Below, piece by piece: positions 1 through 64,000 of a stretch of DNA of 64,000 nucleotides. The first letter of the stretch is position 1. Every line of letters begins with the position of its first letter. The notes beneath the pieces were generated by a model, which was not told where the DNA came from, did no database searches, and saw only the letters and a list, made by a program, of their open reading frames with translations. Made by a program: the position numbers and the translations under genes. Source of the DNA: an uncultured Bacteroidales bacterium (GTDB taxonomy: Bacteria; Bacteroidota; Bacteroidia; Bacteroidales; Muribaculaceae); assembly GCA_902776435.1 (NCBI GenBank), contig CACYQB010000013.1, forward strand, positions 1 to 64,000, written 5' to 3'.

Positions 1-622
1 AATCAGGAAATACAAGGAGGCCCTTGACCTGTACAACCAGCTGGGCGACAAGCACTACCAGATTGTGTGTCTGACCGACATGGGCGGTTATTACCGCAGT
101 TTGCCCGATAAACGCGACAGCGCCCTCTATTACATCAATCAAGCCATCCAGCTGTCTGAGGCCGAGCACGAGAACTGGTTCCTGTTCCAGAACCTGTATC
201 AACGGGCCGAGATGTACTGCCTGTTGACCAAAGAATATGACAAGGCCCGGGTTGATATCCTGAAAGCCATAGCAGCCGGCAAGGATGAAATTGACCATCC
301 ACGCGCACACTATGTCGCTGCCGAGACCTATCTGAACCTGGGCAGGCCCGACTCGGCCCTCTACTATCTGAATCATGTGCCCGCCAGTGGCATGATGAGC
401 AACCACACCAGTGACACGGTCATGTATTGTCGGCTCATGAGTGAAATCGCCAAAGCCAACAAGGACTGGAATAAATACACCACCTATTATGACCGTGCCA
501 ACGAGATGGCCGACTCGATACTGGTGGCCAACGTCAACAAGAACTACCTGGCCATTGAGAAGAAATATGACATCCAGCTGGAAGAACTCAAGAAGTGCGA
601 ACCGACCTCGATGCGTCGCTGA
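1..622 (+). CDS. TPR-repeat regulator, N-terminal part (enters from left edge, frame lost at 3' end)
   Basis: The reading frame is open from base 2, so the true start lies left of the window. The visible part is helical TPR-like sequence with recurring pairs such as DSALYYINQA and DSALYYLNHV, followed by an EKKYDIQLEELKK coiled-coil stretch. In Bacteroidales this layout belongs to large TPR regulators in which the repeats are followed by a membrane helix, a coiled coil and a C-terminal helix-turn-helix. Here the frame ends at 622 after a short unrelated tail (EPTSMRR), and the expected membrane helix is absent. The rest of the protein continues in another frame from about 595. I read the two as one broken gene; a sequencing error is possible. 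Confidence 0.75.
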   Translation, partial: IRKYKEALDLYNQLGDKHYQIVCLTDMGGYYRSLPDKRDSALYYINQAIQLSEAEHENWFLFQNLYQRAEMYCLLTKEYDKARVDILKAIAAGKDEIDHPRAHYVAAETYLNLGRPDSALYYLNHVPASGMMSNHTSDTVMYCRLMSEIAKANKDWNKYTTYYDRANEMADSILVANVNKNYLAIEKKYDIQLEELKKCEPTSMRR

Positions 623-1155
623 CAAGCCTGGAGCAGATGAGAACGACCATTAGCACTCGAGAACAGGAACTGAAAGCTGCACAGGACGAGTTGAGAGGAA
701 AAGAGCGCATGGGCGAGGAACTTGCGGCCCTGGAAGCTAAGCAGCGCAAGAGCGATGAGATGCGTTCCATCGTCGATAACCAGATACAGGTGATTCGCCA
801 GCTGCTGGAATTGTCCTATCAGCCCAACGAGACGAATTTTACCCGCAAGTTCAACGAAGTAATGACACTGCCCGTCGAGGGTGCCATCCCCACCGACTCC
901 TACTGGAACAACCTGCACAGCCTGACCAATGAGCTGCACAGCGGCGTGCTCGATGAGGCACAACGCATCGCCGGTGGCACGCTTAACGAGAGCGAGATGA
1001 ACTTCCTGGCCCTGTACTGCTACGGCTTCTCCCGCACGGTCATCATGATCTGCATGAAATACAGCAGCCTTGGCACCGTCTCCAACAAGAAAATCCAGAT
1101 AGCCAAGAAACTCGGCGTCAACAACCTCGACGACTTCGTCAACAACTACCGTTGA
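595..1155 (+). CDS. C-terminal half of the broken TPR regulator (coiled coil plus HTH-like domain)
   Basis: The frame begins at a GTG inside the end of the preceding ORF, but that GTG need not be a real start. The product opens with a coiled coil (LEQMRTTISTREQELKAAQ) and ends with a compact helical domain that includes VSNKKIQIAKKLGV and LDDF. This looks like the recognition-helix region of the LuxR-like HTH found at the end of Bacteroidales TPR regulators. No membrane helix is seen, although relatives have one between the TPR part and this coiled coil. It probably forms one disrupted gene with the upstream TPR ORF. If it is expressed alone it would be a soluble DNA-binding fragment without its sensor. 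Confidence 0.7.
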   Translation: MRTDLDASLTSLEQMRTTISTREQELKAAQDELRGKERMGEELAALEAKQRKSDEMRSIVDNQIQVIRQLLELSYQPNETNFTRKFNEVMTLPVEGAIPTDSYWNNLHSLTNELHSGVLDEAQRIAGGTLNESEMNFLALYCYGFSRTVIMICMKYSSLGTVSNKKIQIAKKLGVNNLDDFVNNYR

Positions 1156-1167
1156 CAAAATTAAAAA

Positions 1168-1235
1168 GGAAGACAATAAGTACAATAAAAACAATGGCCT
1201 TGGCGCTGTTGAACTTGTTGTACTTATTGCCTTCC
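1168..1235 (-). terminator. Long inverted repeat between convergent genes, likely terminator of the barrel-protein operon
   Basis: Arms 1168-1185 and 1218-1235 pair over 18 positions with one mismatch and enclose a loop of about 32 bases. Read on the minus strand, the stem is followed by a T-rich run (CCTTTTTAATTTT). This fits a terminator for the minus-strand genes that end at 1255. The loop is unusually long for an intrinsic terminator. Confidence 0.55.
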
Positions 1236-1254
1236 CTTAGTGTGTCGTGGGGTA

Positions 1255-1758
1255 TCAGAAGCGGTAACCCACGCCTACGCAGAAGAGTACCCAGTCGGCA
1301 TTCTTGAGGTACTCATACTTGATTTCACCGTTGAGCATCAGGTGATCGCCGATAAGGTAGTCAATACCGCCACCCACGTTGAAGCCAATCTTCATTTCGC
1401 TGTCACCATCGACCTTGATGTGGACATCACCCACGTTGGCATTGATGTCATCCACTTTCCAGAAAGCGGCACGGATACCGGCAAGAGGATAGAGACGGAT
1501 CTTGTCGCCCAACTCAAACAGGTAGTGCTGCTCGGCGTTGAGGTCAAAGCAGGACACCCCGTTCTTCTTGAAGAAGTAATTGCCCGAAACGGCCGAGCGC
1601 CATGCGTGGGAATAGTTGCTCTGGAACTTCAAACCCACACCAGGCATGCTGCCCTCGGTGCCAAACACAAACTGGCCGCCCAGGGACCACTCGCCCACGT
1701 CGGCACTTGCCATCATCGAAGTGACGGCCATCAGCATAATCAATAAAACCTTTTTCAT
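1255..1758 (-). CDS. Small outer-membrane beta-barrel protein (paralog 1)
   Basis: This 167-residue protein starts with a clear signal peptide (MKKVLLIMLMAVTSMMASA). The rest is alternating hydrophobic/polar beta-strand sequence and ends in an aromatic residue after VGVGYRF, typical of 8-strand outer-membrane barrels. It is a paralog of the next gene upstream at 1814-2302: both share the ADxGEWxLG-type start of the mature protein, a KKNxV motif and the block LGDKxRLxPLAG. The two are 55 bases apart and probably co-transcribed with the DUF3857 genes at 2327-6380. The cargo or role is unknown. A small porin-like or structural barrel is the safest description. Confidence 0.8.
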   Translation of the reverse strand: MKKVLLIMLMAVTSMMASADVGEWSLGGQFVFGTEGSMPGVGLKFQSNYSHAWRSAVSGNYFFKKNGVSCFDLNAEQHYLFELGDKIRLYPLAGIRAAFWKVDDINANVGDVHIKVDGDSEMKIGFNVGGGIDYLIGDHLMLNGEIKYEYLKNADWVLFCVGVGYRF

Positions 1759-1813
1759 TGTAACTGAGTTTTTTAGAGATTTATAAAAAAATTATAGCAC
1801 AGAAATCGTCTAT

Positions 1814-2302
1814 TCAGAATCGCCAAGCTACCCCAATGCTGAAAAGCCCTTGGGTCTTGTCTCCATTATAGTGGCACTTTGACTTGACATCCAGCATCAG
1901 GTGTTCACCGATGAGGTATTCCGCTCCAAGGCCAGCGAAGGCGGTCATGTGCTCGTCGCTATCCGTCTCCCTGCCACCTAAACCCTCAAAGGTGATATGA
2001 TCGATTTGTAATCCTAATCCAGCCAACGGGAACAGCCTCACCTTATCGCCCAAATAAATGAGGTAATTATGCTCCAGGGCAAAATCGGTGCTCCACACGT
2101 CATTTTTCTTGAAGTAAAAGTCGGCAAGCAGGTTGATGCGCCAGTGATAGAAGAAATTATACTTCAGCGACACACCAGCTGCCACCGCTTTTTTATGGGT
2201 CCCATAGGTGGCCTGTGTTCCCAGAGCAAATTCGCCCATGTCGGCTCTTGCCACAAGCGCGCTCAAGAGCACGAGTAATGTAATGAATGTCTTTTTCATC
2301 AT
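1814..2302 (-). CDS. Small outer-membrane beta-barrel protein (paralog 2)
   Basis: The product has 162 residues, with a signal peptide (MMKKTFITLLVLLSALVARA) followed by beta-strand-rich sequence ending in GVAWRF. It shares with its neighbour at 1255 the mature N-terminus ADMGEFALG, the FYFKKNDV strand and LGDKVRLFPLAGLG, so the pair is a tandem duplication. It lies 24 bases downstream of the stop-side of the larger secreted protein at 2327-4501, which suggests one transcript. Function is not known. The signal peptide plus C-terminal aromatic residue support an outer-membrane location. Confidence 0.8.
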   Translation of the reverse strand: MMKKTFITLLVLLSALVARADMGEFALGTQATYGTHKKAVAAGVSLKYNFFYHWRINLLADFYFKKNDVWSTDFALEHNYLIYLGDKVRLFPLAGLGLQIDHITFEGLGGRETDSDEHMTAFAGLGAEYLIGEHLMLDVKSKCHYNGDKTQGLFSIGVAWRF

Positions 2303-2326
2303 CTTATCTTATCTTATTATGTCGGT

Positions 2327-4501
2327 TTATTTCTTGAATACGACTTGGCGGGTGGTAAATTCGTCGGCAGCATCAATGATTTGCAGCAGATCCTGCCACT
2401 GCGATACTGGATAGTCACCCTTGTTGTAACGCATATTGACCGCCAGCGTCAGCCGATTGCCCTCGATACTGGCAGTGGCGTTGAATTCGCCTGCTGAGTT
2501 CTTTACCTGCTGTTGCAGTTTGGCCAGGCTCTCTTGTGACACCTGATAGCCGTCGGGCACATTGATGGTGATATTCCAGCTGACCAGCGCCGGGCAGCGC
2601 CTGTTCACATCGAAGGAGCGGCGGCGGTTACTGCCCTCGACCTTGCTTTGGGCACCAATCAGTTTACCGGCGCTCACCACCAGATTGGAGCCAGCGCGTT
2701 TCACCCAGCCGTCCATCGTGTAATGGGTCTTATAGACGAATGCAGGCTCACTGGGGTTGATGCCGGTATTGAGTATCTCGCTACTGATGACGCTGGCAGC
2801 GGCCTGATCATGATAGGCCTTGATTTCTTCCTTGAAATCGTCCTGCTGTTCCTCACGCTCCTTGGCAAACTTCTGCGTCGTGCCCTTTTTCGCACCTCCT
2901 GAAATACGCTCCATGTAGGGTTTCTTGCGTCCCAGATATTGGTCATAGGCGTCATACTCTTGCTCGTCGGTCATGATGGTGGCGATAGACTCTTTCATGG
3001 CGCCAGTGAGCGACTCGGTACGCTCAATGTCCATAGCCATCCCGTCTATGCTGGCATTCACGGTCACCTGGTTGACGTTGTCGTCGGCAGTGGACTGCGG
3101 CAGGGTTACCATGTCGCTTTGGGACTTGTCGCCCTTGAGTTTGTTGACCACTGCAGCACGGCGCCCTTGGAAACAGGCGGGTAACAGTCCTGCTGTGGTC
3201 CCCTGGTAGGTGGGCGGTGCGAAGTAGGTGCCGCCTTCGGTCTTGATGAGCCAGCTTGTGTTGCCGTTGTAGATGAGCTGGTCGAGCGGTTCATTCTCAT
3301 AGTCAGTGGTGACGACAAACTGGTAGGGAATGTCCCGCATGTCCAGCATCTCGCTCATCATCAGTATCAAGCGGAATGGCGAATAGGTGTCATATTTGTC
3401 AAACGCCCTGTAAGTGTACACTAGGCCGGTGTAGATGAGCTTGGCTGCTTCCTCTTTGTCTGCCAGTTTTTTAGCGGTGGCGAGTTCGTCTTTCATCTGC
3501 TTCTTGTTCTCGGGCCAGTCCAGATACTCTTTGATAATTTTCTTGTCGGCCTTCATGAAGTTGAGGTCATCGGCCAGGATGCTGCTGAAGTCGGGGTTGG
3601 CCTGCACATCACGGTTTTTCACGCTCTTCATCTGCTTGTTGGTCACGCTCTTGTCAAAGATATAGAGCAGGGTGACGGGTGACTGCTCGATAGGATTGTA
3701 CCACAGCGTGGGTTCTACCTTGTTCACATTGTTGACTTCGGCCTCGAGCACGGTGTTGCCCTCGTCGTCAAGGCTGCTGGCAAAGTCGGGGGCACCGTTC
3801 AGGGTGCGGTACTGCACTGTGAACTTCTTGTCGATGACACATCTCACCTTTTGCTTGAGGATGGGATACTCCTCCAGGAACCAGAACCTGAAGTGCGGCA
3901 CGTTGCGGTCATGGACAACGAGTTCGTCATAGGTGAAGATGTCCAGAATATCGCCCACCTCGAGGCCCGGGACTGCCAACTTATGGCTCACGTCCTTATC
4001 CTTCTTGCCCTCGCGGGTGGTCATGTAGTCGTCGGTGTTGACATCAACGATGCGCCCGTCGGGTTTGATCACGCGCACGCCCAGCACCTGACGATGCTCA
4101 TCGGTGAATGCACCCGAACGTGCCTTCTTGAACGTGGAATAGTCAAATTCCGAGAATTTCTTCAGCGCCGCAGCATCATTGAGCTTGATGAGCATGCGGT
4201 TGAGTTCATGGCGTCCTAGCTGCTTGCTGGTTTGGGGAATCCACAGCGTCATGTAAAAGCGAGACTTGCGGGTCACCTCAGCATCAGTGCAGCTGGCCAG
4301 GATGACCGCCGAGCACACGTCAGGGTCACTGTACTGCTGCGGGCAGGTATAGTTCTTGAACATCGGGTCGTCGTCACTCCATACCTTCTCGCGCAGTTCA
4401 GCTGCAAATTTCAGGTACTTTTTCTCGTCATCGGCATGTGCCGGGGTCAGCGTCAGCAGCATCACCAGCAATGCCAGGAGTTTGATCATTGATTGTCTCA
4501 T
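2327..4501 (-). CDS. Secreted DUF3857 / transglutaminase-like protein lacking the catalytic Cys
   Basis: I place the start at the ATG at 4501, giving MRQSMIKLLALLVMLLTLTPAHA, a good signal peptide. The longer frame would need a TTG at 4534. The protein has about 724 residues. An N-terminal DUF3857-type domain is followed by a transglutaminase-like region (roughly residues 340-450). There the family pattern YGDCK is replaced by DTYSPF, so the nucleophilic Cys is missing. A C-terminal beta-rich part follows. The next gene upstream (4545-6380) is a homolog with an intact triad. I infer a non-enzymatic partner or substrate-binding version of the same periplasmic system. The pathway is not established. 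Confidence 0.8.
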   Translation of the reverse strand: MRQSMIKLLALLVMLLTLTPAHADDEKKYLKFAAELREKVWSDDDPMFKNYTCPQQYSDPDVCSAVILASCTDAEVTRKSRFYMTLWIPQTSKQLGRHELNRMLIKLNDAAALKKFSEFDYSTFKKARSGAFTDEHRQVLGVRVIKPDGRIVDVNTDDYMTTREGKKDKDVSHKLAVPGLEVGDILDIFTYDELVVHDRNVPHFRFWFLEEYPILKQKVRCVIDKKFTVQYRTLNGAPDFASSLDDEGNTVLEAEVNNVNKVEPTLWYNPIEQSPVTLLYIFDKSVTNKQMKSVKNRDVQANPDFSSILADDLNFMKADKKIIKEYLDWPENKKQMKDELATAKKLADKEEAAKLIYTGLVYTYRAFDKYDTYSPFRLILMMSEMLDMRDIPYQFVVTTDYENEPLDQLIYNGNTSWLIKTEGGTYFAPPTYQGTTAGLLPACFQGRRAAVVNKLKGDKSQSDMVTLPQSTADDNVNQVTVNASIDGMAMDIERTESLTGAMKESIATIMTDEQEYDAYDQYLGRKKPYMERISGGAKKGTTQKFAKEREEQQDDFKEEIKAYHDQAAASVISSEILNTGINPSEPAFVYKTHYTMDGWVKRAGSNLVVSAGKLIGAQSKVEGSNRRRSFDVNRRCPALVSWNITINVPDGYQVSQESLAKLQQQVKNSAGEFNATASIEGNRLTLAVNMRYNKGDYPVSQWQDLLQIIDAADEFTTRQVVFKK

Positions 4502-4544
4502 ATCGTTTTGCAATTGGTTGTATAAAGGTCTCAACTATTCTCCA

Positions 4545-6380
4545 CTAGTTCTTGACAAGCACAATCTGCTCGTGGGCATGCTCGTTCCACTGCTTGAGCT
4601 GTGCATTCCATGCCATGATCTTATCAAGCGGCACACGGGGATGGTGCAATGATATCACCTTGCGGTAAATTATTGTGTTGCCTTCCTGCCTGAAGGTGCA
4701 TGACAGGTTCGCTACATCGGTATGGCGGTCATAGTCATCAGGCAGTTGTTCGCACCTGTAACCCGCGGGCAGGGTTAATGCCACTTCTCGCACCTGGCGA
4801 CATGGGAAAGGCAGTACATAGTCGTTCTTGCGGTCGGTGGTGTCGATGGGGGCGGTCATCAGCATGTTATCAGGATCAAGTTCTACATACACTTCTCCCT
4901 CGATCTGCTGGACTGAATGGGTATCGGTCATCTTACCCGTTAACACCGCCCACTCGCTGCGGCAGTCTCTGTCTACCCACGTCGCCTCCGAGACCTTGTT
5001 GGCATGGTCATCGTCGTTGAGGGAGTTCCGTTCAAACATGAGTCGTTGTTGCGATTCCCGACTGTCGTAGGCACTGAGGAGCATCTCTTTCATGTCGCCC
5101 TTGACACAACGGGTGATCGTCCCCGTGAGTTCGCCGGCCTTGCTGAGCATTAACGTGATGTGTACGCTGTCGCAGTTGGCACTGGCGGGGAGAACGGGCA
5201 CGGTGCGCAACGAGGGGGCACCTCCCGGCTCCTCGACCATGACTTCCATGCCCTGCACATTGCTGGGGATGTGGCCCAGCGGGATATGGTTGCAGGTGGC
5301 GTCCAGGTAATAGGTTTTGCCCTGCCACTCCAATGTGCAGATGGCATGGTTGATGGCTGCAAGAGTGGGAATCTCGCTCATCAGGCACGAAGCCTCACGG
5401 GTGCCCACATCGGTCAAGCGGGCATCAAAACCCTGGGCCACGAGCAGCGTTTTCAGCAACAACGCCATGCCCTTACAGTCGCCGTAACGCTTGCGCACGA
5501 CCTCGGCCGGGGTATCGGGCTGGTGTTTGCTCACACCTGCCTCAAAAGCGACATAACGCACATTCTCCTGCACCCAGGCCAGCGTGTTGCGGATTCTGTC
5601 GAGTTCGTTCTTTCCTCCTTGATTAATCTGTTCAAGAATCTGGGGCAGGTTGGATATGGCGGTATCGACGTCCGACAGCTGCCGTCCCCAGGCAAACATG
5701 TCGGCGGCATCCTTGAACGACCCTACGACAAATACCGTGGGATAGACGCTTGCCACGGTCGGCATGGCTTCTTCCTGCTTGATGGGCGCCATGTCGTTGA
5801 TCGTGTAGGTCACTACCCTACTTCCGCCCTTGTCTTTGTGCTCGATGGTAACTGCCGGGGACATGTTCTTGTCGATCAATCGGTAATGCTCAAATCCTTT
5901 GGGCAGGATGAAGGTGACTGTCTTGTGTTTGACAAAGTATTGCTCGCCCAGCACGGTGCGCGTGAAATAGTGCAGGTCGGTAAACGTGCGCTCATAGGTC
6001 ATCCTGCGCTTTCGGCCCCACTTGCCCAAGGTCACGTCGAAATAACACACGCGGGAGTCGTCAAAGAACACATTCTCGGGCGTTGCCGACCGATAGTTCG
6101 CGCTGAAGCCGTCACAACGTGCCTCATCGAGCTTGATGTTGTCCCCATAGAAGACAGCGGGCTGGATCTTCACGTCATACTGTCGCAAAGACTCATACTC
6201 AATAACGGTCTTGTTCTTGACAATAGGCTGGCCGCTTTTCATCTTGAACTCATACACCTCGCTGCATTTGCTCACCATCACCTCGTCGTCCCGCGACTGG
6301 GCGGCAACAGGAATGGATGGCAAGACCATGGCACACACCAGCGACACCATGTGCAGGTGCCTGTAAAATGTCTGTATCAT
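4545..6380 (-). CDS. Secreted DUF3857 / transglutaminase-core protein with intact triad
   Basis: The ATG at 6380 gives MIQTFYRHLHMVSLVCAMVL with a signal peptide ending near AAQS. A TTG at 6437 would extend it, but a TAACTTTG promoter box at 6435-6442 makes that unlikely. A DUF3857-type N-terminal domain precedes a transglutaminase core whose triad is visible: Cys302 in YGDCKGMALL, His345 in INHAICTLEW and Asp360 in YYLDAT. Families with this pair of domains are exported envelope proteins of uncertain substrate. It is followed after 43 bases by the Cys-less homolog and then two small barrels, which suggests a four-gene envelope operon. Confidence 0.82.
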   Translation of the reverse strand: MIQTFYRHLHMVSLVCAMVLPSIPVAAQSRDDEVMVSKCSEVYEFKMKSGQPIVKNKTVIEYESLRQYDVKIQPAVFYGDNIKLDEARCDGFSANYRSATPENVFFDDSRVCYFDVTLGKWGRKRRMTYERTFTDLHYFTRTVLGEQYFVKHKTVTFILPKGFEHYRLIDKNMSPAVTIEHKDKGGSRVVTYTINDMAPIKQEEAMPTVASVYPTVFVVGSFKDAADMFAWGRQLSDVDTAISNLPQILEQINQGGKNELDRIRNTLAWVQENVRYVAFEAGVSKHQPDTPAEVVRKRYGDCKGMALLLKTLLVAQGFDARLTDVGTREASCLMSEIPTLAAINHAICTLEWQGKTYYLDATCNHIPLGHIPSNVQGMEVMVEEPGGAPSLRTVPVLPASANCDSVHITLMLSKAGELTGTITRCVKGDMKEMLLSAYDSRESQQRLMFERNSLNDDDHANKVSEATWVDRDCRSEWAVLTGKMTDTHSVQQIEGEVYVELDPDNMLMTAPIDTTDRKNDYVLPFPCRQVREVALTLPAGYRCEQLPDDYDRHTDVANLSCTFRQEGNTIIYRKVISLHHPRVPLDKIMAWNAQLKQWNEHAHEQIVLVKN

Positions 6381-6434
6381 TGTTATATCGTGTTGATGAT
6401 GTTCTCGGGAAGATCTGTCAAGAACTTGACATGG

Positions 6435-6442
6435 CAAAGTTA
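6435..6442 (-). promoter_or_regulatory. -7 promoter box before the DUF3857 operon
   Basis: On the minus strand the box reads TAACTTTG, matching the Bacteroidales TAnnTTTG consensus. It lies about 55 bases before the ATG at 6380. A -33 TTTG at the ideal spacing is not clear. Confidence 0.5.
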
Positions 6443-6630
6443 CTCAATAAACACCAAACAATCACAACATCCGACTTCATTTAACAAATCCTAATCCATT
6501 GATTTTCAGCATCCATAAAAATAAAAAGTTCATTCTGCATAAATTTAGGTTCATCCCCATACCCTCACCCCCTTAAACGCATGCCATTCTACCACGAATT
6601 ATCCGTTTTTCCCCATCTGAGGCATGTAAA

Positions 6631-6660
6631 GAAAAAGCCCACCGAGGTCATCGGTGAGCC
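6631..6660 (-). terminator. Intrinsic terminator after the split PorT-like gene
   Basis: On the minus strand, CACCGA and TCGGTG pair around a short loop and are followed by GGGCTTTTTCTTT. It lies just beyond the stop at 6687. Confidence 0.7.
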
Positions 6661-6686
6661 AACAAGTCTGTAATAAAAATTATGGC

Positions 6687-6992
6687 TTAGAAACGGAAGC
6701 CGAAAGCAAGTTGGGCGTTGCTGTTCTTGCGGTAGTCCTCTATTCTAACCCAGTATTCTGCTATCGGTTCGAATACTCTAGTGAGTCCCAAGGTGTAGCG
6801 CAGCTGAATAAAGACATTCTTATCAAGGTTATAGGTACACCCAAGGCCCAACCCGAAATCAACGGCTTTGGTCTTGTCTTTGTAATTTGTGGCTTCGTGT
6901 TTGCCCATCGTGTACTTGCTATACACGTTGAAACCCACTTGCGGGCCGAAGTCGATGCTGAAGTCTTGGGTCGGATAATACTTGAGCATCAC
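6687..6992 (-). CDS. PorT-like outer-membrane barrel, C-terminal part of a split gene
   Basis: This 101-residue frame has no signal peptide and begins in mid-domain at VMLKYYPTQDFSIDFGPQ. In PorT/outer-membrane barrel proteins that stretch normally follows a short strand (YINVPVMLKYYP). It ends with AQLAFGFRF, a C-terminal aromatic strand. The upstream gene fragment (6989-7255) supplies the signal peptide and first strands. The two meet at TGATG, so stop and start overlap. I infer that a small deletion removed about ten residues and shifted the frame. Coupled translation of two pieces is possible but less likely. Confidence 0.7.
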   Translation of the reverse strand: MMLKYYPTQDFSIDFGPQVGFNVYSKYTMGKHEATNYKDKTKAVDFGLGLGCTYNLDKNVFIQLRYTLGLTRVFEPIAEYWVRIEDYRKNSNAQLAFGFRF

Positions 6993-7255
6993 GCACCCAT
7001 TTCACTTCCATCATCAGCCTTTTCCTGTCCGCCCTGAGCCGCAAACACGACTTCAGGGCTAATGCCGAAGTGGGGATGGAACTTGTATTCCATCAGCAGA
7101 CCTGCTTGATAGTTGAGCACCATTTGGTGTCCGCATTCCTTGCCCCAAAAGTTGGTCAAGTCAAGACCCACCTTGGCACCGAATTTCACTTGCGCGCTGG
7201 CGCTCATGCAAGCCAGCATCGCAAGCAGCATAATCAGTTTCTTTGTCGCTTTCAT
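6989..7255 (-). CDS. PorT-like outer-membrane barrel, N-terminal part of a split gene
   Basis: From the ATG at 7255 the product starts MKATKKLIMLLAMLACMSASAQ, a signal peptide. Another ATG at 7267 adds four residues. The mature part, VKFGAKVGLDLTNFWGK, is typical of the outer-membrane beta-barrel (PF13568-like) group. The frame stops after PEVVFAAQGGQEKADDGSEMGA. This is exactly where the family continues into the strand found at the start of the neighbouring fragment at 6687-6992. The two are best treated as one broken gene. Confidence 0.7.
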   Translation of the reverse strand: MKATKKLIMLLAMLACMSASAQVKFGAKVGLDLTNFWGKECGHQMVLNYQAGLLMEYKFHPHFGISPEVVFAAQGGQEKADDGSEMGA

Positions 7256-7287
7256 GTGAAAACTCATTATAGGTTGATAAATCTGTG

Positions 7288-8343
7288 TTACTCTTCTGGA
7301 CGATCTACAACGACAAAGTCCTTGTAAACGCAGTGGGCAAGAGAAATCATGTCAGTAAGATGCCCGGGATTTGGAATCTTTGCTTGAACTTCAATGGGCT
7401 TGAGGTTCTTGAAAATGCACGAGCAACCGTTTCCTGTGGCCAGGATGTAGACATCATTGCCATGCTGTAGCATTCTCACACCGTCTACCAAGTCTCTAGG
7501 CAGGAAATCGGTCCTGAGTATCGTCTCCTCGCCGTCAATTACCACGACAGGCTCTCGAGTGGTACCACTACCCATCTGCTTGGTGGCCATGCTACCCAAA
7601 ACGTAAGGTTTGCGGTCAAACACGCGCACTTGAGTGGGAATGAAACCGAGATCTCGCTTCTCATCGTTCCATGAGTAAATGTTCTTGTTGGTATCCCAGT
7701 CCTCGTAGCAGTAGATGAATCCGCCTGGTGTAAAGTCACAAGACGTGACATAGCCATAGACCAAATCTATTGCGTCTATTTGTGTGGTCTCATAATTATA
7801 GAATTTACTAAGCAAGCTGGAACCATTGTCCTCGTTGAATTCTAAAAAGAAGTAGTAGCTCTGGCCCGTAGGTCCATTGCTATAGACAATCAGATTGCTG
7901 TAAGAATAAAACTCATCTTCAGATAACTGATAAAGAGGCTTGTTGTCCTCTCCGAATCCCCACTGGTAGGTATCATCGCCACGTTTTACGCGCTGCAAGG
8001 TAAAAATCTTGCCATTGCCGACGCCAAACTCAGTGATTTCTTGCGTGGTAGACATGACGTATTTGCCATTCTTTAGAATTTGATTGGACTGGTTGTTATA
8101 CTTGACCAGGGCATACCAGTCGCCGCCCTCGGCTTGCAGCGAGGCAATATGGCTTCCCTCAGGGCTACTGTAGATGGCTTCACCATCCAAATTATAGACG
8201 AAGTCTCGGTCATAGGAGCCAACCAGCACATAAACTTCACCTTCTACTTTACCGTCAGGCGTAGGCTCGTCCTTGCTCTCCTTGCATCCCGTCAGTGCCA
8301 GCATTGCCAGCAGCAGGGTCATAAGTTTCTTTGTCATGTTCAT
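7288..8343 (-). CDS. Putative lipoprotein, paralog of the protein at 10915-11967
   Basis: This 351-residue protein has a lipoprotein signal (LLLAMLALTGCKES), so it is probably anchored by its first Cys after LTG. The mature part is rich in short beta motifs such as VYNLDGEAIYSSPEG and GGDWYALVKYNN, suggesting a propeller or WG-like fold. I do not recognise a named family. It aligns by eye with the 350-residue lipoprotein at 10915 (NLDGDTIY, GSDWYASI, matching CTTQE/STTQE segments), so it is one of a pair in this locus. It lies about 20 bases from the split barrel gene. Confidence 0.75.
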   Translation of the reverse strand: MNMTKKLMTLLLAMLALTGCKESKDEPTPDGKVEGEVYVLVGSYDRDFVYNLDGEAIYSSPEGSHIASLQAEGGDWYALVKYNNQSNQILKNGKYVMSTTQEITEFGVGNGKIFTLQRVKRGDDTYQWGFGEDNKPLYQLSEDEFYSYSNLIVYSNGPTGQSYYFFLEFNEDNGSSLLSKFYNYETTQIDAIDLVYGYVTSCDFTPGGFIYCYEDWDTNKNIYSWNDEKRDLGFIPTQVRVFDRKPYVLGSMATKQMGSGTTREPVVVIDGEETILRTDFLPRDLVDGVRMLQHGNDVYILATGNGCSCIFKNLKPIEVQAKIPNPGHLTDMISLAHCVYKDFVVVDRPEE

Positions 8344-8408
8344 GTGTTATTATGATTCTATTTCTCAAGTTGATTTAGGCTTCAATTAGAATTAGGTAAT
8401 TTCTCTCG

Positions 8409-8954
8409 TTACAACCTCCAGCCGACGCTGATATAGAGTGAAGTGAGCGGTCGACGGCGAATGTTTCTGGAATCTTCGTAGTTGATGGATGGAGCCCAGC
8501 CTGCACGAATCATTAAGCCACTCTTGGTCTGTAGACGGTAGCCAATATTGCCGAACACGAAGTATCCGAAACTCCTGTCCGTCGTTGGCCAATATGCATG
8601 TCCACCGTATTCTGGAAACTCTATCCGTTCGCCATAGTATCCCAGGCTACAACCGAGACCCAATTCCAGTTTCTGCTCGTTTTTGCCCAGCAGGTAATTA
8701 ACTTCAAGCGGGAAAGCAAAACCTTGTACCTTAGTGGCGCTGGGACTCATGTAAGCGTGTGTGCCCTGAGTATAACCGACGCCCACACGATAGCCAAAAC
8801 CGTGGTTGCCCTTAAAACGGCTGTCAAAGTTAACACCGACAATGTTATGGACACCCAAGGCTTCGATAGAGATGCTGCGCTCGGTTCTTTCTTGCGCCAT
8901 GGCAGCGATGCATCCCAGCAGGGCCAAAATCGATAAAAGTAATGTCTTTTTCAT
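8409..8954 (-). CDS. Outer-membrane beta-barrel protein
   Basis: The product has 181 residues. A signal peptide (MKKTLLLSILALLGCIAAMAQ) is followed by strands such as SISIEALGVHNIVGVNFDSRF and GFGYRVGVGYTQG, and the C-terminus is LYISVGWRL. Size and pattern fit an 8-strand outer-membrane barrel. A promoter-like TATCTTTG lies at 8996-9003, 42 bases before the start, so it may be transcribed apart from the genes at 9071 and above. Function unknown. Confidence 0.8.
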   Translation of the reverse strand: MKKTLLLSILALLGCIAAMAQERTERSISIEALGVHNIVGVNFDSRFKGNHGFGYRVGVGYTQGTHAYMSPSATKVQGFAFPLEVNYLLGKNEQKLELGLGCSLGYYGERIEFPEYGGHAYWPTTDRSFGYFVFGNIGYRLQTKSGLMIRAGWAPSINYEDSRNIRRRPLTSLYISVGWRL

Positions 8955-8995
8955 CTCCGTAAATGATTAATCGGTTTTAGTAATATTCTGGTTTG

Positions 8996-9003
8996 CAAAG
9001 ATA
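8996..9003 (-). promoter_or_regulatory. -7 promoter box before the barrel gene at 8409-8954
   Basis: The minus strand reads TATCTTTG followed by CA, a strong match to the TAnnTTTG consensus, about 42 bases before the ATG. Confidence 0.55.
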
Positions 9004-9070
9004 CATAATATTTTCGGAAAACTTTTACCCCCCCCATTTTAACATTTTGTTAACACTTCTTGGGCTAGTA

Positions 9071-9862
9071 TCACAAGATGCGGCCTGCAAGGCGGATGGT
9101 GATGACGGGATAGACCGTGTTGCGGCCGAAGGAGGCTTGGCTCTTATACGCTACTTGGGTAAGGCGTTTGCCGGTTATTCCGTCATAGAGCCTGGGTTTG
9201 CCCCAAAACTGCACGCCGAGGTCAAGTTGTACGTTCAGGCGGCGAGCGCCGGGAACCGCACGGCCAAAACCGATACCCAGGTAGGGACGGAAACGGTTCG
9301 TTAGCATGTAGGCACTAAACGAACCTTCGGCACTGGTAGGAACCAGATAGCCATAATACCCGATCGTCGCAGGGCCCATTTCGGCAGGGACGTCGGCATA
9401 GTCGCCGCGGCGAACGTTGAAGTCGGCAATCTTTCTCCAAGCCCCGTAATCGGCATTCTCGAGAGATTCCACTCGCCGATGCCAAGCCAGATATGCACCC
9501 ACGGTCACGTGGAAGCCCGATTTTGACGGTTTGAAGGGGTAATAGTCCATCAACAGGTGTCCCGATGAATTAGTGAGATGGGTATCAGCCTTTTGCTCGG
9601 GCAATGGCTCAAGGTCAGGGTCAAGCAGATAAAGCTTCTTGTTGAGATCCTCATAGTCCTCATAGCCATGAAAATAGATTCCCAGCAGATCCACACCAGC
9701 CCTGAGGCCGAAATGGTCGGTCATCATCGTGCCCATGTCAATCGTGAGACCAGTAGAGCCAAGACCTCCCGACAGGCTGAAATGCTGAAACACATTGCCC
9801 TCCTGCCCCAGGCAGGAGAGACTGCACAACCCAAATACCGCTAGAAATAGTTTTGCTTTCAT
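9071..9862 (-). CDS. Putative outer-membrane beta-barrel protein
   Basis: This 263-residue product has a signal peptide (MKAKLFLAVFGLCSLSCLGQ). The sequence is strand-like and Gly/aromatic-rich: LSGGLGSTGLTIDMGTMM near the start, YLGIGFGRAVP in the middle, and ITIRLAGRIL at the end. It is larger than the neighbouring small barrels, which would allow 10-12 strands. It is the last of a closely spaced run of exported proteins (9071-11967) downstream of the TonB-type receptor at 11994-14567. I infer a shared envelope role with those lipoproteins but cannot name it. Confidence 0.72.
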   Translation of the reverse strand: MKAKLFLAVFGLCSLSCLGQEGNVFQHFSLSGGLGSTGLTIDMGTMMTDHFGLRAGVDLLGIYFHGYEDYEDLNKKLYLLDPDLEPLPEQKADTHLTNSSGHLLMDYYPFKPSKSGFHVTVGAYLAWHRRVESLENADYGAWRKIADFNVRRGDYADVPAEMGPATIGYYGYLVPTSAEGSFSAYMLTNRFRPYLGIGFGRAVPGARRLNVQLDLGVQFWGKPRLYDGITGKRLTQVAYKSQASFGRNTVYPVITIRLAGRIL

Positions 9863-9868
9863 TGTTGA

Positions 9869-10291
9869 TTACTCATGCATGACAAAGCCATAGTAGTATT
9901 GACGATCAGGAGAGAATGCAAAGGGGTACTCGTTCTTGTCCTGCAGGATGAGCGCCAAGCAATAGATGCGGAACTTCACGGTAATGCCGGGTTTCAGAAC
10001 CTGCCCAGGGAAGTCGTTGCGTTGAAAGTATAGATAATTTCCATTGACAGGAGCGCCCTTGGCCTTGGCATCCTCGGGGGCTTTGGTGATTTCACACCAC
10101 ACCCACAAATCAGGATCATACCATTCCACGACCGCATCGGACTTTAAAGGCAACTCGACGATGGTTGCCTCGTAAATGCCCTTGGTGCGGCACTCTTGCA
10201 GGGACTCGGGACCGGTTGTCACCTCTTCCTTGCAACCAGTGAGCAAGCCAGCAACAAATAGCATCATCAAATAAAATGATATCTTCTTCAT
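9869..10291 (-). CDS. Small lipoprotein
   Basis: This 140-residue product begins MKKISFYLMMLFVAGLLTGCKEE, a type II signal with lipobox LLTGC. The rest includes KPGITVKFRIYCLA and has no domain I recognise. Its leader resembles that of the next lipoprotein at 10319 (MKKISLYLLMILATGMFTSC) at both protein and DNA level, so their 5' ends probably arose by duplication. It is separated by only 6 bases from the barrel gene at 9071. Confidence 0.72.
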   Translation of the reverse strand: MKKISFYLMMLFVAGLLTGCKEEVTTGPESLQECRTKGIYEATIVELPLKSDAVVEWYDPDLWVWCEITKAPEDAKAKGAPVNGNYLYFQRNDFPGQVLKPGITVKFRIYCLALILQDKNEYPFAFSPDRQYYYGFVMHE

Positions 10292-10318
10292 GATTGTTCT
10301 CCTTTCTATTTCTTACAG

Positions 10319-10864
10319 TTACTGCTTGACTGCTCGCCAAACCATTCGGATATAGGTCGTATTATAATTGTCGCTTTTACCATATCCTTTAGGAGCGATG
10401 CGGTCAGTGATCATTCTGCCGGCACCCTCGGTCAAATCAAGCGATACGACTTTCATAGCATCTATTGAGTAGTGGGTGTCAGACCAGGCTTCAGGCTCGC
10501 TAGTAACATAGATGTGTTTATCCCTAACAACGTAATGGCTTGTGCTTGCTTCGCCTGAAAGGGATTCCAATTCAATGGTTCCATCAGGATGCATGACAGT
10601 GGGCAAACCTTTGACTTCATACCTGTTTGATATTGTTTGATTGTCATAGTAGAAACTGTATTCCCGTTCCCACTTGTAAGTACTCAGAGCTTGCTCTAAT
10701 TCAGCCTCAGAGAAATTGAGGTTGGCATCCACGAGTGTTCCTGTCTCGAGAAACACCTTGCCATTGCCGTCTTGAACACGCGTGATTTCAGGTTCATCAT
10801 CGCCACACGAGGTAAACATACCGGTAGCGAGGATCATCAGTAAATACAATGATATCTTCTTCAT
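10319..10864 (-). CDS. Putative lipoprotein
   Basis: The product has 181 residues with the lipobox GMFTSCGDD after MKKISLYLLMILAT. The mature protein contains LETGTLVDANLNFSEAELEQ and a C-terminal YNTTYIRMVWRAVKQ. No family recognised. It sits between two other lipoprotein genes, 27 and 50 bases away, in a run that follows a TonB-type receptor. This suggests a surface or periplasmic accessory protein. Confidence 0.72.
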   Translation of the reverse strand: MKKISLYLLMILATGMFTSCGDDEPEITRVQDGNGKVFLETGTLVDANLNFSEAELEQALSTYKWEREYSFYYDNQTISNRYEVKGLPTVMHPDGTIELESLSGEASTSHYVVRDKHIYVTSEPEAWSDTHYSIDAMKVVSLDLTEGAGRMITDRIAPKGYGKSDNYNTTYIRMVWRAVKQ

Positions 10865-10914
10865 GATGTTATAAAATGATTAGGTTAGTTTTATGATTAA
10901 GTTGAAATTGATGT

Positions 10915-11967
10915 TTATCGGCCATTCTTCACCACTGCAATGGCGGTGATGCCCAGATTGTCTAATGAAATGGTCTTGCTATCGTAAAAGATCATTTCAT
11001 AGTATTCTATAATATCCTCGGGAATGGTTATATTCTCGGGCAGTATCATGCGCTGTAAATTCTTGTAGATTCTAGACCGCCTGAAATTTCCGCCGACATC
11101 ATTTACCAGAACATAGGTGTCCATTCCGTCAGCAACAACTTGTGTCGCCTTAAAATCGTACTCATCATTCAAGACGGTTTTCATCCCATCGATAAACACT
11201 GCAGGGACATAATGAGCGCCACCAGGACTCAACGTAGTCCTTTCAGCTCCCAGGATGAAGGCGTGTCCATTAACCAGGCGTGATGCCGACGGAATAAATG
11301 TCTGGGGCAAATCGTAATTCTTGCCGTTCCACCAGTACATGTATTTCCCACCCACTTGATAGCTCTCATAGGTAATCAAGACATCATAACCGCTGCGGTC
11401 ACAGCCAAAGGTGTGTCCGAATCCCTCCTCTGGGGCGGAGTTCAGTCCTCCAAACTCGACTGTCCTTCCGTTGATCCAGGTATAAGGCTTGCTGGCAGAG
11501 ACTGTGAAAGAGACAATGCCATTGCTGACACAGATTGTGTTGAAATTCACGTTCCTGTCTAATTCATATAGCCGCTCGAAATCCTTATGGACCCACACGG
11601 TATTGTCGGCAGTGTTTTCCTGGACAGTATAAACGATACCGTTTTCAACGGCCATGCACCAGATGGTCTCCTGGGTCGTGCACACTGTCGTGCCATCCTT
11701 GACCACACTATAGGAGCCATCTTGATTGGCAATTGAAGCATACCAGTCGCTGCCTTCGCTCAGCAGCTCAAGGATGCGACCATCTTCAGCACATTGATAA
11801 ATCGTGTCGCCATCAAGGTTATAGATCATTTCAGGATGGCCCATAAACCCATGTGTGGCCAAATAGAGGTCCTCGCCCCCGGTGGGATTGGGCCTGGGTT
11901 CGTCACTTTCGTTGGTGCAAGACACCAGTGCCAGCATTCCGATAAGGAAAAATAAATAATTCTTCAT
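10915..11967 (-). CDS. Putative lipoprotein, paralog of the protein at 7288-8343
   Basis: This 350-residue protein has the lipobox ALVSCTNES. Beta-rich repeats include MIYNLDGDTIYQCAEDG, GSDWYASIANQDG and CTTQETIWCMAVENG, and several correspond one-to-one with the 351-residue lipoprotein at 7288. A propeller-like or WG-like fold is plausible; no catalytic motif is seen. It lies 26 bases after the TonB-type receptor gene, where an accessory surface lipoprotein would be expected, but it does not look like SusD. Confidence 0.75.
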   Translation of the reverse strand: MKNYLFFLIGMLALVSCTNESDEPRPNPTGGEDLYLATHGFMGHPEMIYNLDGDTIYQCAEDGRILELLSEGSDWYASIANQDGSYSVVKDGTTVCTTQETIWCMAVENGIVYTVQENTADNTVWVHKDFERLYELDRNVNFNTICVSNGIVSFTVSASKPYTWINGRTVEFGGLNSAPEEGFGHTFGCDRSGYDVLITYESYQVGGKYMYWWNGKNYDLPQTFIPSASRLVNGHAFILGAERTTLSPGGAHYVPAVFIDGMKTVLNDEYDFKATQVVADGMDTYVLVNDVGGNFRRSRIYKNLQRMILPENITIPEDIIEYYEMIFYDSKTISLDNLGITAIAVVKNGR

Positions 11968-11993
11968 GATAGTTGTGTTATTGATTGTGATGA

Positions 11994-14567
11994 TTAATTG
12001 TCTTGGGTACGGCGCAAGGGTGCGTCGTTGCCGCTGCGCTTCTTGAACGGGTTACTGATGGAGTTGATGGTCCAACGTACCATCAGCGAGATGCCCCGTG
12101 TGTAGTTATAACTATAGGTCTCATTATGCGCATTCATGTAGCGTGTTTCACTCCAGGACGGCGTGCTACGGCGGAAGATGTCATTGGCGGTTACTCCCAG
12201 CAGCAGGCGGTTCTTGAACAAAGAGGCCATGGCACTCAAGTTCACCCCAAGGATTGAGCTGTTTCTTGTGAATCCGCTGGTCCACGGTGTGCTGTAGAGC
12301 GCATTGCATCCCAGCAGGAACTTACGCGCCACGGTGAACTGGGCATTGAGCGAGAGAACGGCATAGGGCCTGTCCTCAATCCTCGTGCCATCCAGATAAG
12401 GATAGGCGACATGGGGCAGTGTCATACTCGACTGCACGCCCAGGTTTACCCATGAATTGCTGTAGTTGTAGCCCAAGTCCAGCGACCAGGCATGTGAGTG
12501 CTTGATGTTGATGGGATGCTCACTGATGATGCCCGATGGCATATACTCCACAATGCGCTGGATGGCATTGTCCATGAGCCGATAGCTCAGCGAGGAGGTG
12601 AAGCCCTTGTAGTTAGCATTCAGGGCCAACCGATGAGTCACCGACGGCTGCAACAAGGGGTTGCCTGTCGTTTCCTGATAGGTGTTGATGTAATAGGACG
12701 TGGGGCGCAGTTCGTTGTAGGTGGGTCGCCTCAATATGCGGCCGTAGTACAGCACCAGGTCAACATCATGCGACGGCTTGAATCCCACACTGGCACTGGG
12801 CAGCACGTTGTGATATGTCTTGTTGAGGACAAAGCCCTTGCTATCGGTGCGGGTGTGGTCATACTCATAGCGCAGTCCCGCATTCAGGCGCCACCTGCCC
12901 CAAGTTTTAGCCAGAGTGTAATAGACGCCGAGCCAGTCATTGTCACGTTTGTTGGTTTGTGTGAGGTCGTTCTGATGAATTACCGCATTGCTCGCAGTAT
13001 AACCCCATTCGATGCCCGTGTGATTATTCCACCCGTCGGAAACAAAGTCATATTTGGCCGAAGCCGTCACGATATTATAATCATTGGTGTCGACTATAAA
13101 GTATTGTTTAATGATTGTGGAGGACTCACCGTCGGGGTTAAGAGTAGGCTTAATATACTCATAGAGATTTTGGTCGTCTCGCTGTCGTGATGTCGCATAG
13201 TCGGCTATCAGCAGCAGTTGTGAGTGGTCATTGCGTTGCCACAGGTAACTGGCCGATGTGCTATTGCGCTTGATGATGTCTTCAGTAACTGCGAATCCGT
13301 GAAGGTATTGGGCGGTCTTCAGCCTTGAGAATTGGTCGAGATTCAATTTGCGGTAATTGCCATTGAACTGCAAGCCGAAGACGCTCTTGGGTGTGAAGGC
13401 GTAATTCAAACCAGCAAAAAACTGGAAATCATCCCCGCTGCTTTGGTAGGATGTCGAGTCAGTTTTTGTATAACTCCACGGTTCCGTATCATTTCCTGCG
13501 ATTTCGGTCAACCCTTGAGTAAAAGCGACCGTGTTTAAATGGCCATAGGAGAATGAGGCGTTGCCCGACAACTTATCGCGCTTGCCATCGATGGTGACGG
13601 TAGTGGTATTGGATTTCTTGTGTCTGATGTCGAGCACATTCATCAGGCTGGCGCCCAAATTGTCTTTGTAAGGGCTGTGGGTGTACAGCTTGACAACGGC
13701 GGCCACATTGGAGGCATATTGGGCATCAGGCTCTCGGATGATCTCCAAGCGCTTGATATTTTGCGAGGTGACGGCTTTCAGCTCTGCGTTGTTGGTGATG
13801 CGGCGGTCATTGATATAGACCTCGGTCTTGCCGTCGCGGCCGATGAGGGAGATGTCCTCGTTCATGCCCACGATAACACCGGGCGTCCAGCGCAGCAGAT
13901 CGAGTGCGTTGCCGGCATTACCCATGATGGTGCCGCCCAGGTTGCGCAGGGTGTAATTGGCGCCGTCGCGTTCAATCTGCATCTTGGCAGCAGTAACCAC
14001 GGTTTCCTTGAGGGCGGTAATGTCGGGGTACATCTTGATGGTACCCACGTTGTCACGGCTGCACAGGCGATAGGCGGGTTTGTAGCCCACGTAAGTGACA
14101 CGGGCGATGACCTTGCCGTGCTCGATGGGGATGACGAAGCGGCCGCTCTCGTTGGTCACGCCGCCTCCCACCATCGTCGAGTCGGCAGGGTTGAGCAGGG
14201 TGACGTTGGCATAGGGCATCGGCAGGTTGTGCTCATCGACCACCACGCCCTTGAGGCGGCGCTCGGTCTTAAGGATGGCCTCGACGTAGATTTCGCGGTT
14301 TTCCTTCCGGGTCATCTTGATGGGATAGAAACCGATCATCTGGCGTATGGCGTCGGGCACGGACTTGTTCTTGACCGTGGTCGTCACCTTGTAGTCCTCC
14401 AGGTCGTCATAGATGAAGACGATCTTGTAGCGGCTGGTATGTTGTTGCAGGTACTTCAGGGCATCGCTCATCGACACGTCACTGAAGGTGTGCGTGATAC
14501 TTTGTGCAACGGCCGTGAGCAGCAGGGCAAATGCCATGCACATGAGCAATGTGATGGTTCGCTTCAT
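11994..14567 (-). CDS. TonB-type outer-membrane receptor with STN domain (cassette 1)
   Basis: This 857-residue protein begins with a signal peptide (MKRTITLLMCMAFALLLTAVAQ). Next come an STN-type domain (about 23-95, FSDVSMSDALKYLQQ), a carboxypeptidase-regulatory-like domain (about 105-180, PMPYANVTLLNPADSTMVGG), a plug region and a large beta-barrel of the OMP_b-brl_3 kind. STN domains in such receptors talk to an inner-membrane anti-sigma factor. The FecR-like anti-sigma and ECF sigma genes lie directly upstream (14576-15741), so this is the receptor of a cell-surface signalling cassette. No SusD partner is present. It is the only intact copy of three in the window. The ligand is unknown. 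Confidence 0.85.
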   Translation of the reverse strand: MKRTITLLMCMAFALLLTAVAQSITHTFSDVSMSDALKYLQQHTSRYKIVFIYDDLEDYKVTTTVKNKSVPDAIRQMIGFYPIKMTRKENREIYVEAILKTERRLKGVVVDEHNLPMPYANVTLLNPADSTMVGGGVTNESGRFVIPIEHGKVIARVTYVGYKPAYRLCSRDNVGTIKMYPDITALKETVVTAAKMQIERDGANYTLRNLGGTIMGNAGNALDLLRWTPGVIVGMNEDISLIGRDGKTEVYINDRRITNNAELKAVTSQNIKRLEIIREPDAQYASNVAAVVKLYTHSPYKDNLGASLMNVLDIRHKKSNTTTVTIDGKRDKLSGNASFSYGHLNTVAFTQGLTEIAGNDTEPWSYTKTDSTSYQSSGDDFQFFAGLNYAFTPKSVFGLQFNGNYRKLNLDQFSRLKTAQYLHGFAVTEDIIKRNSTSASYLWQRNDHSQLLLIADYATSRQRDDQNLYEYIKPTLNPDGESSTIIKQYFIVDTNDYNIVTASAKYDFVSDGWNNHTGIEWGYTASNAVIHQNDLTQTNKRDNDWLGVYYTLAKTWGRWRLNAGLRYEYDHTRTDSKGFVLNKTYHNVLPSASVGFKPSHDVDLVLYYGRILRRPTYNELRPTSYYINTYQETTGNPLLQPSVTHRLALNANYKGFTSSLSYRLMDNAIQRIVEYMPSGIISEHPINIKHSHAWSLDLGYNYSNSWVNLGVQSSMTLPHVAYPYLDGTRIEDRPYAVLSLNAQFTVARKFLLGCNALYSTPWTSGFTRNSSILGVNLSAMASLFKNRLLLGVTANDIFRRSTPSWSETRYMNAHNETYSYNYTRGISLMVRWTINSISNPFKKRSGNDAPLRRTQDN

Positions 14568-14575
14568 GGATAAGA

Positions 14576-15244
14576 TTACTTTGAGTCTTTCGATTCCACA
14601 ATCAGCTGGTTACCCTCGTGCCGGATGGAGATGGCATCGAAGCTGTTGAGCATCTCGACCACCTTGTCCAGCGAGTATTCCGGTTCCCATTGATAGAACA
14701 GGCGCAGTGAGCGCACATCGTCCGAGCGATATTCCACCTCCACGCCATAGTGGGCAGCGAGTTCGGCGAGCACCTGCTCCAGAGGAACTTCCTCAAACAG
14801 GCGGGGACCGGCAGCCATCGACAAGGTGTCGGGCGTGGGTGCCAGCGCTTCATCGGTGACGGTATTCTCTGGGTTATTGCCTTGCTGGACGACCTTCTCG
14901 GGCTGGTTTTCGCTGTGCTTAAGGCCGAAAAAGCCTGTATGCACCGCTGCAATGGCGATGCCCACACAAGCCATTACCACAACGGCTGCGGCGGCGATCT
15001 TGCGCCACAGGGGCACGATGACGGCCCGCTCATGCTGCTCCCCAGCCAAGCGTTGCCACTGCGCGTCAATCATCTCGTCGCTCAGCCGCTCGGCGGCTTG
15101 CTCGCTGGCAAGGGCGCTGCGGGTCTTGGCCATCAACGAGTAGAGTTCGCGGCACTCATCATCGGCAAGGATGTCCTGCCACTGCCGCTCGGTGTATTGC
15201 TCGGGATGCTCAAGCATCTTCAACAGTTGTTCGGTCTTGTTCAT
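14576..15244 (-). CDS. Short FecR-like anti-sigma factor (cassette 1)
   Basis: The start at 15244 (MNKTEQLLKMLEHPEQY) overlaps the sigma-factor stop by four bases. The 222 residues comprise an N-terminal cytoplasmic part with DDECRELYSLMAK, one membrane helix (about residues 84-105, IAAAAVVVMACVGIAIAAV) and a C-terminal DUF4974/STN-like domain (EEVPLEQVLAELAAHYGVEVEY to the end). The central FecR domain present in ordinary family members of about 300-340 residues is missing. I infer that the C-terminal domain meets the STN domain of the receptor encoded 8 bases downstream and that the N-terminus holds the sigma factor. Confidence 0.8.
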   Translation of the reverse strand: MNKTEQLLKMLEHPEQYTERQWQDILADDECRELYSLMAKTRSALASEQAAERLSDEMIDAQWQRLAGEQHERAVIVPLWRKIAAAAVVVMACVGIAIAAVHTGFFGLKHSENQPEKVVQQGNNPENTVTDEALAPTPDTLSMAAGPRLFEEVPLEQVLAELAAHYGVEVEYRSDDVRSLRLFYQWEPEYSLDKVVEMLNSFDAISIRHEGNQLIVESKDSK

Positions 15245-15741
15245 CGCTCTGGTGGTGTTAATGTTAAACGAAGTTGGTCTAGTGCGCTGCGCAGATGCTT
15301 GTAAACGGTGGTCTCGCTCACGCTCAACCGTTCGGCAATCTCGCGGAAGGTGAGCCCGTAACGGTAATGCAGCACGATGACCTCGCGGCACACAGGCGGC
15401 TCCAGGTCGGCGACACCTTGATGCAACGCACTGATCTCGGCCTCGATGTCCTCTGCTTCACGGCCGGAAACCTCACTCTCCAGCATCAGGAGTTGTCGGG
15501 CCCGTTCATCGATCTTGCGGTCACGCATCACATTCAAGCACTGGTTGCGCACGCATGACAGCAGGAACGCTTCGGCAGTCGCCTCTTGCAGCGGACGGCG
15601 GTCGGCAAGCAGCCTGGCAAAGACATCATGCACGATGTCCATGCTCTCCTCTTCGTCGTGCAAGAGGATGCTGGCCAGCCTGTACATGGCCCGGTAATGC
15701 TGCTTGAACAGCCGTTCGATTTGTCGTTTCCTGTCTGTCAT
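15241..15741 (-). CDS. ECF RNA polymerase sigma factor (cassette 1)
   Basis: From the ATG at 15741 (MTDRKRQIERLF) the product has 166 residues. A GTG at 15756 would add MYIEC. Region 2 is visible as HYRAMYRLASILLHDEEESMDIVHDVFARLL, and region 4 as YRYGLTFREIAERLSVSETTVYKHL. It belongs to the Bacteroidales FecI-like ECF group. The following anti-sigma gene overlaps its stop (ATGA). Its leader is partly conserved with that of the sigma gene at 26155-26655, including the bases just before the ATG, which may carry the autoregulated promoter. Confidence 0.87.
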   Translation of the reverse strand: MTDRKRQIERLFKQHYRAMYRLASILLHDEEESMDIVHDVFARLLADRRPLQEATAEAFLLSCVRNQCLNVMRDRKIDERARQLLMLESEVSGREAEDIEAEISALHQGVADLEPPVCREVIVLHYRYGLTFREIAERLSVSETTVYKHLRSALDQLRLTLTPPER

Positions 15742-15756
15742 ACACTCTATATACAC

Positions 15757-15835
15757 ACTCAGGTCGATTTACTAAACCCTTTTCCCATCAAAACCCACAC
15801 CCACAACCCCCAAACGGGTACTTTTGGCTTTATTT
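15757..15835 (-). promoter_or_regulatory. Leader of sigma gene 1, conserved with that of sigma gene 2
   Basis: On the minus strand this leader contains CCCGTTTGGGG, a TTTAGTAAATCG-like segment and GTGTATATAGAGTGTATGACAG running into the coding sequence. Closely similar elements in the same order precede the second sigma gene (26656-26790). It could hold an ECF-dependent promoter; the exact start point cannot be read. Confidence 0.4.
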
Positions 15836-15920
15836 AGGATGCCGTACATCCTTGCCTGGGAGCAGCAGTGTCTAATTAGCAACTCATTACCACCAGAACC
15901 AACCGAACCGAACCGAAAAA

Positions 15921-15970
15921 AAGAAGTCGAGACTGGCACCTCTTCGGTGTCAGCCTCGTTACTTCTTTTC
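15921..15970 (-). terminator. Hairpin terminator between the AAA ATPase region and sigma cassette 1
   Basis: An imperfect stem of about 20 base pairs (AAGAAGT...ACTTCTT outside, CACC/GGTG inside) closes a TCTTC loop. The minus strand continues into TTCTTTTTTTCGG. It lies about 180 bases past the stop at 16147. A short tandem of CCGAA units precedes it. Confidence 0.6.
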
Positions 15971-15990
15971 CAGACTCGCTGTCGGTTTGA

Positions 15991-16146
15991 TTATGCCGTC
16001 TTGAAGGCATCTTTCATCACTTCCTCCACCCCTGCGCTCAGTGCTCTGATGGCCGAAGGTAAATGGATATTATCATTACCGTCCTTTTTCGATGAAGCAA
16101 GCACATCCCCTTGCCCATTTTCGGAGAAATGCTCATACTCCCGAAG
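15991..16146 (-). pseudogene. Possible C-terminal gene remnant, in frame with the AAA ATPase stop
   Basis: Directly after the TGA of the ATPase gene the same frame stays open for about 51 codons. It reads LREYEHFSENGQGDVLASS, then a Lys-rich stretch, and ends SAGVEEVMKDAFKTA before TAA at 15991. Composition looks coding, but no start is seen and the ATPase family normally ends near the TGA. It may be the tail of another lost gene; I do not recognise it. Confidence 0.3.
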
Positions 16147-17400
16147 TCACACGTCCATCAGCCACTTCCACACTGGCACTACGGGTATTCCTTCTTCCGT
16201 GCTCTCCTCATCGTAAGTAATGAGCATACACTTCCAATCTTGATGTCCTTTTGCATACTTCACCAGTGGTGACACCTCCCTGTTGTAAGTAGTCTCATCC
16301 TTGATGCTGTACGACACTTGGATGGCCAGTTTCTCTTCGGGTATGATAAAGTCAATTTCCTTATCTGCATTCATATAATAAACATTCTCTTTACCATACC
16401 GTCTACAGAGTTCCACTGCTACCATATTCTCCAGCAGCGATGATTCGGAATTCATCAGGAAGAGGTTAAGTAAGCCGTTGTCTATAAAGTAATATTTCTT
16501 TTGCGATTCCTTCTCTGTCAGTTTGCCGACCTCATTTTGCATGGGTAATATCAGCCAACTGTCAGCAGCATATCCAGCATAATCTATAGTCGTTGGCACA
16601 CTGATAGGAGCTCCCGTTGCCACGATTACATTCTTCAATCTGTTATACGACAACGGCTGTTTTACGCTCTCCGCCATCTTCTTAATCAAGATGTTCATCA
16701 CGCGGTCATTCTTAATATTGTTTCGTGCGCAGATGTCACCCAGATAAATCTTTTGGTATAGGCTTGACAGCATGGCTCGCTTATTCTTAAACGACAGGAT
16801 CTCTGGCAGACCACCGTAATAGAAGTACTCGTTCAGATGTCGCTTCACCTCGCTCCGCTGTATCGTGTCATATTTCCAGTGCTCCTTCAGTTCCACCTGT
16901 TGCGCTGCCAAGTATTCTTTAAATGAATATGGGTACGCATCATAGATAAAGAATCTTCCGCCCAACGTAGTTGCCACCTCCTTGCTCAGCATCTTCGCAT
17001 TGCTGCCCGTCACATATACCCTATATTTAGCATCAGCCAGTCTCCGCACAAACTTATCCCAATGCGGAATGTTCTGCACCTCATCCAAGAACACTATAGG
17101 TTTCTTGCCATACAGTTCCAGATGAGCCTCCAGCAGACTGTTGAAGTCCTCTGTCTGAAATTCAGCCAGACGCTCATCCTCAAAGTCCACAAAAAGAATC
17201 TCGTCCCATCCCTTTCCTGCAGCCTGCAGCTGGCGCACACGCTGATATAGCAGGTACGACTTACCCGCATGTCTCACGCCAACTATCACATAGTTGCCAT
17301 TCTCTTCAAAGTCTATGGGACGGTTTACAATCACCGCCTCATCCACCTCGCATTGCTTACTAATCAGGCACTGTTTAATAACATCTTTACTGATACTCAT
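16147..17400 (-). CDS. ATP-binding protein of the AAA / DUF4143 kind
   Basis: This 417-residue protein has a Walker A motif GVRHAGKS near residue 40, a Walker B motif PIVFLDEVQN near residue 100 and a VTGSNA sensor-like motif near residue 130. A C-terminal DUF4143-type region follows, including QVSYSIKDETTYNREV and ending PVVPVWKWLMDV. Such ATPases are frequent, often mobile-associated, in gut Bacteroidales and their cellular role is not settled. It stands alone, with a hairpin downstream and an AT-rich gene-free stretch upstream. A TAACTTTG box at 17449-17456 may be its promoter. Confidence 0.85.
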   Translation of the reverse strand: MSISKDVIKQCLISKQCEVDEAVIVNRPIDFEENGNYVIVGVRHAGKSYLLYQRVRQLQAAGKGWDEILFVDFEDERLAEFQTEDFNSLLEAHLELYGKKPIVFLDEVQNIPHWDKFVRRLADAKYRVYVTGSNAKMLSKEVATTLGGRFFIYDAYPYSFKEYLAAQQVELKEHWKYDTIQRSEVKRHLNEYFYYGGLPEILSFKNKRAMLSSLYQKIYLGDICARNNIKNDRVMNILIKKMAESVKQPLSYNRLKNVIVATGAPISVPTTIDYAGYAADSWLILPMQNEVGKLTEKESQKKYYFIDNGLLNLFLMNSESSLLENMVAVELCRRYGKENVYYMNADKEIDFIIPEEKLAIQVSYSIKDETTYNREVSPLVKYAKGHQDWKCMLITYDEESTEEGIPVVPVWKWLMDV

Positions 17401-17767
17401 ATAAATTATCTTTAATAAGAATTAGGTGAGATTATTAAGTTTGGCTTACAAAGTTAGGAATTTTTTATAAAACAAAATTGATAAAACCCGAATTATTGCA
17501 AAAATTCCACACTTTTTTATCACAAACTATGATTTTTGCCCAAAAATGACATCTCTCAGGATAATTCTTGTCAAAACATAGTTACATCATTCCCTAATTT
17601 AATCGATTTGCATCGTTTTAATGCCCATTAAAATGAAGCAAAATATAAAAAGGATTTGGTCAAGTTGTTGGATTAATTCAACACACACTCAATTGCAGTA
17701 AACAAAAGGCGGACCGAGGGATCCACAGTGACCAATTGGCCTGCTCACTACATAGGTAGTATCTATA
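17401..17767. other. Gene-free AT-rich stretch
   Basis: No convincing coding frame is present on either strand. The only site I can support is a minus-strand TAACTTTG (17449-17456) about 50 bases before the ATPase start. The rest appears featureless. Confidence 0.5.
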
Positions 17768-18028
17768 TCAACCCAATTTTCCTTTAGCTCTCAGTTCATC
17801 TTTTATTCCTTGGGTCGTCGCCTCAAGCCATTGTTTCCATTGTCGTTTCAGCTCTTCTCTCCTCTCGGGCATGATCGCAGCATGCTCAATCTCATATTCT
17901 CTGAACTTCGAAATAGCCTCTTTCAGACTATCTATTTGTTGTTCAGAGATTTTCCCATTTATAAAACCAGACGCTATTGCTGCCCGAAAAGCACCTTCAA
18001 GATAAGCTCCTAAATAATATGTTTCCAT
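17768..18028 (-). CDS. Hypothetical small helical protein
   Basis: This 86-residue product starts METYYLGAYLEGAFRAAIAS and is predicted mostly helical and charged (EEISKFREYE-like region, then ERREELKRQWKQWLEAT). It has no signal peptide and no family I recognise. It is isolated by gene-free DNA on both sides. The plausible start and coding-like composition support it, but it could be non-functional. Confidence 0.5.
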   Translation of the reverse strand: METYYLGAYLEGAFRAAIASGFINGKISEQQIDSLKEAISKFREYEIEHAAIMPERREELKRQWKQWLEATTQGIKDELRAKGKLG

Positions 18029-18247
18029 ATCTCTCTAGATTAACAAATTACATCATTTTCACTGTGTCAAAAGTACAAATTATTTTTAAAATGGTTGATC
18101 ATTACAACCTTATTTGCGACATTTTCCATTTTTCAAAATTAAAAACGGATGACTGTAGAAGTATCTATGAGTTGTATGCATCGATCCTTGTTTCATGAAA
18201 ATCGTCCAAACATGGTGACATTGTGGAATGGCAAGGTGTATTATATG

Positions 18248-18283
18248 GGTCAGCCGAGGGCAAGTTATTATCCTCGGCTGACC
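18248..18283. repeat. Perfect 12-bp stem hairpin, sister of the hairpin at 19944-19974
   Basis: GGTCAGCCGAGG (18248-18259) pairs perfectly with CCTCGGCTGACC (18272-18283). The same hairpin core and the sequence beyond it (TTGAAG..GCTATTTCTG) recur after the TonB-type gene at 20000. No T-run follows, so it may be a processing or stability hairpin rather than a plain terminator. Confidence 0.6.
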
Positions 18284-18323
18284 ACCATATTGAAGAAGCT
18301 ATTTCTGTGCGTTAGTTTCTACA

Positions 18324-18377
18324 GGCTGTTACGCTCTTCTTGGTTATCTTGACCGTCTTTTGTGAAATCAGTGTGCT
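18324..18377 (-). pseudogene. Remnant of a gene 3' end (tail TDFTKDGQDNQEERNSL)
   Basis: Minus-strand bases here encode TDFTKDGQDNQEERNSL followed by a stop. This closely matches the end of the 123-residue protein at 22543-22914 (TDFTKDGQYNQDERNRL). Upstream the match is lost at an in-frame stop and then the anti-sigma gene. It is the stump of a deleted or replaced gene copy. Confidence 0.65.
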
Positions 18378-18433
18378 ATTGTCGTATAAAAAATTATCGA
18401 CATCAAAGGGTGCGTCCCTATTTTCCTGTTTTG

Positions 18434-18829
18434 TTACATTTCCCTGCCTCTTATTCTGCTCACCATTTCGCTGGTATTCATCATAGCAATGATGCAGAAC
18501 GCAATCATCAGCGAGGTTAGCAGCACACAAATCATGCGACTGTTCTGCTCGATGAACTGTAGCGGGTAGAAATTGATGCCGAAAGTGAACAGGGGGGTGT
18601 CGGACGGTATGGCAAGGATGAAGACTAGAAGTCCGCTGCCAAGGACAATACCTGCCACGAAGGCTGCAACCACAGCCATGCGGTAACGGCGTATTTGCTT
18701 CGTCTCTGCCTGTTGGATTTCATCAATCATGGCGAATTTCCTTTCCAACCGTTTGTTGAACAACTCGTTGTCCTTAAGCGCTGGGGTGAAACTGTCGAAA
18801 AGTTCCTGTATTCTTTTGTCGTCATTCAT
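18434..18829 (-). CDS. Putative membrane-bound anti-sigma protein
   Basis: The product has 131 residues. A charged cytoplasmic N-terminus (MNDDKRIQELFDSFTPALKD) is followed by two membrane helices, about residues 50-74 (VVAAFVAGIVLGSGLLVFILA) and 97-117 (MICVLLTSLMIAFCIIAM). It overlaps the end of the ECF sigma gene at 18822 by eight bases. That coupling and the topology are typical of small anti-sigma partners. No zinc-binding HxxxCxxC motif is seen. Function is inferred from context. Confidence 0.65.
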   Translation of the reverse strand: MNDDKRIQELFDSFTPALKDNELFNKRLERKFAMIDEIQQAETKQIRRYRMAVVAAFVAGIVLGSGLLVFILAIPSDTPLFTFGINFYPLQFIEQNSRMICVLLTSLMIAFCIIAMMNTSEMVSRIRGREM

Positions 18830-19292
18830 TTTTCAAAAGGGTTTTAAGTTTGTCTCTGCCTCGTGATAACTGCTTCTTCACAGCATCTTCAGTCACATTT
18901 ACAATATCGGCTATTTCCCTGATTGAATAACCTTTAAGATAGAAGAGCAATATTGCGGTTCGTTCTTTTGACGGCAATTGCTCCAAAGCTATGTAGAGAG
19001 CTTGGTAACGAAATTCGCGGTCGGCTGCAAAAGAGGAATCCTCACGTTTTTCGAGCGCATCCAAGGGTTGCATGGTTCGGCGACAGCGGTTCGTGTCGAT
19101 AAACATATTGTAGGCAATGCGGTAGAGCCATGTAGTGCCCTCGTATTTGGAGAGAGACAGATAAGCCTTTACCAGTGCATCCTGTGCGATGTCGTCTGCC
19201 TCATCCCGATTGCCACAGCAGAGTGCGAGAAGAAAGCGCCTAAGCGCTTCCTGTTCAGTATTGATAATCTCTATGAATTGCTCGCGGGTCAC
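18822..19292 (-). CDS. ECF RNA polymerase sigma factor (third in window)
   Basis: The 156-residue product begins at a GTG (19292) overlapping the previous stop. Region 2 appears as GNRDEADDIAQDALVKAYLS with the Trp/Tyr-rich stretch WLYRIAYNMFID. Region 4 appears as YLKGYSIREIADIVNVTEDAVKKQLSRGR. It is a standard SigW/RpoE-type ECF factor rather than the FecI-like type of the two cassettes. It is flanked by two small membrane-protein genes with overlaps (19289-19726 before, 18434-18829 after), so the three form one operon, probably an envelope-stress or signalling unit. Confidence 0.87.
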   Translation of the reverse strand: MTREQFIEIINTEQEALRRFLLALCCGNRDEADDIAQDALVKAYLSLSKYEGTTWLYRIAYNMFIDTNRCRRTMQPLDALEKREDSSFAADREFRYQALYIALEQLPSKERTAILLFYLKGYSIREIADIVNVTEDAVKKQLSRGRDKLKTLLKNE

Positions 19293-19726
19293 GCCTGGTT
19301 TCTGGCTTCAGCCTCAATCTCTTGCTTCAGTACCTTTCGCCCCACAAAGTAATTGATAAGGAAAGCAAGCCCAACACCTAACGACGGTACTGCTACGAAG
19401 GACAGTCCGATGAACATGTCAGCATTGACTTCATCAATGACTAAACCGAACATAGCCAGAGCCACATAGATTCCCGCACCAAAAAGGGTGAAGATACAAC
19501 CGTACAATAGCTTGTCAAGCAGTCGCTCCTTGATACTGGGGCGAGGTTGGTTCATCTTCATGAAGAATTCCTCCAAATCCACATCAGAGTTCTTCTCAAT
19601 AGCGGCCAGCGCAATTTGGGCGCGTTTATTGGTGGCGTTTGTCTTCGCACGTGCTACAATTGCCACGATGATGATTGGCAGCACAACAAAAATCCCAAAC
19701 ATTAGAATCGTTTCACCAAATTTCAT
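19289..19726 (-). CDS. Small membrane protein in the ECF operon
   Basis: This 145-residue protein has an N-terminal helix (MFGIFVVLPIIIVAIVARAK), a charged soluble segment (NSDVDLEEFFMKMNQPRPS) and two further helices (about residues 73-92 and 104-127), ending with a charged tail. It resembles the DUF6249-type membrane proteins found with ECF genes in Bacteroidales; this assignment is tentative. It overlaps the sigma start by four bases, so it probably acts with that sigma and the anti-sigma. Confidence 0.65.
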   Translation of the reverse strand: MKFGETILMFGIFVVLPIIIVAIVARAKTNATNKRAQIALAAIEKNSDVDLEEFFMKMNQPRPSIKERLLDKLLYGCIFTLFGAGIYVALAMFGLVIDEVNADMFIGLSFVAVPSLGVGLAFLINYFVGRKVLKQEIEAEARNQA

Positions 19727-19834
19727 AATCTCTACGTTTATGTGTTATACAATGATTTTCATTAATCTCGTTTGAGCTCGCTCATTTATATAACGAATGA
19801 GGATGTCGAAAAGTGACGTGGAAAGAATATTTTA

Positions 19835-19940
19835 GAGACAGGTGCCCAAACGGAGATTTTTCTCGTTATTTTTCGATATCAGTTTGGCGAGACAAAAACA
19901 CCTATCAAAAACGATGCCCGCAATACCCAAAAGGGTGAAT
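19835..19940 (-). promoter_or_regulatory. Leader-like region homologous to that of sigma gene 2
   Basis: On the minus strand it contains a CACCCTTTTGGGTATTG box, a GTGTTTTTG -7-like element, then CAAACTGATATCGAAAAA and CTCCGTTTGGG. The same ordered elements occur upstream of the sigma gene at 26155-26655. It lies 110-210 bases before the ECF operon at 19726 and may drive it, or may be the leftover leader of a lost cassette copy. Confidence 0.45.
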
Positions 19941-19943
19941 AGC

Positions 19944-19974
19944 CAGCCGAGGGTGTGTTATTGTCCCTCGGCTG
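19944..19974 (-). terminator. Hairpin after the TonB-type paralog at 20000
   Basis: CAGCCGAGGG (19944-19953) and CCCTCGGCTG (19965-19974) form a perfect 10-bp stem 25 bases beyond the stop. No T-run follows directly. A near-identical hairpin lies at 18248-18283. Confidence 0.5.
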
Positions 19975-19999
19975 AACTCGGTATTGAAGCTATTTCTGA

Positions 20000-22423
20000 T
20001 TACAGGCGGCTGCGCTCGCTTTGGCCGGCATGGCCACCTTTATACCTGCTGCGGGTTGCATTGAACTTCCAAGAGACATCGATGCTTACACGCTGCGTAT
20101 AGCTGTACGAGTCAACATCTCTGCGATAATTTAGACCATCATAGTAAACCGCATTTGTCTTGTTTGTTCGGAAAATATCACTTCCCTTTAATGCAACATT
20201 TAGGCTTTTATCTTTAAGGAATTGCCGGCTTATGCGAAGATTCAAGCCCCCTGATGCCTTTTTCTGGGTGAAACCGGATTCATAATATGGAGAGAAATAG
20301 GCCTGAATGTTCAGCAGCCATGCATAAGGAAGATTCAACGTATTGTCTAACGTGAAGCTTGTTTCGATACCTTTAAATGTTTTTGTTATACCCATTGGGG
20401 TCAAATCCCTATCGGTATACCTCAAATTAGCAGAATAGTTCAACTGCCAGATTCCAATCTTAGGTGAGGCATTCAATGATAATACATAATAATTGCCTGG
20501 GGGCATTGTCACGTATTTCTTAAGGATGACACCAGGATGAGTGATATCATCAACGGCAGTGCTGAATGTCGTGTAAGAACCCTTGACATGTCCAAATGTA
20601 AGATCTATATAAAGCCATTTCCACTTGGATGACCAAGAGATAATGTGATGCACTTGGGTCTGCAAACAAGGATCACCAGTACTATAGTTATATTTATCTT
20701 CGTATGTCACATTCGGGGACAAATGATGATAGATTGGAACATACCTGCCACAGCGATAAGAGAGACTATGATACCAGTTATTGTTGCTATAACTGATGGA
20801 AGTTCTCGGAATGAGCACATGAGCATTGGGTTGAATCTCTTCTTTTCTTTCTCCATTAAGCTCATATCGGTTAAGTTCATTTTGCCATCGAACACCAGCG
20901 TTTACAGAGAATTTGTTGATTGGAACACGATAGTTGGCATATAATGACCAAGTTGTTCTCAATTGATGAATATCATTATCGTCAGAAAAGCCACTCTGAA
21001 CAAACATACTGTGACGATCAACATTTGTGATTTCTTCACCGAAAGTCAGTTCGCCCTTGGGAAGCGGAGCAGAGATAGTCAGTTTTTCAGCAATGAGTTG
21101 ACTTTTTGTATGCGTTTGGCTGCTTGCCGTAGCTTCATCATCATTAGTCATGGATGTTGATTCCTCTTCATTACGATTGCTGTAATAATCTGCACTGAAA
21201 TCCAGTTTCCACTCACCTACTTGTCCAACATAGTATGCATTGATCACATGTTTGATTCTCGGCTTTGTGATCAATTCACTGATCGCGTGGAATTCATCCA
21301 CCAATTCACCATCTTTTGTTACGAATTGATCTCCTTCAGTTTTATCTTTTGATTTCCCGATAAAATTCATCGCTGTGTAAGTGATGCCGACAGAATGTTT
21401 ATCATTTATCTGCCAGTTCCATCCTAAATCAGCATAATAAATCGAATAGTGACTACGGTTTATAGAACTGCTGTTGTACTCCCAAGTGTTCGAGGTCATC
21501 ATTCGAACATTATTTGTTGATGTGCTGTAATTGGTCCAGTCAGACACATGTCCACGAGTGAAGAAATCCATTCCGTTTTTCAGGCGATAGTTTAAATTGA
21601 CATTGATATCATCAGATGTCACTTTACTTTGCTTGTGAGCCGCATTGATATTGCCGCTCAGGCCATCGCCTTGTTTCTTGACGGTCTTGAGACGGATGAC
21701 AGATTTCACGTCCTGACCGTATTCTGGGCCGGGGTTGGTGATAATCTCTGCTGACAGAATCTTGTTGATGTAGATTTCGGGCTTGCCGTGGCCTGCGATG
21801 GTACCGTCCGCCATCATCAAGGGCAAGTGGGTCAGCATCTCAGTCACAGAGCCGAATTGCTCCAGCACAGTGCCTTGCACGTTGGCTAATATACCTCTGC
21901 TGGTGGGACGGGTCAGTTGTTTAGAGCCTTTAACGGTGACGCCATTGAGGGTGAACTGGTCGGGTTGCATCTTGATGGTACCGACATTGTCTCGATTGCA
22001 GAGGCGATGCTCGGTCTTGTAGCCCACGTAGGAGACACGTGCGATGACCTTGCCGTGGTCGTTGGGGATGACAAAACGGCCGCTCTCGTTGGTCACACCG
22101 CCACCCACCATCGTCGAGTCGGCAGGGTTGAGCAGTGTGACGTTGGCATAGGGCAGTGGCAGGTTGTTCTCGTCAACCACCAGCCCCTTGAGGCGGTGCT
22201 CGGTCTTTTGCATGCATTCCACATAGATATCGTTGTTATCACCCAGGATCATCTGGATGGGATAGAAACCGATGATCTGGCGAATGGCATCAGGAACAGG
22301 TTTGTTCTTGACATGGGTGGTAACAGTGAAGTCTTCCAGTTCGTTGTAGATAAACACGATCTTGTGGTTGCCTGTCTGCGTTGCGGGTAATGCGCTGCGC
22401 CGTAGCTGTTTCTGCCAAGGCAC
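20000..22423 (-). CDS. TonB-type outer-membrane receptor paralog (cassette 2, copy B), N-terminus frame-broken
   Basis: The main frame covers the later part of an STN-type domain (GNHKIVFIYNELEDFTV), a carboxypeptidase-regulatory-like domain, a shortened plug and an OMP_b-brl_3-type barrel. It ends with the tail GGHAGQSERSRL. The apparent start at 22423 is artificial: the true ATG with signal peptide lies at 22457 in another frame. About 18 residues of plug sequence are missing in frame at YINKILSAEIITNPG when compared with the intact copy at 11994. The barrel is about 60% alike by eye to copy C at 22941. It is probably non-functional unless the frame junction is an assembly error. Confidence 0.75.
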   Translation of the reverse strand: MPWQKQLRRSALPATQTGNHKIVFIYNELEDFTVTTHVKNKPVPDAIRQIIGFYPIQMILGDNNDIYVECMQKTEHRLKGLVVDENNLPLPYANVTLLNPADSTMVGGGVTNESGRFVIPNDHGKVIARVSYVGYKTEHRLCNRDNVGTIKMQPDQFTLNGVTVKGSKQLTRPTSRGILANVQGTVLEQFGSVTEMLTHLPLMMADGTIAGHGKPEIYINKILSAEIITNPGPEYGQDVKSVIRLKTVKKQGDGLSGNINAAHKQSKVTSDDINVNLNYRLKNGMDFFTRGHVSDWTNYSTSTNNVRMMTSNTWEYNSSSINRSHYSIYYADLGWNWQINDKHSVGITYTAMNFIGKSKDKTEGDQFVTKDGELVDEFHAISELITKPRIKHVINAYYVGQVGEWKLDFSADYYSNRNEEESTSMTNDDEATASSQTHTKSQLIAEKLTISAPLPKGELTFGEEITNVDRHSMFVQSGFSDDNDIHQLRTTWSLYANYRVPINKFSVNAGVRWQNELNRYELNGERKEEIQPNAHVLIPRTSISYSNNNWYHSLSYRCGRYVPIYHHLSPNVTYEDKYNYSTGDPCLQTQVHHIISWSSKWKWLYIDLTFGHVKGSYTTFSTAVDDITHPGVILKKYVTMPPGNYYVLSLNASPKIGIWQLNYSANLRYTDRDLTPMGITKTFKGIETSFTLDNTLNLPYAWLLNIQAYFSPYYESGFTQKKASGGLNLRISRQFLKDKSLNVALKGSDIFRTNKTNAVYYDGLNYRRDVDSYSYTQRVSIDVSWKFNATRSRYKGGHAGQSERSRL

Positions 22424-22457
22424 ATATCAACAATATGATGATTAGAATTCGTTTCAT
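22290..22457 (-). CDS. Signal-peptide fragment of TonB-type copy B
   Basis: From the ATG at 22457 the frame reads MKRILIIILLICALAETATA then QRITRN, a signal peptide plus the first mature residues seen in copy C. It then runs out of frame at the junction GCAGACAGG. Removing one G there would join it to the long receptor frame. It is therefore the 5' end of that gene, not a separate protein. Confidence 0.6.
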   Translation of the reverse strand: MKRILIIILLICALAETATAQRITRNADRQPQDRVYLQRTGRLHCYHPCQEQTCS

Positions 22458-22483
22458 CTATTTTCGTCTTATTCTTGGTAAAA

Positions 22484-22520
22484 GCAGGCAGCATCAGTGT
22501 CAAGTCTATCAGCTGCCTGC
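22484..22520. repeat. Intergenic hairpin between the small secreted protein and copy B
   Basis: GCAGGCAGC (22484-22492) pairs perfectly with GCTGCCTGC (22512-22520). It lies 22 bases past the stop at 22543 and 27 bases before the ATG at 22457, so it is in the leader of the receptor gene and could modulate its translation or stability. Confidence 0.5.
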
Positions 22521-22542
22521 CGAAAGAAGCTATTTATTTTCA

Positions 22543-22914
22543 TTACAGGCGGTTGCGCTCGTCTTGGTTATATTGTCCGTCTTTTGTGAAATCAGTTTGC
22601 CCTAGTCGTTTCAATCCGTAGGCACCAAAGTTGTAATAGCCGTTCACTAGGCAATCATCATTCATTACCAAAGTGTCAACCGTAGTTTGATAGCCTGCCG
22701 AAGTGATCGTAATTGTCGCCCAATTTTCATGATACTCTATCGTGAAAGCAGAGTCGGTGAACTGATGACAGACTTCATCTCCAGTCTTGTTGGTTAGACT
22801 AACTGTATAAGGATGTACTTGACCATCACAGAAAAACACACCTCCATGAATACCGTCAATAGCTTCAAGATTCAGCATGGCCAATGCCAAGAATATAAAT
22901 ATAAGATGTTTCAT
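22543..22914 (-). CDS. Small secreted protein with receptor-like C-terminal tail
   Basis: This 123-residue product has a signal peptide (MKHLIFIFLALAMLNLEA). The mature part is predicted beta-rich, with FTIEYHENWATITITSAGYQTT. It ends DGQYNQDERNRL, a tail very like the ends of the two TonB-type proteins beside it (QSERSRL and QAERNRL), although the rest is unrelated to them. It sits between the two receptor genes and is probably co-transcribed. A truncated copy of its 3' end survives at 18324. No family recognised; a surface accessory protein is my inference. Confidence 0.65.
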   Translation of the reverse strand: MKHLIFIFLALAMLNLEAIDGIHGGVFFCDGQVHPYTVSLTNKTGDEVCHQFTDSAFTIEYHENWATITITSAGYQTTVDTLVMNDDCLVNGYYNFGAYGLKRLGQTDFTKDGQYNQDERNRL

Positions 22915-22940
22915 AATCGTTATGTATTGTTATAATTTAG

Positions 22941-24743
22941 TTAAAGTCGGTTGCGCTCAGCCTGGCCGGCATGGCTGCCTTTGTAGCGGCTACGGGTAGC
23001 ATTGAAGCTCCAAGATACATCTATACTAATACCTTGAATGCGACTTGTAGAGTTGTAGTCTCTTCGATAACTCAAACCATTATAATAAACATACTTTTTC
23101 CTGTATGTTCTGAATATATCCGATCCCCTCACCGCAACATTCAGGCTCTTGTCTTTCAAGAATCTTCGACCGATGCGCATATTCATTGTGCATGATGCCT
23201 TTCTTTGGGTGAAGCCAGATTCATAATAAGGAGAATAATTGACTTGAATGTTCAGCAGCCATGAATATGGAAGAGTCAAGGTGTTGTCAAACGTGAAATC
23301 CGCCTCAATGCCATGGAATGTTTGTGCTATGCCCATGGGCGCTAGATCTCTGTCAGTATATGATATCGTGGCAGAATAGTTCATTTGCCAGATTCCAATT
23401 TTGGGTGAAGCATTTAAGCGCAAATAGTAATAATATCCTGATGGCATTGTAGTGTACTTTGATAGGATTACACCTGGGTGTGTGGCTTCATTAAATGGAG
23501 TGAAGAATCTTGTATAAGTGTTATCGACATGACCGAATGTGAAATCAGCATACATCCATTTCCACATGGCTTCTAAAGATAAGTCTTGATGGACTTGGGG
23601 TTGCAAAAATGGATTTCCGGCGCTATAACTATATTTGTTATTGTATTCAACTGCCGATGATAGCATACTATAAGCTGGATTCAGCCGATAACAGCGATAG
23701 GCCATGCCAAGACTCCAATCATCTTTCAGATACTTCGCAGACAAATATGGTATCACGACATGAAAGTTAGGACTCTTTTCCTCATCTCGTTTGCTGTCGA
23801 GATAATAACGGTTAATCTCATTCTGCCAGCGAACACCTGTGTTCAATGAAAACCTATTAAGGGATAAACCGTAATTTGCATAAAGAGACCAAGTCGTTGT
23901 CAGTTGATGAATATGGTTGTCTTCAGCATAACCGCTCTGAATAAAATCGCTATAACGATTGACATTAGTCACTTCTTCACCAAAGGTCAGTTCTCCTTTT
24001 GGGACAGGAGCGGTAATCGTCAGTTTCTCTGCAAAAAATTGGTTCTTCGTTTGTGTGATGCTACTTGCACTGTTTTCCCCATTAGTGGTTGTATTGATTT
24101 CTTGCTCCGATCGATTGCGATAATAATCTGCGCTGAAATCCAAGGTCCACTTACCAATTTGCCCCAGATAATATGCGTTTACAGTTCGACTAATCCGAGG
24201 CTTGGATAGAGATTTACTGTAGGTGTGGATAACATCAACGAGTTCTCCGTCTTTATAGACCTCTTTCTCTCCATCCTCTTCTGACGTGCCATTTCCCACA
24301 TAACTATATGCATAGTATGTCACACCGATTGAATGATAGTCATTAATTTGCCAGTTCCACCCAAAGTCACCATTTAGATAGACACTGTTTTGTCGGTTCT
24401 TAGAATGAGAATTATAGTCCCAAATGCTTGAGGTGGACATCGTTTCAATAACGCCAGCCGAAGAAAGTTGGTTCCAGTCCATAAGTTGCCCACGGGTGAA
24501 GAAATCCATGCCGTTCTTCAACCGATAGTTAAGGGACAGATTGAACCGTTCATATGCCACATTTTTTTGGTTATACTCTGCACTGACATTTCCGCTCAGA
24601 CCATCGCCTTGTTTCTTGACGGTCTTGAGACGGATGACAGATTTCACGTCCTGACCGTATTCTGGGCCGGGGTTGGTGATAATCTCTGCTGACAGAATCT
24701 TTCTTGTTGTTGATATAGATTTCAGGCGTGCCATGGCCAGCAA
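22941..24743 (-). CDS. TonB-type receptor paralog (cassette 2, copy C), barrel part
   Basis: The frame becomes meaningful at ILSAEIITNPGPEYGQDVKSVIRLKTV, the end of the plug. It then runs through a complete OMP_b-brl_3-type beta-barrel to RYKGSHAGQAERNRL. The residues before ILSAE are out-of-frame noise (MLAMARLKS), so 24743 is not a true start. The upstream domains are encoded in the neighbouring frame (24571-25302), and the frame is lost near 24700. With copy B it forms a tandem pair behind one sigma/anti-sigma pair. Confidence 0.75.
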   Translation of the reverse strand: MLAMARLKSISTTRKILSAEIITNPGPEYGQDVKSVIRLKTVKKQGDGLSGNVSAEYNQKNVAYERFNLSLNYRLKNGMDFFTRGQLMDWNQLSSAGVIETMSTSSIWDYNSHSKNRQNSVYLNGDFGWNWQINDYHSIGVTYYAYSYVGNGTSEEDGEKEVYKDGELVDVIHTYSKSLSKPRISRTVNAYYLGQIGKWTLDFSADYYRNRSEQEINTTTNGENSASSITQTKNQFFAEKLTITAPVPKGELTFGEEVTNVNRYSDFIQSGYAEDNHIHQLTTTWSLYANYGLSLNRFSLNTGVRWQNEINRYYLDSKRDEEKSPNFHVVIPYLSAKYLKDDWSLGMAYRCYRLNPAYSMLSSAVEYNNKYSYSAGNPFLQPQVHQDLSLEAMWKWMYADFTFGHVDNTYTRFFTPFNEATHPGVILSKYTTMPSGYYYYLRLNASPKIGIWQMNYSATISYTDRDLAPMGIAQTFHGIEADFTFDNTLTLPYSWLLNIQVNYSPYYESGFTQRKASCTMNMRIGRRFLKDKSLNVAVRGSDIFRTYRKKYVYYNGLSYRRDYNSTSRIQGISIDVSWSFNATRSRYKGSHAGQAERNRL

Positions 24744-25302
24744 TGGTACCGTCCGCCATCATCAAGGGCAAGTGAGACAGCATCTCAGTCACAGAGCCAA
24801 ATTGTTCCAACACTGTGCCTTGGACATTTGCGAGCAAACCGCGGTCAGTTGGTCGGGTTAATCGTTTGGAACCCTTGACTGTTACACCGTCAAGAGTAAA
24901 GTTATCTAGTTGCATCTTGATGGTGCCCACGTTGTCACGGCTACACACGAGATAGGTAGGCTTGTAGCCCACGTAGGTGATACGGGCGATGACCTTGCTG
25001 TGGTCGTTGGGGATGACGAAACGGCCGCTCTCGTTGGTCACACCGCCGCCCACCATCGTCGAGTCGGCAGGGTTGAGCAGTGTGACGTTGGCGTATGGCA
25101 GTGGCAGGTTGTTCTCGTCAACCACCAGCCCCTTGAGGTGGTGCTCGGTCTTGTGAATGCATTCCACATAAATATCGTTGTTATCACCCAGAGTCATCTC
25201 GATGGGATAAAAACCTATGATCTGCCGAATGGCATCAGGAACAGGTTTGTTCTTGACATGGGTGGTAACAGTGAAGTCTTCCAGTTCGTTGTAGATAAAC
25301 AC
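24571..25302 (-). CDS. TonB-type receptor copy C, STN / regulatory / plug part
   Basis: This part carries KIVFIYNELEDFTVTTHVKNKPVPDAIRQIIG (late STN domain), then PLPYANVTLLNPADSTMVGG (carboxypeptidase-regulatory-like) and the plug start (VTEMLSHLPLMMADG). Coding sense ends at EIYINNKK, after which the frame slips. The reading frame really enters from about 25343, joined out of frame to the signal peptide at 25432. The domain block is almost identical at DNA level to copies A and B, unlike the barrels. Confidence 0.72.
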   Translation of the reverse strand: MFIYNELEDFTVTTHVKNKPVPDAIRQIIGFYPIEMTLGDNNDIYVECIHKTEHHLKGLVVDENNLPLPYANVTLLNPADSTMVGGGVTNESGRFVIPNDHSKVIARITYVGYKPTYLVCSRDNVGTIKMQLDNFTLDGVTVKGSKRLTRPTDRGLLANVQGTVLEQFGSVTEMLSHLPLMMADGTIAGHGTPEIYINNKKDSVSRDYHQPRPRIRSGREICHPSQDRQETRRWSERKCQCRV

Positions 25303-25432
25303 GATCTTGTGGTTGCCTGTCTGCCAGCGCGTCGCTCATCGACACGTTCTGGAAGTTACGGGTTATGCGCTGCGCGTGTGCTATGCCTGCTAAGGAGCAC
25401 AGCAATAGTATCATGGTAAATAGTCTCTTCAT
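25235..25432 (-). CDS. TonB-type receptor copy C, signal peptide and first STN residues
   Basis: From the ATG at 25432 the frame gives MKRLFTMILLLCSLAGIAHA, then QRITRNFQNVSMSDAL, which matches the STN start of the intact copy at 11994. It then loses frame at the junction GCAGACAGG. Compared with copy A about 11 bases are missing. The ATG lies at the stop of the FecR-like gene. This is the 5' end of the broken copy C gene. Confidence 0.65.
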   Translation of the reverse strand: MKRLFTMILLLCSLAGIAHAQRITRNFQNVSMSDALADRQPQDRVYLQRTGRLHCYHPCQEQTCS

Positions 25433-26100
25433 TACTTGCCCTCCTGTGCTGATTCAACAATGAGTTTGTTGCCCTCACGAGAGATGCTGAGCGACTCGAA
25501 GTGGGACAGCATGTCCACGACCATATCGAGGGAATAGTCCGGCTCCCACTCATAATAGAGACGCAACGAGCGCACATCGTCGGTGCGGTATTCCACGTCA
25601 ACGTGGTAATAGGCAGCGAGTTCGGCCAGCATCTGCTCCAGCGGTACGTTGTCATAGAGCCGGGGCTCGGCCATGACAGTAGCCGTCAATGAGTCGGTGG
25701 ATTGCTCAATAGTCTCTGGAGCCGTGTCGGCGGTGACGGCAGGGGTTTCAGGCTTGACAACGGCTGTCTCCTCTATCGTCTGCTTTTGCAGGCCGAAGAA
25801 ACCTGTCTTAACGGCGGCATAGGAGACTCCGAAGAGAACCAAAGCAATCGCGGCGGTCGCGGCGACTTTGCGCCACAAGGGGATAATGGTAGCGCGAGGA
25901 CGTTGCGACTGGGCCAGACGTTGCCATTCGGCATCAATGGTCTCGCCGCTCACCTCGGGCGACGGGGCGGTACTCTTGACTTTCGCCATCAGGGTATAAA
26001 GTTCACGGCACTCGTCATCGGCAAGGATCTCTTGCCATTGTGCCTCGCTGTAACGCTCGGGTTGTTCCAGCATCTGGAATAGTAAATCGGTCTTGTTCAT
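25432..26100 (-). CDS. Short FecR-like anti-sigma factor (cassette 2)
   Basis: The 222-residue product has the same length and layout as its paralog at 14576-15244. The N-terminus contains LADDECRELYTLMAK, one membrane helix (about 85-105, AATAAIALVLFGVSYAAV) is followed by a Pro/Thr-rich linker, and the C-terminal DUF4974/STN-like domain runs DNVPLEQMLAELAAYYHVDVEY to the end. The central FecR domain is absent. It lies 54 bases after the sigma stop and touches the broken receptor copy C. It would hold the adjacent ECF factor and sense the receptor STN domains, which in this cassette are both damaged. Confidence 0.8.
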   Translation of the reverse strand: MNKTDLLFQMLEQPERYSEAQWQEILADDECRELYTLMAKVKSTAPSPEVSGETIDAEWQRLAQSQRPRATIIPLWRKVAATAAIALVLFGVSYAAVKTGFFGLQKQTIEETAVVKPETPAVTADTAPETIEQSTDSLTATVMAEPRLYDNVPLEQMLAELAAYYHVDVEYRTDDVRSLRLYYEWEPDYSLDMVVDMLSHFESLSISREGNKLIVESAQEGK

Positions 26101-26154
26101 TGCTGCTTAGTTTTAAGTTTCAAGTTGTAAGTTTTAAGTTGGCATCCGCCCTCC

Positions 26155-26655
26155 TTACGCCTCATTTCTCTTAAGTGTTATACGAAGTTGATCGAGTGCG
26201 CTGTGCAGGTGCTTGTAGATGGTAGTATGGCTTACGCCCAGACGACGAGCGACCTCGGTCAAGGCTACACCTTCATGAAAATGCAGGCGTATCACCTCTC
26301 GGCACACAGGCGGAACCAGAGCATCGATGCCCTTGCTGAGCACTTCAATTTCGCGCTCAAGGTCCTCGGGCGAAGTCTGTTCCGCTACAGTGTCGGGAAT
26401 GAGGTACTGCTGCAACTGGGCATGCAACTTGCGGTCACGCATCACGTTCAGGCACTGGTTGCGCACGCATGACAACAGAAAAGGCAAGACGGTCGTTTCA
26501 CGCAGTTCCGTTTGTTCCACAAGCAACTTGGCAAAGACGTCGTGCACAACGTCCTTGCTGTCGTCATCGTCGTGCAACAGCAGGTAAGCCAGCCGATGCA
26601 TCGCACTGTAATGTTGCCTGAACAGCCCCTCGATATGTCTTTCTCTGTCTGTCAT
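26155..26655 (-). CDS. ECF RNA polymerase sigma factor (cassette 2)
   Basis: From the ATG at 26655 (MTDRERHIEGLFRQHY) the product has 166 residues. Region 2 is seen as HYSAMHRLAYLLLHDDDDSKDVVHDVFAKLL, and region 4 as FHEGVALTEVARRLGVSHTTIYKHL. It is a paralog of the sigma factor at 15241-15741, including the VPFLLSCVRNQCLNVMRDRK-like stretch. Leader sequences of the two genes are partly conserved. It heads an operon of FecR-like anti-sigma, receptor copy C, a small secreted protein and receptor copy B. Confidence 0.87.
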   Translation of the reverse strand: MTDRERHIEGLFRQHYSAMHRLAYLLLHDDDDSKDVVHDVFAKLLVEQTELRETTVLPFLLSCVRNQCLNVMRDRKLHAQLQQYLIPDTVAEQTSPEDLEREIEVLSKGIDALVPPVCREVIRLHFHEGVALTEVARRLGVSHTTIYKHLHSALDQLRITLKRNEA

Positions 26656-26790
26656 ACACTCTATATACACACAGAAACCGATTTTTTAAACCCCAAACGG
26701 AGTTTTTTTCTCATTTTTTTCGCTATCAGTTTTGACGTTGCAAAAATACTTGAATATTACACTAAACGCCAATACCTAAATGGGTGTTTT
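26656..26790 (-). promoter_or_regulatory. Leader and promoter region of sigma cassette 2
   Basis: On the minus strand it contains an ACCCATTTAGGTATTGG box, a good -7 match TATTTTTG near 26740, then AAACTGATAGCG, CTCCGTTTGGGG and GTGTATATAGAGTGTATGACAG. The order is shared with 19835-19940 and partly with 15757-15835, suggesting common regulation. Confidence 0.5.
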
Positions 26791-26859
26791 TGGATTTATG
26801 CAAGAACTTCATCGTTGAAATGCGAATACCAGCACGAGAAGTGCGCACCTCATTAAGCA

Positions 26860-27903
26860 TCAATACGAGGACTTTTGGGTTGACTCTGACTTGCTGACGA
26901 AGTAGTCGGCAATGTCGGCAGTCGGGGCGATGGCTGTAAGCAGAGACTCGTAATCGGGGATGAGCAGTGAGGCATCGTGCCAGTGGTGCTGCTGGGCGAT
27001 TTTGCGCCAGTCGGCAATGGCGTCGGCATCAGGATAGAGTGTTACATCACGACCATTCAGCACGCTGCGCTCACTCAGTGCATTGAGGTTGCTTTTTGAG
27101 CCTGTAGCCAGCCAAATCACGCCGTGAATCACCATCGAGGCGATGATGGCGGTTTTCTCGCTTTCTACGACGGCTACTGGAAAGTCGGGGTGCCGCGAAA
27201 GCAGGTGCTCCCCAAAGTAAACCAATTCGGCACGCTGGCCCTCTTGAGGCTGTTTGCGATAAATGAGCGGATATATCGATTTGTCTCGGTGTCCGTCGCT
27301 GCAATAAGCCATCGCCTTGATTTGGCGCAGACGATGGTTGACGTCCAGGTAGCGGAACATCGTGCGGCGGCCGTCATACCCCACTTCGTAGCGCTTGAAC
27401 GCTTCATGAGTGCCAGGATAAAGGCTCTTGAGAAATCTGTACAGATTGGACATTTCAATCACATTAGGCCGAGTCGTGCGTTGGTAATCCTCCCATCTCT
27501 CTTCGTAGTAGATCGGCTCCGGTCGTGATTGCACTACTGGTGCAACACGACGTGGAATATAGGGAAGCGAGTGGTGACCTCGTGTCATCGTCACACCATT
27601 CGCCCGCAGATGGGCAATGATGGTGCCTGGGGAGATTCGTGACGGAGCGCGGCAGCTGCGCCATTGCGACATCACGTCACGGTCGCCCTTATAGCCGCCA
27701 CTGTTACGGCTCAACGAGAGCCACAGCTCCCGCAGAGTTTCCTCATCGGCTGGTGACTCGATGGCCGCTGCACGCAGCGACAAGCAGGCCCGGTACCATG
27801 TCTCGTGGTCATCCAGGCCACCAACCTGCATCACGTCCACCTGACGCAGGATGTCGTTCCAGTCATAATCGCTGGCAGTGTGAGAAGAAAAAGTGCGTTT
27901 CAT
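26860..27903 (-). CDS. Primase-like protein (PriCT-2-like plus TOPRIM-like, DUF6371-type) of an integrative element
   Basis: This 347-residue protein has an N-terminal helical domain (about 10-105) with SLSRNSGGYKG and HLRANGV, like the C-terminal domain of mobile-element primases. The remainder resembles DUF6371/TOPRIM proteins, with a VAVVESEKTAIIA motif (acidic Glu) and YPDADAIADW (Asp pair). Proteins of this type occur next to AAA ATPases in Bacteroidales mobilizable elements and are thought to serve element replication. Here it is the last gene of the element; relaxase genes, which usually follow, are absent. Confidence 0.75.
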   Translation of the reverse strand: MKRTFSSHTASDYDWNDILRQVDVMQVGGLDDHETWYRACLSLRAAAIESPADEETLRELWLSLSRNSGGYKGDRDVMSQWRSCRAPSRISPGTIIAHLRANGVTMTRGHHSLPYIPRRVAPVVQSRPEPIYYEERWEDYQRTTRPNVIEMSNLYRFLKSLYPGTHEAFKRYEVGYDGRRTMFRYLDVNHRLRQIKAMAYCSDGHRDKSIYPLIYRKQPQEGQRAELVYFGEHLLSRHPDFPVAVVESEKTAIIASMVIHGVIWLATGSKSNLNALSERSVLNGRDVTLYPDADAIADWRKIAQQHHWHDASLLIPDYESLLTAIAPTADIADYFVSKSESTQKSSY

Positions 27904-27987
27904 TGGTTTCTGTTATTTTAGAGTTGTTGGTGCAACGGTAATTATGATTACTTCACTACTTGTGCAATCGCTCCGGTGTCGAGGGGT

Positions 27988-28039
27988 GGTGCAGTTTATA
28001 TATTACACCCCCTTTATAGGGGGTGATATAAATTGCACC
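27988..28039. repeat. Long, GC-capped hairpin between the AAA and primase-like genes
   Basis: Arms of about 22-25 bases (27988-28012 and 28018-28039) pair almost fully: GGTGCA at the base, a TTTATAT middle and CACCCCC/GGGGGTG at the tip, with a 5-base loop. It follows the ATPase stop by four bases. No T-run follows, so an attenuator, RNA-stability hairpin or replication-origin structure are all possible. Confidence 0.6.
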
Positions 28040-28043
28040 TCAC

Positions 28044-29255
28044 CTACGTAGCTTCACCATCGGTTGCATAATTCAGACCATTGTCGCGCTTGACAATCAG
28101 GCCTGCTTCCATAGTCTGTTTGATGTCTTCCATGACGGTTCGTTTGCTCACTTTGTATGCCCGCATCACCTGATTTACAATATCGGTGCTACGACTACCG
28201 CCGTGTACGTCGCGGCAGTAGATGGCGATGGCATTGCAGCGCACCTCCTGATTCATCGTGGGGCCATTGTCCTGTGGCGCTCCCACCACCTCTGGCAAGC
28301 CTTGGTCGTTCACTTTGAAACAAAAGTCCTCTGGGCGCTTTCCACGGGCCTTCTCGAAGGAGACTTTCGTTATCTCGCCATCGGCGTTGAAAACCATGGC
28401 CGTTTCAGTTTTGCGGTACAGGTTAGAGCCAGCATGGCCACGCGGACGCAGCACCTTTCCTCCGCTCATCACGTCATTCAGATTGGCGTGGATGACAGTG
28501 AGGATGTGGCAGTTGTAGTGTGAAGAGAACTTCATCACAAACTGCTGGATGATGGCACCCTCAACAATGTGGTTGGGATCATTGCACAAGTCGGCGATGC
28601 CATCGATGACCACGAGAGACGGACGATACTGCTCGATAGCCAGTGCACACGCCATCAGGCGCTTGGGCGGGTCTATTTCGCGCAGGTCGAAGACTTCAAG
28701 CAAAGCGGCATCAGAGTCAAGAATACGCCTCATGCGACGCTTGATGCGTCGTGCCCTGCCTCTACCCTGCTCCGTGTCAATCCACAACACACGACCTGGC
28801 TCGGCATCGGCACGGACGAAATAGTTGGAACGTGGGCGGGTGCATGCACTCAAGTATTCGGCCACTAGCAGCAGGCAGCCGAAAGTCTTGCGTGTACCCG
28901 GCACACCGATGATGACCGAGAAGTTTTGCAGAGTCATCATCGGCGATTCTTTACTGCCGGCATACAGGATGGGCACCTCGTCGCAGTCATCGTTGTCCAC
29001 TTCCTCGGGCGTGATGCGCCCAGAATCAAGGATGTCCTTTACAGCGCCGGGGTCAATCTGGTCTGCCTCACTTTCATAGGCAGTTGCGGCAGTGATAACG
29101 TCATGCAGCATGCGCAGCGATTCGGGCACGAGCTGGCCATTAGCGGCATACTGGTCAGCCGTTGGACGGTCTTTTCCGTTTTTAGCGGCTAACATCGTCG
29201 CACTCATCGGGTCAATGACATTGCCCGTGGGTGAGTTTTCAGAAAAATCATTCAT
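28044..29255 (-). CDS. AAA_25 / RepA-like ATPase of an integrative element
   Basis: This 403-residue protein has Walker A GVPGTRKT (near residue 115), Walker B SLVVIDGIADL (near 215) and a RecA-fold motif ILTVIHAN (near 255). The C-terminus contains a winged-helix-like stretch (VNQVMRAYKVSKRTVMEDIKQTMEAG). This is the RepA/AAA_25 ATPase class found in replication modules of mobile elements, acting as helicase or helicase loader. It lies between the HTH gene at 29345 and the primase-like gene at 26860, the standard gene order in Bacteroidales elements. Confidence 0.8.
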   Translation of the reverse strand: MNDFSENSPTGNVIDPMSATMLAAKNGKDRPTADQYAANGQLVPESLRMLHDVITAATAYESEADQIDPGAVKDILDSGRITPEEVDNDDCDEVPILYAGSKESPMMTLQNFSVIIGVPGTRKTFGCLLLVAEYLSACTRPRSNYFVRADAEPGRVLWIDTEQGRGRARRIKRRMRRILDSDAALLEVFDLREIDPPKRLMACALAIEQYRPSLVVIDGIADLCNDPNHIVEGAIIQQFVMKFSSHYNCHILTVIHANLNDVMSGGKVLRPRGHAGSNLYRKTETAMVFNADGEITKVSFEKARGKRPEDFCFKVNDQGLPEVVGAPQDNGPTMNQEVRCNAIAIYCRDVHGGSRSTDIVNQVMRAYKVSKRTVMEDIKQTMEAGLIVKRDNGLNYATDGEAT

Positions 29256-29344
29256 GGTACAAGAATATTAAGATTATTCTGCAAAGTACGCATATGAGGA
29301 CACCTCTCCGCAATGTCAAAAAGCAGAGAGGTATCATCAATTCG

Positions 29345-29641
29345 CTAATCATGGCGCTGGCCTGCTCCTGCCAGGCGATTGATGTCTTCACGACGATAGG
29401 CCACGCGACGCCCAACATGGCGCTTGGGCAGATAGCCACTCTTGTCCCATCGGATAAGCGTGCGCAGGCTTACCTTGAGTAATTTTGCAGCTTCTTCCTG
29501 AAAGACAAAGCCGTCATCAGACTTGGGTTGTTCAACATTGTGTGTTTTTCCTTGCAATTGTTGGATGACGCGATTAGCAATCGTTTCTGCCAACTGATTG
29601 TAATCGTCCTCCGTAAGCAAGATTAGATTTGTCGCTTTCAT
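29345..29641 (-). CDS. Helix-turn-helix (excisionase-type) protein
   Basis: This 98-residue protein carries a C-terminal HTH_17/MerR-like DNA-binding domain: EEAAKLLKVSLRTLIRWDKSGYLPKRHVGRR followed by VAYRREDINRL. Such small proteins in integrative elements act as excisionase or regulator of the replication genes. It lies 90 bases before the AAA ATPase gene and is preceded by a TACATTTG box (29699-29706). Confidence 0.82.
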   Translation of the reverse strand: MKATNLILLTEDDYNQLAETIANRVIQQLQGKTHNVEQPKSDDGFVFQEEAAKLLKVSLRTLIRWDKSGYLPKRHVGRRVAYRREDINRLAGAGQRHD

Positions 29642-29698
29642 AATGTTTAAAATTTAATGCCTTGACTCCGTTGTCATCGGCATTGCAAAGTTCACACC

Positions 29699-29706
29699 CA
29701 AATGTA
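29699..29706 (-). promoter_or_regulatory. -7 promoter box before the HTH gene
   Basis: The minus strand reads TACATTTG, matching TAnnTTTG, 58 bases before the ATG at 29641. Confidence 0.4.
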
Positions 29707-29754
29707 TAACCAAAACGAATGATTTTATAAGAAAAACGGACAATGAAGCCAATC

Positions 29755-29790
29755 AAGAAAAGTCCCGTAATCTCTTGGATTACAGGACTT
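29755..29790 (-). terminator. Hairpin terminator after the 288-residue element gene
   Basis: AAGTCC-x-GTAATC pairs with GATTAC-x-GGACTT over 12 base pairs around a TCTTG loop; the minus strand continues into TTTTCTTG. It lies 66 bases past the stop at 29856. Confidence 0.65.
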
Positions 29791-29855
29791 AAATACATAA
29801 ATTCAAAAAAATAGTTTTATAAGAAATATAACTTATGCATAATTCCCATACATTA

Positions 29856-30722
29856 TCAGGGGAAGTTACGCAGCCATTGTTTCGCAATATGGGACTGACC
29901 AGAGGACTTGGAAGCACTCAGCGAGTTCCATTGTCCATCTGTCAAGACTGACTTTTTCCAGTTCTTGACCTCATCAATGATAAGTGATGAGATTTGTTCC
30001 ATGGCATAGTAGAACTTTAGTTTATTTTTTGCCTGAATTATATCAGTGGGGAAATGGCCATTCTTGACCCAAACGAAGAAATCCTCATAGTCACATGGCT
30101 TGATAACGCCAGTCTCGACAAGGTAGGCATGGATCTTCTTTACCCTCACCTTATTGGAGCAATTGAACGTTTTCTGACTCTTGGGCTGACTCTCAGGTTG
30201 ACTCTCAGGCTGACACTCGGGCTCTCGGTCGTTCTTTACAGACGGCGAGAAACTCATGTCAACAGCGTGGGGAATGCCAAGTCGTTCCAACCGTTGAGAC
30301 AGTTCTTTGATAGCAAATTTATAAATAGGCGACGAATTGACGATTGCCTGGCCACTGGTTATGGGCTTCTCAAGATAATATATCTGAGGAATATCACCAT
30401 GATAGTTTGGAGAGAGCTTGATGCATTTGAGTACATAATCGAATGCATCCCGCATCGCATCCTGGTTGATCTGCTGCAATAGTTCCAGCAACATTTGCAT
30501 CATCACAGGGTTAAACCCTGCAGTGGCGTATCTAAGGCGCTTCAGCTCGACCTCATCCCCGCCAAACGGGTTGCCAAACTCCTCTATTTTCAACTCTATG
30601 CCTCTTTCACTAGTAGTGACATGTGGCATAACTTTCACATAAGCGTAATTAACGTAAGTCTCCAAACGATCATTGATTTCCTCCTTGGTGAGTTTTCTCT
30701 TTTTGGGTTCTTCTTTTGCCAT
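29856..30722 (-). CDS. Hypothetical protein of the integrative element
   Basis: This 288-residue protein has a Lys-rich start (MAKEEPKKRKLTKEEINDRLE) and a helical N-terminal half. A short repetitive linker follows (ECQPESQPESQPKSQ, near residue 180) whose DNA is a near-perfect tandem of 12-base units, then a C-terminal helical domain (VKKIHAYLVETGVIKPCDYEDF). Proteins in this position, just after the integrase of Bacteroidales elements, are often annotated only as hypothetical. It starts 24 bases after the recombinase gene, so it is probably co-transcribed. No function can be assigned. Confidence 0.65.
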   Translation of the reverse strand: MAKEEPKKRKLTKEEINDRLETYVNYAYVKVMPHVTTSERGIELKIEEFGNPFGGDEVELKRLRYATAGFNPVMMQMLLELLQQINQDAMRDAFDYVLKCIKLSPNYHGDIPQIYYLEKPITSGQAIVNSSPIYKFAIKELSQRLERLGIPHAVDMSFSPSVKNDREPECQPESQPESQPKSQKTFNCSNKVRVKKIHAYLVETGVIKPCDYEDFFVWVKNGHFPTDIIQAKNKLKFYYAMEQISSLIIDEVKNWKKSVLTDGQWNSLSASKSSGQSHIAKQWLRNFP

Positions 30723-30746
30723 TGTTTCTCGATGTATTATGTCATG

Positions 30747-32105
30747 CTATTGTTGTCCATTGTCAAAGAATTTGAAGAATGACTCGATTTGGTGTTTTCT
30801 TAGTTCCTCGGGATCTTTCTCGATATAAATCCTAAACACCTCCTCAGTCTCATGGCCGGTGATGCCCATGATGATTTGTGTCGGCCAGTTGCGTTCAAAC
30901 ATGTTGGTGGCGAAACTGCGGCGGCCGCTGTGAGAAGTCACGAGATTATAGAATTTCTCGCTTAACGTGGTTTTCTCGGCATTCAATGTCCGTTCTAACT
31001 CCACTATATCATCAAAACCCGCCTCTTTGCCATCATCCGTTTCTGAGATAGTCTTGCAGACATCCTTGATGAAGTTATTGAACTTTTGATTACTGATAGG
31101 AGCCGGAAAGCCATCCCTGTATTTTTCCAGCAATGGCTCTACTTCGGGCAATACCGGAATATATACGAGAGCACCCGTCTTTGTTTGTTTGACTTTGAAA
31201 AAGCGGTGCTTCCCATCATCTGTTGTATCGATATTGTCCGGGATAAGTTGACCTAAATCACTATAGCGTTGGCCGGTCCAACACAACAACAAGAATTGGT
31301 CCCTTACACGATCCATGTAACCGTTTAAACGGGCATTGGCCATCACGTGAAGCTTGTTCTCATCCAGATATACATTCTTCACTCGCTCGTGCAGCACCTT
31401 GCACTTGCCACGAACAATGAAGGCACACTTGGCCGCCTGCTCGGGATCGTCGATTCGTTTGCGCAGAACAGTCTTCAGGCTCTTGATGTGCTTTCCTACA
31501 CTATTTTTACGCAGTCCCTGGTCGTACAGGAATTTCACGAACGCGGCATACCAACGTTCATTGAGCTCATCTGTTTCATAATCGGCCACGGAAGAATGTT
31601 TGCAAAACTTCTTGAGCCAGCCCTCAACCTGGGCATAGACACGGACGGAACTCGGCTTGAGGCGTTCTCCGTTATCATTCAGCAATCTTCCTTCCTTGCC
31701 ATCCGAGCAGAATTCATGCACAATTTGCATGAGTGTCTTGTTTTTCTTCTTTTTAGTTTCTGATTTTTTAGGATGCAGGAAATTGTTCGTCTCCTCCAAG
31801 AGCCATAATTTCAGTTCTTCTGAACTCCTTCCGTTGAGACCGCCCTGCGCGGTATAGGCTTCAAGCAGGTGGGCTTTAAGGTTGGTTATTCTTTTGTTGA
31901 TTTTCGCGTTCCGCTCACGTTGATCATCATCGGGCACCTGTTTGATTGACGTGCTCAGTTTTTGCGTCTTGGGTGACCAGTATTCCCTAATGATATGGAT
32001 GCCAGTTGAGAAAAAGGGCTTTATGGTCTGCGTCGCGCTAAAGCGGAAGCGCACTTCTGCTTCTGCTCCACCACCTTTGCTGATTGATATTTGTATGCCT
32101 GCCAT
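30747..32105 (-). CDS. Tyrosine recombinase / integrase
   Basis: I choose the ATG at 32105 (MAGIQISISKGG). A TTG at 32129 lies inside the promoter box. The 452 residues comprise an Arm-DNA-binding N-terminus (VRFRFSATQTIKPFFSTGIH), a SAM-like core-binding domain and a catalytic domain with Arg280 (CWTGQRYSD), His392 and Arg395 (SHSGRRS), His418 (ITGHETEE) and the nucleophile Tyr427 (FRIYIEKD). It belongs to the large Bacteroidales integrase group used by conjugative and mobilizable elements. The stop lies 25 bases before the next element gene. Confidence 0.9.
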   Translation of the reverse strand: MAGIQISISKGGGAEAEVRFRFSATQTIKPFFSTGIHIIREYWSPKTQKLSTSIKQVPDDDQRERNAKINKRITNLKAHLLEAYTAQGGLNGRSSEELKLWLLEETNNFLHPKKSETKKKKNKTLMQIVHEFCSDGKEGRLLNDNGERLKPSSVRVYAQVEGWLKKFCKHSSVADYETDELNERWYAAFVKFLYDQGLRKNSVGKHIKSLKTVLRKRIDDPEQAAKCAFIVRGKCKVLHERVKNVYLDENKLHVMANARLNGYMDRVRDQFLLLCWTGQRYSDLGQLIPDNIDTTDDGKHRFFKVKQTKTGALVYIPVLPEVEPLLEKYRDGFPAPISNQKFNNFIKDVCKTISETDDGKEAGFDDIVELERTLNAEKTTLSEKFYNLVTSHSGRRSFATNMFERNWPTQIIMGITGHETEEVFRIYIEKDPEELRKHQIESFFKFFDNGQQ

Positions 32106-32126
32106 TTTTATTGTAATTTGGTTCTG

Positions 32127-32134
32127 CAAAGATA
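32127..32134 (-). promoter_or_regulatory. -7 promoter box of the integrase gene
   Basis: The minus strand reads TATCTTTG followed by CA, a near-ideal TAnnTTTG box 22 bases before the ATG at 32105. It rules out the TTG start at 32129. Confidence 0.65.
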
Positions 32135-32199
32135 CAAAAGAAATTTATTCCGTTGTCATTCTGTTGTCATAAAAATGGTAAAATAATGTCAATACATTG

Positions 32200-32239
32200 T
32201 CAGACTATGTCTGATTGGTTTGAATTATCTATCAGACAT
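32200..32239. repeat. Clustered palindromes upstream of the integrase, possible attachment/recombination region
   Basis: TCAGAC-TAT-GTCTGA (32200-32214) is a palindrome, and ATGTCTGAT (32207-32215) also pairs with ATCAGACAT (32231-32239). Three copies of the TCAGAC/GTCTGA half-site lie within 40 bases, about 100 bases from the integrase start, where an attachment site or recombinase arm sites would be expected. No matching direct repeat was found at the far end of the element. Confidence 0.35.
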
Positions 32240-32313
32240 TCAGTAATTTATGATGAAATTATCATGACATATCATATCAATGGATGGAGTCCGCTATGCT
32301 CCACAAAACAAGG

Positions 32314-32350
32314 ACAAGCGACTGAAATTCAGCCGCTTGTTTTTTATTTT
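32314..32350 (+). terminator. Strong plus-strand intrinsic terminator with no gene before it
   Basis: ACAAGCG-A-CTGAA pairs with TTCAG-C-CGCTTGT and is followed by TTTTTATTTT. No plus-strand gene lies upstream in the window apart from shadows of the integrase, so it may end a small RNA or be the leftover end of a gene cut by the element insertion. Confidence 0.65.
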
Positions 32351-32509
32351 ATGAGAAAAACACCGTGAGCATTAGTTTCATTCATTTCACGCACGTTAAT
32401 CAGACAACCATAACAACATTTGAACAACAGGCACAACATTCTGCTTGCACCATGATCAGAACGCGGAACCCCCTTTAAACTATAAACTGCGAGCGCAGCG
32501 AGCATATAA

Positions 32510-33328
32510 TTATGGGAGTGGGATTTGGCCGTCATAGACGTGGGTGGCGGGGCCTGTGAGATAGACGTGGCCGTCCTGCTCGCGCCACTCGATGTCGAGG
32601 GTGCCGCCGTCCATGATGATTCTGGACTGGCGGGTTGCTCGCTTCGTCACTGAAGCGGCTACGGCAGTGGCACATGCGCCTGTCCCGCATGCCATGGTGA
32701 TGCCGCTACCACGTTCCCACACGCGCATGCGGATACCATCGGCACGAACCTCAGCAAACTCGATGTTGCAACGCTCGGGGAAACGGGAATGATGCTCAAG
32801 AAGTGAGCCCTCACGGGCCACATCAACGGCATCGATATTGTCAACGAAGATGACGTAATGCGGGTTGCCCATCGAGACAAACACGCCGTCAGGCAAGGGT
32901 TCACCCTGGGGCAGATACAGCGCCTCATCATTGAATTTGGGCTCCAGCATATCAACGGTCACGGCCTCGACAATCCCGTTGTCACCGACCGAGAGTTGCA
33001 GTATCTTGATGCCCGATGCCGTCATCAGGCGTATGCTGGTCTTATCGGTCAAGCCGTTCTCGTACACATACTTGCCGATGCAACGGCTGGCGTTGCCACA
33101 CATCAGCCCCTCGGAGCCGTCAGCATTGAAGATGCGCATCGTGAAGTCGGCTTCGGGGCCCGTAGAACGTCCGATGAGCACCAAGCCGTCACTGCCGATG
33201 CCCATGTGGGGACGACTCCAGGCGATGGCTGCAGCCTGCGGATCAGGAATGGGATAAAGCATGGTGTCAACAAAGATGTAATCATTGCCCACCCCGTGCA
33301 TTTTCATGAAATGGATTTTATCGGTCAT
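32510..33328 (-). CDS. dapF: Diaminopimelate epimerase
   Basis: DapF interconverts LL- and meso-diaminopimelate for lysine and peptidoglycan synthesis in the cytoplasm. This 272-residue protein has both active-site Cys motifs, MCGNASRC (near residue 78) and MACGTGACA (near residue 218), together with [14 protein letters not shown] at the start. Its length matches the family. In Bacteroides, dapF stands beside dapL; here the neighbour on the opposite strand is a MalY/PatB-type aminotransferase instead, separated by a MITE-like repeat (33346-33522). The frame is intact. Confidence 0.95.
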
Positions 33329-33345
33329 AATGAATCAGTATTTAA

Positions 33346-33522
33346 ATGTGAATCGGACGAAATTCAATTGCTGATACTCAACTCCCCTTCTCGGATAAAA
33401 AGGTCGATGCCACGAAAGGCTAGCCCCCTGAGGTATCATCAACGCCCCCTAGCCCCCTCTAATCTAAGAGGGGGAATCGCTAGCGCGCTGAATCTCAGTG
33501 AAGAAATTGTCAAAGTCACGTT
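33346..33522. repeat. MITE-like palindromic repeat, copy A
   Basis: The ends are inverted relative to each other (a GTGAATCGGACGAAA-type left end and a TTGTCAAAGTCACGTTA right end). Each is followed inward by a CTGATACTCA / CTGAATCTCAG motif and a C-rich block (CCCCTTCTC on the left, CCCCCTCTAATCTAAGAGGGGG on the right). The same layout occurs at 40037-40231 and 60516-60918. No protein is encoded. This copy is the most diverged. Confidence 0.65.
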
Positions 33523-33604
33523 ATTTAGAATTGCTTTACATCAATTATCTCTGCAAAATTAAGCATTAAATTGGATAATCAAATTGCATATCGAAAAAAA
33601 ACAT

Positions 33605-33612
33605 TAACTTTG
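33605..33612 (+). promoter_or_regulatory. -7 promoter box of the aminotransferase gene
   Basis: TAACTTTG matches the Bacteroidales consensus, with ATTG near position -33 (33582-33585). It lies 72 bases before the ATG at 33684. Confidence 0.6.
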
Positions 33613-33683
33613 CGCCAAATAAACAACAATCGTATATCGACCTTAGATTTTTTTCATATCAACCTTAAACCTTGTACAATAAT

Positions 33684-34868
33684 ATGGCAAGATATAATTT
33701 CGACCAATGCATTGATCGCCATGGCACGCAATGCAAGAAGATTGAAGTGCTCAAGCAGGATTATGGACGTGATGACCTCTTACCCTTGTGGATTGCTGAC
33801 ATGGACTTTGCCGTGTGCCCCGAGATTACCGAGGCACTGGTGCACCGCCTGGGCGACCACCCGATTTACGGCTACACCTGCCTCTATGACGGCTACTGGC
33901 AGTCCATCATTGACTGGCAGCGTGAGCGCAACGGCTTCGAATTCACACAGGACGAGGTGACCTTTGTCGCCGGCATCGTGACAGGCTTCGGCCTAGCCGT
34001 CAATTTCTTCACCCGCCCGGGTGACAAGATCATCATCCAGCAGCCCGTCTATTATCCCTTCAAGGACGTCATCGAGGGCAATGGCCGCATTTGCATCAAC
34101 AACGCGTTGCTCCCCTCCCCCGACGGTCTCTACAGCATGAACCTTGAGGAACTGGAACGCCTCATGCGGGAGGAAAAGCCCACGATGATGGTCGTGTGCA
34201 ATCCCCACAACCCCGGTGGTATCACTTGGGAACCCGACATCTTGCGTAAAGTGGCAAGAATGGCACGTGAGAATGGCGTGATTGTCTTCTCGGACGAAAT
34301 CTTCGGCGACCTGACACTTTTCGGCCACCGCCACACGCCCATGGCTACGGTGAGCGAGGACGCTGCCGCCGTGACCGTGACTTGCGGCGCACCGAGCAAA
34401 ACTTTTAATATCGCCGGTCTCAAGAGTTCATGGTGTGTGGTCAAGAACCCCGAGTTGAGGGAACCGTTCTTCAAGTGGATTGAGATTAACGAACTGTGCA
34501 ACGCCAACCTCGTTTCCATCATCGCCACCGAAGCGGCCTACCGCCATGGCGGTCCCTGGCTCGAGGAGTGCCTGCACTACATCGAGGGCAATGTGGAACT
34601 GGTGCAGCAGTATTGCCACGAGCACATCCCCGGCATCGTCGCCGTCAAGCCCCAAGCAGGTTTCCTGCTATGGCTCGATTGCACAGGACTGGGGCTGAGC
34701 CATGACGAAGTAGTCACCCTATTCCGCGACAAAGCGGGATTGGCGATGAACGAGGGCTCCATGTTTGGCGAAGCAGGCAAGTGCCACATGCGTTTCAACA
34801 TGGGCAGTCCCCGCAGCGTCATCCATCAAGCCATGCGCCAACTCGAAGCGGCCGTCAAGTCCCTATAA
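33684..34868 (+). CDS. MalY/PatB-type PLP-dependent aminotransferase / C-S lyase
   Basis: The ATG at 33684 gives MARYNFDQCIDRHGTQCKK; an upstream TTG at 33672 is unlikely. The 394-residue protein has the subgroup signature WIADMDFAVCPE near the start, the fold-type I motif NPHNPGG, SDEIFGDL and the PLP lysine in GAPSKTFNIAGLKSS. MalY/PatB enzymes are usually cystathionine beta-lyase-like C-S lyases; some act as aminotransferases. Its proximity to dapF might hint at diaminopimelate metabolism, but the sequence is not DapL-like. It is a single-gene unit with its own promoter and a strong terminator. Confidence 0.87.
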   Translation: MARYNFDQCIDRHGTQCKKIEVLKQDYGRDDLLPLWIADMDFAVCPEITEALVHRLGDHPIYGYTCLYDGYWQSIIDWQRERNGFEFTQDEVTFVAGIVTGFGLAVNFFTRPGDKIIIQQPVYYPFKDVIEGNGRICINNALLPSPDGLYSMNLEELERLMREEKPTMMVVCNPHNPGGITWEPDILRKVARMARENGVIVFSDEIFGDLTLFGHRHTPMATVSEDAAAVTVTCGAPSKTFNIAGLKSSWCVVKNPELREPFFKWIEINELCNANLVSIIATEAAYRHGGPWLEECLHYIEGNVELVQQYCHEHIPGIVAVKPQAGFLLWLDCTGLGLSHDEVVTLFRDKAGLAMNEGSMFGEAGKCHMRFNMGSPRSVIHQAMRQLEAAVKSL

Positions 34869-34891
34869 GCTTGCATCCGCCAAACACAAAA

Positions 34892-34929
34892 ACAATAAAA
34901 GGATGAGTTATTGCTCATCCTTTTATTGT
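34892..34929. terminator. Bidirectional terminator between convergent genes
   Basis: ACAATAAAAGGATGAG (34892-34907) pairs perfectly with CTCATCCTTTTATTGT (34914-34929), giving a 16-bp stem with a 6-base loop and A/T-rich flanks on both sides. It serves the aminotransferase gene (+) and the secreted-protein gene (-). Confidence 0.85.
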
Positions 34930-34946
34930 TTACTGTAAGAAAGGTA

Positions 34947-35804
34947 TTACTTCACGAGTACCTTCTTGCCATTGTGGATGTAGATGCCAGCGGGCAGATT
35001 GTTGGCATTCATCTTCTGGCCCATCAGATTGTAGTAAGCGCCATCAGCGGTAGCGGCATTCACCTCATTCAGGCTGGTTGAGTGCTCGCTGTAGCAGAAG
35101 TCAATCTTGGTAACAGGGAGTTCCACATTGGTGCCGCAACCCAGCATTGCAGTTGCATCGGGGAAGTCCGGACCTTCGGCATAAGCCTCAAAGCCAGTCC
35201 AGTTGTTGGTGTAAACCATACCCTTGCCACGGATGCCAGTGGTGTAGAAGGGTGCATAGTCTGAGCCGATTGTGCAGTTGTCATCGTCGAGAGCATCAAA
35301 CACAATGGTCATCAGCAGGCTCTTGCCAGTAGTAACAGCAAAGGGCATGTCTGTCAGGTCGAACACCACCTCGTTGTCCTCATACATGAAATCGTACATG
35401 TCATAGGTCACTTCGTATTCAGTAACCAGGTTGTCAAATGTGAAGAATTGCTTCACGCCCTCGACAACGGCAAAGGCCGTCTCGTCAATCTCCTGGAGAT
35501 AAAGCTTCACGGTGCGGGTAATCTCCTCAAACGCGCCACCGTTGGTGAACTTGAATGAGATGCCAGTCACCATAGCATCCTTTTTGCCCTGCATGTCAGC
35601 CAGTTCGTCGGCAGTGTAAATCAGCTGGGCGCCCGTATGGGCCAGATAGAAGTTGGTCGGCGCCATGTCAAAGTATGAGCCATTGTAAATCACGTCGGCA
35701 TTCTCATAATCGCCAACATACAACGTGCGGCTTACCGTGTGATCGGCTTGAGCATTAAAAGTCATTGCAGCGATTGCTGCGAGAATCAAGTAAAATTTCT
35801 TCAT
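34947..35804 (-). CDS. Secreted protein with type IX-like C-terminal tail
   Basis: This 285-residue protein has a signal peptide (MKKFYLILAAIAAMTFNAQA), a beta-rich body (TYDMYDFMYEDNEVVFDLTDMP) and a C-terminal tail (AYYNLMGQKMNANNLPAGIY, then IHNGKKVLVK). Such tails, with YNLxGQ and GIYIxNGKKVxVK, are common on exported Muribaculaceae/Prevotella proteins and resemble type A sorting tails of the type IX system. The body is not a family I recognise, although its repeated Phe/Tyr strands suggest a jelly-roll or Ig-like fold. It is a single gene with its own promoter box (35908-35915). Confidence 0.78.
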   Translation of the reverse strand: MKKFYLILAAIAAMTFNAQADHTVSRTLYVGDYENADVIYNGSYFDMAPTNFYLAHTGAQLIYTADELADMQGKKDAMVTGISFKFTNGGAFEEITRTVKLYLQEIDETAFAVVEGVKQFFTFDNLVTEYEVTYDMYDFMYEDNEVVFDLTDMPFAVTTGKSLLMTIVFDALDDDNCTIGSDYAPFYTTGIRGKGMVYTNNWTGFEAYAEGPDFPDATAMLGCGTNVELPVTKIDFCYSEHSTSLNEVNAATADGAYYNLMGQKMNANNLPAGIYIHNGKKVLVK

Positions 35805-35907
35805 TTCATTAAAATTTATTAGGTTAATAAAAACTATTTAATAGCGTATCCGCTTCTCATGAGTCACATAAACTTGCATTATAGCCCAATAATCATCAAC
35901 ATTGGCG

Positions 35908-35915
35908 CAAATATA
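35908..35915 (-). promoter_or_regulatory. -7 promoter box of the secreted-protein gene
   Basis: The minus strand reads TATATTTG followed by CG, about 104 bases before the ATG at 35804. No clear -33 TTTG. Confidence 0.45.
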
Positions 35916-36005
35916 CTAACATTTTCACATATAATAATGATTTCATGTAGAAAATTTGCCATGTGTTTTCAAACAGAGAGTTTCCTGTTTTTAGCGTTTT
36001 TTCAT

Positions 36006-36013
36006 TATATTTG
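36006..36013 (+). promoter_or_regulatory. -7 promoter box of the antiporter gene
   Basis: TATATTTG followed by CA, 40 bases before the ATG at 36053. It argues against starting the protein further upstream. Confidence 0.6.
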
Positions 36014-36052
36014 CACCTCAGAACAAATCTTATTCTTTCAGAACCGATATAT

Positions 36053-37507
36053 ATGACCGTCCGCAAACTCCCACATCCGCTCATTTCCTGCATCCCACTG
36101 GCCGTGCTCATTGGCCTATTGGCGATAGTGATCACCCTGTTCGGCAGCGACTCGCTGAGCGGAGGCAGCCAGGTAGCCCTGATCATGGGCATGGCTGTGT
36201 GCATATTCATCTCGATGACATTTTACCATGTGCCTTGGAAAGAATTTGAACAGCAGATGAACAAGACAATGGGCGGCATTTTCATCACGTTGCTCATCCT
36301 GTTGTCGGTCGGCATGTTGTCGGGTTCATGGATGGTGAGCGGTGTCGTCCCCACGCTCATCTACTACGGCGTGCAAATGCTATCCCCAAAGTTTTTCCTC
36401 ATCAGCGCTTGTGCCATCTGCGCACTGGTATCGTTGCTCTCCGGTAGTTCCTGGACAACGATTGCCACCATCGGCGTTGCCCTGTTGGGAATCGGCCAGG
36501 CATTAGGTATTGCTGATGCCTGGACTGCCGGTGCCATCATATCCGGTGCCTACTTCGGCGACAAGATGTCTCCTCTGAGCGACACGACCATCCTGGCCTC
36601 CTCGGCCGTGAGGGTGGACATCTTCAAGCACATCCGCTACATGATGCATACCACAGTGCCCACCATCACAATCACGCTGATCATCTTTCTGATAGCAGGC
36701 TTCGGGCATGGAGCAGCAAGCGGAGGTATTCATGTCGAGGAATTTACCCACGGCCTTTCAGCAACATTCAATATTTTACCATGGACCCTTCTGGTGCCTG
36801 TTTTCACGGGCATCCTCATCGCCAAGCGTGTGCCGTCGGTCATCGTGCTGTTTGCCTCGTCGGTCATGGCGGGCATTATGGCATTGGTGCTGCAGCCTCA
36901 TCTGCTGACAGAAATTGCCGCCGATACTTCACTCTCAACGGCTGGCGCCCTCACTAAGGGCCTTGCCATCACCTACTACGGCTCCACAGCCATCGACACG
37001 GGCAGCAGCGCCCTGAACGACCTGGTTTCTACGGGAGGTATGGCAGGCATGCTCAACACCATCTGGCTCATTATCTGCGCTATGTGCTTCGGCGCCGCCA
37101 TGGTGGCAAGCGGCATGATTCACAGCATCACAGGCGTCATTCTCAGGTGGGTCCGCACCCGCTTCAGCCTCGTTTCTTCAACGGTGGTGACTGGCCTACT
37201 CATGAATATTGCCACGGGAGACCAGTTCATCAGCATCGTCCTGTCGGCCGACATGTTCCGTGAAGTCTATGACCGTGAAGGGTTCGAACCACGCTTGCTG
37301 AGCCGTACTACCGAGGATGCCGTCACGGTGACCTCGGTCCTCGTGCCCTGGAATACCTGCGGCATGACGCAAGCCACAGTCCTCGGCGTGCCCACCATGG
37401 TTTATCTCCCCTATTGCTTCTTCAACTACCTGAGCCCGCTGATGACCATGTTCATTGCTGCCATCGGCTGGAAAATCACCCGACGACAAAAAGAGGAAAC
37501 CGCCTAG
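36053..37507 (+). CDS. NhaC-family Na+/H+ antiporter
   Basis: From the ATG at 36053 (MTVRKLPHPLISCIPL) the product has 484 residues and about 11-12 membrane helices. Recognisable NhaC segments include SGSSWTTIATIG, GAIISGAYFGDKMSPLSDTT and TGDQFISIVLSADMFREVYD. NhaC-type carriers exchange Na+ for H+ at the inner membrane; some exchange organic anions instead. The gene stands alone with its own promoter and runs toward the M1 aminopeptidase on the other strand. No substrate can be set from sequence. Confidence 0.88.
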   Translation: MTVRKLPHPLISCIPLAVLIGLLAIVITLFGSDSLSGGSQVALIMGMAVCIFISMTFYHVPWKEFEQQMNKTMGGIFITLLILLSVGMLSGSWMVSGVVPTLIYYGVQMLSPKFFLISACAICALVSLLSGSSWTTIATIGVALLGIGQALGIADAWTAGAIISGAYFGDKMSPLSDTTILASSAVRVDIFKHIRYMMHTTVPTITITLIIFLIAGFGHGAASGGIHVEEFTHGLSATFNILPWTLLVPVFTGILIAKRVPSVIVLFASSVMAGIMALVLQPHLLTEIAADTSLSTAGALTKGLAITYYGSTAIDTGSSALNDLVSTGGMAGMLNTIWLIICAMCFGAAMVASGMIHSITGVILRWVRTRFSLVSSTVVTGLLMNIATGDQFISIVLSADMFREVYDREGFEPRLLSRTTEDAVTVTSVLVPWNTCGMTQATVLGVPTMVYLPYCFFNYLSPLMTMFIAAIGWKITRRQKEETA

Positions 37508-37561
37508 TTCTTAGAGGGATTAGCACCTAGACCATTGCGAAATACTGCCTCTTGGGTTAGG

Positions 37562-40018
37562 TTACCGCTTTAACAACCAGTAGGCATTCTCGTTGACCTT
37601 GTTCATCAAGGCCGGCATGAGTGACGTGTGCCCGTTGATCCAGGTCTGAACAATTTCACGAGCCTCGTTGCTGCGATGTCCGCCCAACAGGCTGGAGAGC
37701 CAGTAGCCCGGGAAGAAAATGTCGCCCGTCCGCTGAATTTCCTCAATAGCGTCAAGGCCAGGCTCTAAATACCTGTTGCTAAAGGGTTCACGCGTGGGGT
37801 CATTAAGCAAGGCAAGCATCGTGCGGGCCCAAGGCTCCACCCTGCGGTTTTCGACCTTCAGCAGTGCCTCAAACAACTGCTGCTGAACTGCCTCCTCAGG
37901 GTCACAAGCACGAGAAACAAAATCAAATTCGTTTCGCTCGTCATCGGTCTTGAGCCGCGTGCGCTGGGTATCAAGAATCTGCTGCCAGTTGTCGGGACGC
38001 ATGAGGGCCAGATGATAGGCCATGCGTGTATAGTCGCGCTGGTTAAGCAACGGGGAACCTTGATTCTGCCAGATGTCATATAGCCACTCCACAACCATGG
38101 GAGAAACGGCCGTCGTTCCCAAGTGACGCAGGAGTGTCTGGCGAACCGACTGCAAGCCGTGGCTTTGCGCCATCTCCAATAAACGTTGTTCCAGCGAAGG
38201 TCGCTGGGAATCCTCTATACGAGAGCAAAGGGCCGCGATGTCACTGCAAACCGTCGAGGCAATCAGTTCGTTAGTCTCTTGTCCCAAGATAGTAAGCAGG
38301 GTTTCAAGCAACGCATCGGCACAGATATTGCCCAAGTGGTAATTCTCGTATAGATTCATAACAGCAGCATAGCGGCATTTCTCATCGGAAAGGAACACGG
38401 CAACCCTCGACAGCACCGAGAGCGCCTGCTCACTCATGGCAAACCGACCGTAGCCATCCCCTCCGAAATTCAGAATCGGCACCGCATCCTCAGGGACATC
38501 AATTGCAACCGTCCTATCATACATATAAACATCATCGCTGCCCGTTAACCTGCCATCAACCAGATAACCGACTTCAAACGCCTGTTTCCATGCCAGGCCT
38601 CTCGAATAAGGATCCTGCTGCGTAATCAGCAAGCTGCCATTCTCCTCACGTTCACAGGTAACAGTGGGCAAGCCTTTCTGCTTAACCCAGACGTCGCTGA
38701 AGGAACGGGCGCTATGCTCCGGAGCGTATTTGTCAAGTTCGGCAATCAGGTCATCCCACGTGGCATTGCCGTAAGCATACTTCAGCAGGTAACTCCTCAA
38801 GCCTTCCCTCAGGTCAATATAGCCCTTTTCCTGCTCAAGCTTTCTCATCATGATGGGCGCCTTGTGATAAATGATGTTGCCATAGAGCAAACCAGCCTGA
38901 TTGAGGTTGTCAAGAGGTTGCTGAATGGGGTGCGTGCCCTCAGTTCGGTCGGTGTTCAGTGCAAGGGGGTAATGCGTCTTGATAAAAGCCAGGTCATGGT
39001 TCACATCAGGAAACTGCTGACGTGAAATCTTGTCAGCCATGAAATTAGCAAAAACTTCCTTGGTCCACACGTCATCAAACCAACGCATAGTCACCAGGTC
39101 ACCGAACCACATGTGAGCAGTCTCGTGGGCAATCAAGTTGAGGCGCGTCATTTCCTCGTCGGGAGTCGGGTTAGCACCCAGGAAAATCTCATGGTCAGTG
39201 AACTGGATGCAGCCAGGGTGTTCCATACCTCCGAACTGATAGCCTGGCAACACGACAAAACCGTAATGCTCAAAAGGGTATTTCAGCCCAGTGTAACCTT
39301 CCATCCAACGCAACGACAAGGCCACCTGGTCAAACACGATGGGCAACTGTGCCACCTTATCAGGGTCCGTCTCGCGGTAAAGGCCTGTCAACGTGTAATC
39401 ACCACGTGTAACGGTCTGCACCTGAAACTTACCTGCAGTAAACGAGAAAAGGTAAGTCGGGATAGGCTTCTCAGTATTGTTGCTGATGCTCACCCACCCT
39501 GCAGGCAACTCAAGTTCCAAATTAAACGTCGCCTTCAAGTCGGGCTGGTCGAAACAAGGGAAAGCGCTGCGGGCATGGTCCGGCACAAACAACGTGTACA
39601 TGTAGTCCTCGTGACGGTTCAGGGCCTGGTCACCGCTATAACCGCCTATCAGGACCTTATTCTCACCCAGTTTCAGATATCGCTGTGAGATGATAATGTG
39701 CTCGTTACGCAACTCTGTCTTGACATGTTTGCCATTGACCATGATGCTGCCATCCAGTTGGTCGGCATCTCCCTGAAAATCGATTTGCAGGTCCTCATCA
39801 CCCCTCCACAGGAAACGCAAAGTCTCAAAGAAACTGACAGGCTCTTGCTTGCTGTCGGGTACCGTGAACGTGAGTGAATAACTAATGCCCGAGAGATTTT
39901 TCGAACGGTACTGGGCCAAAGCACGCGACACACCCTTCTCGACAGTGACAGCCTGCAGATTCAGGCTCAACAATGCCAGCATCACCGCGGCTAACAAATA
40001 TTGGAAATAAATCTTCAT
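37562..40018 (-). CDS. M1-family (ERAP/aminopeptidase N-type) zinc aminopeptidase
   Basis: This 818-residue protein has a signal peptide (MKIYFQYLLAAVMLALLSLNLQA), an N-terminal beta domain, and a thermolysin-like catalytic domain with HETAH (His298, Glu299, His302) and zinc ligand Glu321 in WTKEVFANF. The exopeptidase motif is the variant GGMEHPG in place of GAMEN. A long helical C-terminal domain completes the M1 layout. It should release N-terminal residues from peptides in the periplasm. It is a single gene; a MITE-like repeat (40037-40231) begins 19 bases before its start. Confidence 0.92.
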   Translation of the reverse strand: MKIYFQYLLAAVMLALLSLNLQAVTVEKGVSRALAQYRSKNLSGISYSLTFTVPDSKQEPVSFFETLRFLWRGDEDLQIDFQGDADQLDGSIMVNGKHVKTELRNEHIIISQRYLKLGENKVLIGGYSGDQALNRHEDYMYTLFVPDHARSAFPCFDQPDLKATFNLELELPAGWVSISNNTEKPIPTYLFSFTAGKFQVQTVTRGDYTLTGLYRETDPDKVAQLPIVFDQVALSLRWMEGYTGLKYPFEHYGFVVLPGYQFGGMEHPGCIQFTDHEIFLGANPTPDEEMTRLNLIAHETAHMWFGDLVTMRWFDDVWTKEVFANFMADKISRQQFPDVNHDLAFIKTHYPLALNTDRTEGTHPIQQPLDNLNQAGLLYGNIIYHKAPIMMRKLEQEKGYIDLREGLRSYLLKYAYGNATWDDLIAELDKYAPEHSARSFSDVWVKQKGLPTVTCEREENGSLLITQQDPYSRGLAWKQAFEVGYLVDGRLTGSDDVYMYDRTVAIDVPEDAVPILNFGGDGYGRFAMSEQALSVLSRVAVFLSDEKCRYAAVMNLYENYHLGNICADALLETLLTILGQETNELIASTVCSDIAALCSRIEDSQRPSLEQRLLEMAQSHGLQSVRQTLLRHLGTTAVSPMVVEWLYDIWQNQGSPLLNQRDYTRMAYHLALMRPDNWQQILDTQRTRLKTDDERNEFDFVSRACDPEEAVQQQLFEALLKVENRRVEPWARTMLALLNDPTREPFSNRYLEPGLDAIEEIQRTGDIFFPGYWLSSLLGGHRSNEAREIVQTWINGHTSLMPALMNKVNENAYWLLKR

Positions 40019-40036
40019 TCTAGTTTCGGTAGTTAT

Positions 40037-40231
40037 TAACGTGAGTTTGATGAAAATAAACTACTGATACTCAGCTCCCCCTCTTGGATAAGAGGGGGCT
40101 GGTGGGCGTCGATACCACCACTAAGTTGTCATTGTATCATCAACGCCCCTGCCTTTAGGGCACCCCCTCTAATCTTAGAGGGGGAGTTGCTAACGCACTG
40201 AATATCAGCAAACATTTTTGTCAATTCACGT
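40037..40231. repeat. MITE-like palindromic repeat, copy B
   Basis: The inverted ends are ACGTGAGTTTGATGAAAAT (left) and the complement of TTTTTGTCAATTCACGT (right). Inside are CTGATACTCAG / CTGAATATCAG, a left hairpin CCCCCTCTTGGATAAGAGGGGG and a right hairpin CCCCCTCTAATCTTAGAGGGGG. The centre holds GGGCGTCGATACCACC and ATCATCAACGCCCC, which are also inverted. It is about 195 bases with no coding capacity, and the most regular of three copies. Confidence 0.75.
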
Positions 40232-40334
40232 CCATTAGGATTATACCTTGCGAATTTCGCAAATCTTGACAAACTACGCAAATAATTTCAGATAAAATTG
40301 CCTGTGAACTGCCGAGGGCACTAACTCACTAATG

Positions 40335-40374
40335 AAGAAAATCCCCCGTCAGGCCCTAAGGAACTGACAGGGGA
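40335..40374 (-). terminator. Terminator of the groES-groEL operon
   Basis: On the minus strand CCCCTGTCAG pairs with CTGACGGGGG and is followed by ATTTTCTTC, about 40 bases past the groEL stop. Confidence 0.75.
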
Positions 40375-40412
40375 GAAATATTAAACTTATGAAAAAGAAG
40401 AGTTCCGTTTCA

Positions 40413-42062
<1,650 letters not shown>

Positions 42063-42098
42063 TCAGTTTTCAGTTCTCAGTTTTCAGTAATAAATGAA

Positions 42099-42371
42099 TT
42101 AGTCCATAACGATGGCCAGGATGTCATTCTGACGCATCATGAGCAGTTTCTCGCCGTCGATTTCGATTTCGTTGCCGGCATACTTGCCGTAGAGCACGGT
42201 ATCACCAGGCTTAACGATCATTTCCTCGTCCTTGGTGCCATTGCCTGCTGCACGAACTTTGCCCTTGAGAGGTTTTTCCTTTGCGCTGTCGGGGATGATG
42301 ATTCCGCCAACGACTTCTTCTGCCTTTGCCGGTTCGATGAGAACGCGGTCATTTAATGGTTTAATAGTCAT
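42099..42371 (-). CDS. groS: Co-chaperonin GroES (Hsp10)
   Basis: This 90-residue protein has the GroES fold signature: [19 protein letters not shown], a mobile loop around [18 protein letters not shown], and [18 protein letters not shown]. GroES caps the GroEL ring. It is the first gene of the two-gene operon. I see no CIRCE element in the 165 bases upstream, so control is not of the HrcA/CIRCE kind on this evidence. Confidence 0.97.
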
Positions 42372-42509
42372 GATTACTTTAATAATTTAATTATGTTTTA
42401 TAAGTTATTATCAATCCACCAGCAAAACTGCAACGAGTGTGCCAACGGGCAAAAGCCACCTCATGACCGACATTTTGTCACCCCACCCTGCCAATATGGA
42501 CAATGACAA

Positions 42510-42544
42510 CTTGACCACGCCCTGATGAACAGAACGTGGTCAAG
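42510..42544. terminator. Hairpin between groES and the glycan gene set
   Basis: CTTGACCACG (42510-42519) and CGTGGTCAAG (42535-42544) form a perfect 10-bp stem with a 15-base loop. It lies just past the stop of the ThDP enzyme gene (42568), so it may end that operon, though no T-run follows. Confidence 0.45.
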
Positions 42545-42567
42545 CAGTTGATGAGTTACAGCAAGGC

Positions 42568-44310
42568 TTATTTCCTAATGATTTGGCCGATTTTGCTAGT
42601 TAACTTATCGCCCAGCACATTGCGGGCCAGTTGCTTGAGCGACCCAGTGCTATCGGCCAGCGTGGTGCGCAGCAGGCGTATGGCATCACTCTCGTCATCC
42701 GAGTCGGTAAAGACCTCAAACACAACGGGACGGTCCTTGGGTTCTGGACTAAAGAACGTGTCACATGAGGCAAGGAATTCTTCCTTGTTGCCGGCACTCA
42801 AGTACTCAAAGCCAAGGTCCTGGGCATAATGCTTGACCAACTCAGGCGACTTGTTGCCAAAATGGCCTGCTGCTGCCATGAACTTGTCACCATCCTCGCC
42901 AAAACGTGATGCCGGATGGTCACTGTTATGGAACTCGGTGCCACGTCCATTATTGACGAGCATGATACGAACATTGCTGGCCACATGACGGTTGCCCAAC
43001 ACGTTCATGTCGTAGAAGAAGGCCAAGTCACCCACCACAGCAAAGCACAACTTATCAGGACATGCCAGCGAAGCGCCGATGAGCGTTGACACATCACCGT
43101 CGATGCCGAAGCCGCCCACGTTGCAGGCTGTGGTCACGCCCTGCGGCAGGTCGAAGTAACTCCAGCATCGCAGCGAGTTCAAGATGCCCACATGGAAGAT
43201 GGCCCCGTCAGGGATGCGTGTGGCACAGTTCCGTGCTATCCACACATTGGAGAAGGGGAAGTCGGGCAACGCGGCAAGTGCTTGCTGATGATAATTCAGG
43301 CAGGTGTCCAAATAAGCGTGCTGCTTGCCTGTGTTCTGGGAATAATGCTTGAAAAACGTGATTTCCTCCATCTCAAACACATAGGTCAAACGCTTGAAAC
43401 GGTCGCGCAGTTCGCCGTCGGGGTTCACGCGCCACACAACATCGGGCACTAGGTTGTCCATGGAATAGTCTCCACTCACCTCACCGATATGAATCATCAG
43501 ATTGGGACGTATGGGTTCCTTGCCCCAGTTGAACTGGGAAGCCAATAATGCAGGATGGAATTCATAGGCACCATGGTAGCCACTGGTGACATCGCACATG
43601 ACGACCGCATCGTGGCTGGTGCAGAAGGCATCGACAGCTGCAGTCAACTCCTTGCTGAAGGGCTGATGAGCGCCCACAAAAATAGCGATTTTTCCCTGTT
43701 CAGGCAAGGCGGGGAAGTCATCGTGGGGCATGATGCGGCGAATCACCCTTGCCGGTGGCAATTCACGCAGAGAGAAGTCCTGGTTATAACCCGTTTCCAG
43801 ATTGATGTGAACCGGGCCACCGCCATGACGGCGCAGGGCGAGCAACGCTTTATTGGCCTTGATTTCGCAATCCCACTCCTCGTCGGCGTTCCGCACCATA
43901 TTCAGCAAGATAGACTCATGGACTGTGTCGGCCTGCTGCAGGGAGCGGTCTATCACCTGGGGCACAAGATGGCCCACCTTGATGGGATTTTGCGTCGAAG
44001 TGACTGCAAGCACCGGCAATTTTCGGTAATGGGCCTCGGTCAATCCCGAAATATAGTTGCGTGAAGCGGTGGCCCCCGTGCAACTCAACACGACCGGTTC
44101 GCCACTCTGGCTAGCGATGCCACAAGCCAAATAGGCCGCCGAACGCTCGTCAACCGAGGAGAACACCTTGAAGTAAGCGTCATTCTGGACACTCGCCACA
44201 AAGTTGATATTGGTTGTGCCAGGCGATGCTATCACATACCTGATGCCGTGGGCCTTGAGCAGTGCTACAAGAATCTGCACGTTACGCTCTGCTGAATAGA
44301 ATTTATCCAT
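42568..44310 (-). CDS. ThDP-dependent enzyme, MenD / acetolactate-synthase-like
   Basis: This 580-residue protein has the three-part ThDP decarboxylase layout. The N-terminal PYR domain carries the catalytic Glu in VFSSVDERSAAYLACG. The C-terminal PP domain has the cofactor motif GDLAFFYDMNVLGN through VNNGRGTEF. GDLAFFYDMN resembles MenD. It is unlikely to be the menaquinone enzyme, because it ends a run with an SDR, a PP-loop protein and a flippase. I infer a ThDP step making a modified sugar or acyl group for a surface glycan. Spacing to the SDR gene (44370) is 59 bases. Confidence 0.8.
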   Translation of the reverse strand: MDKFYSAERNVQILVALLKAHGIRYVIASPGTTNINFVASVQNDAYFKVFSSVDERSAAYLACGIASQSGEPVVLSCTGATASRNYISGLTEAHYRKLPVLAVTSTQNPIKVGHLVPQVIDRSLQQADTVHESILLNMVRNADEEWDCEIKANKALLALRRHGGGPVHINLETGYNQDFSLRELPPARVIRRIMPHDDFPALPEQGKIAIFVGAHQPFSKELTAAVDAFCTSHDAVVMCDVTSGYHGAYEFHPALLASQFNWGKEPIRPNLMIHIGEVSGDYSMDNLVPDVVWRVNPDGELRDRFKRLTYVFEMEEITFFKHYSQNTGKQHAYLDTCLNYHQQALAALPDFPFSNVWIARNCATRIPDGAIFHVGILNSLRCWSYFDLPQGVTTACNVGGFGIDGDVSTLIGASLACPDKLCFAVVGDLAFFYDMNVLGNRHVASNVRIMLVNNGRGTEFHNSDHPASRFGEDGDKFMAAAGHFGNKSPELVKHYAQDLGFEYLSAGNKEEFLASCDTFFSPEPKDRPVVFEVFTDSDDESDAIRLLRTTLADSTGSLKQLARNVLGDKLTSKIGQIIRK

Positions 44311-44369
44311 ATTGAGTTTTCATTTTGTTCGTTTCATTCATTTCGTTCAGGTGTACACACCCTCATCGT

Positions 44370-45182
44370 TCACTTCCACCTTGCATTAACGGTGTTGCCA
44401 TTGTTGCAGGTGATGATCTGGCTAGAAATACAACCCGAGGCGTCCGAGAGCAGGAAGGCAGCCACCTCAGCCATCTCCTCGGGCAGATATGCTCTGCCGC
44501 TCACATTGTAGGAACAACTCAGGTTCTCGTCGGCGTTAAACCCGGTCATGGCAGATGCCGTCACGCCAGGTGCGATGGCATTGACACGTATGCCCTGCTT
44601 GGCATAGAGGTAGGCCAAGCCCTGCACAAGGCTATTGACAGCAGCCTTTGTCAAGCCATAAGGGCGGATGTCGGCCGTCTCGCCGGTTTCGGAGGAGACG
44701 AAGAGCACTTGCCCCTTGATATCCTGCTGTTCCATGTAGGCCAGCACACGCTGGGACATGAAGAATGGTCCCTTGAGATTGGTGGCGACCTGCTGGTCAA
44801 AGCCCTCGGGCGTAACCGTCTGGAACGACTCATGCAGGGATATTCCAGCATTGTTCACCAGGCAGTCAATGCCGCCCAGTTTCTCAATGGCCTGAGCAAC
44901 AAAAGTGTCAATGCCCTCAGTCCAAGTCACGTCAAAGGGTAAGGCCTCACATCCCAATTCTGATGCCAGTTGCCTTAATTTCTCTTCGTTGCGGCCAGTA
45001 ATCAACACTTTGGCACCCTCGGCAACAAAGCGCTTGGCCATTGCCTGTCCCAAAGCCCCTGTACCACCGGTAACAATAATCCGTTTCCCGTCCAGCCTCT
45101 TGGCGGCATTCAAGGTATAGACATTGGCCTTGGTCACTTTGACGGGTCTGAATATATTAATGATTCTGCGAGCTAGCATCAT
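44370..45182 (-). CDS. Short-chain dehydrogenase/reductase (SDR)
   Basis: I place the start at the ATG at 45182 (MMLARRIINIFRP); a TTG at 45215 is possible. The 270-residue protein is a classical SDR with nucleotide motif TGGTGALGQ, NNAG, catalytic Ser in FVSSETG and YxxxK in YGLTKAAVNS, and a C-terminal IITCNNGNTVNARWK. It would use NAD(P)H to oxidise or reduce a hydroxyl or keto group. Position between a ThDP enzyme and a PP-loop protein suggests a sugar-like substrate for a glycan. Confidence 0.88.
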   Translation of the reverse strand: MMLARRIINIFRPVKVTKANVYTLNAAKRLDGKRIIVTGGTGALGQAMAKRFVAEGAKVLITGRNEEKLRQLASELGCEALPFDVTWTEGIDTFVAQAIEKLGGIDCLVNNAGISLHESFQTVTPEGFDQQVATNLKGPFFMSQRVLAYMEQQDIKGQVLFVSSETGETADIRPYGLTKAAVNSLVQGLAYLYAKQGIRVNAIAPGVTASAMTGFNADENLSCSYNVSGRAYLPEEMAEVAAFLLSDASGCISSQIITCNNGNTVNARWK

Positions 45183-45211
45183 AAAGTCTAATTCATTTAA
45201 ATGGTTGAATA

Positions 45212-46438
45212 TCAAGTCGGATAATGCCTATCATCCCCCGGACTGTGACGACGGAGAAGTTTTTTTGCAATATTCTTTGCCGTTTTCATCAGCAGTTGCG
45301 GAGAGGAGTACAGCCATGCCACAATATAGGACGGCATGGGGTAACCCAATTTCTTGGCCAGTTCATAGTTGTCCTGAGCGTAAATGTCGGTTCGTGTCTG
45401 CAACACCGTCTGGCACTTGTAACTGAAACGGACCTTCTCGAACTTGTCCACGTCAAACAAGCCAACATAGCGTTCCAGCTGGCCCATGATGTCAAGCAGA
45501 AGCATGGTGCGCTTGCACTTGTGGCACAAGGAACAGTTCTTGACCGATTCCGTATCGCCCACACACACGTTGAGGTAACGCAGGAAGGGCGGGTAATCAA
45601 TCAGCAGGAACGTCTTGTCGCTGCGGCGGTAACGGGTACCGTCAACAATGACTTCAAGCGTCTCGGTACCCAGCAGATAGTCATTGCACATATCGGTAAT
45701 TGACGCGTAGTCGGCAGCGGTCATGTGTACGATTTCCCAATAGGAATAGTCATAGGCCACATAGTACTTGTCAAGGACTTTCTGGAATACCAGCATGCCC
45801 GTGCTGCGGCACAGCACTCCTGCGTCATACTCCCACTCAAACAGGTAGAAGTCAAACAGGTTGGAATCCATGGGGACAAAGGGTAGCCCCACTTCCTGGG
45901 CAAAGGGCAAGAGGTAGTCATAGCGGGTGTGGAACTTGCGCCTAGCCTTGTCGGTTCCACCGCCATGGGAGCCCACGTTAAAGAAGAACAAGGCTGATAT
46001 GCGGTAATGGGGATTACTCTCCTTGACAAAGCGGTCATAGAAGGTGGCAAACGCGTCAATGCCTCCCGAGAAGCCCGTGCCCACGAGGTGGCCTGTCTTA
46101 ACCGTATTAGCAAAGCCGGCGACCTTGATATTTACCTCGGTCAACGAGTTGCCGATATAAGCCTGTTCACACAACTGGACGTAGTGGGTGATGTTATCAT
46201 AGAGTTTCTCGGACACACAGCCGTCAATCTCGATGTCCTCATTATAATACATAGCGGGGTACAGCATGGCCACCATGAAGGCGTCGTACACGTCATCGGT
46301 CAGCCAGTCCCCATACTGTTCGGGAACCGAGAACCACAACTGCTTGCTCTGCGAGAATGGACAATCAATGTCACACACCAGACGAAACTCCTGTGATTCA
46401 GGCAGATGTTCTTTTCTTATGTGAGAAACCCGTATCAT
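45212..46438 (-). CDS. PP-loop ATPase-like protein of the surface-glycan set
   Basis: The 408-residue product has a PP-loop-type motif GTGFSGGIDAFATFYD near residue 130, as in adenine-nucleotide alpha-hydrolases (QueC, asparagine synthetase and N-type ATP pyrophosphatases), with Ser/Gly/Gly/Asp kept. It also carries a Cys cluster CSLCHKCK near residue 300 that could bind zinc. No named family fits well. PP-loop enzymes activate a carbonyl or carboxyl with ATP for amide, thiol or nitrile formation. Neighbours (flippase 2 bases upstream, SDR downstream) point to glycan modification. Confidence 0.7.
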   Translation of the reverse strand: MIRVSHIRKEHLPESQEFRLVCDIDCPFSQSKQLWFSVPEQYGDWLTDDVYDAFMVAMLYPAMYYNEDIEIDGCVSEKLYDNITHYVQLCEQAYIGNSLTEVNIKVAGFANTVKTGHLVGTGFSGGIDAFATFYDRFVKESNPHYRISALFFFNVGSHGGGTDKARRKFHTRYDYLLPFAQEVGLPFVPMDSNLFDFYLFEWEYDAGVLCRSTGMLVFQKVLDKYYVAYDYSYWEIVHMTAADYASITDMCNDYLLGTETLEVIVDGTRYRRSDKTFLLIDYPPFLRYLNVCVGDTESVKNCSLCHKCKRTMLLLDIMGQLERYVGLFDVDKFEKVRFSYKCQTVLQTRTDIYAQDNYELAKKLGYPMPSYIVAWLYSSPQLLMKTAKNIAKKLLRRHSPGDDRHYPT

Positions 46439-46440
46439 GA

Positions 46441-47973
46441 TTATTTAAGATGTAAACGCTCTTTAACGATATTTTTGACAAACTGCCGCTCAGCAACAGT
46501 CAAGCCCGCTTTCCAGATAAACGGCAAGGTCACTGCCTCGAACGCCAGTGAGAACCCGATAAACTTCAAGAAGGTGTCATTGCCTACAAATGTCAGATAG
46601 ACCAGCGAAACCAAGCCGCCAAACGCCAGTAGCGGGATAACCCTCACCAGGAACATCCTAAAGTAGCGGCGGGTGTCGAAGTTGATCAGCCGCTTGCTCT
46701 GCTGCAACAACAGCACCAGGACCAGGAACTTGAACAAAATGGCCAAGGCGAAGACCGATTCAGGCGCCATGCCCATCTTCAAGGCCAGATAGGAGCAGAC
46801 AACATTCAGGAAATAGAGCACCGTGAGCACAATCTCATAAACCCTGATCCTGCTCGTTGCTAGCACAGCCGTGTAGAGCGGTGTGGTAAAGCAGTCAATG
46901 AAAGTGTAAACAAGAATCAGGTTAGAAAAACTCACTGCATGGTCGGGCACCTCGACGAGCCACACGTCAAGCAGTGTACGCGTGTTGCAGATAATCGGGA
47001 AAATCAGAATCACCGTCAAGAAGAACGAGAACTTGGTGCTCTTGACCAGCAGGTCGTTCAGGCGCGTGGCCTCGTCCTGGGCGTAGGACTTGGTGATTTG
47101 CGGCTGCACGGCGGTCATGAAGCCACTGATGAAACGTGTCACCACGCCATTAACCTGCATGGCAATACCCTGGGCCGCGTTGACGACAGGGCCAAAGAAG
47201 ATGTTCAACAGCATCACCACACCCTCGTCCTTGAGCACCACGGCAGCATTTCCCAGGAAGGTCCAACCCACAAACATCGAAATCTCCTTGACAATCCTGC
47301 GGTCAATGGCCGGCAAGGTCTTGGACTCGGGAAACTTCACCCAGCAGTAAATGAAAAATATCGCCTGATAAATAATAGCCGTAATAAAGCCCAGAATCGC
47401 GTAGAATATCAGCTTATCGATGGGTGAGATGTATAACAGGAACACGATGAGCAGTTTAATCACCACGTCCAGGATGCTCAGATAGGCAAACGTGGTCATC
47501 TTCTCGTGAGAAATGACCGAGGCATTATAGGGCACCGTCAGCAGCGAGAGTGAGAAACAGGCGATTGAGCAATGCAACGCCCATTCCGCGGCCCTCATGC
47601 GGCCTGCAGGTATGTTCAATTGGGTATTCAGGAACCACATGGCCAGTATCTCGCAAATAATGAACATGGCTACGGCCAAGATAATGTGGATGGCGCTGAC
47701 TGTGGCAAAGGTCTTCTTGAGTTGGGCAAAGTCCCCACGCCCCAACTCGTAGGTCAGGTAACGGCTGGTGGACACCGACAAGGAGCCCGACAAAATCGTA
47801 AACATGCCGACCAAGCCTCCCACCACGCTGTAAATGCCATAGTCCACAACGCCCAGCACAGCCAGGACCAGACGGCTCGTGTAGAGCGTGACGAGCATCA
47901 CCACAATCATGCGGATGTAGAGCATGACCGTGTTCTTGGCGATAAGGCGGTTACTGGTTTGTTGTCCTTCCAT
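46441..47973 (-). CDS. Oligosaccharide flippase (Wzx/MATE-like)
   Basis: This 510-residue protein has about 12-14 membrane helices and the start of a polysaccharide transporter: NRLIAKNTVMLYIRMIVVML and GIYSVVGGLVGMFTILSGSL. It lacks a signal peptide and fits the Wzx/RfbX group, which moves lipid-linked oligosaccharide across the inner membrane. As first gene of a four-gene minus-strand run with the PP-loop protein, SDR and ThDP enzyme, it suggests a small surface-glycan locus. No glycosyltransferase lies in the run. A well-spaced promoter precedes it (48036-48066). Confidence 0.87.
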   Translation of the reverse strand: MEGQQTSNRLIAKNTVMLYIRMIVVMLVTLYTSRLVLAVLGVVDYGIYSVVGGLVGMFTILSGSLSVSTSRYLTYELGRGDFAQLKKTFATVSAIHIILAVAMFIICEILAMWFLNTQLNIPAGRMRAAEWALHCSIACFSLSLLTVPYNASVISHEKMTTFAYLSILDVVIKLLIVFLLYISPIDKLIFYAILGFITAIIYQAIFFIYCWVKFPESKTLPAIDRRIVKEISMFVGWTFLGNAAVVLKDEGVVMLLNIFFGPVVNAAQGIAMQVNGVVTRFISGFMTAVQPQITKSYAQDEATRLNDLLVKSTKFSFFLTVILIFPIICNTRTLLDVWLVEVPDHAVSFSNLILVYTFIDCFTTPLYTAVLATSRIRVYEIVLTVLYFLNVVCSYLALKMGMAPESVFALAILFKFLVLVLLLQQSKRLINFDTRRYFRMFLVRVIPLLAFGGLVSLVYLTFVGNDTFLKFIGFSLAFEAVTLPFIWKAGLTVAERQFVKNIVKERLHLK

Positions 47974-48035
47974 GTTGGTTGCTAACTGTCTTGCGGTAAT
48001 CAGTTTTCAGCATGAAATCTGACGCGCATAACTTG

Positions 48036-48066
48036 CAAATGTAGTTACAATCGGCGACACGGCAAA
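48036..48066 (-). promoter_or_regulatory. Promoter of the flippase operon (-7 and -33)
   Basis: On the minus strand, TACATTTG (48036-48043) follows TTTG (48063-48066) by 19 bases, the standard Bacteroidales sigma-ABfr spacing. It lies 63 bases before the ATG. Confidence 0.7.
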
Positions 48067-48167
48067 GGGAATTGGCGAAAAAATCCCCCCTCACGCCGTT
48101 TTTAAGCCGTGAAGCGCTTCAACACGTGGGCCACGGGCAATGATGGGTAAAAATTGAGGTCCTATTT

Positions 48168-48199
48168 TTTGGTACACCGCGCGGCTTGCACTATCTTTG
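48168..48199 (+). promoter_or_regulatory. Promoter of the WG-repeat lipoprotein gene (-33 and -7)
   Basis: TTTG (48168-48171) and TATCTTTG (48192-48199) are 20 bases apart, a near-ideal pair, 30 bases before the ATG at 48230. Confidence 0.75.
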
Positions 48200-48229
48200 C
48201 AACCTCAAAATACTTAGTACTAAACAGAA

Positions 48230-49747
48230 ATGAAGTTTTTCTCAAGAATGGCACTTGCCGCCATCGCGGCATTGCTGATGACCGCCTGTGGCAGCGACAA
48301 CGCCACCTACCAGTATAAGACTCAATACCTGCCCGTACAACTCGTGGGAAGCGAGAAGTGGAGCATTCTGGACATCAACAGTGGCGAGGTGGTTGCCAAG
48401 GACGCATTTGACAACGCCCCCTCCCCTATTGTGGACGGCATGTTTTACGTCATGAACAGCGAGGGCAGTTACGACTATTATGACGTGAGCGCGCCCACCC
48501 AGCCTGTGGCTGGCCACTATGGCAGCGTGACCTCCTTCAGCGACGACGGCGTGGCCGTTGCCAGCCGTATTGGCGGTTCCCTGTGCGTCATTAACCGCAA
48601 GGGCGAGGTCGTCAAGGAGTTGCCCAAGGATGTGTCCCAGTGCTCTATGTTTGCCCGCGGCATGGCCGCCTTCCAGAACGACAACGGCCAGTGGGGCTAT
48701 ATCAACGCGAGCGGTGACACCATTATCCCAGCCAATTACAGCAGCGCCAACCTATTCCTCTATGATGACTATGCCATGGTCGTCGATGCCCATCAGCAGA
48801 ACGACAGCATCGTGAACTTCAGCGTCATCGACAAGAGCGGTAAGGTGATGTTCACCGCTGGCAGCAATGAGTTCCAGCCCGTTCAGCCCTACTTTATCAA
48901 TGGTGTTCTGCCCGTGGTGAAGGGGGATTCTATTGTCTGCCTCGGCAAGGACGGCAAGGAGGTTGCCAATCCCATCGACGACAAGCAGCAGGTTGAGAAA
49001 GGCGGCTACACTGACTTTTCACGCACCCCATCAGGAGACTATATCGTCGTCAAGGAAGGAAAGGTCGGTATGGTGGATAAGGGCAACCATGTGCTCATTC
49101 CCATCGAGCACGACAACCTCATCGACATCAACGGCGAGCGCTTCATTGCCGTGGACGGTGACACCTACCACATCGTGGACCGCAACGGCAAGGCCGTGGG
49201 ACAAGCCAAATTTAGCGACGCCCACGTGAGCGAGGACAACCCCTACGCAGCCCGCGGTTTCATTGACACCGACCTGGCTGCCGCAGCCATGATGATGATG
49301 TTTGACGAGACCACTTGCTGTGGCGCTGACGCGTCGACCACTCTCATGGACATGAACGGCATGGTGGGTACTGACGCTCGCATGTACGTCGGCAACAATA
49401 CGTTGATGTTGCCCCAAGGTCCCTACATGATTCAGTATGTGTTTGACCGTGAAGTAGCATCGGCCAATGCCGACAGCACCAGCGCAGAGTTCAATTACGA
49501 TGCCCGCGTGAAATGCGTCATCATGTCACTCAACGTCAAGCACTGCCCGCCCAGCACCGAGCCCGCTATCGTCAACAAGGTGGAGAGCCGTCTGGGCACC
49601 AAGGGCTTTGTCCTGGCCAGGGATGGCATCTTCTGCAGCGACTACCTAAGCGCCCTGACCCTCGGCTATGACAGCGGTATCGTCAGCGGCATCTACTACA
49701 TGCGATTTAACGAGTCAGTACCTCAAAAAAAGAACAAGAGGAACTGA
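48230..49747 (+). CDS. WG-repeat lipoprotein
   Basis: This 505-residue protein has a lipoprotein signal (LAAIAALLMTACGSDN, lipobox MTAC). The body is built of WG-type repeats, for example DNGQWGYINASGDTIIPANY and the degenerate SVIDKSGKVMF, which form a beta-propeller-like array. A C-terminal region (from about residue 330) is different. WG-repeat proteins are common in Bacteroidetes and are thought to be surface or periplasmic binding proteins; no enzyme activity is evident. It is transcribed alone from its own promoter. Confidence 0.82.
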   Translation: MKFFSRMALAAIAALLMTACGSDNATYQYKTQYLPVQLVGSEKWSILDINSGEVVAKDAFDNAPSPIVDGMFYVMNSEGSYDYYDVSAPTQPVAGHYGSVTSFSDDGVAVASRIGGSLCVINRKGEVVKELPKDVSQCSMFARGMAAFQNDNGQWGYINASGDTIIPANYSSANLFLYDDYAMVVDAHQQNDSIVNFSVIDKSGKVMFTAGSNEFQPVQPYFINGVLPVVKGDSIVCLGKDGKEVANPIDDKQQVEKGGYTDFSRTPSGDYIVVKEGKVGMVDKGNHVLIPIEHDNLIDINGERFIAVDGDTYHIVDRNGKAVGQAKFSDAHVSEDNPYAARGFIDTDLAAAAMMMMFDETTCCGADASTTLMDMNGMVGTDARMYVGNNTLMLPQGPYMIQYVFDREVASANADSTSAEFNYDARVKCVIMSLNVKHCPPSTEPAIVNKVESRLGTKGFVLARDGIFCSDYLSALTLGYDSGIVSGIYYMRFNESVPQKKNKRN

Positions 49748-49782
49748 AATGCATGAGTGCGGATGCCCCTTTAAACTCTAAA

Positions 49783-49805
49783 CTCTAAACTTTAAACTTT
49801 AAATA
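49783..49805. repeat. Short tandem TAAACT-type tract before queD
   Basis: The stretch repeats CTCTAAA / CTTTAAA units directly before the ATG of queD. Similar low-complexity tracts lie at 26105-26140, 42060-42089, 50150-50185, 50895-50935 and 54545-54590. Confidence 0.5.
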
Positions 49806-49806
49806 T

Positions 49807-50148
49807 ATGTATTACGTACAAAAGACACTGGAAATCTCGTCAGCCCACATGCTGTATCTTGATCATAACAGCAAGTGCGAGAACCTGCACGGCCACAACT
49901 GGATTGTGAACGTTTATTGCAAAGCCAAGGAACTGGACGACAACGGCATGGTGACCGACTTCACCATTATCAAGGAGATGGTGCACGGCAAACTCGACCA
50001 CCGCAACCTGAACGAGGTACTCGACTTTAACCCCACAGCCGAAAACATCGCTCGCTGGATCGTCGATACCGTCCCCAACTGCTACCGTGCCGACGTGCGT
50101 GAGAGCGCCAACAACCTGGCCATCTACGTCAAGGACGAGGAGGAGTGA
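49807..50148 (+). CDS. queD: 6-carboxy-5,6,7,8-tetrahydropterin synthase
   Basis: QueD turns dihydroneopterin triphosphate into carboxytetrahydropterin, the first committed step to preQ0 and queuosine. The 113 residues carry the zinc His motifs SSAHML, LHGHNW and LDHRNLN, and the PTAENIA element. The length fits the short form. A TAAACT tandem sits before the start. The next gene on the same strand, 62 bases on, is queE, which uses its product; queC and queF follow on the opposite strand at 51989-53117. Confidence 0.93.
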   Translation: MYYVQKTLEISSAHMLYLDHNSKCENLHGHNWIVNVYCKAKELDDNGMVTDFTIIKEMVHGKLDHRNLNEVLDFNPTAENIARWIVDTVPNCYRADVRESANNLAIYVKDEEE

Positions 50149-50210
50149 GGAATTAGAAGTTAGGAGTGAGGAGTGAGGAGTTACATCTAACTTGGGACTA
50201 GGGACTTATC

Positions 50211-50801
50211 ATGTGGAAAGTTAATGAAATCTTCCATTCGCTGCAGGGCGAGGGCTACCACACGGGTACCGCCAGCGTGTTCATCAGGCTGAGCGGCTGC
50301 AACCTGCATTGCGCCTTCTGTGACACACAGCACGAGGAGGGGACGATGATGTCGTTGCCTGATATCGTGGAAGAGGTCATGCAATATCCGCTAGCACCGC
50401 TCATCGTGCTCACGGGCGGCGAGCCGTCGTTGTGGATTGATGAGGATTTTGTGTCGGGGCTCAAACAGATGACAGGCAAACGCATTGCCATCGAGACCAA
50501 CGGCACCCATTTCCTGCCCAGCAACCTCGACTGGGTAACACTTTCCCCAAAAACAGGCCTCGGCAACAGCGGCAACATTCCTGTGGTGCTCAACCATTGT
50601 GATGAACTCAAGGTGGTGTATTTGGGACAAGACTTGTCACAGTATGACAGTATTAAGGCCGACCACCGCTACCTGCAACCCTGTTGGGTGAGCGACGAAG
50701 CGCAACGTTACCGCAACATGCTGATCACCGTCCAGGCCGTTCTCGACCACCCCGAGTGGCGACTATCCCTGCAGACCCACCGCATTCTCAACATCCGCTA
50801 A
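50211..50801 (+). CDS. queE: 7-carboxy-7-deazaguanine synthase (radical SAM)
   Basis: QueE rearranges carboxytetrahydropterin to 7-carboxy-7-deazaguanine. The 196-residue protein begins MWKVNEIFHSLQGEGYHTG and has the radical-SAM cluster motif CNLHCAFCDT, with SAM-site segments LTGGEPSLW and IETNGTHFL. The length is near that of Bacteroidetes QueE. A strong terminator follows at 50856-50895. The 50150-50200 stretch before it is a tandem of GAGTGAGGA-like units. Confidence 0.93.
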   Translation: MWKVNEIFHSLQGEGYHTGTASVFIRLSGCNLHCAFCDTQHEEGTMMSLPDIVEEVMQYPLAPLIVLTGGEPSLWIDEDFVSGLKQMTGKRIAIETNGTHFLPSNLDWVTLSPKTGLGNSGNIPVVLNHCDELKVVYLGQDLSQYDSIKADHRYLQPCWVSDEAQRYRNMLITVQAVLDHPEWRLSLQTHRILNIR

Positions 50802-50817
50802 CAAACCGTCACCGTCT

Positions 50818-50836
50818 GTTGCGTTGTCAACGCAAC
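50818..50836. repeat. 19-bp palindrome between queE and fabD
   Basis: GTTGCGTTG-T-CAACGCAAC is perfectly palindromic around one central base. It lies 20 bases before the queE terminator and might be a protein-binding site. Confidence 0.4.
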
Positions 50837-50855
50837 AAACTGTAATCAAACAACA

Positions 50856-50895
50856 AACGCCCGCACTCCAGTGGCTGGAATGCGGACGTTTCTTT
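50856..50895 (+). terminator. Terminator between queE and fabD (likely bidirectional)
   Basis: AACG-x-CCGCA-x-TCCAG pairs with CTGGA-x-TGCGG-x-CGTT around TGG, followed by TCTTT on the plus strand and TTTGTTGTTTG on the minus strand. Confidence 0.75.
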
Positions 50896-50939
50896 AATCT
50901 CTAAACCCTTAACTCTATACTGCGAGCAGGGCGAGTATC

Positions 50940-51818
50940 TTACTGGCGGCCAGACAGAACGACGTCGCGACTGGTCTTGGCGATAAGGCCTTGCAGCACC
51001 TTGCCGGGGCCAAGCTCCTCGGCCTCGGTCATGCCGTCGGCAACCATATTGGCAACGATGTGGCTCCAACGAACGGGAGCAGTCAACTGTTGCAGCAGGT
51101 TGGCCTTGATTTCAGCAGGATCGGTGTGGGGCTTAGCGTCCACGTCCTGGTAGATGGGGCAAACGGGAGCCGAGAAGTCGGCAGCCTCGATAGCCTCGGC
51201 CAGTTCGGCACGGGCGGGCTCCATCAGGGGCGAGTGGAAAGCGCCACCCACCTTGAGGGGCAACGCGCGGCGAGCGCCAGCCTCCTTGAATTTCTCACAA
51301 GCGGCCTCGATAGCGGCAATCTCACCCGAGATGACCACCTGACCGGGGCAGTTATAGTTGGCAGGAACACAGATGCCATCGATAGTGGCACAGATTTCCT
51401 CCACCTTAGCGTCGTCCATACCGATGATGGCAGCCATCGTCGAGGGAGCAGCTTCGCAAGCCTTCTGCATGGCCAGGGCACGAGCCTCGACCAGTTTCAG
51501 ACCCTGCTCAAAGGGCAGTGCACCAGCGGCTACCAGTGCCGAGAACTCTCCCAGCGAGTGACCAGCCACCATGTCGGGCTTGAACTCGTCGCCCATCGTG
51601 AGGGCGAGAATCACTGAATGCAGGAATACGGCAGGCTGAGTGACCTTGGTCTGCTTCAAGTCGTCCTCGGTGCCTTCAAACATGAGGTCGGTGATGCGGA
51701 AGCCCAGCACCTCATTGGCTTTTTCAAACAATTCTTTGGCCTGGGGATTGTTGTCATACAGCTCCTTGCCCATACCGACAAACTGTGCGCCCTGACCGGG
51801 GAATACGAATGCTTTCAT
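50940..51818 (-). CDS. fabD: Malonyl-CoA:ACP acyltransferase
   Basis: FabD loads malonate on acyl carrier protein for fatty-acid synthesis in the cytoplasm. This 292-residue protein has MKAFVFPGQGAQFVGMGKEL at the start, the active-site Ser in VAGHSLGEFSALV (about residue 91), and the catalytic His in the GAFHSPLM segment (about residue 200). The length is normal. It stands alone between the two opposed queuosine gene pairs. A TACCTTTG box (51886-51893) marks its promoter. Confidence 0.95.
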   Translation of the reverse strand: MKAFVFPGQGAQFVGMGKELYDNNPQAKELFEKANEVLGFRITDLMFEGTEDDLKQTKVTQPAVFLHSVILALTMGDEFKPDMVAGHSLGEFSALVAAGALPFEQGLKLVEARALAMQKACEAAPSTMAAIIGMDDAKVEEICATIDGICVPANYNCPGQVVISGEIAAIEAACEKFKEAGARRALPLKVGGAFHSPLMEPARAELAEAIEAADFSAPVCPIYQDVDAKPHTDPAEIKANLLQQLTAPVRWSHIVANMVADGMTEAEELGPGKVLQGLIAKTSRDVVLSGRQ

Positions 51819-51885
51819 TGTCTAATTGTCTCTTTTATAATTGATAATAATGTTGATTACGGAATTTTTTCTGCAAATCGGCTGC

Positions 51886-51893
51886 AAAGGTAG
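51886..51893 (-). promoter_or_regulatory. -7 promoter box of fabD
   Basis: The minus strand reads TACCTTTG followed by CAGCC, 68 bases before the ATG. The same box motif precedes queF. Confidence 0.5.
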
Positions 51894-51908
51894 CACTTTT
51901 TTAGATAA

Positions 51909-51985
51909 TAGATATAAAGATAAGAATAAAAGATGCTTTTTTCATCGTCATTCGACGAATAAGCATCTCTTATCTTTTCTCTTTT
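51909..51985 (-). terminator. Terminator after queC
   Basis: A nested inverted repeat (AGATAAG/CTTATCT outside, AGATGCTT/AAGCATCT inside, CGTC/GACG at the tip) follows the queC stop and is T-rich on the minus strand. Confidence 0.65.
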
Positions 51986-51988
51986 ATC

Positions 51989-52645
51989 TTATACCAAGTA
52001 TTCCGTAGTGTCATCAATGCCTGCGTCCTTGAGGGCCTGGCGGCGCTCGGTGCAGGTGCCGCAGGTGCCGCAGTGCTTCTCGCCTCCCTTGTAGCAGGAG
52101 TAGGTCTCGCTGTAGTCCAGCCCCAGGGCTGCACCGTGGCGGGCGATGTCGGCTTTGCTCAAGTCGGTATAGGGGGCATAAACCTTAACGCCCTCGTAGG
52201 TACCCGTCATCATGGCCGTGCTCATTGCCTCGATGAAGGGCGACCGGCAATCGGGATAGATGCTGTGGTCACCGGCGTGGTTGGCAATCATCACACGCTT
52301 GAGGCCGTTGCTCTCGGCGATGCCGCATGCGATCGCCAGCATGATGCCGTTGCGGAAGGGAACGACGGTCGCCTTCATGTTCTCGTCATCATAGTTGCCG
52401 TCGGGGATGGCATCGGCACTCTCGAGCAGGGCGCTCTTGAAATACTTGTGCATGAAATCCAATGGTATGATCAGGTGCTTGATGCCCAGGCGCTGGCAGT
52501 GCATGATGGCACAGCGGCGCTCACGGCCGTTCTGGGTGCTGCCGTAGTCAAAGGTGATGGCCAGGGCAATCTCGTCCTTGTACTCATAAAGCATGGTCGT
52601 CGAGTCCATGCCGCCCGAGGTGATGATAACTGCGTCCTTTGCCAT
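51989..52645 (-). CDS. queC: 7-cyano-7-deazaguanine synthase
   Basis: QueC converts carboxydeazaguanine to preQ0 with ATP and ammonia. I use the ATG at 52645 (MAKDAVIITSGGMDSTTMLY); the longer frame upstream is overlap with queF. The 218-residue protein has the PP-loop SGGMDST, FDYGSTQNGRE, and the zinc-binding Cys group CYKGGEKHCGTCGTC near the end. It begins one base after the queF stop, so the two are translated together. Its partners queD and queE lie 1.2-2.8 kb away on the other strand. Confidence 0.94.
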   Translation of the reverse strand: MAKDAVIITSGGMDSTTMLYEYKDEIALAITFDYGSTQNGRERRCAIMHCQRLGIKHLIIPLDFMHKYFKSALLESADAIPDGNYDDENMKATVVPFRNGIMLAIACGIAESNGLKRVMIANHAGDHSIYPDCRSPFIEAMSTAMMTGTYEGVKVYAPYTDLSKADIARHGAALGLDYSETYSCYKGGEKHCGTCGTCTERRQALKDAGIDDTTEYLV

Positions 52646-52646
52646 A

Positions 52647-53117
52647 TCAATCGTTATGGAAGTTGCTGATGAGGCGCATGCGCACCATGTCCTGATGATC
52701 GCTGTCGCCATAGTTGGCAAACGGCTTGATGCTGATGCCACCACGAGGGTTGAACAGGCCGATGACCTCCAGATACTTGGGGTCCATCAACTTGACCAGG
52801 TCCTTCATGATGATGTTCACGCAATCCTCATGGAAATCGCCGTGGTTGCGGAAACTGAAGAGGTACAGCTTCAGGCTCTTGCTCTCGACCATGCGCACGC
52901 GCGGGATATAATTGATGATGATGTGGCCAAAGTCGGGCTGACCCGTCTTGGGGCACAACGAAGTGAACTCGGGGCAGTCGAGAGTCACCACATATTCGTT
53001 CTCGGGGTGCTTGTTCTCAAAGGTTTCCAGCACGTCGGGACGATAATCGAACTCATATTGCGTACCCTGGTTGCCGAGCAGCGTTACACCCTCTAATTCT
53101 TGTTCTGTTCTTGACAT
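52647..53117 (-). CDS. queF: NADPH-dependent 7-cyano-7-deazaguanine reductase
   Basis: QueF reduces the nitrile of preQ0 to the amine preQ1. The 156-residue protein has the catalytic Cys in [14 protein letters not shown] (near residue 55), and the QueF motif [21 protein letters not shown]. The length fits the short, single-domain QueF. It is the first gene of the queF-queC pair and has a TACCTTTG promoter box at 53149-53156. No preQ1 riboswitch was seen in its short leader. Confidence 0.94.
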
Positions 53118-53148
53118 AAAAATCAGTGAAATTTTGCGTTTTGGGCTG

Positions 53149-53156
53149 CAAAGGTA
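53149..53156 (-). promoter_or_regulatory. -7 promoter box of queF-queC
   Basis: The minus strand reads TACCTTTG followed by CAGCCC, 32 bases before the ATG at 53117. Confidence 0.6.
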
Positions 53157-53191
53157 CTAAAAATATTGCACCCGTGAGTCATAAATGGCCT

Positions 53192-53905
53192 TTAACCTTG
53201 CCTGAACAGCAGGTCAATAGCGAATCGTGCTGCCTCGGCGCCTTGTGGCACGAGTGCGTCGAGACTGCGCAGCGCGGCATCCCTTACCGAGGGTTCCACA
53301 TCGTCACTGCAGTTAGTGAGCAGGTGGCGGCTATAGGCTACCGTGAACTCGGGATGGCCCTGGAAAGTGACGACCTGACTGCCTATCCTGAACGACTCGT
53401 TCTTGCAGAAATCGCTGGTGGCACACAGCGTAGCACCCTGTGGCAAGACGGTCACCTGGTCGTGGTGGCTGTAGAGTAAACGCATCTCCTGTCCCGGGAA
53501 ATAGGCCTTCATCGACTCATCCAGAACCCTTGAAGCCCGCACTCCTGCACCAAAGCCGCCTTCATATTGCCTCACTTCACCTCCCAGCGCCCTGGCTATC
53601 GCCTGATGGCCGAAGCACACGCCCATCAACTTGGCTCCGCAGCAATAGGCATGTTCAATCCACTTGACCAACGCGACAATCCACGGTTTGTCATCGTAGG
53701 CCGAATCCAAGCTGCCAGGCACTAGATACAGCTCGTCAGAATTGATCGATAGGGGCAATTCGCCCTGCCACGTTTGGAATATCTTGTATGAAACCTGTTC
53801 GCCGATAGAGGCAAACAGGTCCATAAACAGTGACTCGTAGTTGGGGATGAAATCGGGCAACCTTCCGGGGAAGGTGTCACACAGCAGGATATTGACGCGG
53901 ATCAT
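53192..53905 (-). CDS. Class I glutamine amidotransferase-like protein
   Basis: The 237-residue product has a GATase1 domain with the nucleophile Cys in GVCFGHQAIARALGG (near residue 95) and the His/Glu pair in GHPEFTVAY (near residue 183). It resembles the stand-alone, GMP-synthase-like amidotransferases of unknown acceptor. Its ATG overlaps the end of the HD-domain gene by four bases, so the two are translationally coupled. No synthetase partner is adjacent. Confidence 0.82.
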   Translation of the reverse strand: MIRVNILLCDTFPGRLPDFIPNYESLFMDLFASIGEQVSYKIFQTWQGELPLSINSDELYLVPGSLDSAYDDKPWIVALVKWIEHAYCCGAKLMGVCFGHQAIARALGGEVRQYEGGFGAGVRASRVLDESMKAYFPGQEMRLLYSHHDQVTVLPQGATLCATSDFCKNESFRIGSQVVTFQGHPEFTVAYSRHLLTNCSDDVEPSVRDAALRSLDALVPQGAEAARFAIDLLFRQG

Positions 53906-54534
53906 AACTCATCAATTTCCTCACCTGTGCGTTCCATAATGCTGGCTGCCAGACCGTCGGCCGTCTGGATAATGGTCACCAGGGGATAAAGTTTGCGGGC
54001 GGCATCATAGTTGCGGACGTCCTCATAACTGTTCTGGTTCACGCCCCAAGCGCCCATGTGCCAACGGATAGCGAGCATCTCGTCGTCATTCAGGGGCAAG
54101 CCGCTGCACAACAGCAAGGTCAGCGATTTCTCGCCATGCCCCATCGGGAAACCCTTGTACGTGATCTTGTAGCCCTCGGCATCTTCCCAAATGCCCAGCG
54201 CATTCTTGCGTTTCTTGACTGAACGCTTATAGATGTCACACTTGCAGACGTCATGCAACAGGCTGGCAAGGATGATGCTGTCACGCTTCACCTCGTGTTC
54301 AAGACTGGGCTCAATCGCCGTCATGGCCTCCCACACGGTGAGAGCCGCCTTGCAGGTGTTGAGCGAATGCTTTGCCAAGCCGCCCTCAGTATTCAGGTGA
54401 TGGCCTGCCGATGCCGGAGCCGTGAAAAATCCCCAAGCCTCTAAATCGCCTATCACATCCTCGATGCCCTCGCGCCCGGTAGAACGCAGCAATTCAAGGA
54501 TTTCCTCTTTGCAATCTTTATCACTTGTTTTCAT
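53902..54534 (-). CDS. HD-domain hydrolase-like protein
   Basis: The ATG at 54534 (MKTSDKDCKEEILELL) is preferred to a TTG at 54543. The 210-residue protein shows HD-type metal ligands: GGLAKHSLNT, ASLLHDVCKCD (the HD pair), FPMGHGEKS and IRWHMGAWG. It is a phosphohydrolase-type fold, perhaps acting on nucleotides, and is coupled to the amidotransferase gene. A run of CCTAA-like units (54545-54590) precedes the start. Confidence 0.8.
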   Translation of the reverse strand: MKTSDKDCKEEILELLRSTGREGIEDVIGDLEAWGFFTAPASAGHHLNTEGGLAKHSLNTCKAALTVWEAMTAIEPSLEHEVKRDSIILASLLHDVCKCDIYKRSVKKRKNALGIWEDAEGYKITYKGFPMGHGEKSLTLLLCSGLPLNDDEMLAIRWHMGAWGVNQNSYEDVRNYDAARKLYPLVTIIQTADGLAASIMERTGEEIDEL

Positions 54535-54577
54535 ATCATTCAATTGTAACTTAAACCTAACACCTAAAGCCTAAAAC

Positions 54578-55372
54578 CTAACGCCTACTCGGCTTATACC
54601 CGTGTTCACGACGGTACTTGCGCACATCGCGGAACAAGTCGGTGGCATAGACAAAATTGTTCAGGTCATCGTTGTCCTGGTCATAGATCTCCTCTTTAGT
54701 GCCAATCCAGCCCACATGGCCCTTGTTGATGAAAACGATGTTTTCGCCAATGCCCATTACGGAGTTCATGTCATGGGTGTTGATGATGGTCGTAATGCCG
54801 AACTCATGGGTGATGTCACTCAACAACTCATCAATGACAATCGACGTTTTGGGGTCAAGGCCCGAATTGGGCTCGTCACAGAAGAGGTACTTGGGATTCA
54901 GGGCGATGGCACGCGCAATGGCACAGCGCTTCTGCATACCGCCCGACAACTCACTGGGATACTTGTTCTCGCTGCCGGTCAAGTTCACGCGGTCGATACA
55001 GAACTGTGCACGGTCACGGATTTCCCCTGCACTCATCTTGCTGAACATCACCAGCGGAAAACTCACGTTACCCATTACCGTCTCGCTGTCAAACAACGCG
55101 CTGCCCTGGAAAAGCATGCCGATTTCCTTGCGTAACTCCTTGCGCTGTTTGCGGTCCATCCGCGTGATATCACGGCCGTCGTACAGGATTTCACCCTCAT
55201 CGGGGTCAAACAGGCCAACGATATTCTTAATCAACACTGTCTTACCCGATCCCGACTGACCGATGATGAGGTTGGTCTTGCCGTCGTAGAGCTTGGCATT
55301 GATGTCAAACAACACCTGGCGGTCACCCCCTTCTTCCTTAAAGGTCTTGGATAGATGCTTAACTTCAATCAT
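54578..55372 (-). CDS. ABC transporter ATPase, MlaF-type
   Basis: This 264-residue ABC ATPase has Walker A GQSGSGKTVL, signature LSGGMQKRCAIARA and Walker B YLFCDEPNSGLDP. The subgroup matches MlaF, the ATPase of the phospholipid transport system that keeps the outer membrane asymmetric. It lies five bases after the MlaE-type permease gene. The MCE-domain partner (MlaD type) is not in this run, so it must lie elsewhere. Confidence 0.88.
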   Translation of the reverse strand: MIEVKHLSKTFKEEGGDRQVLFDINAKLYDGKTNLIIGQSGSGKTVLIKNIVGLFDPDEGEILYDGRDITRMDRKQRKELRKEIGMLFQGSALFDSETVMGNVSFPLVMFSKMSAGEIRDRAQFCIDRVNLTGSENKYPSELSGGMQKRCAIARAIALNPKYLFCDEPNSGLDPKTSIVIDELLSDITHEFGITTIINTHDMNSVMGIGENIVFINKGHVGWIGTKEEIYDQDNDDLNNFVYATDLFRDVRKYRREHGYKPSRR

Positions 55373-55376
55373 TGTG

Positions 55377-56123
55377 TTACAGTAATAAGAGGGTTAAAAT
55401 TACGTCGGCCACCAGAATCATGATGTTGCTGATGACAACAGTATCGGTACTGGCCTTGCCCACCTCGACCGAGCCACCCTTCACAGCGTAGCCGTAGTAA
55501 CAGGCAATGGTGGACATCAGGAATGCAAATACCAGCGACTTAATCAACGCGAACCATACATACCACTCGATGAACAGGGACTGGATACCGAAGATGTAGG
55601 TATCAGGGTCAACAATGCCAGTGATGATGCAGATGAGCCAACCGCCAAACAGGCTCGTAGCCATACAGATCACCACCAGGAACGGCAGAATCGTGATCCA
55701 TGCAAGAATCTTGGGCAATGCCAGGAAGTTGGCGCTGTTGATGCCCATAATGTCAAGGGCGTCAATCTGTTCGGTAGCGCGCATGGTACCAATCTCGCTG
55801 GCGATGTTCGAACCGATCTTTCCAGACAGAATCAGACACAGAATCGTCGATGAGAACTCCAGCAGAATAATCTCACGCGTGGTCAATCCCACAGTATAAC
55901 GGGGCAACAACGGGTTGGAGATATTGAGTTTAATCAATATTGTACACAGTGAACCAATAAACAGCGACACGATGATAATCAGGGGAATCGAGTCAATACC
56001 CAGTTTCCCTATCTCGTCAGCATAGCGCTTGAAGAAGACTTTCCACTTGTCAGGGATGGCCATAACCCTCCACATGAACATGCAGTAGTCTCCAAACTTA
56101 TCGAGCATTTTAGTCAATAACAT
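55377..56123 (-). CDS. MlaE-type ABC permease
   Basis: The 248-residue protein has about five membrane helices and a MlaE/DUF140 layout, with ELSSTILCLILSGKIGSNIASEIGTM-like sequence in the middle and MRATEQIDALDIMGIN following. It forms the inner-membrane channel for phospholipid with the ATPase encoded directly after it. A TACATTTG box (56147-56154) is 24 bases before the start. Confidence 0.88.
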   Translation of the reverse strand: MLLTKMLDKFGDYCMFMWRVMAIPDKWKVFFKRYADEIGKLGIDSIPLIIIVSLFIGSLCTILIKLNISNPLLPRYTVGLTTREIILLEFSSTILCLILSGKIGSNIASEIGTMRATEQIDALDIMGINSANFLALPKILAWITILPFLVVICMATSLFGGWLICIITGIVDPDTYIFGIQSLFIEWYVWFALIKSLVFAFLMSTIACYYGYAVKGGSVEVGKASTDTVVISNIMILVADVILTLLLL

Positions 56124-56146
56124 ACCTTTCGTAAAATTACAACCTG

Positions 56147-56154
56147 CAAATGTA
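56147..56154 (-). promoter_or_regulatory. -7 promoter box of the Mla-type operon
   Basis: The minus strand reads TACATTTG followed by CAGG, close to the ATG at 56123. Confidence 0.5.
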
Positions 56155-56193
56155 GCAAAAAGTTTTCAGTTAACGGTTCTTAGATGCCACTTT

Positions 56194-56766
56194 TTACAAC
56201 AGGGCGCTCTCGTCAATGAGATTGTTGAGCATGGCATACACGGTAAGGCCTGCAATGCTCTTGATGCCTGTCTTGTGGGTTATGTTCTTGCGGTGACTGA
56301 TGACCGTGTGAACACTGACGTTGAGGGCATCGGCCACCTCCTTGTTCGTCTTGCCCTGAGCCAACTGAATGAGAACAGCCGTCTCGCGTTTAGTGAGTTC
56401 ATAATTGTTCTGACTGTGCTGCTCGGCCACGGGTGAGGCTTGAGCCAGGGTCTCGATAATCATGGTGCGACCGTCACGTATCTCAACCACGCCGTCAAAA
56501 CCCTTGAGCACATCCCGCTCGACATACTGATAAACCAGCGCCACGACAGCCACATTGTACTCATTGCGCAAAGCGGAGACGTTCTTATTGAGAATCGTGG
56601 GATTCACCAGAAGCACATCGGGATGGGTGGACAGAATGCGTTCCTCCAGATTGTCGGCACTCACCTCTGGTTCCAGCAACTTGAAACGGGACTGGCTCTC
56701 CAAAACTGATTTCAGCCCCTCAATGATGACCTCCGACGGCTCAACTATCAACAAGCGCTGCTTCAT
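56194..56766 (-). CDS. LuxR-family regulator with degenerate receiver
   Basis: This 190-residue protein has an N-terminal receiver-like domain and a C-terminal LuxR HTH (ELTKRETAVLIQLAQGKTNKEVADALNV then SVHTVISHRKNI). The phospho-acceptor Asp of normal receivers is replaced in the strand HPDVLLVNPTILN, so phosphorylation is unlikely. It overlaps the hemerythrin-domain gene by four bases, which suggests redox or oxygen input rather than a kinase. Relatives in Bacteroidales occur in the same pair. Confidence 0.82.
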   Translation of the reverse strand: MKQRLLIVEPSEVIIEGLKSVLESQSRFKLLEPEVSADNLEERILSTHPDVLLVNPTILNKNVSALRNEYNVAVVALVYQYVERDVLKGFDGVVEIRDGRTMIIETLAQASPVAEQHSQNNYELTKRETAVLIQLAQGKTNKEVADALNVSVHTVISHRKNITHKTGIKSIAGLTVYAMLNNLIDESALL

Positions 56767-57467
56767 GACAAAATGGCTTTTTCGAGGTGACGTACCAAGG
56801 GAACCATAATTTTTTCCTCGATGAAGGTATGCTTCTTGAGGTCCTCACTCAGCCTCAAGATATCATAAACCACATCAAGCACATTGTCATCATCTACCTG
56901 AGGCGGCAGGTACTTGAACACGATATTCAATAGGTCATCGAGTTTACCCTCGATGTCGCTATGGTTCTGCAGAAAACCATCGATGCCATAGGTCGTGTCA
57001 CGCTTGCCGGCCATCAAGGCGCGGATGTGCGGGAACACATCACGTTCCTCATGCATGAAGTGAGCCTCTACTTCCTGCTTGTATTGTTCAAAGAAACTGA
57101 TGAACACCTTGCCGATGCGCCCGTTTAATTCCTGGGCGATGGAGTCCAAGTGACGCTCGATATGAGGCAGTCGCTTCTCGACATAGTATTTATGGGATTT
57201 CTCGAGATAGGGCACCAAGCCTGTCATATCCGTTCCCAGAATTGTGGCAGTGGAAGGCACGTAGTTATTGAAGGTATATACATTGCAGATGAGCAGGAAG
57301 AAAGTGGTATCCACCCCACTCTGCTCACACACGTCGGCAATGGAACGGTCGCCGAAACCAAGCGAAATGCCCAATCTGGTCAACAACGAGAGTATTGACG
57401 GATAAGCAGTGATCAGGTCGCTCAGACGGCTTTCACTCGAGAATAGACGTGACTTGAAATCTTTCAT
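56763..57467 (-). CDS. Hemerythrin-domain protein (Ric/YtfE-like)
   Basis: The 234-residue product begins with a short helical DUF542-like part (LITAYPSILSLLTRLGISL) and continues with a hemerythrin four-helix bundle. Likely iron ligands are in SHKYYVEKRLPHIERHL, HFMHEERDVFPHI, NHSDI and HTFIEEKIMVPL. Proteins of this layout act in repair of iron centres after nitrosative or oxidative stress, or sense oxygen. It is the first gene of the pair with the LuxR-type regulator, whose start overlaps its stop. Confidence 0.85.
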   Translation of the reverse strand: MKDFKSRLFSSESRLSDLITAYPSILSLLTRLGISLGFGDRSIADVCEQSGVDTTFFLLICNVYTFNNYVPSTATILGTDMTGLVPYLEKSHKYYVEKRLPHIERHLDSIAQELNGRIGKVFISFFEQYKQEVEAHFMHEERDVFPHIRALMAGKRDTTYGIDGFLQNHSDIEGKLDDLLNIVFKYLPPQVDDDNVLDVVYDILRLSEDLKKHTFIEEKIMVPLVRHLEKAILS

Positions 57468-57530
57468 TGACTATATAATAACTGTTTATAAACGTGTACA
57501 AAATTAGCAATTCCTCTTCATTCCAGCAAA

Positions 57531-59276
57531 TCATTTCCACAAGCCACCATAAATCATCCACTGGCTAATGTCCCATGCCTGGCGTTGCTGCGGCGTCAAG
57601 GAGGTGCTATCGCCGATGACCGACATATTGCGCGGGAAGATTGCACTCTGGACCGGATAACGCAAGACACTGTGACCGAGCCCTTTCCAGCGATAGGCAT
57701 TCGCTCCCATCACGTCGAGAATTGTGGGAAAGACATCCACCTGACCGATAACGGAATTGTAACACAATGTGGTGTCACAGCCTGCAATAATCATCGGAAT
57801 ACCCCAGTCAATGGGTCGGGAGATGCTGTCGGGACGACCTTCAATGCGGTTGAGGTATAATTGGGTGTGGTCGCTCACTATCGCCACCACAGTGTTGTGC
57901 AACAGCCCCATCCGGTCGAGGTCGTCCATGAACGCTCCGATACAACTATCAGTCACGTTAACACAGTTGAGGTAACTGCGAGCCTCGGCATTCAGTGTGT
58001 CGCTCGTCAAAATCCATGTGGGACGCACCTTGTTGTCGGGATAAGGTGAATGCATCGTCATCGTCACCATTTCCAGGAAGAAAGGCTGACGCATCTGGGG
58101 AACCAAGCGGGCAGCAAAATCGGTCAAGGCGGCATCATCAACATTGTTATGCCTAAGCAGGGCGCCATCAGCCGTCAAGTGGTCACGTGTGTAGAGGGTG
58201 TCAAAGCCGTAGGTCCTTGCCGTGACATTCTGGTTCCAGTTCACGCCAGGCGTGCAGATGACCTCACGGCAATCATACCCTTCAAGGGCTTCAGCAAGCG
58301 ACGGATAATGGCCATTGCCCCAATTGACCGCCACCACACCATCACGCAAAGGCAGCAGTCCGGTATTATATATAAAATGGGCATCGCTGGAATGACCGTG
58401 GCTGGTCTGGAACATGATGTGTGGAGCATAAATCACACTGTCACTGGCAATGAGACGATTGAGAACAGGGGTTACTTCACGGCCATCCACCTCCATGCCT
58501 ATCGGCCAAGAGTGTAATGACTCGACAATAACCATCACGAGGTTGCGGCGCGGAGTGGAACAATAGCGGTTGTCCGTGTAATGTGGGCACTCCTCTTCAA
58601 GAAAACGCTCAACCCTAGCCCGCTCTTCATCGGTTACAGTGCGACTTTTAAAGGCGTCGTGCAAAGTAAACAGGCCATAAGGAACCAAACCATTACGCGC
58701 AAAGTATCCACGGTTATTGAAATTGTGCAAAAAGCGATCATTGAAACTCTGGTCTCCATGAATATAACCCCAAAGCGCAAATGCTGCACAGGCTATTAAC
58801 GAATATCCGAATTGCCTGAAACCCACTTTATTATCTCTGACTCTATGGCTTATCAAGCAGAGCGCTATCAGCAACAGATAAGGAATCACAATGAGCAGAT
58901 CCTGCCAGCGCAACAGGGCTATCGTGCTCGACGCCAAAGTCGGATTGACATTCTCGGTCAAGGTCAGGCTGCGCCACGGCATCAAGTCATCATAGGCGCG
59001 GCAATAGCATGTTTGCATCAGGCACCAGATGACGAGCAAAGTCATGGGAACCCACACCAGCCATCTCCATCGGCGACGCAGCAGCCAGTAAGGAGACAGG
59101 AGCAGGAGGGCATTGGCAATGGATATGGCTACCACATGCCACTCGTGCAACATGCGCTCCACTCCACCCAACTGGGTGTCAAGAGCAACAATAAAGCACT
59201 GCCAAGCGGCAACAGCAACACAGAACACAAAAAACCATGTGCCGTATCGCTCGATATGTCGTCTTGACGGATTCAA
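57531..59276 (-). CDS. Membrane-bound sulfatase / phosphoethanolamine-transferase-type enzyme
   Basis: This 581-residue protein has four to five N-terminal membrane helices (about residues 10-170) and a large extracytoplasmic alkaline-phosphatase-fold domain. It has metal-site motifs NLVMVIVESLHSW, QTSHGHSSDAHF and VSDHTQLYL, in the LTA synthase/EptA class. Such enzymes transfer phosphoethanolamine or glycerol phosphate to lipid or glycan. The start is a TTG at 59276, in the same frame as the UmuD stop three bases away, so read-through or coupled translation is possible. No ATG lies near. Substrate unknown. Confidence 0.84.
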   Translation of the reverse strand: MNPSRRHIERYGTWFFVFCVAVAAWQCFIVALDTQLGGVERMLHEWHVVAISIANALLLLSPYWLLRRRWRWLVWVPMTLLVIWCLMQTCYCRAYDDLMPWRSLTLTENVNPTLASSTIALLRWQDLLIVIPYLLLIALCLISHRVRDNKVGFRQFGYSLIACAAFALWGYIHGDQSFNDRFLHNFNNRGYFARNGLVPYGLFTLHDAFKSRTVTDEERARVERFLEEECPHYTDNRYCSTPRRNLVMVIVESLHSWPIGMEVDGREVTPVLNRLIASDSVIYAPHIMFQTSHGHSSDAHFIYNTGLLPLRDGVVAVNWGNGHYPSLAEALEGYDCREVICTPGVNWNQNVTARTYGFDTLYTRDHLTADGALLRHNNVDDAALTDFAARLVPQMRQPFFLEMVTMTMHSPYPDNKVRPTWILTSDTLNAEARSYLNCVNVTDSCIGAFMDDLDRMGLLHNTVVAIVSDHTQLYLNRIEGRPDSISRPIDWGIPMIIAGCDTTLCYNSVIGQVDVFPTILDVMGANAYRWKGLGHSVLRYPVQSAIFPRNMSVIGDSTSLTPQQRQAWDISQWMIYGGLWK

Positions 59277-59279
59277 AGG

Positions 59280-59717
59280 CTAAAGCTTCTTGATGATGTG
59301 CGAGACCACACCCCACACCTGGAAATTGCTATCTTCACTGACACGTAGTTCGGGGAACTTGGCATTGGCAGGGGTGAGATAAATGCCATCATCACGCACG
59401 CTTAGACGCTTGACCGTGAAATCCCCATCCACAAAGCAGACAGCAATATTCCCGTCATGAGGCGTCAGCGAGCGGTCAATAATCAGCAAGTCACCTTCGT
59501 TGATACCCGCTTCCACCATTGAGTTACCTATCACACGGGCACAGAAGGTGGCGGCAGGGTTGGTTATCAGCGCCCTGTTCAAGTCGATGCTGTCGGCATA
59601 TTCTCCCTGGGCAGGACTGGGAAAGCCCGCCTGCACCCGGTCCTCAAAGAACTGCGGTCCCACCGTCTTTTCTTCAATAACCGGCCTGACCTCGGTGATG
59701 CTAATATCCTCTTTCAT
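59280..59717 (-). CDS. umuD: UmuD-like autoproteolytic protein (no UmuC neighbour)
   Basis: The ATG at 59717 (MKEDISITEVRPVIEEK) is preferred to a GTG at 59729. The 145-residue protein has the UmuD/LexA S24 fold. The cleavage site is Ala30-Gly31 in RVQAGFPSPAQGEYAD, the nucleophile Ser66 is in IGNSMVEAG, and the general base Lys103 is in FTVKRL. UmuD is normally paired with UmuC as polymerase V. Here the next gene is a sulfatase-type enzyme and no umuC is in the window. It overlaps no other gene but is in line with the MBL hydrolase. Confidence 0.86.
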   Translation of the reverse strand: MKEDISITEVRPVIEEKTVGPQFFEDRVQAGFPSPAQGEYADSIDLNRALITNPAATFCARVIGNSMVEAGINEGDLLIIDRSLTPHDGNIAVCFVDGDFTVKRLSVRDDGIYLTPANAKFPELRVSEDSNFQVWGVVSHIIKKL

Positions 59718-59725
59718 ATTCTTTT

Positions 59726-60496
59726 TCACACTTTTACAATCAGCTTATCGTAAGCTAGTTCGACGCCTGGCGGTAGCATGCGGGATAATTCAGCATGCAG
59801 TCCCATGCCATCACTCATGTGAATCAGATAAGCACGGCCAGGATTAACGCGACGGATGATGTCTAGTGTCTCGTCCAGGCACATGTGAGACAGATGCTGC
59901 CCCACCCTCAACGAATTGATCACCAGCAAGGGAATTTCCTTGAGCGGCTCCACCACACTATCGTCAATGGTCTTGGCATCGGTAATATAGGCTAAGGGAC
60001 CGATGCGGAAACCGAGGATGGGCAATTTGTAATGCATCACGGGAATAGGCTCCACACGCACGCCCTCGACCAGGAAGGGTTCATCACCAATGACATGCTC
60101 CTCGAACTGAGCCACGCCCGGATAGGGGTTGTCCGTTGCAAAGCAATATGGGATGCGCTTGTGCAAGTTCTCCAATACGTCGGCGCGGGCATAGAGCGGA
60201 AACGGGCGCTCAAAGCAATAAGCCCGCAAATCATCCAAGCCTGCTACATGGTCATAGTGAATGTGTGTCAAGAGCACGGCATCCAAATTGTCGTCAGTAG
60301 CCCGGAGCATCTGAGTTCGGAAATCCGGACCGCAATCGATGAGAATCCTGGCACCCTGATAACGCACAATAGCCGAAGTACGCAAGCGCTGGTCACGTGG
60401 ATCGCAACTCAGGCACACATGGCACTGGCAACGCAGCATGGGGACACCAGTTGAGGTGCCTGTTCCCAAAAATTCTATTTCCAAAGTCGTCAGCAT
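59726..60496 (-). CDS. MBL-fold metal-dependent hydrolase (PhnP-like)
   Basis: The 256-residue product has the metallo-beta-lactamase metal motif THIHYDHVAGLDD and the start LEIEFLGTGTSTGVPM of the PhnP/RNase Z-like subgroup. Further His and Asp ligands lie in PVMHYKLP, ITDAKTI and LIHMSDG. A Cys group (CQCHVCLSCDPRD) near residue 25 is typical of PhnP-like proteins, which may act as cyclic phosphodiesterases. The substrate in Bacteroidales is not known. It is the first gene of a run ending with the sulfatase-type enzyme. Confidence 0.88.
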   Translation of the reverse strand: MLTTLEIEFLGTGTSTGVPMLRCQCHVCLSCDPRDQRLRTSAIVRYQGARILIDCGPDFRTQMLRATDDNLDAVLLTHIHYDHVAGLDDLRAYCFERPFPLYARADVLENLHKRIPYCFATDNPYPGVAQFEEHVIGDEPFLVEGVRVEPIPVMHYKLPILGFRIGPLAYITDAKTIDDSVVEPLKEIPLLVINSLRVGQHLSHMCLDETLDIIRRVNPGRAYLIHMSDGMGLHAELSRMLPPGVELAYDKLIVKV

Positions 60497-60515
60497 TTCA
60501 ACATTGACGTTTATT

Positions 60516-60918
60516 TAACGTGAGTTCGATAAAAATAGACTGCTGATACTCAGCTGAGGGTGTGTCATAATATGCTTCAAGTTTTTTAATCGGCCTAACG
60601 GCCGAGAAATTAAACAAAAATTTTTATAAAAATTAATCGAAATATCATTTTTATTTAATTTTATTAATAATTTTGTCTAATTTCTCGCGCTAAGCGCGAT
60701 TCAATTTGCGACAAATGAATTATGACACAGTCTCCTGGGGGGCGTCGATACCACCTAAGGCACTCCATCGCGGTAGCATCAACGCCCCTGCCCACTCCCC
60801 CTCCTCCGGCACTTCGTGCCACCTCCCCCCGGGCGGGGGAGGAGTTCCCCCTCTAATCTTAGAGGGGGAGATGCTAACGCACTGATTCTTAGCGAGCAAA
60901 TTCATCAAGTTGACGTTA
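60516..60918. repeat. MITE-like palindromic repeat, copy C, with a nested second element
   Basis: The outer ends (AACGTGAGTTCGATAAAAAT left, CATCAAGTTGACGTTA right), the CTGATACTCAG motif, GGCGTCGATACCACC, ATCAACGCCCC and the right hairpin CCCCCTCTAATCTTAGAGGGGG match copy B. This copy is longer because of a 180-bp insertion (60555-60734) in its left arm and an extra GC-rich hairpin (CTCCTCC...GGAGGAG, 60796-60844). No coding sequence. Confidence 0.72.
60555..60734. mobile_element. Nested small palindromic element (MITE) inside repeat copy C
   Basis: The ends GAGGGTGTGTCATAAT and the complement of ATTATGACACAGTCTC are inverted. Inside, each arm contains TAATTTCTCG and a GC-rich hairpin, CGGCCTAACGGCCG on the left and TCGCGCTAAGCGCGA on the right, around an AT-rich core. 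At about 180 bp without a gene it is a non-autonomous element. The GAGGGTGTGTCAT-like end suggests mobilisation by an IS transposase; the family is unknown. Confidence 0.65.
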
Positions 60919-61878
60919 TTTATTGAATTGTCGAAGCAAGCCATCTACAAAAAACAAGTAGGCCCCGCCATCATAATACCAATACTCCCTCATGCCCCGC
61001 TGGTCAGGAATCTCGTTGATACGTTTAGGTGAACCTAATGCCAATCCACATTCGATCTTGGTCATACCCTCGGCCACCTGACCTCGGGTAATCTTCTGCC
61101 AGTTTGCATCACTGATCTCGGGATGTGCCAGATGAGGGTCGCTGGCGACAAACAGGGCATCAAAGTCGCGGCCATGCATCGTCGATGCGTTGTCACTCAT
61201 CCACACCATGGCGCGTTCACGCGTGTCTGCCGTAGTGAAAAGAACGCGCAACGGCATAACGGCATTGCCCGGCAAGACGCTGTCGATATGAACCTTAATG
61301 AAATGACGCCCGCCCTTCATCTGTTCGGTCTGCTGATCATACCAAATAGGCGTGCGGATATAATAGTCCTTGCCTTGAACCTGGCGGGCTATGTGTTCCA
61401 CCATGTCCAAATCAATGAGCATGGGCAAGGTAAAACCAGGCCTGAAGGCTTCGACCGCCTTACCATAACGGTAAACAAACGCCTGGCCTGTAATCGAGTC
61501 AACAAATCGGATATCGACCTTACGGTTATCGTCGGTGAACAAGCCGCTGGTCACCCAGCCATCATAGTTCAAGACATGACCTGCAAGATGAAGCGAATCC
61601 AAGTCAAAACCGGAATAGAGCAACATCTGCTTTACTTGATCATCGGCCACCCAGAAGCGTTTTCCTGTCTTCCATGCGGCCAACGAGTCCGTATAGGCTT
61701 CAAGAGTTACCGAAGCCTGCTTGCTATCGGCTTGTTCCAAGACCTTGCGCACATCCTTATCGGTGACATGCTCGGTCATCTCAATACCAGTGCCACATGC
61801 GGCCATAAGGATGCACAAGGCAATCCCCACCACCGCATGACCATAGGTTTCTGATATCCAACGCAACCGCTGTCGCAT
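60916..61878 (-). CDS. Hypothetical lipoprotein
   Basis: This 320-residue protein begins MRQRLRWISETYGHAVVGIA, and the lipobox CILMAACGTGIEM implies lipid anchoring. The body has no family I recognise; notable segments are KTGKRFWVADDQVKQMLLYSG and GLALGSPKRINEIPDQRGMREYW. It has no signature of an enzyme. It is followed upstream on the same strand by a second lipoprotein gene 6 bases away (61885). Repeat copy C touches its stop, which falls inside the right terminal inverted sequence. Confidence 0.72.
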   Translation of the reverse strand: MRQRLRWISETYGHAVVGIALCILMAACGTGIEMTEHVTDKDVRKVLEQADSKQASVTLEAYTDSLAAWKTGKRFWVADDQVKQMLLYSGFDLDSLHLAGHVLNYDGWVTSGLFTDDNRKVDIRFVDSITGQAFVYRYGKAVEAFRPGFTLPMLIDLDMVEHIARQVQGKDYYIRTPIWYDQQTEQMKGGRHFIKVHIDSVLPGNAVMPLRVLFTTADTRERAMVWMSDNASTMHGRDFDALFVASDPHLAHPEISDANWQKITRGQVAEGMTKIECGLALGSPKRINEIPDQRGMREYWYYDGGAYLFFVDGLLRQFNK

Positions 61879-61884
61879 CCAGAA

Positions 61885-62292
61885 TTATTTCTCTTCCTCC
61901 TGCTTCTGTTCGAGAACCTTGTCAATGCTCTCGGTCACAGTCCTGATGTTGACATCGCCGTTCAAAGCAGCGCCAACGACCTCCTCAAGGGCTTCTTTCT
62001 GGTTCTTGCCATTCTTCACTTTAAGGGCCGTGATGTAAGGTGTGTTGCGCTCGCGCGACTCCTTCAGCGCCTCCTGGAAGTCAGCGATGGCGGCAGTGTC
62101 ACCCGTTGCCATAATTTCTTCCTCGGCAATACGGATACTATCCTCATAGGCTAAAACAGCAGCCGAATCCTGTTTCTCACACAGTTCGTCAAGGTGCTTG
62201 GCCATCTGCTCGCCCTTAGCTTTATAATCTTCTTTACAACCTACTAATGAAAGTGTTGCAATCATCGCAATCACTAAAAAGCATTTCTTCAT
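61885..62292 (-). CDS. Small coiled-coil lipoprotein
   Basis: From the ATG at 62292 (MKKCFLVIAMIATLSLVGCK) the product has 135 residues with a lipobox LVGC. The mature part is highly charged and helical (EDYKAKGEQMAKHLDELCE, then QEALKESRERNTPYI) and ends EQKQEEEK. It looks like a periplasmic coiled-coil lipoprotein. It pairs with the larger lipoprotein gene after it. Function unknown; a TTG at 62301 is a less likely start. Confidence 0.75.
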   Translation of the reverse strand: MKKCFLVIAMIATLSLVGCKEDYKAKGEQMAKHLDELCEKQDSAAVLAYEDSIRIAEEEIMATGDTAAIADFQEALKESRERNTPYITALKVKNGKNQKEALEEVVGAALNGDVNIRTVTESIDKVLEQKQEEEK

Positions 62293-62326
62293 AATTATCA
62301 ATGAAATAGTTATAATGTTATGATGT

Positions 62327-62584
62327 TTATTCTTGATTCTTCATAGCCTCACGCAGGGCTGTCGCCAACTGGTCAGGGCAAGAGGTATTCTTGTACCCAC
62401 AGCGTATTCCCTGCAGTTTGCCCATGACGTCTTCGGCCTTCATGCCGCGTACCAGCGTGGAAATCCCTTGCAGATTGCCATGGCAGCCACCCGTGAACTG
62501 GATGTCACGGATAACGCCCTCCTCATCGAGTTCAAAGTCAATTTGGGAGGAACATGTGCCTTGAGGGTAATAGGTATATTTCAT
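62327..62584 (-). CDS. TSCPD-domain protein (TIGR03905-type)
   Basis: The 85-residue product has the short TSCPD fold: YYPQGTCSSQIDFELDEEG, FTGGCHGNLQGISTLVRGM and CGYKNTSCPDQLATAL, with conserved Cys residues. TSCPD domains also form the zinc-binding end of some ribonucleotide reductases; the stand-alone form is of unknown function. It lies 7 bases after the Crp-type regulator gene (62591), so it is probably co-transcribed with it. Confidence 0.88.
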   Translation of the reverse strand: MKYTYYPQGTCSSQIDFELDEEGVIRDIQFTGGCHGNLQGISTLVRGMKAEDVMGKLQGIRCGYKNTSCPDQLATALREAMKNQE

Positions 62585-62590
62585 AAAAAG

Positions 62591-63268
62591 TTATTCTTTG
62601 ATTAAATCCATTAATTTTCTGAAATCCAGTATCCGCAACTCATTGCTATCATAGTCCAGGATATCCAGATCGCTCAATTTATCAAGCGAAGAAACCAGCG
62701 TTGTGCGTTGAGTGCTCATTAGCGTACACAAGTCCTTCTGCTTATACCGCAGAATGATATCGGTGGCACCAGGGACAGTAAGCATATCCACAAATTGAGC
62801 CAAGCGTTCGGTCACAGAGCCATCCTTAACCGACAAGGCTGATGCCATACCGCGTTGACTTCCCGATGACAAATAATTCAAGATGTTGAACAAGAACACC
62901 TTATCACTATTTATCATCTTGATGTAATCACTCTTGCGCAACTGCAAGATGCCACAAGGACCGGCAGCGACTGCCGTGTAAGGATAAACCGTCTCACGGC
63001 CGAACAGATACTCAGGTGCCAAAACATTGGGTGTGGACAACGTCTGCAACAACGATACCCTCAAGTGGGCACAGGGTGTTTCAAGGCGCACTTTACCCGA
63101 GACGACAAACCTGATGTGGGCAGATATGTCACCAGCAGCAAGTATCTGTTCCGCATTGCGGTACTTGAGAAAATGGAAGGGAAACTTCTCGACCAATTGC
63201 GTGATACTATCGGTACTGACGCCCTGGAAGAGCGGCAACTGCATTAACTGTTGGTACATACTGTTCAT
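62591..63268 (-). CDS. Crp/Fnr-family transcriptional regulator
   Basis: The 225-residue protein has an N-terminal cyclic-nucleotide-binding-type beta-roll (PLFQGVSTDSITQLVEKFPF through LAPEYLFGRETVYPYTAVA), a dimer helix and a C-terminal HTH (YKQKDLCTLMSTQRTTLVSSLDKL). No Fnr-type Cys cluster is seen, so it is not an Fe-S oxygen sensor. The ligand is unknown. It is immediately upstream of the TSCPD protein and lies 26 bases after the hisS stop, so it may be part of a longer transcript. Confidence 0.86.
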   Translation of the reverse strand: MNSMYQQLMQLPLFQGVSTDSITQLVEKFPFHFLKYRNAEQILAAGDISAHIRFVVSGKVRLETPCAHLRVSLLQTLSTPNVLAPEYLFGRETVYPYTAVAAGPCGILQLRKSDYIKMINSDKVFLFNILNYLSSGSQRGMASALSVKDGSVTERLAQFVDMLTVPGATDIILRYKQKDLCTLMSTQRTTLVSSLDKLSDLDILDYDSNELRILDFRKLMDLIKE

Positions 63269-63294
63269 GATCGCACAATCTAGTGTTTCAGGTG

Positions 63295-64000
63295 TTATTT
63301 ACCTAACAGTTCTATCACTTGTTCGACGGTCAAAGTCTGCTGCTCGCCAGTAACCATGTTCTTGAGAGCGATGGTACCATTCTGCACCTCATCGGCACCG
63401 ACAATAGCCACGAAGGGAATCTGACGGTCGTTAGCGTAGTTCATCTGTTTCTTCATCTTGGCGCTGTCGGGATACAATTCAGCGCTGATGCCTGCACGGC
63501 GCAGTTTCATGATGTGGCCCAACGAAGCCGTGGCTTCCTGCTCTCCGAAATTGACAAACATCACCCGTGCCGTCGCCATTGTGTCGGCAGGATAGAGGTC
63601 GAGGGCATTGAGCACGTCATAAATGCGATCAGCACCGAAACTGATGCCAACGCCAGACAGACCAGGCATGCCAAATACTCCGGTCAGGTTATCATACCTG
63701 CCACCACCCGTAATGCTACCGATAGCCACATCCAGGGCTTTGACCTCGAGGATTGTTCCCGTATAATAGTTCAGGCCACGGGCAAGCGAAACATCAAGTT
63801 CCACCTGGGCACGTGTTCCAAGGGCGGCCACATGATCCAGCACATAGCGCATTTCTTCGATGCCCTTCATACCCACCTCGCTACTAGCCAGCATACCAGA
63901 GAGGGCGTTAAGCCGTTCCTCGTTGGAACCCTCGAGCGACAGCAGTGGCTGCAGCGTGGCTACCGCCTCGTCGCTCAAGCCTTTTTCCTTCAACTCAGCA
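63295..64000 (-). CDS. hisS: Histidyl-tRNA synthetase, C-terminal part (runs off right edge)
   Basis: HisRS charges tRNA-His. Only the C-terminal 235 or so residues are in the window, as the gene is on the minus strand and enters from the right edge. The histidine-binding loop [32 protein letters not shown] and the motif 3 segment [14 protein letters not shown] are intact. The C-terminal anticodon-binding domain ends [10 protein letters not shown]. The N-terminal catalytic motifs 1 and 2 lie outside the window. Confidence 0.93.

Follow-up and report, generated by a model that had tools for sequence, protein, structure and literature searches.

Two tandem genes for putative TonB-dependent receptors, here called B and C, carry four apparent lesions in the draft genome of an uncultured Bacteroidales bacterium (Muribaculaceae). 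We infer with high confidence, short of proof, that the four junctions are local errors of short-read de Bruijn-graph assembly and that none of them is a real feature of the genome. A biological event common to the two paralogs is not needed. A false biological signal is hereby removed, and the case becomes an ordinary one. The window analysed is the stretch of 64,000 nucleotides at the start of contig CACYQB010000013.1, to which the coordinates refer; repeats were searched in the full contig of 106,306 bp.

Tandem receptor genes and their four junctions

Gene B (20000..22457, minus strand) combines a CarboxypepD_reg-like domain with an OMP_b-brl_3 barrel, and its open reading frame (ORF) is open 3′ of the junction in the STN region. 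In gene C (22941..25432, minus strand), which displays OMP_b-brl_3 and TonB_dep_Rec barrel matches, two junctions split the ORF into three open pieces, the OMP_b-brl_3 barrel lying in the open 3′ part. The two genes form a head-to-tail tandem on the minus strand, behind genes for an ECF sigma factor (26155..26670, minus strand; sigma-70 regions 2 and 4 matched) and a FecR-type anti-sigma factor (FecR_C; 25432..26100, minus strand), the former upstream of the latter and the latter upstream of C. A third copy, paralog A (11994..14567, minus strand; 857 amino acids), is intact and was used as a control; it harbours no lesion, and its longest exact run shared with B or C is 32 bases. Pfam matches to PF14905 in A, B and C and to PF00593 in A and C identify barrels of the TonB-dependent receptor kind. 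The FecR and ECF sigma factor genes are adjacent to C, and A likewise has a FecR_C gene upstream.

The gene order of sigma factor, FecR and receptor is common to this locus and to the FecA-like TonB-dependent receptors found beside FecR and ECF sigma factor genes in Bacteroidota. The CarboxypepD_reg-like domain together with the OMP_b-brl_3 barrel is also common to B and the FecA-like receptors, and the Plug domain was matched in A. Unlike in those systems, the STN domain (PF07660) stays below the Pfam cut-off here even in two intact relatives, and the STN label used below is taken from these weak matches (E 0.0028 and 0.0069). A further difference is the apparent breaks, which, within the searches made, are confined to this assembly. 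In the living bacterium, B and C are probably full-length genes for FecA-like TonB-dependent receptors that act together with the FecR protein and the ECF sigma factor encoded next to them. As to the surroundings, the N-terminal region of A (14202-14567) gave a weak FecR_C match (E 0.00051, below the cut-off) and no STN match. An ORF of 123 amino acids between B and C (22543-22914) matches no Pfam family at E 0.001, and the region at its 3′ end (22534-22600) is 87% identical to 18312-18376 over 67 bp.

At the STN junction, B reads CGCAAC followed by GCAGACAGGCAACC, and C reads GCGCTG followed by GCAGACAGGCAACC, so that different signal-peptide sequences precede the same right side. An earlier note on this DNA had described distinct signal-peptide ends of B and C joined to an identical sequence that begins with GCAGACAGGC, with left ends 30 bp apart, a common right end and, at both joins, a signal peptide shifted by one base from the frame of the rest. 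We confirmed each of these points by reading the two sequences and their frames. Since 30, the distance between the two left ends, is a multiple of 3, the frame error is equal in B and C. The note's estimates of about 41 missing bases in B and 11 in C had to be corrected: in comparison with intact relatives of the same genus, 44 bp are missing from B (junction at 22379..22380, minus strand) and 14 bp from C (junction at 25324..25325, minus strand), each loss producing a frameshift. Our own reading with copy A as the reference gives the same lengths. To the right of the junction, B is identical to C over a tract of 99 bp (22281..22379, minus strand), which starts exactly at the STN junction and stops at the first mismatch between the two genes. 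The copy of this tract in C (25226..25324, minus strand) also starts exactly at the junction. In alignments of the STN site with relatives, no microhomology was seen between the joined ends.

The plug region of B and C contains a second pair of joins with the same pattern, which the earlier note had not described. Here B and C share an identical tract of 101 bp, located at 21663..21763 in B and at 24601..24701 in C (both minus strand). The join of B, at 21763, lacks 48 bp at the 5′ edge and remains in frame. The join of C, at 24701, lacks 41 bp at the 5′ edge and produces the second of the two frameshifts of this gene, phased differently from the STN break. Each gene therefore contains two joins, and at the STN and plug sites alike the right end is common and the loss on the left side is larger in B. 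The plug residues missing in B were present in all 20 rows compared, some of which are the same gene fetched twice.

Independent random deletion had been considered hard to reconcile with a shared right end and different left ends. This part of the earlier argument stands and now extends to two sites; in view of the shared right ends at four joins, we reject independent random deletions. The identical frame error at the two STN joins would also be expected of a programmed frameshift or recoding site that links the signal peptide to the body of the receptor. We regard the chance of this as practically nil, since coding sequence is itself missing and not merely out of frame, C has a second and differently phased break, and the relatives need no frameshift.

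Overlap length of the assembly

The longest runs of exact identity between B and C, 101 and 99 bp, lie exactly at the two junction sites; the next are 44, 42 and 32 bp. Because the two longest runs coincide with the two junction sites, the pattern is not a matter of chance. Exact repeats of at least 50 bp in the 106,306-bp contig comprise only the 101-bp tract, the 99-bp tract and one repeat of 54 bp. Inverted exact repeats were searched down to the same length of 50 bp and none was found in the contig; within this limit of length, we reject phase variation based on inversion.

We surveyed 86 tips of 43 contigs from the same draft genome. Two of them consist entirely of N and were dropped, leaving 84 readable tips. 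Twenty pairs of tips share at least 40 bp, and in 14 of them the shared length is exactly 99 bp; 28 tips take part in these 99-bp pairs. The remaining six pairs share 84, 80, 80, 79, 78 and 59 bp, and their deviation from 99 bp counts against an assembly artefact. As 14 of the 20 sharing pairs agree exactly, we take the overlap length of the assembly to be 99 bp. At both sites in B and C, the breakpoint lies one such overlap length before the two genes diverge. This is direct at the STN site, with its 99 bp; the 101 bp at the plug site are 99 bases plus two that, in comparison with intact relatives, also continue both left pieces. Since the overlap length is 99 bp, the shared right breakpoint can be read as the start of two unitigs with the same overlap. 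The earlier note had named an assembly collapse as the finding that would overturn its reading of a shared breakpoint, and it is this alternative that the 99-bp geometry favours.

An overlap of 99 bp fits IDBA-UD run at maxk 100, which is its default, and fits equally well assemblers run at k = 99. According to passages of PMC10914622, the end sequences left by assemblers have the length maxK in the case of metaSPAdes and MEGAHIT and maxK-1 in the case of IDBA_UD; for the latter, the same passages advise the use of contigs over scaffolds, since scaffolding may introduce errors. Excerpts from the descriptions of two rumen genome collections (PMC6785717, PMC7469290) mention IDBA-UD for part of the assembly.

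The junctions most likely arose as follows. The conserved 5′ blocks of B and C are identical over at least the overlap length of the graph, and an assembler would split such blocks into separate unitigs. Those for the bodies of B and C would then both start with the same 99-bp overlap preceding the base at which the genes diverge. Each body would have been butted against its own upstream piece, either the signal peptide or the 5′ portion of the plug, with loss of the short intervening sequence. The common right end would then mark where the shared 99-bp overlap begins, and each left end would lie wherever its upstream piece stopped. The join itself was probably made by the assembler, by scaffolding or by local gap closing. 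This model does not account for the exact sizes of the losses (44, 14, 48 and 41 bp), a point against it.

Known errors of short-read metagenome assembly, as described in parts of PMC7111523 and PMC10914622, share with the present case their location at repeats, the breaking of protein-coding genes and a fixed tip overlap of maxK or maxK-1. Unlike those errors, the same error occurs here twice in tandem paralogs and without N, and it thereby mimics a shared biological breakpoint. This offers a simple check for metagenome drafts: when a breakpoint common to two paralogs lies exactly one tip-overlap length before their first difference, the assembler should be suspected. Multi-copy receptor genes are likely sites of such errors, and an apparent pseudogene of this class should be counted only if reads support it.

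Comparison with relatives and paralogs

The earlier note had proposed to look in other strains for full-length versions. Among 16 rows covering the STN site, 15 were read in frame, representing 14 relatives and one paralog from the same genome; the 16th is cut by the start of its contig. The counts for the STN site (16 rows) and the plug region (20 rows) cover only loci on the plus strand as fetched, with minus-strand loci excluded. Of 101 genomes of the genus, 17 contain a motif of the intact STN site, which is absent from the genome under study. Searches of other genomes covered three of the four junctions, those of the STN site in both genes and that of the plug site in C, and each was found in its own genome only: the STN junction of B (at most 2 mismatches) in one genome out of 101 of the genus, the STN junction of C (at most 2 mismatches) in 1 of 297 family genomes, an even draw from the larger family, and the plug junction of C (at most 3 mismatches) again in one out of 101 of the genus. 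Nineteen of the 20 named loci are titled as uncultured bacteria or metagenome-assembled genomes (MAGs), several from ruminant gut sites, and the twentieth, from Prevotella aff. ruminicola Tc2-24, is an open copy.

Within the genome itself, 7 of 23 candidate places of the gene family were scored. Copies A, C23, C17, C3 and C22 are open, the match to C22 being without the N-terminal part, and lesions among the seven are confined to B, in which the match begins at query residue 41, and to C, which has one stop. The longest exact run that A, C23, C17 or C3 shares with B or C is 41 bases, C22 having been left out of this comparison.

The remainder of B and C was then compared with close relatives. 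From position 373 onwards, C aligns with a gene of relative G048 with 2089 of 2120 aligned bases identical, and when gaps in either sequence are counted, the 41-bp gap is the sole indel. The barrel of C differs from that of G048 by 6 changes in 552 codons (5 synonymous, 1 nonsynonymous), and the barrel of B differs from that of relative G060 by 48 changes in 562 codons (13 synonymous, 35 nonsynonymous) with no indels. Because C from position 373, apart from the 41-bp gap, and the barrel of B are free of indels, the compared parts show no decay elsewhere, and on this ground we reject a general decay of the two genes. In the parts and genomes compared, neither further decay nor independent support for the lesions, as would mark a pair of pseudogenes made by recombination, was found. 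One other candidate frameshift in the window, at 51989-53117, proved to be two overlapping ORFs that match QueC and QueF, which are separate families, and involves no lesion.

A quite improbable alternative is that the lesions are real, and that the tandem paralogs exchanged sequence, by recombination or gene conversion, with an error at the edge of the exchanged tract that very recently inactivated both receptors and gave them the same right end. Exchange is plausible in that B and C are alike in their conserved 5′ parts and different in their barrels, a copied tract would yield a common right end, and indels occur in the same blocks of other MAGs. The number of events required speaks against it: the two genes would have to have suffered four deletions, and the right edge of every one would lie 99 bp before a mismatch between B and C, a distance equal to the commonest tip overlap. 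In addition, the compared parts of B and C carry no other damage, and none of the three junctions searched for occurs in another genome. In the literature searched, no paper linked gene conversion with the TonB-dependent receptors of Bacteroidetes.

Assembly artefact remains our preferred reading, and the conserved block also coincides with contig ends elsewhere. In G048, a gene resembling C seems to be divided between two contigs at a point within the same block, if its two pieces are, as seems probable, one gene. Contig ends of several other relatives were also seen in this block.

Apparent indels and possible exchange in conserved receptor blocks

The same conserved receptor blocks contain indels in other MAGs. 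These measure 69 bp, in frame, in G060 (loci L099/L047), 22 bp in a sheep MAG (L054), 128 bp in RUG12992 (L053) and 91 bp in G080 (L090), the last in comparison with C, which itself lacks 14 bp. At none of these four lesions was a 99-bp partner found among the sequences compared. The longest partner on the right side outside the same gene is 42 bp for L053, 97 bp for L054, 15 bp for G060 and 66 bp for G080; on the left side there is none for L053, and the lengths are 75 bp for L054, 128 bp for G060 and 277 bp for G080. The lesions of other MAGs may be real indels of this gene family or may be artefacts, either of the kind proposed for B and C or of a different kind. As none of them showed a partner of 99 bp, the mechanism proposed for B and C receives no confirmation from these lesions. 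We also noted that the bases with which the right end in L053 begins are those at the start of contig G048:C62.

If these indels are real, recombination among the conserved blocks would merit attention. For B and C, real recombination is unlikely because of the 99-bp match. We consider it very improbable that recombination among the 5′ blocks generated real paired deletions, sharing their right ends, by which the bacterium switches its receptors off, the length of 99 bp being a coincidence. Phase variation can affect receptor families of Bacteroidales, and with the indels in the relatives' copies this would suit a mixture of strains, in which the deletions belong to one strain and the genes of others are intact, the receptors being inactivated reversibly or by phase variation. 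Such a mixture is extremely unlikely here, taking into account the 99-bp geometry, the lack of microhomology between the joined STN ends in comparison with relatives, and the lack of an inverted exact repeat of at least 50 bp in the contig.

A block of 100 bp in B (21858-21957) is identical to G060 (L099) and adjoins blocks of lower identity, while further blocks of B resemble C more closely. The genes thus look like mosaics in their 5′ halves, formed either by real exchange or by chimeric assembly. The barrel of B (20003-21690) gave a dN/dS of about 0.7 against G060, indicating fast change. The barrel of C (22944-24600) is nearly identical to the copy in G048, another species, with a dN/dS of about 0.05, which raises the possibility of a recent transfer.
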